Positions 1-34,458 of a DNA stretch of 34,458 bases are shown here, one piece after another. Where the stretch lies: assembly GCA_003221035.1 (NCBI GenBank), contig QHUB01000042.1, forward strand, positions 1 to 34,458, in the 5' to 3' direction. The notes under the pieces are model-generated. The model was not told the DNA's origin, searched no databases, and saw only the letters and a list, made by a program, of their open reading frames with translations. The first letter of the stretch is position 1. The number at the start of each line of letters is the position of its first letter. The stretch comes from Gemmatimonadota bacterium (lineage in GTDB: Bacteria; Gemmatimonadota; Gemmatimonadetes; Gemmatimonadales; GWC2-71-9). The translations under genes and the position numbers were made by a program.

Positions 1-2
1 GC

Positions 3-1649
3 AGGCTCATCGACAGCGCCCACGTCACGAACCTGATCACGCGACTTAGCGCCGATCCCGCCACCATCGCGACGCAGAACAATCTGCTCCAGCGCATCGC
101 CGAGAGCACGCGGCTCGGCATTCCCCTGACGATCAGCACCGACCCGCGCAATCACTTCCAGAGCGTGGTCGGCGCGACCGTGCAAACCAATAAGTTCTCG
201 CAGTGGCCCGAGGCACTTGGCTTCGCCGCGATCGGCGACACCGCGCTGACTCGGGCGTTCGGCGACATCGCGCGGCAGGAGTACCGGGCCGTCGGCATCC
301 AGATGGCCCTCTCGCCGCAGGCCGACCTCGCGACCGAGCCGCGTTGGGGCCGGATCGCGGGCACGTTCGGCGAAGATGCCGCGCTGGCCGAGCGAATGGT
401 CCGCGCCTACGTCGCCGGATTCCAGCACGGTGAAACCGGCCTCGATACCGGAAGCGTTGTCACCGTCGTGAAGCACTGGGTGGGATACGGCGCCGCGAAA
501 GACGGATTCGACAGCCACAACTTCTACGGCCGGTTCGCGACGTTCACGGGCCCGAACCTCGATTATCACATTCGTCCATTCCTGGGCGCCTTTGCTGCCC
601 ACGCGGCCGGCGTGATGCCGACCTATTCGATTCTCCAGGGCGCCACGTGGGACGGAAAGCCGATTGAAGCAGTGGGCGCCGGCTACAACCGTCAGCTCCT
701 CACTGACATGCTGCGCGGCCGCTATGGATTCCGCGGTATCGTCGTCACCGATTGGGCAATCACATGGGATTGCAATGAGCGGTGCAGGAACGGCGCACCG
801 GCAGGCGAACGGCCCTCGTTTGCCGATTTGGGAATGCCGTGGGGGGTCGAGGATCTCTCGATGCGCGCGCGGTTCGTCAAAGCCGTGCAAGCCGGCGTGG
901 ACGAGTTCGGCGGTACCGAGCGCGGCGATATGCTGGTGGAGGCCGTGCGCGCCGGTGAGCTGAAGGAGGCGCAGCTCGACAGCGCAGTCGTGCGGATTCT
1001 CACGCAGAAGTTCGCGCAAGGGTTGTTCGAGCATCCGTACGTCGACACCGCGGCCGCGGACCGGATCGTAGGGAGCGAAGCGTTCCGCGCCGCGGGGCTC
1101 GACGCCCAGCGCCGGGCGCTGGTGCTGCTCGAGAATAAAGGAGGACTGCTGCCGCTGAAAAAAGGCGCCCTGCGCGTATACCTCCATGGCGTCGGCCCCG
1201 AGGCGGTGGCGGGCGAGGGATGGACCGTCGTGGACGATCCCGCGAAGGCGGACGTCGCGATCATGCGATTGAACGCGCCGTTCGAACGCCTGCACCCGCA
1301 GTACGTCTTCGGACAGTTCCTTCACGAAGGCAGCCTCGCCTTCAAGGATGGCGATCCCGATTTTGAAGCATTCAAGCGGGTAAGTACGGCCGTACCGACG
1401 ATCGTTACCGTGTATCTCGATCGTCCGGCGATTCTGACGCCGATCAAGGAAGGTGCGCGGGCGTTGCTCGCGAACTTTGGCGTCAGCGATGCAGCACTGA
1501 TCGACGTGTTGACGGGCCGTGGTCGGCCCGAAGGGAAGTTGCCGTTCGAGTTGCCATCGTCCATGGACGCCGTCGCCGCACAGCGGCCGGACATGCCGCA
1601 CGACAGCGCGCGGCCCCTCTATCCGTTTGGATCGGGGCTGCGTTACTGA
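3..1649 (+). CDS. Glycoside hydrolase family 3 protein (5' end outside window)
   Basis: The reading frame is open from the window edge, so the gene is truncated at its 5' end. The visible part covers the second half of the GH3 (beta/alpha)8 domain and the following alpha/beta sandwich. The likely catalytic nucleophile is the Asp of VVTDW (codon 750-752), just after the family stretch RGRYGFRG; GRIAGTFGED and VVKHWVGYG are typical substrate-side loops. The C-terminal domain begins near LVLLENKGGLLPL and ends with PLYPFGSGLRY, the usual closing motif of beta-glucosidase-type GH3 enzymes. GH3 enzymes release beta-linked glucose, xylose or N-acetylglucosamine from non-reducing ends. The two-domain layout fits beta-glucosidases/xylosidases better than single-domain NagZ. 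The substrate cannot be told from sequence. A signal peptide, if any, lies outside the window. Confidence 0.92.
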   Translation, partial: RLIDSAHVTNLITRLSADPATIATQNNLLQRIAESTRLGIPLTISTDPRNHFQSVVGATVQTNKFSQWPEALGFAAIGDTALTRAFGDIARQEYRAVGIQMALSPQADLATEPRWGRIAGTFGEDAALAERMVRAYVAGFQHGETGLDTGSVVTVVKHWVGYGAAKDGFDSHNFYGRFATFTGPNLDYHIRPFLGAFAAHAAGVMPTYSILQGATWDGKPIEAVGAGYNRQLLTDMLRGRYGFRGIVVTDWAITWDCNERCRNGAPAGERPSFADLGMPWGVEDLSMRARFVKAVQAGVDEFGGTERGDMLVEAVRAGELKEAQLDSAVVRILTQKFAQGLFEHPYVDTAAADRIVGSEAFRAAGLDAQRRALVLLENKGGLLPLKKGALRVYLHGVGPEAVAGEGWTVVDDPAKADVAIMRLNAPFERLHPQYVFGQFLHEGSLAFKDGDPDFEAFKRVSTAVPTIVTVYLDRPAILTPIKEGARALLANFGVSDAALIDVLTGRGRPEGKLPFELPSSMDAVAAQRPDMPHDSARPLYPFGSGLRY

Positions 1650-1669
1650 TTCCTTCATTGGAGGTCACC

Positions 1670-2245
1670 ATGCAGGTACGCGCTTCTCTTCTTCTGATCG
1701 CTTGTACCGCGCTGCCCACGGCGCTGACGGCTCAGGCCACGACGGCCACGACAGCGGCGCCCGCTGCCTCGGCCAATCCTGTCTCGGACGCGCTGCGCCA
1801 GATGGAGCAGCGCTTCGCGCGCATCCTCGTCGCCGCCGCCGAGGCGATGCCGGCGGACAAGTACACCTACCGTCCGACACCCGCGCAGATGAGCTTCGCG
1901 CAGATTCAGGTCCACCTCGCGAACGAGGGCAACGACCTGCTGTGCGGCAAAGTCGCCGGCGTGACCGCACCGGCGCGCGCTACCGCCGCCGATTCGACGC
2001 TGGGCAAGGACGCACTCGTCGCGCGGCTCAAGGAGACGTTTACGTTCTGCGAGCAGGCGTTTGCGAAGCTCGACGACTCGAAGCTCAACACGCCGATCCA
2101 GCTGTTTGGCCCGAGGCCGTTCTCGATGGCCGCCGCGATGTTCATCACGGTGGGAGACTGGGCCGATCACTACTCGCAGGAAGCGAATTACCTGCGCCTG
2201 AACGGCATCCTGCCGCCGACGGCGCAGCCGCGCACGGGCATGTAG
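1670..2245 (+). CDS. Exported DinB-family protein
   Basis: A 191-residue protein with a Sec signal peptide (hydrophobic residues 5-20, ending near LTAQA), followed by a DinB four-helix bundle. Histidines in QVHLANE and DWADHYSQ, plus the C-terminal YLRLNGILPP motif, match the metal-binding scaffold of DinB/DinB_2 proteins. Many relatives are thiol-dependent transferases or have no known function. The ATG at 1670 is preferred because GGAGGT lies 4 nt upstream; an in-frame TTG at 1658 would swallow that ribosome binding site. It lies 20 nt after the GH3 gene and 15 nt before the next gene, so co-transcription is likely. DinB proteins are usually cytosolic, so the signal peptide is notable. The function is unassigned. 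Confidence 0.88.
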   Translation: MQVRASLLLIACTALPTALTAQATTATTAAPAASANPVSDALRQMEQRFARILVAAAEAMPADKYTYRPTPAQMSFAQIQVHLANEGNDLLCGKVAGVTAPARATAADSTLGKDALVARLKETFTFCEQAFAKLDDSKLNTPIQLFGPRPFSMAAAMFITVGDWADHYSQEANYLRLNGILPPTAQPRTGM

Positions 2246-2260
2246 CAGCGACAGAGACAG

Positions 2261-2695
2261 ATGACAGTGAGAACCGGCTGGAGGTCGACGTCACCATCGG
2301 GCTGGACTTCGTGGGCACGCGCATTCCTGGCTCTCGCGTGCGTGACGGCCCTGGTGGTGACGTCGGCCTGCAGTCACGGCTCCAAGCCGGAAGGCCCGCC
2401 CAAGGCGGACTACAGCACACTCACCGCCGCGGAGCTCAGCCAGCGCCAGTTTTATTCCGCGTTCGAGGCGGTCCAGACGTTGCGACCAAACTGGTTGAGT
2501 CAGCGCGGGTCCGGCGACCCCGTTCAGGTCTATGTCGACGACAACCACGTCGGCGGGGTCGAGGTCCTCAAGTCGATTCGCATCTCCAGCGTGGGGCAAA
2601 TGCGGCATATCGATGGCATCCAGGCGCCCGCTCGCTACGGGGCGGGCCACGAAGGCGGGGTCATCCTCGTTTCGACCCGGGCTGTCAGGCACTGA
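2261..2695 (+). CDS. Small lipoprotein with TonB-receptor plug-like domain
   Basis: A 144-residue protein with an N-terminal hydrophobic segment (about residues 20-36) ending in VVTSAC, a weak lipobox. After a short linker, the sequence VQVYVDDNHVGGVEVLKSI, then V..MRHIDGI, then ARYGAGHEGGVILVSTR follows the order of the plug domain of TonB-dependent receptors (variable-loop Gly, an I-x-x-I segment, and the closing YG....GVI.V.T). No beta-barrel follows, so this is a stand-alone plug-like protein. From general knowledge, similar small proteins are frequent in Gemmatimonadota. It may be an outer-membrane-associated lipoprotein, but the role is unknown. The start ATG has only a weak AGAGACAG-type ribosome site. 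Confidence 0.75.
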   Translation: MTVRTGWRSTSPSGWTSWARAFLALACVTALVVTSACSHGSKPEGPPKADYSTLTAAELSQRQFYSAFEAVQTLRPNWLSQRGSGDPVQVYVDDNHVGGVEVLKSIRISSVGQMRHIDGIQAPARYGAGHEGGVILVSTRAVRH

Positions 2696-2713
2696 GCACC
2701 AGGGCCAGATCTC

Positions 2714-3496
2714 ATGGAAGTCATCGTCCAATCGAATTACGCCGCGATGAGCAAAGTCGCGGCCCAGATCGTCGCGGAGCTGCTCAATACCAAGCCCAAC
2801 GCCGTGCTCGGCATGGCGACGGGCTCGACGCCGCTCGGTCTGTACCAGGAGCTCGTGCGGCTCCATAAGAAGGAGCAGCTCGACTTCTCGCGGGTGACCA
2901 CCTTCAATCTGGACGAGTACGTCGGCCTGAACGTCAACCATCCGCAGAGCTATCACTACTTCATGCACGAGCATTTTTTCCAGCACGTGAACATCCCGCC
3001 GCACAACATCAACATCCCGTCCGGAACGACCAGCAACTATCCCGCCTTCTGCCAGTGGTATGAGAACCGCATCGTCGAGTGTGGCGGCATCGACCTGCAG
3101 ATCCTCGGCATCGGGACGGACGGGCACATCGGCTTCAACGAGCCCACGAGCTCGCTGAACTCGCGCACGCGACTCAAGACCCTCTCCAAGCAGACGATCG
3201 ACGACAACGCGCGGTTCTTCGAGCGGCGCGAAGACGTCCCCGTCTACGCTATCACGATGGGTGTGGGAACGATCCTCGAAGCCCGCAAGCTCGTGCTCGT
3301 GGCGAGCGGTCCAGGAAAGGCCAAGGCCATCGCGCAGACCGTCGAGGGGCCGGTCACGAGCATGGTGACCGCGAGCGCCCTGCAGCTGCACAAGGACGCC
3401 GTCGTCATCGTCGATGCAGAAGCGGCGAGTCAACTGACGATGCGCGACTACTACGACTTCATCTACGCAGCCAAGCCCGCCGCGCCGAGACCCTAG
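2714..3496 (+). CDS. nagB: Glucosamine-6-phosphate deaminase
   Basis: A 260-residue cytosolic enzyme that converts glucosamine 6-phosphate to fructose 6-phosphate and ammonia, the last step of amino-sugar catabolism. The family signature LGIGTDGHIGFNEP is present at residues 131-144. The catalytic residues of the Escherichia coli enzyme map to D67 (in FNLDEYVGL), D136, H138 and E143. The phosphate loop MATGSTPLGLYQ is intact at residues 34-45. The length is normal. It lies 18 nt after the plug-like lipoprotein and 56 nt before the LVIVD gene. No nagA or GlcNAc kinase is visible in the window; the upstream GH3 gene could supply amino sugars, but that is only suggested by position. Confidence 0.97.
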   Translation: MEVIVQSNYAAMSKVAAQIVAELLNTKPNAVLGMATGSTPLGLYQELVRLHKKEQLDFSRVTTFNLDEYVGLNVNHPQSYHYFMHEHFFQHVNIPPHNINIPSGTTSNYPAFCQWYENRIVECGGIDLQILGIGTDGHIGFNEPTSSLNSRTRLKTLSKQTIDDNARFFERREDVPVYAITMGVGTILEARKLVLVASGPGKAKAIAQTVEGPVTSMVTASALQLHKDAVVIVDAEAASQLTMRDYYDFIYAAKPAAPRP

Positions 3497-3552
3497 ACGA
3501 GCCCCCACAGCAGCCGTACGTTCACCGCCCCTTCGAAACGGAGCACCTACTC

Positions 3553-5520
3553 GTGGTTACGCAGCGCCTCGGCATTTTTCTGCTCGCATCAGCCGCCATC
3601 GCCGCTTGTCTCTCAGCACAGGAGCGCGCCGGTGGCACGCCGGTCCGCGATGCCCGCGTCGGGCTGAAGGCTGGCTGGTGGGATGCCGCGCAGGCGGCCT
3701 GGAACATGCGGCTCGTCTCCACGAGCAAACCGCCCGCGGAGTTCATTCCAACCGAGCCGGGCGACTTCAGCTATATGAACTCGGATGTGGCGTTCAAAGG
3801 CAATTACGTCATTCAGGGCAACTTTCAGGGATATTCGATCTGGGATGTCACCGACCCGTCCCAGCCCAAACTCGTTCACGCCGAGCGCTGCCCGGAGCAG
3901 CAGAACGACGTCTCGGTATACAAGAATCTGCTGTTTCTCTCCGGCGAATCGCAGAACGGTCGCGTCGACTGCGGGCCGCAGGGCGTCCAGGCACCGGCAA
4001 GCCCCGAGCGCTTCCGCGGCGTTCGCGTCATCGACATCAGCGATCTCACCAAGCCGCGCATCGTCGCAAATGTCCAAACCTGCCGCGGCTCGCATACGCA
4101 TACGCTGGTCACTGATCCGAAGGACACGAGCGTCGTCTACATCTACGTCTCGGGCCAGGCGCCGGTGCGTCCCGCTGAGGAGCTGGCAGGCTGCTCCGGT
4201 GCGCTACCCTATCAGGACACGGCCTCCGCGCGATTCCGCATCGACATCATCCGTGTGCCGCTCGCGCATCCTGAACAGGCGAGCATCGTCAGCCGGCCGC
4301 GCATCTTCGAGGCGCTGAACGCGCCGCCGAGCCACGGGCCGAGCTCGACCGACTCCGCCACCGCCACGCACTTCGCGGACTCGGCGTCGGCGACCGGCGC
4401 GTACGTCATCAAATTCCAGGGGTCCCCCATCGTGCTGCCGCCGCCGTTCGTGCAGCCGTTGCTGGACAGCATTGCGAAGAAGAACGGCCGGACGGCGGCG
4501 AACGGCGCCGACAGCGCGGCACTGCGCGGCGCGATCCAGGGCATCATCGACGCTGAATTCGGCGCACCGAAAGGGCCGACCGGGCAGCCGATGGGTCCTG
4601 ATCAGTGCCACGACATCACTGTCTACCCGCAGATGGGCCTCGCCGGCGGCGCGTGCGCAGGGTACGGCCTGCTGCTCGACATTCGCGATCCGGCGCATCC
4701 GGTTCGCCTCGCCGCCGCGTCGGACTCGAACTTTGCCTACTGGCACTCCGCGACGTTCAGCAACGACGCCACCAAGGTGATCTTCACGGACGAATGGGGC
4801 GGCGGCGTGGCGCCGCGCTGCCGTGCCACGGACAAGCCGGAGTGGGGCGCCGACGCAATCTTCACGCTCGAAAACCGCCGTGCTTTGCAATTCCGCGGCT
4901 ACTACAAGCCGGCCGCGCCGCAGACGTCTACCGAGAACTGCGTCGCGCACAACGGCAACGTCATTCCGGTGCCCGGGCGCGACATCATGATTCAGGGCTG
5001 GTATCAGGGCGGCGTCTCGCTGTTCGACTTCACTGATCCCGCGCATCCCATGGAGATCGCGTACTTCGATCGCGGTCCGATGGACTCGACCAAGCTCGAG
5101 ATGGCGGGCAGCTGGTCGGCGTACTGGTACAACGGCTACATCTACAGCACCGAGATCTCGCGCGGACTCGATGTGTTCGAGCTCCAGCCCAGCGCGCTCT
5201 TGTCACAGAACGAGATCGACGCCGCGAAGCTCGTGAAGGTCGCCTACCAGAACGTTCAGGATCAGCAACGCGCGACGTGGCCGGCGAGCTTTGTGGTGGC
5301 GCGCGCGTATGTCGACCAGCTCGAGCGCTCGAAAGGCCTGCCCGCAGACAGGATTAGCGCCGTACGCACATCGCTCACGAATGCCGAGCGCGCGAGCGGG
5401 GCGAGCCGGAAGAATGCCTTGACCGCGCTCGCTACCCAGCTCGACCGCGACGCGGCGGGCTCTGCCGATTCAAAAAAGGTCCTCGCCGTGGCTGCGGTAG
5501 CCCGGGCGCTCGCGCGGTAG
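3553..5520 (+). CDS. Exported LVIVD-repeat beta-propeller protein
   Basis: A 655-residue protein with a Sec signal peptide (FLLASAAIAACLSAQ). The GTG start at 3553 is chosen because GGAG ends 9 nt upstream and the signal peptide begins there; the same frame is open back to about 3079 but that part overlaps nagB. LVIVD-type blades are visible: YSIWDVTDPSQPKLV, VRVIDISDLTKPRIV, YGLLLDIRDPAHPVRL and VSLFDFTDPAHPMEI. Such proteins fold as surface or periplasmic beta-propellers; no enzymatic activity is established for this group. A roughly 100-residue alpha-helical tail follows the last blade (about residue 555 onward), rich in Ala, Arg and Asp, function unknown. It is probably the last gene of its transcription unit, since a perfect palindrome lies 36 nt downstream. 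Confidence 0.88.
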   Translation: MVTQRLGIFLLASAAIAACLSAQERAGGTPVRDARVGLKAGWWDAAQAAWNMRLVSTSKPPAEFIPTEPGDFSYMNSDVAFKGNYVIQGNFQGYSIWDVTDPSQPKLVHAERCPEQQNDVSVYKNLLFLSGESQNGRVDCGPQGVQAPASPERFRGVRVIDISDLTKPRIVANVQTCRGSHTHTLVTDPKDTSVVYIYVSGQAPVRPAEELAGCSGALPYQDTASARFRIDIIRVPLAHPEQASIVSRPRIFEALNAPPSHGPSSTDSATATHFADSASATGAYVIKFQGSPIVLPPPFVQPLLDSIAKKNGRTAANGADSAALRGAIQGIIDAEFGAPKGPTGQPMGPDQCHDITVYPQMGLAGGACAGYGLLLDIRDPAHPVRLAAASDSNFAYWHSATFSNDATKVIFTDEWGGGVAPRCRATDKPEWGADAIFTLENRRALQFRGYYKPAAPQTSTENCVAHNGNVIPVPGRDIMIQGWYQGGVSLFDFTDPAHPMEIAYFDRGPMDSTKLEMAGSWSAYWYNGYIYSTEISRGLDVFELQPSALLSQNEIDAAKLVKVAYQNVQDQQRATWPASFVVARAYVDQLERSKGLPADRISAVRTSLTNAERASGASRKNALTALATQLDRDAAGSADSKKVLAVAAVARALAR

Positions 5521-5556
5521 TTCCGCAACAGGCCACGACGCTAATGCCGATAGACA

Positions 5557-5584
5557 GTAGGGGCGCAGCATGCTGCGCCCCTAC
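5557..5584. repeat. Perfect 28-bp palindrome between LVIVD and GH30 genes
   Basis: Arms 5557-5570 (GTAGGGGCGCAGCA) and 5571-5584 are exact reverse complements with no loop; bases outside do not extend the pairing. It sits in a 208-bp gene-free stretch (5521-5728). It could act as a terminator hairpin for the LVIVD gene, but no T-run follows on either strand, so a dispersed palindromic element is equally possible. Nothing else recognisable lies between 5585 and the GH30 ribosome site. Confidence 0.7.
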
Positions 5585-5728
5585 CTAGTTTCCCGCCCTA
5601 CCGGCCGCGAACGACTGAAACAACCATTTCCGGGTTGCGTCATCCAACCAGGAAACCATCTCGCTAAGAAGCAGGTGGACAGCGTCTAACGCAGGCGGTA
5701 TTGTCGCTCCTCTCGGAAAGGGGAGCGC

Positions 5729-7135
5729 GTGAACGCCCTGCTGGTTCTCCTGCTGCTTCAGCAACCCACGCTGATCGGTAAGCGTGCGGTGGTCTATACG
5801 ACCGCCGATAGCTCGGCCCTGCGCCTTTCCCCCGACACGCTCTCGTTCCAGCCGGCCGCCGCGATTTCCGAAGGTCAGGTCTACGTCTTCGCGGACCCGC
5901 GCCGCACGTTCCAGACGATGATCGGCATTGGCGGCGCGCTCACCGACGCCGCCGCCGAGACGTTTGCGAAGCTGCCCGCGGCGCAACAGGACTCACTGCT
6001 GGCCGCGTACTACAGCACGGATCGCGGCATCGGCTACACGCTCGCGCGCACGAACATCAATAGCTGCGACTTCTCGAGCGCGAGCTACACGTACGTCACC
6101 GACGGCGACAAGACGCTCGCCAGCTTCAACATCGCGCCCGATCTCCGGTTCAAGATTCCCTTGATCAAGCGCGCGCTGGCCGCGAGCGGCAACCGCATGA
6201 AGCTCTTCGCGAGTCCGTGGAGCCCGCCGGCCTACATGAAGGACAACAACGACATGCTCCACGGCGGGCATCTGCGCGCCGAGTATCGCGAGGCCTGGGC
6301 GCTCTACTACACAAAATTCGTCGAGCAATATCGTCGAGCTGGAGTCCCCGTGTGGGCCATCACGATCCAGAACGAGCCGATGGCCACGCAGACCTGGGAA
6401 TCATGCATCTACCAGCCCGAGGACGAGCGCGACTTTCTCCGCGACTACCTCGGCCCCGTGATGGCGCGGCGCGGCCTCAAGGACGTGAACATCATCGTCT
6501 GGGATCACAACCGCGACCTGATCGTGCAGCGCGCGCAGACGATCTTCGACGATCCCAAGGCCGCGCCGTACGCGTGGGGTATCGGCTTTCATTGGTACGA
6601 AGACTGGTCGGGCGGCACGCAGATGTACGACAACGTGGCGTTGGTACACACGCTCTATCCGGCCAAACATCTGATCTTCACCGAGGGCACTCCAGCGAAT
6701 TTCGACTCGACGGCGTACGGCCGCTGGAATCTGGGCGAGGCCTACGGGCGGTCGATGATTCACGATTTCAATTCGGGCGCCGAGGCGTGGACCGACTGGA
6801 ACATTCTGCTCGATGAGAAAGGCGGGCCCAATCATGTCGGCAACTTCTGTTTTGCGCCGATCCACGCGGATACACGTACGGGCCGGCTGATTTACACGAA
6901 CTCGTACTACTACATCGGCCACTTCTCGAAATTCATTCGGCCCGGCGCCAGGCGCATCGCCGTCGCGCCGAGCCGCAGCATGCTGCTCGCGACCGGGTTC
7001 GTGAATCCCGATGGCACCGTGGCAATCGTCGTGATGAATCCAACGGCGAAGGCGAGCGACTATCACATCCGTATTGGGACCGCGGCCGTGACGGTGCCGT
7101 CTCGCCCCCACTCCATTCAGACGGTGGTGTTCTAG
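5729..7135 (+). CDS. Glycoside hydrolase family 30 protein (glucosylceramidase type)
   Basis: A 468-residue enzyme of GH30 with the (beta/alpha)8 plus side beta-domain layout. The family start FQTMIGIGGALTDAAAET is at residues 61-78. The acid/base Glu is E216 in TIQNEP and the nucleophile is E319 in FTEGT; GFHWYEDW and SPWSPPAYMK are further family motifs. GH30 members of this type cleave beta-1,6-glucan, beta-glucosides or beta-xylosides with retention. The N-terminus (LLVLLLLQQ) is a short signal peptide, so the enzyme is probably exported. It starts with GTG at 5729 behind GGGGAG. It is the first gene of the operon at 5729-10480; the next gene begins on the base after its stop codon. Confidence 0.94.
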   Translation: MNALLVLLLLQQPTLIGKRAVVYTTADSSALRLSPDTLSFQPAAAISEGQVYVFADPRRTFQTMIGIGGALTDAAAETFAKLPAAQQDSLLAAYYSTDRGIGYTLARTNINSCDFSSASYTYVTDGDKTLASFNIAPDLRFKIPLIKRALAASGNRMKLFASPWSPPAYMKDNNDMLHGGHLRAEYREAWALYYTKFVEQYRRAGVPVWAITIQNEPMATQTWESCIYQPEDERDFLRDYLGPVMARRGLKDVNIIVWDHNRDLIVQRAQTIFDDPKAAPYAWGIGFHWYEDWSGGTQMYDNVALVHTLYPAKHLIFTEGTPANFDSTAYGRWNLGEAYGRSMIHDFNSGAEAWTDWNILLDEKGGPNHVGNFCFAPIHADTRTGRLIYTNSYYYIGHFSKFIRPGARRIAVAPSRSMLLATGFVNPDGTVAIVVMNPTAKASDYHIRIGTAAVTVPSRPHSIQTVVF

Positions 7136-8308
7136 ATGTCCGTCCGGCACGCTCTCCTCTGGTGTATTGGCTCCGCCGTGATCCTTGGTGGCGCCCGCCC
7201 CCGGCCGAGACCCCCGCTCGACAACGGCCTCGCGCGTACGCCACCGATGGGGTGGAACAGCTGGAATCACTTCGGATGCGACGTCAGCGCACAGCTGATC
7301 AGGGAGACCGCGGACGCGATCACCGCGAGCGGCATGCGCGACGCCGGATATCAGTACGTCGTCATCGACGACTGCTGGCAGGTGGCCCGCGATCGCTCCG
7401 GCCGCATCGTCGCCGATTCGACGCGGTTTCCTGGCGGGATCAAACCGCTCGCCGATTACGTCCATTCGAAGGGACTCAAATTCGGCATTTACACCGACGC
7501 CGGCCGGCGCACGTGCCAGGGCCGGCCGGGGACGTATGGCTCGGAGGAGCTCGATGCCCGCACGTACGCCGAATGGGGCGTCGATTACGTGAAAGAAGAC
7601 TGGTGCAACGCGCAGGGCCTCGATGCGCCGGCACAGTACGCGAAGTTCCGGGACGCGCTCGCGAAGTCGGGCCGGGCGATCGTATTCAGTATCTGCGAGT
7701 GGGGCTCGAATCAGCCGTGGAAGTGGGGACCGCGCACCGGCAACCTCTGGCGCACCACCGGGGACATCGAGGACTCGTGGGCAAGCATGATCAGCCGGGT
7801 CGATCTCAATGCCCAGTACGCGCTCGCCGAGGGTCCCGGCGGCTGGAACGATCCCGACATGCTCGAGATCGGGAACGGCGGGATGACCGAGGACGAGTAC
7901 CGCGCGCACTTCAGCCTGTGGGCGGTCATGGCGGCGCCGCTCCTGGCCGGCAACGATGTGCGCACGATGAGCGCGGCGACCCGCGACATCCTCACGAACA
8001 AGGAAGTGATCGCGGTCGATCAGGACTCACTGGGGATCCAGGGCATGATCGTGGAGCTGCCTGGGCCCGATCTTCAGGTGTGGGCGAAGCCGCTCGCCGA
8101 CAGCTCGCGGGCCGTCGTGCTCCTGAACCGCTCGGCATTGCAGACGGTGATCACCGTGCCGTGGTGGTCGCTGCGCCTCAAGGGGACGGCCAAGGTGCGC
8201 AATGTCTGGACGCACACCGACGTCGGCAGCTTCGATCGCCAGTTCAGCGCGACCGTGCCGGCGCACGGGGCCGTCATGGTCCGAATCACGAGCGTGGCTG
8301 GCAACTGA
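7136..8308 (+). CDS. Glycoside hydrolase family 27 protein (alpha-galactosidase type)
   Basis: A 390-residue GH27 enzyme. The family opening RTPPMGWNSWNHFGCD is at residues 34-49. The nucleophile is D155 in YVKEDWCN and the acid/base is D210 in TTGDIEDSW, matching D170 and D231 of human alpha-galactosidase A. GGWNDPDMLEIGN is also intact, and a C-terminal beta-domain is present. GH27 covers alpha-galactosidases, alpha-N-acetylgalactosaminidases and some isomaltodextranases; alpha-galactosidase is most likely. A hydrophobic N-terminus (ALLWCIGSAVILGGA) suggests export. Its ATG directly abuts the TAG stop of the GH30 gene, so the two are probably translated together. Confidence 0.94.
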   Translation: MSVRHALLWCIGSAVILGGARPRPRPPLDNGLARTPPMGWNSWNHFGCDVSAQLIRETADAITASGMRDAGYQYVVIDDCWQVARDRSGRIVADSTRFPGGIKPLADYVHSKGLKFGIYTDAGRRTCQGRPGTYGSEELDARTYAEWGVDYVKEDWCNAQGLDAPAQYAKFRDALAKSGRAIVFSICEWGSNQPWKWGPRTGNLWRTTGDIEDSWASMISRVDLNAQYALAEGPGGWNDPDMLEIGNGGMTEDEYRAHFSLWAVMAAPLLAGNDVRTMSAATRDILTNKEVIAVDQDSLGIQGMIVELPGPDLQVWAKPLADSSRAVVLLNRSALQTVITVPWWSLRLKGTAKVRNVWTHTDVGSFDRQFSATVPAHGAVMVRITSVAGN

Positions 8309-8328
8309 AATGTCATAACGGAGGACCT

Positions 8329-9606
8329 ATGTCGACCGTCGACCGTCGTACGTTCCTAGGTGTCACCGGCAGTGCCGCAGCGGCGATGTTCATCAAACCC
8401 GAGCTCGTGCGCGGCACGCGCGCCAACTCCGCCATCCGAGTCGGCCTGCTGGGTTGCGGGGGACGCGGCACCGAGGACGCGTCGAACCTCGTGGACACCG
8501 GGGGTGCGCAAGTCGTCGCGCTCGCCGACCTGTTCCAGGACCAGCTCGACGCGGCGCGCGCCCATTTCGATGAGATGCAGCAGGCAAAAGGCTACGCGGC
8601 GCTCGATGCGAGGCGGTTGTTCGTCGGCCCGCATGCCTTCGAGCAAATCGCCGCTTCGAAAGACGTGGACGCGATCGTCGTCGCCACCCCGCCCTTCTTC
8701 CACGTGCAGCACCTCGAGACCGTCGTCGCGGGAGGCAAACACGTCTACCTCGAGAAGCCGGTGGCCGTCGACGTGCCCGGCGCGAAGCGCGTGCTCGACA
8801 TCGGCAAGCGCGCGCAGGGCAAGCTCAGTCTCGACGTCGGTTTTCAGATCCGCGACTGCCCGCCGTTCGTCGAGCTCGTGAACCGCATCCACAACGGCGC
8901 GATCGGCAACATCGTCTGCGCCGAGGCCTACTATCTGACCGGCTACATCGACCGGCCGCCATGGCCCAATGCGTCACCCGCGGAGCGCCGGTTGCGGAAC
9001 TGGGTGCACGATCGCGTGCTCTCGGGCGATATCATCGTCGAGCAGAACATCCATGTCATCGACATCTGCAACTGGGTGCTCCAGGGGCATCCGCTGAAAG
9101 TCGCCGCGACCGGAGGACGCGCCGGGCGTCCCGCGGACGATGGCGACTGCTACGGCAACTACAACGCCGTCTTCCACTATCCGAACGACGTGAAGGTCAC
9201 GTTCAGCTCGACGCAGTTCGCCAAAGGCTGGTGGGACGTCAGCGAGCGCTTCTTCGGAACCAAGGGCACCGCCATCTCCCCCTACACCGGCCCACTCGGC
9301 ATTTGGGGCGACCAACCGTGGCAGGCGCCGCTCGTCGTGCAGCAGGGCGCCCAGCCGGCGGCGTTTTCAGTCACCGGCAACTTCACATCCAACCTCCAGG
9401 ATGCCGACGCCGAGAAGAAAAAAGCGTTCATCGAGAGCATCAACAGCGGGAAGTTTCACAACCAGGCGGACAAGGGCGCCGAATCCGCCCTCTCGTGCAT
9501 CATGGCACGGACCGCCGCCTATACGGGACGTGAAGTGACGTGGGACGATCTGCTGAAATCGACTGAGGTGTGGGACGCTAAACTCGATCTGACCAAGCTG
9601 GGCTGA
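8329..9606 (+). CDS. Tat-exported Gfo/Idh/MocA-family oxidoreductase
   Basis: A 425-residue NAD(P)-dependent sugar oxidoreductase. Residues 5-20 carry a twin-arginine signal (DRRTFLG at 5-11 followed by an Ala-rich segment). The Rossmann loop GLLGCGGRG is at 39-47, the catalytic-lysine motif EKP at 142-144, and VEQNIHVIDICNW near 237-249 holds a His expected in the active site. Tat export fits an enzyme that must fold with its nicotinamide cofactor before crossing the membrane, as known for Zymomonas glucose-fructose oxidoreductase. The ATG at 8329 follows GGAGG by 4 nt; upstream in-frame codons overlap GH27. It lies 20 nt after GH27 and 7 nt before the TIM-barrel gene. The likely role is oxidation of a sugar hydroxyl on glycosides in the periplasm; the substrate is unknown. 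Confidence 0.92.
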   Translation: MSTVDRRTFLGVTGSAAAAMFIKPELVRGTRANSAIRVGLLGCGGRGTEDASNLVDTGGAQVVALADLFQDQLDAARAHFDEMQQAKGYAALDARRLFVGPHAFEQIAASKDVDAIVVATPPFFHVQHLETVVAGGKHVYLEKPVAVDVPGAKRVLDIGKRAQGKLSLDVGFQIRDCPPFVELVNRIHNGAIGNIVCAEAYYLTGYIDRPPWPNASPAERRLRNWVHDRVLSGDIIVEQNIHVIDICNWVLQGHPLKVAATGGRAGRPADDGDCYGNYNAVFHYPNDVKVTFSSTQFAKGWWDVSERFFGTKGTAISPYTGPLGIWGDQPWQAPLVVQQGAQPAAFSVTGNFTSNLQDADAEKKKAFIESINSGKFHNQADKGAESALSCIMARTAAYTGREVTWDDLLKSTEVWDAKLDLTKLG

Positions 9607-9613
9607 GGCTCTC

Positions 9614-10480
9614 ATGTCCACGACACGTCGCGAATTCGTGATGACTTCTCTGGCAGTCGCGGGACTCTCGCGGCTGCCCGTCCGTGCGGCGCCGCCGGCA
9701 CTCAAAAAAGGCCTCGTCTTCGACATGGTCTCGGACAAGCTGAGCTACGCCGATCGCTTCAAGCAGGTCCGCGACTCGGGCTTCGAGGTGGTGCAGGCAC
9801 TGACCGAACCCGATGGGGGCAAGGCGCAGGAGATGAAGCAGGCCGCGGACGCCGCCGGTATCCGCATCGATTCGGTCATGAACGTAGACCACTGGCAGTA
9901 TCCGCTTTCGTCGAACGACCCCGCCGTCATCGAGAAGAGCCTGAACGGCATGCGGACGTCGCTGCACAACGCGCAGCTCTGGGGCTCTGATGTGGTGCTG
10001 CTCGTCCCCGCCGTCGTCAATGGCCAGACTTCCTATCGCGACGCCTGGACGCGCTCGCAAGCGCAGATTCGGAAGCTCATCCCTCTGGCTCAGGAGCTGA
10101 AAGTCGTCATCGGCATCGAGGAGGTCTGGAACAAGTTCCTGCTCAGTCCCCTCGAGATGGCGCAGTACATCGACGAGTTCAAGAGCCCGTGGATCAAGGC
10201 CTGGTTCGATGTCGGCAACGTCGTGCTCTATGGCTATCCGCAGGATTGGATCCGCACGCTGGGCAAGCGGGTCGTCAAAGTCCATTTGAAGGATTTCAAG
10301 CGGAAAGAGGGCGGGTACGACTGGGTAAACCTTGGCGAGGGCGACGTGGACTGGCCCGCCGTACGCGCGGCATTCACGGCGATCGGCTATGGCGGCAGCG
10401 TCATCGCCGAGCTGGAGCAGGGCGATGCGGCGTATTTGAGCGACGTCAGCCGCCGCATCGACCGCCTACTCCTCGGCTAG
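9614..10480 (+). CDS. Tat-exported sugar isomerase/epimerase-like TIM barrel
   Basis: A 288-residue protein of the xylose-isomerase-like TIM-barrel superfamily. An N-terminal RR motif (TTRREFVMTS) with a hydrophobic stretch to LPVRAAP indicates Tat export. The expected divalent-metal ligands are visible: E169/E170 in IGIEEVW, D199 in AWFDVGN, H224 in VKVHLKDF and E266 in SVIAELE. Members act as isomerases, epimerases or, in oxidative glycoside pathways, as lyases on keto-sugars. It lies 7 nt after the Tat-exported oxidoreductase, so the two probably act in sequence. A hydroxypyruvate-isomerase-type label is possible, but periplasmic location and partner argue for a keto-glycoside substrate. 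Its stop converges with the hydrolase stop 5 nt away. Confidence 0.88.
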   Translation: MSTTRREFVMTSLAVAGLSRLPVRAAPPALKKGLVFDMVSDKLSYADRFKQVRDSGFEVVQALTEPDGGKAQEMKQAADAAGIRIDSVMNVDHWQYPLSSNDPAVIEKSLNGMRTSLHNAQLWGSDVVLLVPAVVNGQTSYRDAWTRSQAQIRKLIPLAQELKVVIGIEEVWNKFLLSPLEMAQYIDEFKSPWIKAWFDVGNVVLYGYPQDWIRTLGKRVVKVHLKDFKRKEGGYDWVNLGEGDVDWPAVRAAFTAIGYGGSVIAELEQGDAAYLSDVSRRIDRLLLG

Positions 10481-10485
10481 GCTCT

Positions 10486-11445
10486 CTAACGGCCAGGGGT
10501 GGCGGGGGCTGGGGTCGCGGCACCAGCAGGCCACCGCCCGGCGAAGAACTCCTGCAGCGGTGCGTTCACGGCGTCCGGTTTCTCGAGCAACGCCAGATGG
10601 CCAAGACCGGGGAGAGTCAGTAACCGGGCGCCGGGGATTGCGGCGGCCCACGCCTTCGCCCCCGCCGGGTTCGCAAAATAGTCGCGCTCGGCCTGCACGA
10701 CGAGCGTCTGCGCCGTGATCGCGCGCGCCGGCCCCGTGAGATCCCAGGATCCTGACGTGCTGCCGAGGTAGCCAAGCCACAACAGAGAGGCGTCCAGATT
10801 CTCGTTCGGTACGGCACACCAGCTCGGATCGACGCGCGATAGCGACGCGGGATCCCCGACGAACCATCCTCCACTCGCCTTCCAGAATTGCCGGCAGATC
10901 GCCTCATGACTTCCACCACTCGAGCGCAGCCGCATCATTTCGCGTTGGGCACTCGAATCGATCCGGGTGGTGCGCTCAGGCGGGCGGTAGGAGCTCTGCG
11001 CGTCCGCCGTCGGAGCAATCGGATTGACCAGCGCGAGTCGCGTCACGCGATCGGGATGCGCGGCGGCATATGCGGACACGACCAAGCCGTTCACGGAAAC
11101 GCCGACGAGACTCATCTTCTCCATCCGGAAGAACTGCCGCAGCGTTTCGAGGTCGTGCAGGATCGAGTCCATCGCGATGCGGGACGTACCGGCGGTGTCG
11201 GAGCGGCCGCGGCCGAGCAGGTCGTAGAAAATGACCGTATGACTCTTGGTGAGCGGCTGCAGCGCGCTGGACCAGAACACGGCGCCCGGCACGACGATCG
11301 TGTCGCCCTTCCCCGCCAGTTCGTAATACAGGCGGCCGCCGGAAGGCAGCGGGACCCATCCCGGCCCCGAGCCGGGGGACGGCGTCCGTTGCGCGGCGCA
11401 TGCGCAGCACAGCGTGAGGAGAAACACGAGCAGCGGTCTCTGCAT
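10486..11445 (-). CDS. Exported alpha/beta hydrolase
   Basis: A 319-residue alpha/beta-hydrolase-fold protein with a hydrophobic N-terminus (LLVFLLTLCCACA), either a signal peptide or a lipoprotein anchor. The oxyanion region VVPGAVFW, the nucleophile S117 in VGVSVNG, the acid D255 in QAERDY and the base H283 in GLGHLALLEKP make a complete triad. The elbow reads G-x-S-x-N rather than the common G-x-S-x-G, an unusual substitution next to the serine turn. The substrate cannot be inferred. The C-terminus ends in an Ala/Pro-rich tail. The ribosome binding site GAGGGG is inside the 3' arm of an 11-bp stem (11450-11516), which may limit translation. Confidence 0.88.
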   Translation of the reverse strand: MQRPLLVFLLTLCCACAAQRTPSPGSGPGWVPLPSGGRLYYELAGKGDTIVVPGAVFWSSALQPLTKSHTVIFYDLLGRGRSDTAGTSRIAMDSILHDLETLRQFFRMEKMSLVGVSVNGLVVSAYAAAHPDRVTRLALVNPIAPTADAQSSYRPPERTTRIDSSAQREMMRLRSSGGSHEAICRQFWKASGGWFVGDPASLSRVDPSWCAVPNENLDASLLWLGYLGSTSGSWDLTGPARAITAQTLVVQAERDYFANPAGAKAWAAAIPGARLLTLPGLGHLALLEKPDAVNAPLQEFFAGRWPAGAATPAPATPGR

Positions 11446-11449
11446 GGAA

Positions 11450-11516
11450 CCCCTCGCCTTCCAAGGTGGCGGCCTGACTGTACGCTCTGCCCGGATAGTC
11501 AGCCGAAGGCGAGGGG
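11450..11516 (-). promoter_or_regulatory. Nested stem that buries the hydrolase ribosome binding site
   Basis: Read on the minus strand, the spacer after the creatininase-family gene holds an 11-bp perfect stem (11506-11516 with 11450-11460; CCCCTCGCCTT and its complement). A second 8-bp stem lies inside it (11497-11504 with 11471-11479, one bulged base) around a 17-nt loop. The 3' arm contains the Shine-Dalgarno-like GAGGGG of the alpha/beta hydrolase, whose ATG is 4 nt further on. There is no T-run, so a simple terminator is less likely. Seen: the pairing. Inferred: translational control of the downstream gene. Confidence 0.6.
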
Positions 11517-11536
11517 GAGGTTATTGGGCTTTGGTT

Positions 11537-12454
11537 CTACTGCGGCGTATCCAGCGGATGTTTGCTCCGCTCGTAGAACTCGGTCTGGAGTCGCAGGCTT
11601 TCCGCGTCGGCTTTGACCGCACGAATCGACTGGACGATCGTGCTCGTCCACGCCTTGACCTCGAAGTCGCCGAGCTCGCGCGAGGCGACGGCGCCTTCAC
11701 CGGCGTAGTGATTCGGAAAGCGCGCGTACCACCAAATCCCGGTGTAGAGCCCTTCCGGGAGTCCCTTGAGCCGCCCCTGATCGGCGCCCGACTCCTGACG
11801 CGCGCGATCGAGGTGCACCAGATCCGGTCGCGCGATCATGGTCACCGACGTCTCGCTCTCCCCCGCGTGCATGTCGGTCGACCGATCGGACTTGTGTGCC
11901 GGCTCGCCCGGCGCGCTGCGCGCGATGCTCTGCACGTAGACGACATAGTCGTGCGGCATCTCGAGCTGTGATTGGGAGAAATAGGGCAGCAAGCTGTTGT
12001 TGCCGCCGTGCCCGTTCACGATAATGATCTTCTTGCAGCCATTCCGCGCCATCTCGTCCGTCGTCTCCTGCAGCAGCTGCAGCTGGAGGCCGCGACTGTA
12101 CGCGACGGTCCCCGGCTCATGCTTCGCTTCGAAGATCTGACCGAAGTAGTACTCGGGAAACACGACGGCGTACTCTTGCTGCGCCGCATTGATCGCGACG
12201 TAGCGCACGTTGATGAGATCGTTGCCGAGCGGCAGATGCGGGCCATGCTTCTCCATGATGCCGAACGGCAGGAGGCAGGTGCCCTGCGCCCGCGTGATGG
12301 CATCCTTGAAGTCTGCGGCGGTTAATTCTTCCCAATGCACCGACAGCTTGGCTTGTGCGGGGGCGGCCGGGGGGGCCGCTGGGGCGGGCGGGTTCTGCGC
12401 TGCCACCATCGTGGCGCACAGGACGTTGACGGCAAGCAACAGGGTCTTGCGCAA
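11537..12454 (-). CDS. Exported creatininase-family protein
   Basis: A 305-residue member of the creatinine amidohydrolase family with a Sec signal peptide (LLLAVNVLCATMVAAQ) and an Ala/Pro linker (residues 21-35). The metal-site motif GIMEKHGPHLPLGND places E68, H70 and D79, and NGHGGN places H149; DMHAGESET supplies a further Glu. These match the dinuclear metal ligands of creatininase. The family also hydrolyses formamides and cyclic amides in cofactor and purine pathways, so creatinine itself should not be assumed. It starts with TTG at 12454, with GGAGG 6-9 nt upstream. It is divergent from the lipoprotein gene at 12524, with a 69-bp shared upstream region. Confidence 0.9.
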   Translation of the reverse strand: MRKTLLLAVNVLCATMVAAQNPPAPAAPPAAPAQAKLSVHWEELTAADFKDAITRAQGTCLLPFGIMEKHGPHLPLGNDLINVRYVAINAAQQEYAVVFPEYYFGQIFEAKHEPGTVAYSRGLQLQLLQETTDEMARNGCKKIIIVNGHGGNNSLLPYFSQSQLEMPHDYVVYVQSIARSAPGEPAHKSDRSTDMHAGESETSVTMIARPDLVHLDRARQESGADQGRLKGLPEGLYTGIWWYARFPNHYAGEGAVASRELGDFEVKAWTSTIVQSIRAVKADAESLRLQTEFYERSKHPLDTPQ

Positions 12455-12523
12455 GATTCCTCCGTGAGGGTAGCGGGGTAGGAACTTGGTGCGCGAAACC
12501 GCTTCCCGACAAGTGGAGGAATA

Positions 12524-12865
12524 ATGAAAGGAAAGCTGCTCGCTCTGGCCTTACTCACCGCGGGGTGCGCTCGCCACTCCGGGAGCTCGGCCGCACCGGA
12601 GCCTGAACAGAAGACGACCGTTCAGGTGAAGAACCAGAACTTTTCCGACATGAACGTCTTCGTCCTGGGAGCGGGTCAGCGCGTCCGGCTGGGCTTCGTC
12701 ACGGGACTCTCAACACAGACGTTCACGCTGCCCGCCGACATCGTCCGCATCTCACCCCAAATCCAGTTCGAGATTCACCCGATTGGCGCGAACCGGAACC
12801 CGATCAGCGAAACGATCAACGTGATCCCGGGTGATCAGGTGACGCTGACGATTCCGCCTCAGTAG
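12524..12865 (+). CDS. Small lipoprotein of unknown function
   Basis: A 113-residue protein with a clear lipoprotein signal (LALALLTAGC, cysteine at residue 15). The rest is predicted beta-rich: TVQVKNQNFSDMNVFVL, RLGFVTGLSTQTFTLP and a closing INVIPGDQVTLTIPP, which looks like a small beta-sandwich with a terminal strand. I recognise no catalytic motif. It has a good ribosome site (GGAGG, 4-5 nt before ATG). Its last 7 bp overlap the end of the convergent lipoprotein gene on the other strand. Confidence 0.8.
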   Translation: MKGKLLALALLTAGCARHSGSSAAPEPEQKTTVQVKNQNFSDMNVFVLGAGQRVRLGFVTGLSTQTFTLPADIVRISPQIQFEIHPIGANRNPISETINVIPGDQVTLTIPPQ

Positions 12866-13944
12866 GAGAGGCGAGCGGGGAGCCGCGTCGATGCTGGAAT
12901 GCCGCCCAATGGCCACAGTTGTACAGCAAAATGGGCGACGACATGGACCGTGTCGGCGCTGACGGTCGAATCGTTGGTCCACAGCGCCAGGGGTGCGTCG
13001 AGCGTGCCCTGGATCTCACCGTAATACGCGTCGGTCGGGGCGACGAAGTTCGTGACACTCAGAGTGCCGCCCGCCGACAGTGCCAGGCGGGGATCGTCGC
13101 GATAATACAGCGCCGAGAATACCGCCGGCCATTGTGCGGCGTCCGCATGGATCGCCGGCGTCAGGTGACCGAGCGGATAGGTGCCGACTGCGGGAGCAGC
13201 GATCCGGACCTCCTGCGAGATCTCGTACGGAAAACTCGGCCCCGGCGCTCGGTCGAAATCCGATTCCCACGAGACGAACCTCCCGCCGTGGTCGTCATCG
13301 ACCGACTGACCGACGGTGACAAGCGAGGACCCGACCAGAGGGCCGCCGCCGCTCAACGTCACTGTGACGTTCGGACGCAGATAGTGATACCAGTGCGCCG
13401 CGAAGACCGCGTGCACGGCGATGGTATCGTGGGTCTCGACCGGTCCGCCGATACCTGCCGTCAGCCGGACCGCGTGAAAGTCCATCGTCCCACTCAGGAG
13501 TCCCGGATCGAGGCCGGGTCGCGGGGGATAGGCGGCGTTGGACACGGTGAGCGTACCGCCCGGAATGCTCGCGAACAATGACGAGTCCATGATCACGTAC
13601 GCCGCCGGCTGCTGCGTCGGGACGGCGCCGTAGACGTATCGTGTGATTGTGAAAGACCCGGCTTGGAGGCGGCCCGGAAACACCACCGTCATGTTGCGAA
13701 CGTTCGCGCTGTCGATCCCCGCGCCGCCGAGCAACGAGAGCTCGCCCGTGTCGGCGGCCATCAGGTCCCGGAACTGGCCGAACGCGGACCAGGTATTGGA
13801 GTAGGACAGTTTTCCCGAGATCTGGACCAGCATCATTCCGGAATCGGGAGACTCGTCGGGTCGATCGGATGGGGCTGAGCTCTCGCTGCACGCCGCAAGC
13901 GCGAGGAACAACGGGAATGCAGCGGCGAGACGCCGCGCGCCCAC
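12859..13944 (-). CDS. Lipoprotein with a duplicated beta-rich domain, unknown function
   Basis: A 361-residue protein starting with GTG; signal and lipobox are LFLALAAC (Cys19). Two copies of one domain are visible. Copy 1 (about 95-185) has AGSFTI, GGTLTVSN at 129-136, LLSGTMDF and DTIAVHAVFAAHW. Copy 2 (about 253-344) has VGTYPL, GGTLSVTN at 292-299, EIQGTLDA and DTVHVVAHFAVQLW. The order and spacing agree closely, which indicates an internal duplication. I do not recognise a named family. It lies 14 nt downstream of tatA on the same strand and may be transcribed with it. A surface or periplasmic binding role is possible but unproven. Confidence 0.75.
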   Translation of the reverse strand: MGARRLAAAFPLFLALAACSESSAPSDRPDESPDSGMMLVQISGKLSYSNTWSAFGQFRDLMAADTGELSLLGGAGIDSANVRNMTVVFPGRLQAGSFTITRYVYGAVPTQQPAAYVIMDSSLFASIPGGTLTVSNAAYPPRPGLDPGLLSGTMDFHAVRLTAGIGGPVETHDTIAVHAVFAAHWYHYLRPNVTVTLSGGGPLVGSSLVTVGQSVDDDHGGRFVSWESDFDRAPGPSFPYEISQEVRIAAPAVGTYPLGHLTPAIHADAAQWPAVFSALYYRDDPRLALSAGGTLSVTNFVAPTDAYYGEIQGTLDAPLALWTNDSTVSADTVHVVAHFAVQLWPLGGIPASTRLPARLSY

Positions 13945-13958
13945 GAAGGCCCGCGCGA

Positions 13959-14201
13959 TTACTGGCTCAACCGCTTCGGTGCTCCACTGCTCGCCGAAGG
14001 AACGTTGCCCTGCTCGCCTTGACGAGGAGGCGGCGGCGGCAACTCTTCGCTGGAGGACCCAATCTCTCGCAGTCCCGCCTTGAACTCATTAATCCCCTTC
14101 CCGATGGAACGCCCGATCTCGGGAATACGCTTGCTGCCGAACAGCAGCATGATGATCACGACAAGAATCAGGATATGCCAAATGCTCAGGTCAGCTAACA
14201 C
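13959..14201 (-). CDS. tatA: Sec-independent protein translocase subunit TatA/E
   Basis: An 80-residue protein with one N-terminal transmembrane helix (WHILILVVIIMLLFG), the hinge FGSKRIPEIG, and an amphipathic helix RSIGKGINEFKAGLREI, then a Pro-rich acidic tail. This is the standard TatA/TatE layout and length. TatA polymerises with TatBC to carry folded proteins across the inner membrane. It starts with GTG at 14201, with GGAG 6 nt upstream. No tatB or tatC is present here. Tat-type signals occur on the products at 8329, 9614 and 15550, so its cargo is partly encoded nearby. Confidence 0.93.
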   Translation of the reverse strand: MLADLSIWHILILVVIIMLLFGSKRIPEIGRSIGKGINEFKAGLREIGSSSEELPPPPPRQGEQGNVPSASSGAPKRLSQ

Positions 14202-14292
14202 GTCTACTCCAGGTTATGGGTGACGCATTCAAGTCTCGTCCCGCGAATGTAACCCATTGTGCGAGGCACGGGAAATGCGAGACGGCAGCGCC

Positions 14293-15543
14293 ATGAAACG
14301 GCTGGTCCTGCTCCTGGTCCTGTTCGCGGCCTGCTCCGGCACCACGCCCCCGCCCGTACCTCCAGTGCCGCCGCCCGCTTCTCCACCAGCGCCGCCACCA
14401 CCACCACCCCCGCCGCCGCCGCAGCCGCCGCCGCCCCCGCCGCCGCCGCCGCCGCCGCCCCCGCCGCCGCCACCGCCGCCGCCTGCGCCGGCGCTGCAGT
14501 CGCTCGGCACATTCGTGGCACCGGTGTTTGCGACGTCAGCGCCCGGCGATTCGGACCGGCTCTTTGTCATTGAGCAGGCGGGACGCGTGCGCATTCTCAA
14601 GCGGGACACCCTGCTCGCGACGCCGTTCCTGGACCTCCGCGGCAAGATCGCCTCGGATGGCGAACGCGGCCTGCTCAGCATCGCCTTTCACCCGCAGTAT
14701 GCCAGCAACGGCCGGGTGTATGTCTATCTCGACAATCTGGATGGCGACATCCGCATCGTTCGCTACACCGTCTCGGCGAACCCCGACGTCGCCGATGAAT
14801 CGTCGGCGGACACGGTCATCGCGATTCCACACCCCGACTACGACAACCACAACGGCGGCCAGCTGCAGTTCGGCAGGGATGGCAAGTTGTACGCGGCCAC
14901 CGGCGACGGCGGTGGCGGCGGCGATCCCAATGGAAACGCGCAGAACACGAGTCGGCTACTTGGCAAGCTGCTCAGGCTCGACGTGGACGTCGCCATCGGT
15001 CACGCGATTCCCGCCGACAATCCGCTCGGGTCGGAGGTCTGGGCGTACGGGCTGCGCAATCCGTGGCGCTTCTCGTTCGATCGCGCGAATGGTGATCTCT
15101 ATATCGGCGACGTGGGACAGGCGAATTGGGAAGAAGTCGATGTCGCGCCGGCGAGCGCCGGCCTCGGCAAGGGCGCGAACTACGGCTGGAACGGCATGGA
15201 AGGAATGCACTGCTACCAGCCCGCGACCGGCTGCGATCAATCAGGCAAGACGCCGCCGGTTCTCGAGTACGATCACTCGGCCGGCAACTGCACCATCATC
15301 GGCGGCTACGTGTACCGCGGTACGCGCGTGTCCGCGCTCGCCGAGCACTACTTGTACGCCGACTATTGTTCGGGGGTCGTGAAGAGCTTTCGGTATGTCG
15401 CTGGCGCGGTGACAGACCAGCGCGACTGGACGGCGGAGCTCTCACCGGGACGATTTGTCACATCGTTTGGGCAGGATGCGCGCGGCGAGCTCTACATCAT
15501 GACGCAGGGCGGCACCCTGTACCGGATCGTACCGAAGCCCTAA
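14293..15543 (+). CDS. PQQ-type sugar dehydrogenase propeller lipoprotein with proline tract
   Basis: A 416-residue protein starting at the ATG that opens the lipoprotein signal LVLLLVLFAAC (Cys14); an in-frame ATG at 14275 is a weaker alternative. Residues 19-64 are almost all proline and act as a spacer. The following six-bladed propeller has the glucose/sorbosone dehydrogenase motifs LLSIAFHPQY, HNGGQLQFGRDGKLY, WAYGLRNPWRFSFD and IGDVGQANWEEVD, then GGYVYRG and a final GELYIMTQGGTLYRI. Soluble aldose dehydrogenases of this family oxidise sugars with PQQ and calcium, but many relatives are uncharacterised. Anchoring plus spacer suggests a surface-displayed enzyme. It is divergent from tatA and converges on the DsrE-like gene with a 6-bp gap. 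Confidence 0.88.
   Translation: MKRLVLLLVLFAACSGTTPPPVPPVPPPASPPAPPPPPPPPPPQPPPPPPPPPPPPPPPPPPPPAPALQSLGTFVAPVFATSAPGDSDRLFVIEQAGRVRILKRDTLLATPFLDLRGKIASDGERGLLSIAFHPQYASNGRVYVYLDNLDGDIRIVRYTVSANPDVADESSADTVIAIPHPDYDNHNGGQLQFGRDGKLYAATGDGGGGGDPNGNAQNTSRLLGKLLRLDVDVAIGHAIPADNPLGSEVWAYGLRNPWRFSFDRANGDLYIGDVGQANWEEVDVAPASAGLGKGANYGWNGMEGMHCYQPATGCDQSGKTPPVLEYDHSAGNCTIIGGYVYRGTRVSALAEHYLYADYCSGVVKSFRYVAGAVTDQRDWTAELSPGRFVTSFGQDARGELYIMTQGGTLYRIVPKP
14392..14484 (+). repeat. CCN (mainly CCG) triplet tract encoding polyproline
   Basis: There are 31 consecutive codons: 10 Pro, one Gln (CAG at 14422), then 20 Pro, mostly CCG with a few CCC, CCA and CCT. The tract is in frame, so copy-number change would alter spacer length without breaking the protein. 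Runs of this length depend on elongation factor P for translation. Confidence 0.9.
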
Positions 15544-15549
15544 GCCTCG

Positions 15550-16173
15550 CTACGACCTGACGTACGCGAAGCCGTGCTCCTGCGCCTTGGTCATGGCAAT
15601 GATCGCGGCGGGCACGATGACCACCCCCGGCAGCGCGTGCGCCCGCAGATCGGCGTGAATCTCCGCCGCGCTGCCAAGCCCCTGTTTCTCGAGCCGCCCC
15701 GACCAGCGCTGCAGGGAGTTATTGCAGAGCAGGAATACGGCGCCGCGGCGCTGCAGCGACTCGATCGAGCTCTCAGGCGTGCCGTCGCCCACGGGATCGC
15801 CGGGCTGTGGGTGCGCGAAATAGTTGCGCACGAGCGGGGCGCTGGTCGTTGTGTCGCTGAGATTGAGCGCCGCGCCGAGTTTGTACTTGGCCCACATCTC
15901 GTCCTGAACTCCGAAGGGCGCGGTCCGGGCATAGAGCACGACGACGACGCTGACATCGCGCTCGGGCACGCCGTAGGCGTCGCGCCAGATATCGAGATAG
16001 CTGCGCACGTGGCGCAACACGGTCCCGCCATCCGGCTCGGGCGCGTCGAACAGTTGGCGGTGCTTTCCCTTGAGCTGCCCGAGCCACGCATCGGAATTCG
16101 AGGCTGGCCGCTCGAGCGCCGGGACGGCACTGAGTGCGGCGACCGTACTAAGGAAGGTGCGGCGATCGGTCAT
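15550..16173 (-). CDS. Tat-signal protein, probably DsrE-like
   Basis: A 207-residue protein that begins at the ATG at 16173 (GGAGGA 5 nt upstream). Residues 3-20 form a twin-arginine signal, TDRRTFLSTVAALSAVPAL. The C-terminal half resembles DsrE/DsrF-fold proteins: GAVFLLCNNSL, LPGVVIVPAAIIAMTKAQEHGFAYVRS-like ending, with one Cys in the usual position before an Asn. DsrE-fold proteins carry sulfur on a cysteine or have no known role. The N-terminal part (KHRQLFDAPEPDGGTVLRH, SYLDIWRDAYG) is not known to me. The ATG overlaps the stop of the upstream permease as ATGA, so expression is coupled. The DsrE assignment is from pattern only. Confidence 0.65.
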   Translation of the reverse strand: MTDRRTFLSTVAALSAVPALERPASNSDAWLGQLKGKHRQLFDAPEPDGGTVLRHVRSYLDIWRDAYGVPERDVSVVVVLYARTAPFGVQDEMWAKYKLGAALNLSDTTTSAPLVRNYFAHPQPGDPVGDGTPESSIESLQRRGAVFLLCNNSLQRWSGRLEKQGLGSAAEIHADLRAHALPGVVIVPAAIIAMTKAQEHGFAYVRS

Positions 16174-17486
16174 CGTGTCCTCCGGGGATGGACGAAAAAC
16201 CCAAGCGTAGCCACGGCAACCACGCCAAGCGTCAGCAGCCACGCCTGGGCGGTCGCCCGCATCAGCAAGCCGACAATCAGGGCCGCCGCAAGCCAGGGCA
16301 CGACGGTGCCGCCGGGCATCCGGAATGGCATGCTTCCATCGGCGGCGACGTTATCGCGGCGCAGGCGCCACGTACCGAGGCAACAGGCGAGATACACGAG
16401 CAGAATCGAGACGTCCGCAATGAGCGCAAGCTTTACGTACGTGCCCGTCAGTGCGATGACAAACACGATCACACCCTGGATGGCGATCGCGACGTGCGGG
16501 GTGCGGTGCACGGGATGGACGCGCGCCAGCGGCCGCGGCAGGTACCCGTCGGATGCCAGCGCAAACAGCGTGCGGGGCGTGGACAACATCATGCCGGTCA
16601 TGAAGCCAAAGGTCGACACGATCATGCCGACGAGAATCAGGCGCGCGCCCGCCGGCCCCGCGAACTGCGCGGCCGCGAGCGCCAGCGGGGCCTTCGCGGC
16701 TTCCGGCGTGGCAAGTGTCGCGCCGAGGACGCCTTGCGCCACCAGTTGCACGGATACGTAGAGCAGGCCGATCGCGAGGAGTGCGACCGCAATGGCGCGC
16801 GGGACCACGTGCGCCGGCTCGATCACTTCGCCGCTCACTTGGAGCGCCGACTCCATCCCAAAGAAGGCGAACATCAGCAGCAAGCCGGCCTCGCCGATCT
16901 TCCCAATTGGGGGAAGTGTGGTGATAGCCAGATTCGCGCCGTGCACGTGGGACAGGCCGAGCACCACGAACGCGAGCAACGGGAGGAGTTTCGCGATCGT
17001 CGCAATTCCGCTCAGGCGCGAGCCCCAGTCGGCCCCGCGCGCATTCACGGTCGCGAGTCCGGCGAACAGGGCAACGAGCACCAGAGCGCGGGGCACCGTT
17101 CCGCTCAATGCCGGAACTAACGTGGCCAGTGCGTCGACCAGCACCGTGGCGACGGCACCCATGGCCAGTGTGACGCCGAGCCAGAGCAACACGCCGCAGA
17201 GATAGCCGACGTAGGGGCCGAGGGCGACTTGCACGAAGGCATAGGGACCGCCGCTCTGTGCGACGCGACTCCCCGCTTCCGCGATGCACAACGCGATCAA
17301 GGCCGTGGCGACGATGCAGATTCCGTAGGCGAGCGGCGCGGCGGCGCCGAGCGACGCGGCCATGTGCGCCGGCAGCACGAAGATCGCGGCGCCGATGGTG
17401 ATGTTGAAGATGGCAGCAGCGAGCCCGCCCATCCCGATCACGCGGCGAAGTGCGGGCTCAGTGGTCGACGGGATGGGCGAAGCCAT
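16170..17486 (-). CDS. APC-superfamily amino acid permease
   Basis: A 438-residue membrane protein with about 12 hydrophobic segments. The first helix holds NITIGAAIFVLPA, the unwound glycine-rich substrate region typical of APC transporters, followed by EAGSRVAQSGGPYAFVQ, which is the conserved loop after helix 2. FAFFGMESALQVSGEVIEP matches the helix 6 region. These proteins import amino acids or polyamines by proton symport or exchange. The substrate is not deducible. It is the first gene of a pair with the Tat DsrE-like protein (4-nt ATGA overlap), an unusual partner. The repeat-protein gene lies 17 nt upstream on the same strand. Confidence 0.92.
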   Translation of the reverse strand: MASPIPSTTEPALRRVIGMGGLAAAIFNITIGAAIFVLPAHMAASLGAAAPLAYGICIVATALIALCIAEAGSRVAQSGGPYAFVQVALGPYVGYLCGVLLWLGVTLAMGAVATVLVDALATLVPALSGTVPRALVLVALFAGLATVNARGADWGSRLSGIATIAKLLPLLAFVVLGLSHVHGANLAITTLPPIGKIGEAGLLLMFAFFGMESALQVSGEVIEPAHVVPRAIAVALLAIGLLYVSVQLVAQGVLGATLATPEAAKAPLALAAAQFAGPAGARLILVGMIVSTFGFMTGMMLSTPRTLFALASDGYLPRPLARVHPVHRTPHVAIAIQGVIVFVIALTGTYVKLALIADVSILLVYLACCLGTWRLRRDNVAADGSMPFRMPGGTVVPWLAAALIVGLLMRATAQAWLLTLGVVAVATLGFFVHPRRTR

Positions 17487-17503
17487 CCCTCAAGCTACGG
17501 GTT

Positions 17504-18532
17504 TTACTCGAGGCCGCGATCGCGCAACCGGATCACTTCCTCGATCGCGGGCGTGCCGTATCCGCGGGCCTTCACGCGCTCGACAAATCCTCTCGTTACC
17601 CCGTGGTCCCGGGCGCGACGCAGCTCATACAGCGAGAGCTTGTCGTACCCGACCGCCTTCAGCGATCGGATGTAGCTCGGATCAACGCCGTGGTCGCGGG
17701 ACTCTACGAGCTCCTCCGGGTTCGTGGGCGCGTACCCCGCTTCCTTCATGTCCGCGATGTAGTCGCCGTCAACGCCGTGATCGCGCAGGCGGACCAGGTT
17801 CTCGGTGTCGAGACGCTTGTAGCCCGCGCTGTCGAGGGAGGCAATGAACTCCGGATCGACCCCGTGATCGCGCATCCGCACGAGCTCTTCCGCGCTCAGG
17901 TTCTTGTAGCCCGCGCCGTTGAGCGATTCGATGAAGTCCCGATCGACACCATGATCACGCATCCGAACCAGGCGCTCCGTATCCTGCAGTTTGTAGCCCC
18001 GACTCCCGATATCCTGGACGTATTCGAGGTCTACGCCGTGCGTCGCCATCCGCGCCAAGCCCCCGGCGGTCGGGCGGTTGTAGCCCTGCCGCTGCAGCTC
18101 GTCCACGAGCTCGAGTCCTACGCCCGCCATGGTCATCTGGAACTGCTCCCAATCCGTCGGCGCGTTGATGCCGCGCTTCTCGAGCTCCGCCACGAATTGG
18201 GGGTTGGGCTCATAGGTGAAATGTCCCGAGCCCCTGCCGCCTTCGAACCACCCCTGGCACGTGAGGGTGCCCGCGGATCTCACGATCTTGAAATGGACGT
18301 TGGTGCCCGCGCCGTCCATGTCCGCGCGGGACAGGCCAACCAGCTCACTGAACGCGATGTCGCGGCCCCAGTTGCTCGAATACCGCCCGTCGCCGTACCG
18401 GACGGTGAGCTCGACCTTGCCCGCATGATCAGAGGATTCGATCAGCCACTGCCCGTCGGAGGGGACGGGGTGCTGGGCCGAGAGCACCGGCGTTGCCAGG
18501 CACCCGGCGAGGAGGAGGACGGCGAGGCGCAT
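17504..18532 (-). CDS. Exported 29-residue tandem repeat protein
   Basis: A 342-residue protein. The ATG at 18532 is preferred over the one 12 nt upstream because GGGAG lies between them, 5 nt before it. A signal peptide (LAVLLLAGCLATPVLSAQ) is followed by a small beta-domain (about 30-105: KVELTVRYGDGRYSSNWG, VHFKIVRSAGTL). The rest is a tandem repeat of exactly 29 residues with no indel: seven full copies plus a partial eighth, consensus LVRxRDHGVDxxFIxSLxxAGY. Each copy probably forms a helical hairpin. In related phyla, such repeats occur beside BlaR1/M56-type sensor proteases, from general knowledge; none is present here. A protein-interaction role is likely. Confidence 0.88.
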   Translation of the reverse strand: MRLAVLLLAGCLATPVLSAQHPVPSDGQWLIESSDHAGKVELTVRYGDGRYSSNWGRDIAFSELVGLSRADMDGAGTNVHFKIVRSAGTLTCQGWFEGGRGSGHFTYEPNPQFVAELEKRGINAPTDWEQFQMTMAGVGLELVDELQRQGYNRPTAGGLARMATHGVDLEYVQDIGSRGYKLQDTERLVRMRDHGVDRDFIESLNGAGYKNLSAEELVRMRDHGVDPEFIASLDSAGYKRLDTENLVRLRDHGVDGDYIADMKEAGYAPTNPEELVESRDHGVDPSYIRSLKAVGYDKLSLYELRRARDHGVTRGFVERVKARGYGTPAIEEVIRLRDRGLE

Positions 18533-18596
18533 AGGGACTCCCATGGGATGGATTCAGCGGGTTGGATGGGGGAGATGGCCGGAAGGTTGTAACCGC

Positions 18597-18642
18597 GCGC
18601 TGAAGCGCCGGCTCGGTAACTGCACGCGTCCTGAAGGACGTG
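18597..18642. repeat. Pair of short hairpins with identical TGAA loops (REP-like)
   Basis: In the 146-bp gap between divergent genes (18533-18678), hairpin A is GCGC-TGAA-GCGC (18597-18608) and hairpin B has a 7-bp stem with one G-T pair around TGAA (18625-18642, core CGTCCTGAAGGACG). Two neighbouring hairpins with the same loop resemble REP/BIME-type elements, but a single locus cannot prove this. Confidence 0.4.
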
Positions 18643-18678
18643 GCGTAGATTAGTCGCGGCTCAAGAAACGAGGCCTAA

Positions 18679-19539
18679 ATGCGTGCATCCGCCTGGTTTG
18701 TCCTGTCAGCGCTCGTCGTCGCGCCGAGCACTGCCCTGCCCCAGCAGCCTCTGACCGCGCGAGACGTCGTCGCGCGAATCAGGCAGAACATCGGCGTCCC
18801 GTGGACCGAGCCGACGGTGGACACGTTCAAGGATGGCGACTCCACGGCGCGGGTGACCGGGATTGCGGTCACGATGATGGCGACCTTCGACGTGCTCAAG
18901 CGGGCCGCGGCGCGCGGCGCGAACCTGGTGATCACGCACGAGCCCACCTTTTTCGATCATCTCGACAAGCTCGACGTGCTCGAGGCGGAGCACGATTCCG
19001 TGACTGCCGCGAAGCGCGCGTTTATCCGAGAGCATCGGATGGTGGTGGTGCGGATGCACGATCACTGGCATAGACGCCACCCCGAGCCGATGGCAACCGA
19101 CCTGGCCCACGCACTCGGCTGGGACAGCTATCGCGGCGCGAACGAGTTTTTGTACTGCGTGCCGGAGACCACACTGGCGGCGCTCGCCGCCGCCATTCGC
19201 CGGCGCCTGCCTGCTCCCACGATCCGCGTCGTCGGAGATTCGAGCCTGCGCGTCAGCAAGATCGTGCTGGTGCCCGGCGCCGCCGGGTTCGACCGGCATC
19301 GCCAGGCGTTGCGTCAGGACGTCGATGTGCTGGTGATCGGCGAAGCGCGTGAGTGGGAGACGGTGGAGTATGTCGCGGACGCCATTACCGCCGGACAGAA
19401 GAAGGCCTTGATCATCCTCGGGCACATTCCGTCCGAGCAGGATGGCATGGCGGATTTTGCGCGCTGGCTCGGCACCTTCGTCCAGGAAGTGCCGATCACA
19501 TTCGTGCCGGCTACGGACCCGTTCTGGGCACCGAGATAG
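18679..19539 (+). CDS. Exported Nif3-like dinuclear metal-centre protein
   Basis: A 286-residue Nif3/YbgI-family protein with an N-terminal signal peptide (WFVLSALVVAPSTALPQ). Family motifs: GANLVITHEPTFF (H87, E88 in place of the usual HH pair), VVVRMHDHWHRRH (H127/D128), and near the end LGHIPSEQDGM with H249 and E253 at the family's four-residue spacing. These form the two-metal site. A GTP cyclohydrolase-like role has been proposed for the family, but the function is unsettled. Nif3 proteins are normally cytosolic, so the export signal is odd. The replaced second histidine may change metal binding. Its 3' end overlaps the convergent membrane-protein gene by 29 bp. Confidence 0.87.
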   Translation: MRASAWFVLSALVVAPSTALPQQPLTARDVVARIRQNIGVPWTEPTVDTFKDGDSTARVTGIAVTMMATFDVLKRAAARGANLVITHEPTFFDHLDKLDVLEAEHDSVTAAKRAFIREHRMVVVRMHDHWHRRHPEPMATDLAHALGWDSYRGANEFLYCVPETTLAALAAAIRRRLPAPTIRVVGDSSLRVSKIVLVPGAAGFDRHRQALRQDVDVLVIGEAREWETVEYVADAITAGQKKALIILGHIPSEQDGMADFARWLGTFVQEVPITFVPATDPFWAPR

Positions 19540-19906
19540 CCTTTTGTGAGAAGAAGTACTGATCGACCAACAGGAACGCGGCGACGAGTTCGACGAGAAT
19601 GATCAGCGTCATGAAGAGCGCGGCGCCCGTGCGGTGCAGGCCCCAGGCGGCGGCCGTAAAGAGTGCAAGCCTGTGAACGCGAACGGCGATCGGAACCAGG
19701 AGCGCCCACCGCGCCCAGCTCTGTCCCCAATACAGCGCGGCACACAGCACGAGCACCGCCACGAACGGCAGTAGCCGCACCAGCATGGCGATTGGACCCA
19801 CGACAAACAGGAAGGTGAAAAAGAGGGCCGCCTCCGCAATCAGGAGCAGGCCGATTGCGGCAGACGCATCGGTCCGCGACATCGGAACCGCGGTGGTCGT
19901 AATCAT
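19511..19906 (-). CDS. Small four-helix membrane protein, unknown function
   Basis: A 131-residue protein with about four hydrophobic segments (AAIGLLLIAEAALFFTFLFV, MLVRLLPFVAVLVLCAALY, WALLVPIAVRVHRLALFTA, AALFMTLIILVELVAAFLLV). The ATG at 19906 has AGGAG 5 nt upstream, which supports it as a real gene. I recognise no family. The last 29 bp overlap the end of the Nif3-like gene on the opposite strand. It lies 115 bp downstream of the DMT transporter on the same strand; that spacer contains only a 10-bp palindrome (CTGCTAGCAG, 19935-19944). Confidence 0.72.
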   Translation of the reverse strand: MITTTAVPMSRTDASAAIGLLLIAEAALFFTFLFVVGPIAMLVRLLPFVAVLVLCAALYWGQSWARWALLVPIAVRVHRLALFTAAAWGLHRTGAALFMTLIILVELVAAFLLVDQYFFSQKAISVPRTGP

Positions 19907-20021
19907 CGCAACTCCTACCAGGGCGCGCGTGAGACTGCTAGCAGGACGGGCTCTACAGTAATGATTTGGTCTGGCCGGGAAGTGACGAGGCTCACACGGG
20001 GCGAGCGATACTCAGCTTCGC

Positions 20022-20864
20022 TCAGGATACGATCAACAACACCGCGACGATCGCGGTCACCACTCCTGCCGTCTGCCACGCGCTCAGCCGCTCACCCAAG
20101 ACACCACGCGCCAGCAGCACCGTGCTCGCGGGATACAGAGAGCACAGCGTCACGACGGCGCTGAACGGCCCGATTTGCACCGCGAACAGATAGAGACCGT
20201 TGGCGATCATGTCGAGCGTGCCGCCACCCACGGCGAGCACCACGATCTGCTGCGGCAACCGGAGCGAACGGCGTCCCACAGCGGCGAGAATCGCGAAAAA
20301 GGCCACGGATGCGATGCGGTCGGTCAGCAACGGCCACAGACCCGCTTCGCGACGCGCCTGGGCAAGGGCGATCAGAAAGAGTCCGACGCCGATGCCGGCG
20401 AGCAGCGCCGGGCCGACACCTGAAGCTCGGGCGGCGGACGGTGTGACGGACGCCTGGGCAGGCTGCAAACCGACCAACACGATCGACAGGATCCCCAACA
20501 GAATGCCGATGACCGGAACCCAGCCGGGACGCTCGCCGAGGCCGATCGAGGTCACCACCGGCAGCGCGACGGCGATGACGGCAGTGGTCGGCGCCACGAT
20601 CGACATCGTGCCCCTGGCGAGCGCGCGATACAGCAGCGCGACACCGGCGCCGCCGGTGAGTCCTGCGACCGCGCCCCACCAGAGGTCGGCCGCGTGCGGC
20701 GATGCGGCGGGAAAGAGCGGCAGCGCGAGCGCGACGAGCACGAGGCCGCACGCTTGCGACAACAGGACGACCGGAATCGCCGCCGCACGGCGCGTGGCGA
20801 GCCCGCCGGTGAAGTCGGCGGCACCGTAAAAGCCGGCGGCGAGAAGAGAAAGCAGGTAGGCCAT
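20022..20864 (-). CDS. DMT/EamA-family transporter
   Basis: A 280-residue membrane protein with ten hydrophobic segments in two repeated halves, the EamA layout of the drug/metabolite transporter superfamily. The motif AAGFYGAADFTGGLATRR opens the first half, and ALLYRALARGTMSIVAPTTAV and LCSLYPASTVLLARGVLGERLS close the halves in the usual way. The start chosen is 5 nt after the upstream stop; an alternative ATG at 20885 overlaps that gene by 16 nt. Substrates of the family include amino acids, sugars and drugs. It is third in an operon with a TIM-barrel isomerase and an oxidoreductase, so it may export or import a sugar-derived metabolite. Confidence 0.9.
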   Translation of the reverse strand: MAYLLSLLAAGFYGAADFTGGLATRRAAAIPVVLLSQACGLVLVALALPLFPAASPHAADLWWGAVAGLTGGAGVALLYRALARGTMSIVAPTTAVIAVALPVVTSIGLGERPGWVPVIGILLGILSIVLVGLQPAQASVTPSAARASGVGPALLAGIGVGLFLIALAQARREAGLWPLLTDRIASVAFFAILAAVGRRSLRLPQQIVVLAVGGGTLDMIANGLYLFAVQIGPFSAVVTLCSLYPASTVLLARGVLGERLSAWQTAGVVTAIVAVLLIVS

Positions 20865-20869
20865 GGAGG

Positions 20870-22039
20870 CTAAAGGCCTACCCATCCCCCATTCTTCGCG
20901 CTCGACTCCACGGCCGCATGGATGAATTGGACGCCGGCCGCACCGTCTTCGACCGTCGGCACGAGCAGCGCAGCCGAGTCAGGCTTGCGCTTCGCGCGCC
21001 GCGCCCGGATCTGCTCGGCCAGGTCGCGATACAGATTCGCGAACGCCTCGAGATAGCCCTCGGGGTGTCCCGACGGAATGCGAGTCGCGCGCGGCGCGTC
21101 GGAACCCAAATGTGGACCGCCGCGCGACAGCACGTGCGGCGGTTGGCCGGTGCGCGTAAAGCGCAGCTGGTTGGGATGCTCCTGCTGCCACTCGAGCCCG
21201 CCCTTGTCGCCGTACACGCGCAGCTTGAGCGCGTTCTCGTTCCCGGGCGCGACCTGGCTGCTCCACAGCATGCCGCGCCCGCCGTTCTCGAAGCGCAACA
21301 ACATGTGGACGTTGTCATCGAGTCTTCGGCCCGGCACGAAGCGGCTGAGGTCCGCGGCGAGCTCGCGTGTGGCGAGACCTGAGACGAAGCCCGCGAGATT
21401 GTACGCGTGCGTGCCGATGTCGCCGAGGCTCCCGCCGGCGCCCGCGCGCTCGGGATCGACGCGCCACGTGGCCTGCTTCTGTCCGGTGTCTTCGACTTTG
21501 GTCGTGAGCCAATCCTGCACGTACTCGACATTGACCACCCGGATCGTTCCGAGCTCGCCGGCCGATACCATCTCGCGCGCCTGACGCACCATCGGGTAGC
21601 CCGTGTAGTTGTGCGTGACCCCGAACACGAGACCGGTCCGCCGCACTGTCTGCACGAGGTCGAGCGCGTCGGCGATCGTGGTGGTCATCGGCTTGTCGCA
21701 GATCACGTCGATGCCGCGATCGAGAAACGCCCGCGCGATGGCGTGGTGGCTGTCGTTCGGCGTCACAATGCTCACGACCTCGATACCGTCCGGCCGCTTC
21801 GCCTCGGCCGCTGCCATGTCGGCAAAGCGGGTGTAGACGCGGTCCGGCGAGAGCGAGAGCTCGGCGCCAGACTGTTGGGCGCGTTGCGGGTCAGAGGAGA
21901 GCGCACCCGCCACCAGCTCGTACTGCCCGTCCATGCGTGCGCACAGGCGATGCACACCGCCGATGAACGCGCCGCGCCCGCCGCCAACCATCCCCAACCG
22001 AAGCGGCCCGGCTCCCTGCTCCCGGCTCCCGGCTCCCAT
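20870..22039 (-). CDS. Gfo/Idh/MocA-family oxidoreductase (cytosolic)
   Basis: A 389-residue NAD(P)-dependent oxidoreductase without a signal peptide. The Rossmann strand and loop are LRLGMVGGGRGAF (residues 13-25) and the catalytic Lys is in CDKPM (114-118). The C-terminal domain has GSLGDIGTHAYNL, with the active-site Asp/His pattern D-x-G-x-H. Relatives oxidise or reduce inositols, sugars and keto-glycosides. The ATG overlaps the upstream TAA as TAATG. Residues 2-11 (GAGSREQGAG) are encoded by a heptanucleotide array and precede the fold proper; no other start fits upstream of the first beta-strand. It sits between a TIM-barrel isomerase and a DMT transporter. Confidence 0.92.
   Translation of the reverse strand: MGAGSREQGAGPLRLGMVGGGRGAFIGGVHRLCARMDGQYELVAGALSSDPQRAQQSGAELSLSPDRVYTRFADMAAAEAKRPDGIEVVSIVTPNDSHHAIARAFLDRGIDVICDKPMTTTIADALDLVQTVRRTGLVFGVTHNYTGYPMVRQAREMVSAGELGTIRVVNVEYVQDWLTTKVEDTGQKQATWRVDPERAGAGGSLGDIGTHAYNLAGFVSGLATRELAADLSRFVPGRRLDDNVHMLLRFENGGRGMLWSSQVAPGNENALKLRVYGDKGGLEWQQEHPNQLRFTRTGQPPHVLSRGGPHLGSDAPRATRIPSGHPEGYLEAFANLYRDLAEQIRARRAKRKPDSAALLVPTVEDGAAGVQFIHAAVESSAKNGGWVGL
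22010..22037 (-). repeat. Four tandem heptanucleotides right after a start codon
   Basis: On the minus strand, four consecutive 7-nt units follow the ATG at 22039 by one or two bases: GGGAGCC, GGGAGCC, GGGAGCA, GGGAGCC. They encode GAGSREQGAG of the Gfo/Idh/MocA protein. Seven is not a multiple of three, so gain or loss of one unit shifts the reading frame. Confidence 0.85.
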
Positions 22040-23094
22040 TAGGAGATTCCGAGCATGCGTCGATTGGCGGCCTGGTCCGCGCCGGCGCCGGCGAAATCAT
22101 CGAACGCCTTTTCGGTCGTGTGAATGATGTGGTCGGCGACGAACTGCGCGCCTTCGCGTGCGCCATCCTCGGGGCTTTTGATGCAGCACTCCCACTCGAG
22201 CACTGCCCAGCCGGGATAGTCGTACTGCGCGAGCTTCGAGAAGATGGCCTTGAAGTTCACCTGCCCATCACCCAAAGACCGGAACCGACCCGCCCGATTG
22301 ATCCACGACTGGAATCCACCATACACGCCCTGTCGCCCTGTCGGGTTGAACTCGGCGTCCTTGACGTGAAACATGCGGATGCGGTCGTGATAGAGGTCGA
22401 TGTACTCCAGATAGTCGAGCTGCTGCAGCACGAAGTGGCTGGGATCGTACAGCAGGTTGCAACGCTTGTGTCCGCCCAGGCGCTCGAGAAACATCTCGAA
22501 CGTCACGCCATCGTGCAGATCCTCGCCGGGATGAATTTCGAAGCAGGCGTTGACGCCCTGGTCATCGAAAAAATCCAGGATCGGACGCCAGCGCCGGGCC
22601 AGCTCGTCGAACGCCGTCTCGACGAGGCCCGCCGGCCGCTGCGGCCAGGGATACATATACGGCCACGCCAGCGCGCCCGAAAACGTGGCGTGCTCGGTCA
22701 CGCCGAGGCGGCGCGACGCTTTTGCGGCGTTCTTGACCTGCTCGACCGCCCAGGCCGTCCGCGCCGCCGGTTTGCCGCGGACTTCGGGCGCGGCGAAGGC
22801 GTCGAACGCGGTGTCGTAGGCAGGATGCACGGCCACGAGCTGGCCTTGCAGATGCGTCGATAGCTCGGTGACTTGCAGCCCGCGCTCGGCCAGGATGCCT
22901 TTGACCTCGTCACAGTAGGCCTGGCTCTCGGCCGCTTTCTGGAGGTCGAACAGGCGCGCGTCCCACGTTGGAATCTGCACGCCGTTGAATCCCAGTCCCG
23001 CGGCCCACTGCGCGATGCTCTTCAGATTGTTGAAGGGCGGCGTGTCGCCCGCAAACTGCGCCAGGAAAATGGCCGGACCCTTGATCGTCCTCAT
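22039..23094 (-). CDS. Sugar phosphate isomerase/epimerase-family TIM barrel
   Basis: A 351-residue xylose-isomerase-like TIM-barrel protein, no signal peptide. The metal ligands are readable: E186 in ACFEIHPGE, D217 in LLYDPSHF, H243 in MFHVKDAEF and E300 in AVLEWE. A long insertion between strands 3 and 5 (TFSGALAWPYMYPWPQRP) is typical of a subgroup found next to Gfo/Idh/MocA oxidoreductases. It begins with ATG at 23094 behind GGGGGAG. It is first in the three-gene operon 23094-20022. Likely role: isomerisation, epimerisation or lyase chemistry on a keto-sugar made or used by its neighbour. The substrate is unknown. Confidence 0.92.
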   Translation of the reverse strand: MRTIKGPAIFLAQFAGDTPPFNNLKSIAQWAAGLGFNGVQIPTWDARLFDLQKAAESQAYCDEVKGILAERGLQVTELSTHLQGQLVAVHPAYDTAFDAFAAPEVRGKPAARTAWAVEQVKNAAKASRRLGVTEHATFSGALAWPYMYPWPQRPAGLVETAFDELARRWRPILDFFDDQGVNACFEIHPGEDLHDGVTFEMFLERLGGHKRCNLLYDPSHFVLQQLDYLEYIDLYHDRIRMFHVKDAEFNPTGRQGVYGGFQSWINRAGRFRSLGDGQVNFKAIFSKLAQYDYPGWAVLEWECCIKSPEDGAREGAQFVADHIIHTTEKAFDDFAGAGADQAANRRMLGIS

Positions 23095-23201
23095 CGCGCG
23101 CTCCCCCGAGTGTGCGGAGGAAATAGACGCCGAAAGGGGGGGGTCCGCTATTAGCTCTGGACGCGCCGAGAGTTAGCCCGGAATCATGGGAATCGTTCGC
23201 G

Positions 23202-24305
23202 ATGCCGCACGGTATGACTTACACCAATCGCCCTGAGCTACGTATGCCGGCCTCGCCTGACGCAATAGATCCGATCCTTCTCGAGAATAAGCTGTGCAAT
23301 CTGTTGATCGCGCGCGTGCGCGACTACGCGATCTTCATGCTCAATCCCGAGGGCAAGATCATGACGTGGAACGACGGCGCGCGATTGATCAAGGGATACA
23401 CGCGCGACGAGATCGTCGGTCGATCGATGTCCATGTTCTACACACCTGAGGATCGGGAGCGCGGCCGTCCCGCGCAGCTCTTGCGCGACGCAGTCGAGCA
23501 CGGACGCGTGGAAGATGAGGGCTGGCGCGTCCGCAAAGACGGGACGCGCTTCTGGGCGGATGTCGTGATCACGGCGGTGCGCGATGATGAGGGCACTCTC
23601 ATCGGGTTCGCCAAAATTACGCGCGACTTGACCGAGCGACGGAAAGCCGAAGCGGCCATTGGCGAGCTGTCGGGCCGGCTGCTGCGGATCCAGGATGACG
23701 AGCGGCAGCAACTCGCGAGCCAGCTGCACGACCGCACGAGCAGCTACCTCACCGCGGTGCTCGGCAGCCTGTATCGGGTGAAGGCGCACCTCAAATCGGG
23801 TGACGTCGTCCTCTTGCGCGACGTGGAAGACAGCATCGCCAAGGTGGAATCATCATCCGACGTCATCCGCCGCGTCGCGCATATGTTGTACCCCTCGCGC
23901 CTCGAGCAGAACGGTCTGATCGAGACGCTGCGCTGGTACGTCGAAGCTGTTTCGGGCCAACGAGTGAGCGTCAGCCTGGAGTTGCCCACCAAGCCGGTCC
24001 TGGTGTCCAAAGAAGCGGAGATTGTGCTGTTTCGCCTCGTGCAGGAATGCCTGAACTACGTCGTGGGGCGGTCCGGCACCCGCCAAGTGGTGGTGCGGCT
24101 GAAAGCAACACCTGAGGCGGCCATGGAGATCATCATCCATGGGCCAGTCCCGCCCGGACTGTCGGACGCGCTCTCGTCCGGACCGCCGCTGACGGCGCTG
24201 GGACTCGCCGGCGTGCGTGAGCGGCTACGCCAACTCGGCGGCAAAGTGGACATCATGAGCGCGGAAACGCGTACGGTGGTGGAGGCGAGCCTCCCGCCTC
24301 AATGA
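23202..24305 (+). CDS. PAS-domain sensor histidine kinase with degenerate ATP site
   Basis: A 367-residue soluble protein. An N-terminal PAS domain (about 35-148: AIFMLNPEGKIMTWNDGARLIKGY, RVRKDGTRFWADVVITAV, GFAKITRDLTERR) is followed by a HisKA_3-type dimerisation region with phosphoacceptor H176 in DDERQQLASQLHD. LYPSRLEQNGLIE fits the NarL-partner kinase class. The ATPase domain is degenerate: the N-box reads QECLNYVVGRSG rather than QEALTNVVKHA-like, and the G1 box DxGxG is replaced by HGPVPPG; only the G2-like GLAGVRERLRQLGG is intact. It may be a weak kinase or a pseudokinase. No response regulator is nearby. Its stop overlaps the next ATG (ATGA). An in-frame ATG at 23214 is an alternative start. 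Confidence 0.85.
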   Translation: MPHGMTYTNRPELRMPASPDAIDPILLENKLCNLLIARVRDYAIFMLNPEGKIMTWNDGARLIKGYTRDEIVGRSMSMFYTPEDRERGRPAQLLRDAVEHGRVEDEGWRVRKDGTRFWADVVITAVRDDEGTLIGFAKITRDLTERRKAEAAIGELSGRLLRIQDDERQQLASQLHDRTSSYLTAVLGSLYRVKAHLKSGDVVLLRDVEDSIAKVESSSDVIRRVAHMLYPSRLEQNGLIETLRWYVEAVSGQRVSVSLELPTKPVLVSKEAEIVLFRLVQECLNYVVGRSGTRQVVVRLKATPEAAMEIIIHGPVPPGLSDALSSGPPLTALGLAGVRERLRQLGGKVDIMSAETRTVVEASLPPQ

Positions 24306-24799
24306 AACGGCCGGTGGTTCTGATCGCCGTTCTGCTCATCGCGGCGAGTACGTGGGCATTCGTCTCCCCGCGACTCGCCGCGAAACGTTTCCGCGATGCG
24401 GTCCAGGCCGGGGATGAGGCCGGGCTCAAAACCGTGGTGGACTTCCCCGCGCTGCGCGAGCATTTGAGGGCTGATTTGCGCAATCACGCCAATCCGGTGA
24501 GCGCAAGACTCGGTACCATATTGGGCGGTGTAGTGAGCGACGAGATGGTCAACCAGCTGGTCTCGGCCGGCGGCATCATTCGACTCGCGCGCTACGGGAC
24601 CATCGAAGCGACTGCGAGCCCGGCCAGCGGGAACACGCAAGTCGTACTGGTCGGGATGGGATACCGTGACCTCGCCGACTTCGGTGTGACCATGGGCAAC
24701 GCCCGGCGTCGGGCCCGGGACCTGGTGACGTTCGTGTTTCACCGCACCGGTCTCTCGTGGCGACTCGCGCAGCTCGACATTCCCAGTCTCACCAAATGA
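24302..24799 (+). CDS. DUF2939-family protein
   Basis: A 165-residue protein with one N-terminal hydrophobic helix (VVLIAVLLIAASTWAFVSP), probably a membrane anchor or signal peptide. The motif SPRLAAKRFRDAVQAGDEAGLKTVVDFPALREHLRADL is the recognisable DUF2939 pattern (helical segment ending in VDFPALRE); here it is given in pieces: FRDAVQAGDEAGLKTVVDF and PALREHLRADLRNHA. The function of the family is unknown. It overlaps the kinase stop by 4 nt (ATGA) and its own stop overlaps the next ATG the same way, so all three proteins are probably made in fixed ratio. Confidence 0.8.
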   Translation: MKRPVVLIAVLLIAASTWAFVSPRLAAKRFRDAVQAGDEAGLKTVVDFPALREHLRADLRNHANPVSARLGTILGGVVSDEMVNQLVSAGGIIRLARYGTIEATASPASGNTQVVLVGMGYRDLADFGVTMGNARRRARDLVTFVFHRTGLSWRLAQLDIPSLTK

Positions 24800-25206
24800 A
24801 ACTGTTCACACATCTCAATTTCGGCGGCAACTGCGAAGCGGCATTCCGCTATTACGAAATGCACCTCGGCGGCAAGATCACGATGGTGATGCGGGTCGGC
24901 GATCTGCCGCCCGGAGTGAAACCGCCGGATGAGCCCAAAACGGCGGTCATTCACGCTCGCATGGACGTCGGCGGCGTCGAGCTCATCGGAAACGACGTTC
25001 CCGCGCAAGTTTTCCAGCCGATCCGGAGCTCATATCTGTACCTCGCGGTGGACTCGGCGGCGGAGGCCGAGCGGGTCTACAAGGTCCTGTCAGACGGTGG
25101 ACAGATCGGATCGCCGATCGCGGAGACATTCTTTGCGTCGCGCTATGCGCAGGTGCGCGACAGATTCGGCGTGCTCTGGACGATTCTGCACGAGCGCGCA
25201 CGGTAG
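24796..25206 (+). CDS. VOC-family (PhnB-like) protein
   Basis: A 136-residue vicinal-oxygen-chelate-fold protein. The PhnB-type pattern is clear: HLNFGGNCEAAFRYYEMHLGG, then HARMDVGGVELIGND, YLYLAVDSAAEAERVY and the ending YAQVRDRFGVLWTIL. Members include glyoxalase-like enzymes, antibiotic-binding proteins and many of unknown function. The ATG at 24796 overlaps the DUF2939 stop (ATGA). The metal residues are only partly conserved, so catalysis is uncertain. No signal peptide is present. Confidence 0.9.
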   Translation: MKLFTHLNFGGNCEAAFRYYEMHLGGKITMVMRVGDLPPGVKPPDEPKTAVIHARMDVGGVELIGNDVPAQVFQPIRSSYLYLAVDSAAEAERVYKVLSDGGQIGSPIAETFFASRYAQVRDRFGVLWTILHERAR

Positions 25207-25239
25207 TCAAACGCACCATATCACTGCAGATTGGCGCCC

Positions 25240-28200
25240 ATGCGCACCCTCATCTGCCTCGCCCTGTGCTCTTCGCTCGCCACCGTGGCCGCACAACAAC
25301 CGCGCGTGCTCGTCTTCTCCAAGACCGCCGCGTTTCGGCACAGCTCGATCCCCAACGGCGTCGCCGCGATCACAAAGCTCGGTCTCGAGAATGGCTTCGC
25401 GGTGGACGCCACTGAGGACGCCACCGCCTTCACGCAAAAGAACCTGTCGCGCTACGCCGCCGTGGTCTTTCTGAACACGACGGGCGACGTCCTGAACGCG
25501 GCGCAGCAGGATGTGTTCGAGCGTTACATCCAGGCGGGCGGCGGGTACTGCGGCGTGCACTCCGCGACGGACACCGAGTACGACTGGCCGTGGTACGGCC
25601 GGCTGGCCGGCGCCTACTTCAACGGCCATCCGGGCAACCCCAACGTCCGGCACGGCCGTTACCGCGTGCTCGACACGACGCATGTCTCGACGAAAGGCAT
25701 GCCGCTGAGCTTCGAGCGCGACGACGAGTTCTATAACTTCAAGTCGATCGATCCGACCATCCACGTGCTCGTCGAGATCGACGAGACGAGTTACGAGGGC
25801 GGCACCAACGGCGCGCATCACCCCATGAGCTGGTATCACGATGTCGACGGCGGACGCGCGTGGTATACCAACATGGGACACACCGAAGCGACCTACACCG
25901 AGCCGCTCTTCCTGCAGCACCTGCTCGGCGGGCTGCGCTACGCGATCGGGACCGGCACGGTCGATTTCAGTCGCGCCCGACCCGAAGAGAACCGATTCAC
26001 GCGCGTCGTGCTCGCCGACAAGCTCGATGAGCCGATCGAAGTGGCCGTGCTGCCAGGCGCGGATGAACGTGTGGTGTTCATCGAGCGCCACGGGTACGTG
26101 AATCTGTATAAGCGGGCCGACGGCAGCGTGCGCCGCATCGCGACGATCCCGGTCAGCACGAAGTACGCCGACTCGAGCCAGGCAGAAGACGGTCTGCTCG
26201 GCCTCGCCGCCGATCCCGGCTTCGCGACGAACGGCTGGCTCTACATGTACTACTCGCCGGCCGGGCCGGACGCGAAGAACGTGCTCGCGCGGTTCACGAT
26301 GGTGGGCGACTCACTCGATCTCGCGTCGAAAAAAGTGATGCTCGAGATCCCGACGCAACGGCGCGCGTGCTGTCACACCGGCGGCTCGATCGCGTTCGAT
26401 GCGCACGGCAATCTCTTGCTCTCGACCGGCGACAACAGCAATCCGTTCGCGACGAACTACGCGCCGATCGACGAACGTCCCGGCCGCGAGCCCTGGGACG
26501 CCCAGAAGTCGTCGGCGAATACGAACGATCTGCGGGGCAAGATCCTGCGCATCCATCCCGAGCCGGATGGCACGTACACGATCCCCGATGGCAACTTGTT
26601 CCCCCTCTCCCAACGGGAGAGGGGGTCAGGGGGTGAGGCCACGCGGGGCATGGCGAAGACGCGGCCCGAGATCTACACGATGGGCCATCGGAATCCGTAC
26701 CGGATCTCGATAGACAAGCACACCGGATTCCTGTACTGGGGCGAGGTCGGTCCCGACGCCGACACCGACTCGGCCGGCCACGGACCGCGCGGCTACGACG
26801 AGATCAATCAGGCGCGCAGCGCGGGCAATTACGGCTGGCCCTATGTCATCGCGAACAACCAGGCCTATAACCACACGCGATTCCTGGATTCGACGACGAC
26901 GGAGACTGGCCCACTGTTCGACGTGGCGCGCCCGGTCAACAACTCCCCGAACAACACGGGTCGTGACACGCTGCCGCCGGCGCGCGGCGCGTTCATCTGG
27001 TATCCGTATGCGCCGTCGCCCGATTTTCCGATCGTGGGCACCGGGGGACGCACCGCGGAGGCGGGTCCCGTCTTTTACCGCGACGATTTCACGAACGCGC
27101 CGCGGGCCTTTCCACAGTATTACGACGGCAAGCTGTTCATCTACGAATTCATGCGCCACTGGATCATGGCCGTCACCATGGACAAGAATGGCGACCTGGT
27201 CTCGATCGAGCAGTTCATGCCGAGCGCCAGGTTCGCCGCGCCGATCGAGATGGAATTCGCGCCGAGCGGGGACCTGTACATCCTGGAGTACGGCACAATC
27301 TGGTTCCAGGGCAACGACGACGCCCGACTCGTGCGCGTCGAGTACAATGCCGGCAATCGCAAGCCGATCGTTGCGGCCGCGGTCGACCATCCCAAAGGCG
27401 CGCTCCCGCTGAAGGTCTCACTCTCCTCGGCGGGCACGGTGGATCTCGACGAAGACTCGCTCACGTACGACTGGAAGATCACGCAGCATGGCAAAGTGGT
27501 GGCGCGGTCGACCGCGCCGAACCCCGGCATCACGTTCCGCCAGGCGGGGACCTACACGGCCACACTGACGGTGACCGACACGCACGGCGCCACCGCCACC
27601 GCCGCGCCGATCGACATGGTCGCGGGCAATCAGCCGCCGGCAGTGCGCATCGATGTCGTCAGCGGGAACAGCACGTTCTTCTTCCCCGATGTGCCCCTGC
27701 ACTACGCGGTGCGCGTGACCGACCGCGAAGACGGCACGCTGAAGAGCGGCCGGATCGCCGCCCGCAGCGTCACGGTGAACGCGCAGTATCTCAAGGACGG
27801 AGGCGGGTCGAATCCCGTCGAGCAGGGACGGCAGCTGCTCGAGGCTGGTGACTGCCTGTCCTGCCATCAGCTGAGTCGCAAGTCGATCGGGCCCGCCTAC
27901 ACCGACGTCGCGCGCAAGTATCAGAACGACAGTGCGGCGACCGCGCGGCTGGCCAGGAAGATTCGCGAGGGCGGATCCGGCGTGTGGGGACCGGTCGCGA
28001 TGCCGGCGCATCCCGCGCTCAGCGACGCAGAGGCCACGGAGATCGTGGCCTACATCAGGAGCCTCGCCGACACAGCCGTGGGGGCACGCCCCACGAGCAT
28101 GCCCACGCGTGGCTCCTACACGCCCCCCGCAGGCTCGGCAGACGCGCCGCAAGGCGTGCTGCAGCTCCGCGCGTCGTACAAGGATCGCGGGGCGAACGGC

Positions 28201-28668
28201 GTGCCGCCGATTACCACCGCGCAGACGCTCGAGCTGCGCTCGCCGACAGTGATCCTGGCGAACGCGGACCTGTCGGACGGCGTGTCGAAGCAGACGGACG
28301 CCCGCATGCCGGTTCCGTTTGTGCTGGTGAATCGCTCGGGCTCATCGGTAGCGCTGCGGCACATCGATCTCACCGGCGTCAGTGCCGTGACGTTCATGGT
28401 CGCGGCGCCCGCGGCATATCAGGCGAAGGGCGGAAAGATCGCCGTGTATCGCGATTCCCTGACCGGGACCTTACTGGGTGAGAGCGAGCCGATTGCGCCC
28501 AGCACGGACGAAGCGCCCGTCCCCCGGCGGGTGGCTCTGCAAGCGACGGCCGGACCGCATGATCTCTACTGCGTCTTCACGAATCCCGACACGGCCGGGG
28601 GATTCTTGTTTGTGGTAATGACGGCGACGTTCGAGGCTCAGAGCCCAAAGAAGCCCGCGGCTCCCTGA
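25240..28668 (+). CDS. ThuA / sugar-dehydrogenase propeller / PKD / cytochrome c / CBM-like fusion
   Basis: A 1142-residue exported protein (signal LICLALCSSLATVAAQ). Domain order: ThuA-like (about 20-240; GGGYCGVHSATDT, HHPMSWYH, MGHTEATY); PQQ-type sugar-dehydrogenase propeller (about 250-705; EDGLLGLAADPGF, NDLRGKILRIHPEPDG, RPEIYTMGHRNPYRIS, APIEMEFAPSGDLYILEYG); PKD domain (about 707-795); an Ig-like segment; cytochrome c (about 860-945; haem site CLSCH at 872-876, likely Met ligand M921 in VAMPAH); and a C-terminal beta-sandwich resembling CBM6 (about 970-1135). ThuA proteins act in keto-sugar pathways. The fusion suggests sugar oxidation with electrons passed to the haem. A palindromic repeat interrupts the propeller at 455-470. 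Start ATG 25240 has a poor ribosome site. Confidence 0.9.
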   Translation: MRTLICLALCSSLATVAAQQPRVLVFSKTAAFRHSSIPNGVAAITKLGLENGFAVDATEDATAFTQKNLSRYAAVVFLNTTGDVLNAAQQDVFERYIQAGGGYCGVHSATDTEYDWPWYGRLAGAYFNGHPGNPNVRHGRYRVLDTTHVSTKGMPLSFERDDEFYNFKSIDPTIHVLVEIDETSYEGGTNGAHHPMSWYHDVDGGRAWYTNMGHTEATYTEPLFLQHLLGGLRYAIGTGTVDFSRARPEENRFTRVVLADKLDEPIEVAVLPGADERVVFIERHGYVNLYKRADGSVRRIATIPVSTKYADSSQAEDGLLGLAADPGFATNGWLYMYYSPAGPDAKNVLARFTMVGDSLDLASKKVMLEIPTQRRACCHTGGSIAFDAHGNLLLSTGDNSNPFATNYAPIDERPGREPWDAQKSSANTNDLRGKILRIHPEPDGTYTIPDGNLFPLSQRERGSGGEATRGMAKTRPEIYTMGHRNPYRISIDKHTGFLYWGEVGPDADTDSAGHGPRGYDEINQARSAGNYGWPYVIANNQAYNHTRFLDSTTTETGPLFDVARPVNNSPNNTGRDTLPPARGAFIWYPYAPSPDFPIVGTGGRTAEAGPVFYRDDFTNAPRAFPQYYDGKLFIYEFMRHWIMAVTMDKNGDLVSIEQFMPSARFAAPIEMEFAPSGDLYILEYGTIWFQGNDDARLVRVEYNAGNRKPIVAAAVDHPKGALPLKVSLSSAGTVDLDEDSLTYDWKITQHGKVVARSTAPNPGITFRQAGTYTATLTVTDTHGATATAAPIDMVAGNQPPAVRIDVVSGNSTFFFPDVPLHYAVRVTDREDGTLKSGRIAARSVTVNAQYLKDGGGSNPVEQGRQLLEAGDCLSCHQLSRKSIGPAYTDVARKYQNDSAATARLARKIREGGSGVWGPVAMPAHPALSDAEATEIVAYIRSLADTAVGARPTSMPTRGSYTPPAGSADAPQGVLQLRASYKDRGANGVPPITTAQTLELRSPTVILANADLSDGVSKQTDARMPVPFVLVNRSGSSVALRHIDLTGVSAVTFMVAAPAAYQAKGGKIAVYRDSLTGTLLGESEPIAPSTDEAPVPRRVALQATAGPHDLYCVFTNPDTAGGFLFVVMTATFEAQSPKKPAAP
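26601..26638. repeat. Palindromic repeat inserted in frame in the fusion gene
   Basis: A perfect 11-bp stem (26601-26611 CCCCCTCTCCC; 26615-26625) with a 3-nt loop AAC, followed by TCAGGGGGTGAGG. It encodes PLSQRERGSGGEA between GNLF and the propeller motif TRPEIYTMGHRNPY. From general knowledge, peptides of this kind (PLSQRERG.GGEG, PSPSGRG.GGEG) are tell-tale translations of dispersed palindromic repeats in many bacterial genomes. Confidence 0.75.
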
Positions 28669-28691
28669 TGCGATAGCCGGGCTCGCCGAAC

Positions 28692-29945
28692 TTAACGGCG
28701 ATACTCCCGCAGCCGCCGCTCGCGCCACGCCACGAGCCCGGTCGCGGCGAGGCAGCCAATGCCACCGCTGACCACGGAAAACGTCGCGCCGACAAATTGC
28801 GCGACGAGTCCCGCTTCCAGCTCGCCGAGCTGCGGGCCGCCCATGAAAAACATCATGTTCACGCCGGTCATGCGGCCGCGCAGCTCGTCCGGCGTCTCGA
28901 GCTGCCGGATAATGTTCCGGATGACGGTGCTCACCGTGTCGGCGGCGCCGACGCAGGCCAGGCAAAACAGTGTGAGCCAGAAGCTCACCGACAGACCGAA
29001 CACGACGGTGGCGGCGCCGTAGGCGACGACGGACCAGAGCAGCACAGCGCCGCGGCGTTCGATGCGGTCCACCGCATGTGCCGTCACCAGGCCCGCGATC
29101 ACGGCACCGACCGACGGCGCGGCATAGAGCCAGCCATAGCCGCGCGCGCCGACGTGCAGGATGTCCTGCGCAAAGATCGGTAACAGCGCGGTGGCGGACG
29201 CGAAGAAGGTCGCGATGAAGTCGAGCAGCATCGTCGAGCGGACGATCGGCTGCGAGAACACGAACCGCAGCCCCTCGCGCGCCGCGGCCCACGTGATGCG
29301 GGCGTTGTCCGGCAATCCCACGCGCGGCCGCGCGCGCATGAGCAGCAGCGCGACGAGCACCATCAGAAACGACGCGGCGTTGACCGCGTACACCCAGCCG
29401 AGTCCCGGACCGGCGATCATGAGGCCCGCGGCGGTCGGTCCGACGACCGAGGCGATCTGGAACATCAGCGTATTGAGACTGATCGCGCTGGCGAGGTCCT
29501 CGCGCGGCACGAGGCTCGGGATGAGCGCCTGGCGCGCGGGGCTGTCGAAGGACGCGGCGGCCGACGAGAGCGCAGCCAGCAGGTAGATTGGCCAGATGGA
29601 GTGCAAGCTCCCGAACGTGAGCGCGGCCAGTGCCGCTGCCAGGAGGGCTAAGACGGTCTGCGTGACGAGCATGACCTTGCGGCGGTCGAGCGCGTCGGCC
29701 ACGACGCCGCTCAGCATCGCGAAGACGATGATCGGGACAACCTGCGCGGCGCCGACGAGACCGAGCGCGAGGCCTTTACGGCCGGGGGCCGCGAGGAGCG
29801 AGACGTGCCAGAGGATCGCGGCGGTCTGCATGCGCGATCCCGAGAATGAAAGCAGCTGGCCAATCCAGAGGAGTGTGAAGTCGCGGTGCTTGAGCGCGGG
29901 ATATTGGCGCGCGAGCCGGCGCGCCACGCGCGCGGTGGCTTCCAT
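28692..29945 (-). CDS. MFS transporter (MFS_3 / enterobactin-exporter type)
   Basis: A 417-residue protein with 12 hydrophobic segments. The opening LKHRDFTLLWIGQLLSFSGSRMQ and the loop 2-3 motif SGVVADALDRRKVMLVTQ are characteristic of the MFS_3 exporter group; SFDSPARQALIPSLVPREDLASAISLN is another group marker. Relatives export siderophores, macrolides and other small molecules. No biosynthetic or resistance gene is adjacent, so the substrate is open. It lies 77 bp downstream of the TIGR03118 gene on the same strand, separated from it by a strong hairpin, and converges with the large fusion gene (23-bp gap, nothing seen in it). Confidence 0.92.
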   Translation of the reverse strand: MEATARVARRLARQYPALKHRDFTLLWIGQLLSFSGSRMQTAAILWHVSLLAAPGRKGLALGLVGAAQVVPIIVFAMLSGVVADALDRRKVMLVTQTVLALLAAALAALTFGSLHSIWPIYLLAALSSAAASFDSPARQALIPSLVPREDLASAISLNTLMFQIASVVGPTAAGLMIAGPGLGWVYAVNAASFLMVLVALLLMRARPRVGLPDNARITWAAAREGLRFVFSQPIVRSTMLLDFIATFFASATALLPIFAQDILHVGARGYGWLYAAPSVGAVIAGLVTAHAVDRIERRGAVLLWSVVAYGAATVVFGLSVSFWLTLFCLACVGAADTVSTVIRNIIRQLETPDELRGRMTGVNMMFFMGGPQLGELEAGLVAQFVGATFSVVSGGIGCLAATGLVAWRERRLREYRR

Positions 29946-29975
29946 AGACGGTGAAGTTTAGCATCGACGATCGCC

Positions 29976-30012
29976 GATACGGTGCGGGCGGTGGTGCCGC
30001 TCGCACCGTATC
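29976..30012 (-). terminator. 16-bp stem between TIGR03118 and MFS genes
   Basis: An 11-bp perfect outer stem (29976-29986 with 30002-30012) continues into a 5-bp inner stem with one G-T pair, around a 5-nt loop (29992-29996). It begins 11 nt after the TIGR03118 stop on the minus strand. No T-run follows, so it is a terminator-like or mRNA-end-protecting hairpin rather than a classical intrinsic terminator. Confidence 0.5.
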
Positions 30013-30022
30013 CTGGATTCCG

Positions 30023-31159
30023 TCAATTTCGATGGGCGGCGTTGATCGTTCCGAACAGCCCGTGCGACTCGTCCTGCGGTCCTGCGGTGAAGAAGAGCGT
30101 GGTGTCTGGACCGGCCGCTGCGCCGTTGCCGAACGCGAGCGCCCAGAGGCCGTCGATCGCCAGCGGCTGACCACCCGCGCCATGGAGCATGCCGCGCTGC
30201 TGGAGCTCGCCAGCGTCGTTTGTGCGCGCCGGATCGAACGCGTTGATCTTCCCGTCGCCAAAGTTTCCGATCAGCAGATCGCCGCTGAACTCTCCGAAAC
30301 GGCTCGGCGCCAGGGCCAGACCCCAGGGGGAGTTGAGGCGTCCGCCCGACGCGACCCGGCGGAGCAGATTGCCCTGCAGATCATACGCGTCCACAAAGCC
30401 GTGCCCCACACCCGCGACATCGTCTTCTGCATCTGCGTCCTGCAGCGCATACGTCACGTAGATCGTGCCGCCGAGGTTGCGAATACCGAATGGTGCGTAC
30501 CCCGCCGGCAGCGCAGGATCGCTGAAGCCGGCCGGGACGGGGTGAAATCCGGTGTCGAATACCTCCACCGTGCCGCCGCGGAAGTTGGTCGCGTAGAGGC
30601 GGCCACCCGTAACCGTCGTCGCGATCGCGAGGCCCTTGTACACCGCGCCCGCCGCGGAACGGTCGACCGCAACCACTGCCCGGTTGGGCGCGACGGCAGG
30701 GTTCCAGCCGAGGATCGTGCCGCTCTCGGTCGCGAAGATGAATCGCGCGGGACCCCCGGCGCTACCGTTTCGCACGACAAAGCCCGCGCCCCCGTTGAAG
30801 ACGACACCCGTCGGCGCGCCCGCGACGCCCACGCGCAAAGGCACCGTCGCGCCAGTGTTGCCGTTGTTATAGAGCGTCGACGAATCCGTGCCGTTGTCCG
30901 ACACCCACCAGGGCGACGTCCCGCTCGCCACGAGACCCCACGCATTGACGAGCGCCGGGTCGACATGGTCCGCCGGGACGGCGCCATCGGAGACGAGATT
31001 GTGCTGCGCGTAGAAGCGCCCAGCGCCAGGCGCCGACTGCCGCGAGAATGACGGCGCCACGTCGGTGCTGGCCGGAGCGGTGCTGGGCTCTTGCGTGCAC
31101 GCGAGCGCCAGTGCGCCAAACAGCGCGAGGGGAATTTGGGAAAGACGGCGAGCGGTCAT
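30023..31159 (-). CDS. TIGR03118-family lipoprotein
   Basis: A 378-residue protein. The ATG at 31159 is preferred (AGGAG 8 nt upstream); 15 further in-frame codons upstream would hide this site. Lipobox LFGALALAC gives Cys21. The family pattern is clear: FYAQHNLVSDG, DPALVNAWGLVASGTSPWWV, SDNGTDSSTLY, PTGVVFNG, then FATESGTILGWNP, YKGLAIA, LYATNFRGGTVEVFD, PFGIRNLGGTIYVTYA and LNSPWGLALAP. It is a predicted beta-propeller exported to the envelope; no activity is known. A candidate minus-strand promoter (TTGAGG at 31199-31204, TATTAC at 31174-31179, 19-bp spacing) lies just upstream, with low certainty. Confidence 0.88.
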   Translation of the reverse strand: MTARRLSQIPLALFGALALACTQEPSTAPASTDVAPSFSRQSAPGAGRFYAQHNLVSDGAVPADHVDPALVNAWGLVASGTSPWWVSDNGTDSSTLYNNGNTGATVPLRVGVAGAPTGVVFNGGAGFVVRNGSAGGPARFIFATESGTILGWNPAVAPNRAVVAVDRSAAGAVYKGLAIATTVTGGRLYATNFRGGTVEVFDTGFHPVPAGFSDPALPAGYAPFGIRNLGGTIYVTYALQDADAEDDVAGVGHGFVDAYDLQGNLLRRVASGGRLNSPWGLALAPSRFGEFSGDLLIGNFGDGKINAFDPARTNDAGELQQRGMLHGAGGQPLAIDGLWALAFGNGAAAGPDTTLFFTAGPQDESHGLFGTINAAHRN

Positions 31160-31279
31160 AGGAGTCTCCTGGTGTAATAGTCCGTTCATTACCCCCGTCC
31201 TCAAAAACAGACCTCGCTTGGACTAATCCGTCTGCGCCATCGTGTCACGGAGGGACAGCGGTCCTTTGCCGCTCACGAC

Positions 31280-31308
31280 TTGACTTTCGGGGGCCACGGC
31301 TCAATCAT
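31280..31308 (+). promoter_or_regulatory. Sigma-70-type promoter of the cold-shock gene
   Basis: TTGACT (31280-31285, 5 of 6 consensus) and AATCAT (31303-31308, 4 of 6) are separated by exactly 17 bp. Transcription would begin near 31315, giving a leader of about 165 nt before the cold-shock ATG. The gene-free stretch 31160-31479 otherwise holds only this promoter, the leader structures and the TIGR03118 upstream region. Confidence 0.5.
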
Positions 31309-31337
31309 TCATGCCGAGCGACACACCAGTGACCGAC

Positions 31338-31451
31338 ACGAGGACCTGGAGCAGCGTCTCCGGTCCTCGTTTGTGTTTCTGGGAGTGCGCTCGACCGGCG
31401 TCGGCTACACAGCTCGCGCTCTCGCCGCATGGCGAAATCGCGCGACGCCGG
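31338..31451 (+). promoter_or_regulatory. Structured 5' leader of the cold-shock gene
   Basis: Element I: a 9-bp stem (31338-31346 with 31362-31370) continuing into a 4-bp stem (31348-31351 with 31358-31361) around a 6-nt loop, followed by TTGTGTTTCT, which looks like an intrinsic terminator. Element II: a 9-bp long-range stem (31395-31403 with 31443-31451) enclosing a small CGCC/GGCG hairpin (31423-31434). The ribosome site AGGAG (31466-31470) follows. Known cspA-type mRNAs have long leaders that refold with temperature; a similar role here is inferred. Confidence 0.55.
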
Positions 31452-31479
31452 GAACAGTTAGTTACAGGAGTTTCATCAG

Positions 31480-31689
31480 ATGGCACGTATCACAGGTACC
31501 GTGAAGTGGTTCAACGACGCGAAGGGGTTCGGTTTCATCACGCCCGAGAACGGCGAGAAGGACTGCTTCGTCCACCACACCGCCATTCAGGCGGAGGGCT
31601 TCAAGTCGCTGACCGAAGGCCAGCGAGTGGAGTTCGACGTCGTGCAGGGCCAGAAGGGCCCGGCGGCGCAGAACGTCGTCAAGCTCTAA
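31480..31689 (+). CDS. CspA-family cold-shock protein
   Basis: A 69-residue single OB-fold domain that binds single-stranded RNA and DNA. The start [16 protein letters not shown] contains RNP1 (KGFGFI), and DCFVHHTAI contains RNP2 with Cys in place of the usual Val/Ile before FVHH. The length and ending ([10 protein letters not shown]) are typical. AGGAG lies 9 nt before the ATG. It stands alone with its own candidate promoter, a long structured leader and a downstream terminator, so it is a monocistronic unit. CspA-type proteins act as RNA chaperones; whether this one is cold-induced is not known from sequence. Confidence 0.97.
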
Positions 31690-31711
31690 GCCCACCGCGG
31701 TACGATTGAAG

Positions 31712-31743
31712 ACGGCGCCCCCACGGGGCGCCGTTGTCGTTTG
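31712..31743 (+). terminator. Terminator of the cold-shock gene
   Basis: A perfect 10-bp stem (ACGGCGCCCC, 31712-31721, with 31725-31734) around CAC, followed by TGTCGTTTG, begins 22 nt after the stop codon. The T-run is imperfect but is on the plus-strand side only. It also lies directly at the 3' end of the convergent DUF4386 gene. Confidence 0.8.
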
Positions 31744-32445
31744 CTAGGTCCGCACCATGACGCGTGGCGTGGGATTCGCCCCCTTCACGAGCAGCCAGAG
31801 CATGATGACCAGCTCCCCGAACAGCGCCGGCTGCGCGTAGTTGAACAGCGTGCCCGCCTGTGCCGGAATCCAGAGGCGCGCCACGCAGAGCAGCACGTAG
31901 GCCGCGCCGTTGATCAGCAGCCACACGCCGATGAAGCGCGGCACGAACCCGGACTTGTAGGTCAACAGTCCCATCGGGAAGAGCCACACGCCCCAGAGAA
32001 TCTCCGACGCGGTGATCTGATGCTCGTGCAGCTCGACGAACAGCATCACCAGCGCATCGCGCTGCGATTTGTCGAACGCCGCAAGCCAGCCCGGATCGCG
32101 CGCGACCATGAGCGCGCCGGCGCTGTTCACGAAGTTCACGAGCATGAGCGTCGCGGGCATGATGCCGCCCGTGATCACGAGCCAGACCGCGAGCTGCTGG
32201 TCCACATCCTTGAACAGCCGGTAGAACGCGAAGACGAGAAAGATGAGAATCATGCTGCCACAGAGATCGGCGAGCATGCCGGCCTTGAAGAGGCCCTGGT
32301 GCGCGGCGATGTTCGCGGCCGTCAGCGCGGCGTTGTCGTGCACGAACAGCCGGTCGGGGATGTAGAGCAGCGTGAGCGGTCCGATCAATACGAGCGTGAG
32401 ATACCACAGGCCGACGACCCGTCCGGGGTTCCGCAGTGCGCGCAT
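31744..32445 (-). CDS. DUF4386-family membrane protein
   Basis: A 233-residue protein with about six transmembrane segments. The start ATG at 32445 has GGGAGG 5 nt upstream; the frame is open further 5' but that region lacks coding character. The family beginning RNPGRVVGLWYLTLVLIGP is clear, followed by IPDRLF, AGMLADLCGSMILIFLVFAFYRLF, then HEHQITASEILWGVWLFPMGLL and FIGVWLLINGAAY. The function is unknown. It is divergent from the ankyrin gene with a 228-bp shared region and converges on the cold-shock terminator. Confidence 0.88.
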   Translation of the reverse strand: MRALRNPGRVVGLWYLTLVLIGPLTLLYIPDRLFVHDNAALTAANIAAHQGLFKAGMLADLCGSMILIFLVFAFYRLFKDVDQQLAVWLVITGGIMPATLMLVNFVNSAGALMVARDPGWLAAFDKSQRDALVMLFVELHEHQITASEILWGVWLFPMGLLTYKSGFVPRFIGVWLLINGAAYVLLCVARLWIPAQAGTLFNYAQPALFGELVIMLWLLVKGANPTPRVMVRT

Positions 32446-32546
32446 GTGCCCTCCCTGGGATAGCGGAGATACGGACCCCGTCGCCACGAAAGTTTCGCGA
32501 ACATACGCGCCGCGCTCTGGCGCGAGATCCCCAGCTAGGATATCGT

Positions 32547-32585
32547 TCCTTCGCGCTCGGGGCGCACGCGGGTCCGCGCGAAGGA
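32547..32585. promoter_or_regulatory. 10-bp inverted repeat upstream of the ankyrin gene
   Basis: TCCTTCGCGC (32547-32556) is repeated in exact reverse complement at 32576-32585, separated by 19 bp. It lies between the divergent DUF4386 and ankyrin genes (32446-32673). It could be an operator for a dimeric regulator or an mRNA stem. No clear promoter motif is visible around it. Confidence 0.35.
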
Positions 32586-32673
32586 CTGAGTCCACCCTCT
32601 TTACCAAGATCCCTGCACGGCAGTCTCCGTGCTGGCCAGCTTGCGGACCGCTGGCACTCAGCATGGAGGCATT

Positions 32674-34140
32674 ATGGCCAGGCAGCTCCCGTCGCATCCG
32701 GATCTCGAACAACTCAAACGGCAGGCGAAAGAACTTCAGGCATCAGCGGGCGTACCGCTGCATGAGGCGCAGTCGCGGCTCGCGCGCGATTACGGCTTCG
32801 CGTCCTGGAACAAGCTCCGTGAAGAAGTCGAAGCGCGCACACTCGAATTCGACGCCGCCGTAACGGCGTTCATCGAAGCGGCGACCGACGGCCGCCCCGA
32901 CCGCGCGCGGCGCATCCTCGAGCTGCATCCGAAGATCAGAACCGCGAACGTGTACACGGCGCTGGTCCTCGGCGACGCCGGCGCAGTCAACGCTCGGCTC
33001 GAGAAAGATCCGTCACTGGCCACGAAGACGGGCGGGCCGCGCGGCTGGCTGCCGATCCACTATGTGTGCTACACATCGGTCGGCTCTGACGGCCTCGCCG
33101 ACATCGCGCGCCGCCTCATTGCTCTGGGTGCCGATCCGAACACGCGTTTTCCGTGGCTCCATCACAACGTGCATCGCCCCGTGCTGTGGGGCGCGTCGCG
33201 CATCTCGCAATCGCTGCCGCTGGTCAGCGCGCTGCTCGAGGCCGGCGCCGATCCGAATGACGGCGTCACGCTCCCCATGGCCGCGAGCGCGGGAGACATT
33301 GCCGTGCTCGAAGCGTTGCTCGCGCGCGGCGCAAACGTCGATCAGCGCTGGGCCAGCGACGGCTCGACCGCGCTGTACGCGATGCTGCAGTGGAGCCGCA
33401 CCCCCGACGGGGCGCTGTGGCTGCTCGCGCATGGCGCCGATCCCAACGCGGTGTTCGCCGAAAACGGCGAGACCCCGGCGCATGTCGTCGCGCGCGCGTG
33501 GGATGTACCGCTACTCGAGGCGATGGCCGCTCGCGGGGCCGCCCTGGATCGCAAGCGCGCCGATGGGCGGACCCCTTACGCCGTGGCCGAGCTGAACAAC
33601 AACCGCGCCGTGGCGGACTGGTTGCTCGCGCACGGCGCAGGTGCGGAGCTCTCGGATGTCGATCGGCTCGTCGCGGCGTGTAGTCGAGGCGATCGCGATA
33701 CGGTCGTTGCGCTGCTCGCTGCGCATCCCGAGCTCGCGCGCGACATCACCGACGATCACTACAACGCGTTTCATCAGGCCGCCGAGCGAAACGATACCCG
33801 GGCGCTCGAGGCGATGCTGGCCGCGGGGTTCGATCCGAACCGTCCGGACAGCAGCATCGGCAAGACGGTGTTGCATAGCGCTGCCATGGAAGGCTGGCCG
33901 GATGCGGTGCGCCTCTTGCTCGCGCATGGCGCGTCCGTGCAAATCCGCGATCGCGAGTTCAACGGCCCGCCGCTCGTGTGGGCCGCGGAAGGATCGCGCC
34001 AAGGCCACGAAGGGCGAGACTTCGCGGCGGTGGGCAGATTGCTGCTGGATGCCGGATCGCCGGTCGACTGGCAGGCGCCGCAGCCGGAGCCGGCGGAGGG
34101 GATCAACGACATCGTGGAGACGTGGCGGCGAGGGACCTGA
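32674..34140 (+). CDS. Ankyrin-repeat protein
   Basis: A 488-residue soluble protein. The ATG at 32674 has GGAGG 4 nt upstream. The N-terminal segment (about 1-50: HPDLEQLKRQAKELQ, LARDYGFASWNKLREEVE) is a small helical domain often found in front of bacterial ankyrin repeats. About ten ankyrin repeats follow, for example LIALGADPNTRF, LLEAGADPNDG, LLARGANVDQRW, LLAHGADPNAVF, AAGFDPNRPD and LLAHGASVQIRD. No signal peptide or catalytic domain is seen. Ankyrin proteins mediate protein-protein contacts; the partner is unknown. Confidence 0.92.
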   Translation: MARQLPSHPDLEQLKRQAKELQASAGVPLHEAQSRLARDYGFASWNKLREEVEARTLEFDAAVTAFIEAATDGRPDRARRILELHPKIRTANVYTALVLGDAGAVNARLEKDPSLATKTGGPRGWLPIHYVCYTSVGSDGLADIARRLIALGADPNTRFPWLHHNVHRPVLWGASRISQSLPLVSALLEAGADPNDGVTLPMAASAGDIAVLEALLARGANVDQRWASDGSTALYAMLQWSRTPDGALWLLAHGADPNAVFAENGETPAHVVARAWDVPLLEAMAARGAALDRKRADGRTPYAVAELNNNRAVADWLLAHGAGAELSDVDRLVAACSRGDRDTVVALLAAHPELARDITDDHYNAFHQAAERNDTRALEAMLAAGFDPNRPDSSIGKTVLHSAAMEGWPDAVRLLLAHGASVQIRDREFNGPPLVWAAEGSRQGHEGRDFAAVGRLLLDAGSPVDWQAPQPEPAEGINDIVETWRRGT

Positions 34141-34143
34141 TTC

Positions 34144-34458
34144 TTATGATATCAACTCGAAAAACTTCGCCAGATCGATGTTGCCGCCGGAGACCACCGC
34201 GACAACGGGGCCCTCCCCCGCCTTGCCCGTGAGCGCGGCCGCGAGCGCGAGCGCGCCCGCGCCCTCCGCGATGACGCGCGCGCGCTCCGCCATGAGCCGC
34301 ATGGCGCGTTTCACCTCGTCGAGGCTCACCACGATGATGCCGTCCACGACGGGCTGCATGCGCTCCCACATGCGCGGAAACACGCTCTTGCCGCCGGCGC
34401 CGTCCACGAACGTCGCCGTCCACTCCGGGAATTCCTGCGCCGAGCCTCTGGCGAACGA
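34144..34458 (-). CDS. Threonine/serine dehydratase-type PLP enzyme (5' end outside window)
   Basis: Only the last 104 residues are present; the frame is open to the window edge. The motifs AEGAGALALAAAL and VVAVVSGGNID are the C-terminal signature of fold-type II PLP enzymes such as threonine dehydratase, and VSLDEVKRAMRLMAERARVI is the usual helix before them. The protein ends soon after (FFELIS), so there is no regulatory ACT domain, as in catabolic-type dehydratases. The PLP lysine is outside the window. It converges with the ankyrin gene, with a 3-nt gap between stops. Confidence 0.88.
   Translation of the reverse strand, partial: SFARGSAQEFPEWTATFVDGAGGKSVFPRMWERMQPVVDGIIVVSLDEVKRAMRLMAERARVIAEGAGALALAAALTGKAGEGPVVAVVSGGNIDLAKFFELIS

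Follow-up and report, generated by a model that had tools for sequence, protein, structure and literature searches.

Short palindromic repeats that lie within bacterial genes have been described in two settings. The Rickettsia palindromic elements (RPEs), 105-146 bp long and known from Rickettsia, have been reviewed by Delihas (2008; PMC2229807), and the RPE in the Rickettsia guanylate kinase was reported to have a neutral or mildly harmful effect. REPs carrying a GTAG or CGTC tag also occur in genes, where they encode residues within the ORFs of known proteins (Di Nocera et al., 2013; PMC3733652); in one such case, recB, the repeat lies at about the same site in two species. A further class, the BoxC/PIT/TM or intrastrand triplex repeats, has been reported from more than 260 bacterial genomes and has no known mover. 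Its E. coli form comprises 23 copies, always intergenic, with three G in both arm and tail, and was shown to form a triplex in vitro (Holder et al., 2015; PMC4666352, Table 1). Our search of the open-licence literature turned up neither a BoxC/TM repeat described within a gene nor an element of this kind described from Gemmatimonadota.

A BoxC/TM-Type Palindrome Within a Propeller Gene

The window analyzed here is a stretch of 34,458 nucleotides from a Gemmatimonadota bacterium (contig QHUB01000042.1), and it contains a BoxC/TM-type palindromic element of 41 nt at 26598-26638 on the forward strand. Read directly, this copy is GTT-CCCCCTCTCCC-AAC-GGGAGAGGGGG-TCA-GGGGGTGAGG: following the GTT spacer there is a left, pyrimidine arm (CCCCCTCTCCC, 26601-26611), the hairpin loop AAC (26612-26614), a right, purine arm (GGGAGAGGGGG, 26615-26625), the spacer TCA, and a third block (GGGGGTGAGG, 26629-26638) that is the mirror image of the purine arm, all on the forward strand. 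The preliminary description had recognized the perfect 11-bp stem, the 3-nt loop and the G-rich tail ending at 26638, all of which we recover, but it placed the start at 26601, while the repeat unit begins at the GTT, at 26598. Folding of the window copy as single-stranded DNA (duplex hairpin folding) gave −13.6 kcal/mol, with a z score of −2.5.

The host gene (25231-28668, forward strand) encodes an 1145-aa fusion of ThuA, a GSDH beta-propeller, PKD and cytochrome c, and its reading frame runs uninterrupted across the element, as had been noted. The insert lies within the GSDH domain (glucose/sorbosone dehydrogenase, a PQQ-type propeller; 26023-26901, forward strand), assigned by family match and AlphaFold, with the Pfam match spanning residues 265-557. 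We compared the protein with 84 homologues sharing 43-81% identity; they came from within the genus, from the order, and from a set of 80 named genomes, among which the Gemmatimonadetes MAGs AG16, palsa_1239, and RYN_356 gave the nearest, placing the window in Gemmatimonadota. The 13 codons of LSQRERGSGGEAT (26605-26643, forward strand; the insert region of the window protein reads SQRERGSGGEATR) are missing in all 84, and at this site almost all of them have an unbroken GNLFP-[K/P]GT-KTRPEIYTM. The insert, earlier put at 13-18 residues, thus amounts to a net gain of 13 residues (39 bp), the lower figure, because the preceding F-P occurs in the homologues too. A congeneric orthologue, L034 in genome G001, has no insert at the window site and instead contains, some 150 residues upstream, a separate copy that is likewise in frame (YKAS-ASPVSGTERGSGGE-VRR); therefore, the ThuA-GSDH gene has been struck twice, at different places in two species.

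An AlphaFold model built with a 50-sequence alignment gave a confident propeller (mean pLDDT 89, pTM 0.90), whose best matches among solved structures are the PQQ-type sugar dehydrogenases 2ism, 7cdy, and 3a9g. Internally, pLDDT falls below 50 only at residues 212-216 of 470, inside the insert, and the conserved GHRNP motif begins some 15 residues after the insert. Judged by this model, the insert is most likely a floppy, unstructured surface loop of the GSDH propeller, neutral or slightly to mildly harmful, an effect that would resemble the one reported for the RPE of guanylate kinase. From the intact frame we infer that the protein tolerates it.

A Dispersed Repeat With a Conserved Anatomy

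Searching the 3.36-Mb genome with the exact right half of the element returned eight matches, as compared to none for the reversed control, and allowing up to three mismatches returned 28 as compared to three; this excess indicates a true dispersed repeat and not chance. There are about 27 dispersed copies in the window's genome, and between two and 24 in each of nine other species of the genus, so the palindrome noticed from a single copy does have relatives elsewhere. Across the phylum, the pattern is present in 72 of 298 sampled genomes, with the carriers clustering in f1, the family of the window, and in f6, a second family of the class.

The 129 copies with a recognizable left arm yield the consensus GT[T/C]-CCCCCTCTCC-loop-GGAGAGGGGG-NCA-GGGGGTGAGG, usually followed by NC; the unit is about 41-54 nt long, with GT[T/C]CC at one end and TGAGG-NC at the other. 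The tail GGGGGTGAGG is identical in 113 of the 129, which is partly a selection effect, because the copies were found by that half. The apical loops vary, and yet the first apical pair is complementary in 104 of 106 copies (46 expected on shuffling), so the hairpin is maintained through compensatory changes. Some copies (L254, L284, L287, L292, and L259) are complete palindromes, with the tail on both sides. In about a dozen copies (L002, L011, L062, L064, L262, L266, L285, and L298 among them) the loop is 28-38 nt long and is itself hairpin-like (AGCCTGCCCTGAGC-GAAGCGAAGG), giving the impression of two nested repeats.

The tail is the mirror image of the purine arm, and neither a direct nor an inverted copy of it. 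All 10 positions of the third block are compatible, by sequence, with reverse-Hoogsteen, class II triads (eight G.GC, one A.AT, and one T.AT). The resemblance to BoxC/PIT/TM(ECO) covers the CCCTCTCC arm, the short loop, the GGAGAGGG arm, the 3-nt spacer and the mirror block GGGTGAGG, in which the T occupies the corresponding triad, as well as numerous dispersed copies with no transposase found alongside. Moreover, the numbers of G in arm and tail shift together: they are 3/3 in the E. coli form, 4/4 in G115, 5/5 in the window's genus, and 5/5 and 6/6 in G301, where the spacer is CCG (counts from the matched strings and from Table 1 of PMC4666352). With a G/C-rich hairpin, a mirror third block after a 3-nt spacer, and many dispersed copies, the Gemmatimonadota element is by its anatomy of the BoxC/PIT/TM type; its triads are putative, and in a sequence this short and low in complexity kinship and convergence would look the same. 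It differs from the E. coli form in having five G in both arm and tail (four in G115, five to six in G301), and in its location, since over a third of the copies in the genus are in frame within genes and are not strictly intergenic.

Copies in Genes and Between Genes

To score the flanks of 132 copies from ten congeneric species, we used a codon-usage model for which the genes of the window served as the training set. Copies of both kinds were found, coding and intergenic. Fifty of the 132 are read through in frame (45 with strong and five with weak support), or about 47 distinct copies once the double-tailed palindromes are merged; 30 of the 50 are in sense and 20 in antisense orientation. 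Thirteen copies lie between same-strand coding flanks in different frames, and most of these resemble gene ends, with the element providing the stop or standing ahead of the next start; the remaining copies are intergenic or beside genes. If the 47 and the 13 copies are all intragenic, 47 of 60 are in frame as compared to 5/18 expected for random junctions (p ~6e-16), a figure that depends on the codon-usage classifier and counts some orthologous copies twice. At gene ends, several copies (L256, L263, L264, L272, and L286) give the last codons or directly precede the start of the next gene.

Among the genes hit in the window's own genome are those for a sugar transporter, a WYL regulator (two copies), an ASPIC/FG-GAP protein, Vps10/BNR proteins, an M28 peptidase, a DUF1800 protein, an M56-HEAT protein (two copies), and a Memo protein; to these we would add two putative Tmtc-like membrane proteins and a putative amidase-like protein, which we read from their sequences and not from Pfam hits. 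Orthologues that have no copy of the element were seen for ThuA-GSDH, ASPIC, a Vps10-like protein, both Tmtc-like proteins, DUF1800, and Memo.

A palindrome lying in frame in unrelated conserved protein genes, and also between genes, is reminiscent of RPEs. The comparison with the Rickettsia palindromes made in the preliminary description therefore holds as an analogy for in-frame insertion, but not as an identity: the sequence is of the BoxC/PIT/TM type, and the element differs from RPEs in its unit of about 41-54 nt, its triplex-type structure, and its 3-4 Mb Gemmatimonadota genomes.

In-frame copies are common in the window's genus and in G034 (15 of 53 copies) and occasional in G064 and G024, all in the larger sample, whereas only one of 63 is in frame in G115, G301, G134, and G066. 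A small sample from outside the genus (1 of 41 in frame) had made in-gene copies look peculiar to the window's genus, an idea that the larger sample overturned.

Probable Repeated Insertion Into the Same Loops

Several orthologous proteins carry copies in the same loop that differ in orientation or frame between species. In the ASPIC protein, translation of the window genome's own copy gives GSPSPEGRGGQGVRP; in the G003 orthologue this loop contains two copies in tandem, read in another frame (FPLSRRERGAGGED). The own copy of the Tmtc-like L016 is in sense orientation and that of G001 in antisense. In DUF1800, the own copy is in sense and follows the residues DMR, while the G007 copy is in antisense and precedes them. 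For Memo, the copies of the window's genome and of G003 are antisense, and those of G001 and G006 are sense. A fifth pair of this kind is L235/L289, in what we take, from its ALLKIQDGCD motif, to be a radical-SAM methylthiotransferase gene. Given these differences, the five loops were struck more than once; their copies cannot each be explained as a single, unaltered ancestral insertion.

Other sites are shared more simply. In WYL, M28, Tmtc L017, the L064/L299 gene, and Memo (own and G003 copies), the site, orientation and frame are common to the species, and these copies may be ancestral. Antisense copies directly after AAAPRV were also observed in M56/BlaR1-type proteins of three genera (L020 on contig C83 of the window's genome, L334 in G034, and L373 in G064), and these shared-site copies could represent one old insertion or repeated hits. 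DUF1800-type proteins of two genera (L254 in G003, L287 in G007, and L347 in G034) have copies at the same point, SVAPG-insert-GINENYARE.

The sharing of site, orientation and frame in WYL, M28, Tmtc L017, and Memo (own and G003) is what would be expected if the copies in shared loops were single ancestral insertions that were later flipped or converted, and for the full palindromic form template switching offers a possible route to inversion. As a general account, we consider this possible but unlikely: the DUF1800 junctions are on different sides of the conserved DMR codons, the ASPIC copies are in different frames, and the ThuA copies are at different sites.

Insertion Junctions and the Search for a Mover

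Compared with element-free orthologues, the net gain for a 41-nt unit is 39 bp in the window, 33 bp in the ThuA gene of G001, 36 bp in ASPIC and Vps10, and 24 bp at two Tmtc sites, in comparisons between orthologues that differ by 20-30%. These gains are below 41 nt and uneven, which suggests that a variable number of target bases is missing. No constant target duplication, which along with terminal inverted repeats and a matching transposase would mark a MITE, is visible at the sites compared with element-free orthologues. The flank logos likewise speak against a fixed target duplication, giving only GT at the left end, a preceding C in about two thirds of the copies, and NC at the right end. 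In the window, the left junction falls on a TT[T/C]CC already found in relatives, which may reflect microhomology or coincidence.

A hairpin with a conserved single-stranded flank, occurring in some inverted pairs, is REP/BIME-like, and there is one weak Y1_Tnp match in the window's genome; like the intragenic GTAG/CGTC REPs, the element is a short palindrome that encodes residues inside ORFs. Nevertheless, mobilization as a REP by a RAYT (Y1_Tnp) transposase is very unlikely. The element has another sequence, its conserved end has no GTAG or CGTC tag, and it is not associated with RAYTs: the sole RAYT-like gene is flanked by another repeat (GTAGGGGCGCAGCATGCTGCGCCCC), no Y1_Tnp match was obtained in G007 (97% complete, 21 copies) or in G075 (93% complete, 18-19 copies), and several genomes with strong RAYTs (G022, G031, and G079) have zero copies of the element. 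That RAYT-like Y1_Tnp gene, the only one in the window's genome, encodes 176 aa (L029, C101:21846-25115), and the palindrome GTAGGGGCGCAGCATGCTGCGCCCC beside it is a typical GTAG-tagged REP; thus, at least two palindrome families coexist in this genome.

Origin and Significance of the Inserts

We consider it very probable that the element is a dispersed, selfish mobile palindrome of the BoxC/PIT/TM type whose insertions are widespread and persist within genes only if they are in frame and in a tolerant loop. The earlier proposal, that a mobile palindrome made a new peptide loop which the protein tolerates, is thereby strengthened, as neither of the findings named beforehand as refuting it was obtained: the insert is absent from all 84 homologues, and the element is multicopy, both in coding sequence and between genes. 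On this reading, the element would insert regardless of reading frame; the junctions would differ by a few bases, and some target bases would often be lost. Within genes, an insertion would survive only if it preserved the frame, encountered no stop and was placed in a tolerant loop, so that each survivor would look like a new peptide loop of 8-15 residues.

If the inserts were instead selected as functional peptide loops or adaptive linkers, the filling of the same loops in several species and the persistence of the shared WYL and M56 sites would be accounted for; we find this highly improbable, since at a given loop the orientation and frame, and hence the peptide, are not constant from species to species, unrelated genes are struck, most orthologues have no insert, and the predicted loop is poorly defined. 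That we are looking at a repeat-driven assembly artefact, or at contamination in a draft metagenome bin, is scarcely credible: the genomes of the genus are drafts of 100-420 contigs and the repeat is short and GC-rich, but it is shorter than a read, and frames are kept in about 50 places, in many different genes of ten separately assembled species.

Our tentative and rather doubtful proposal is that a hairpin able to form a triplex might spread with no transposase of its own, through replication stalling and template switching at the triplex, for instance, and that in orthologous proteins it might add short peptides to the same tolerant loops time and again. Since a given protein loop may be filled or empty, and may have the repeat in opposite orientations or in different frames, both the movement of these repeats and the acceptance of a random peptide by the loop are directly testable. 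The copies in genes show that repeats of this type enter coding sequence to an extent similar to that in Rickettsia, in genomes of ordinary size; and if the proposal is true, new protein segments would arise recurrently from a transposase-free triplex hairpin in a bacterial family with such genomes.
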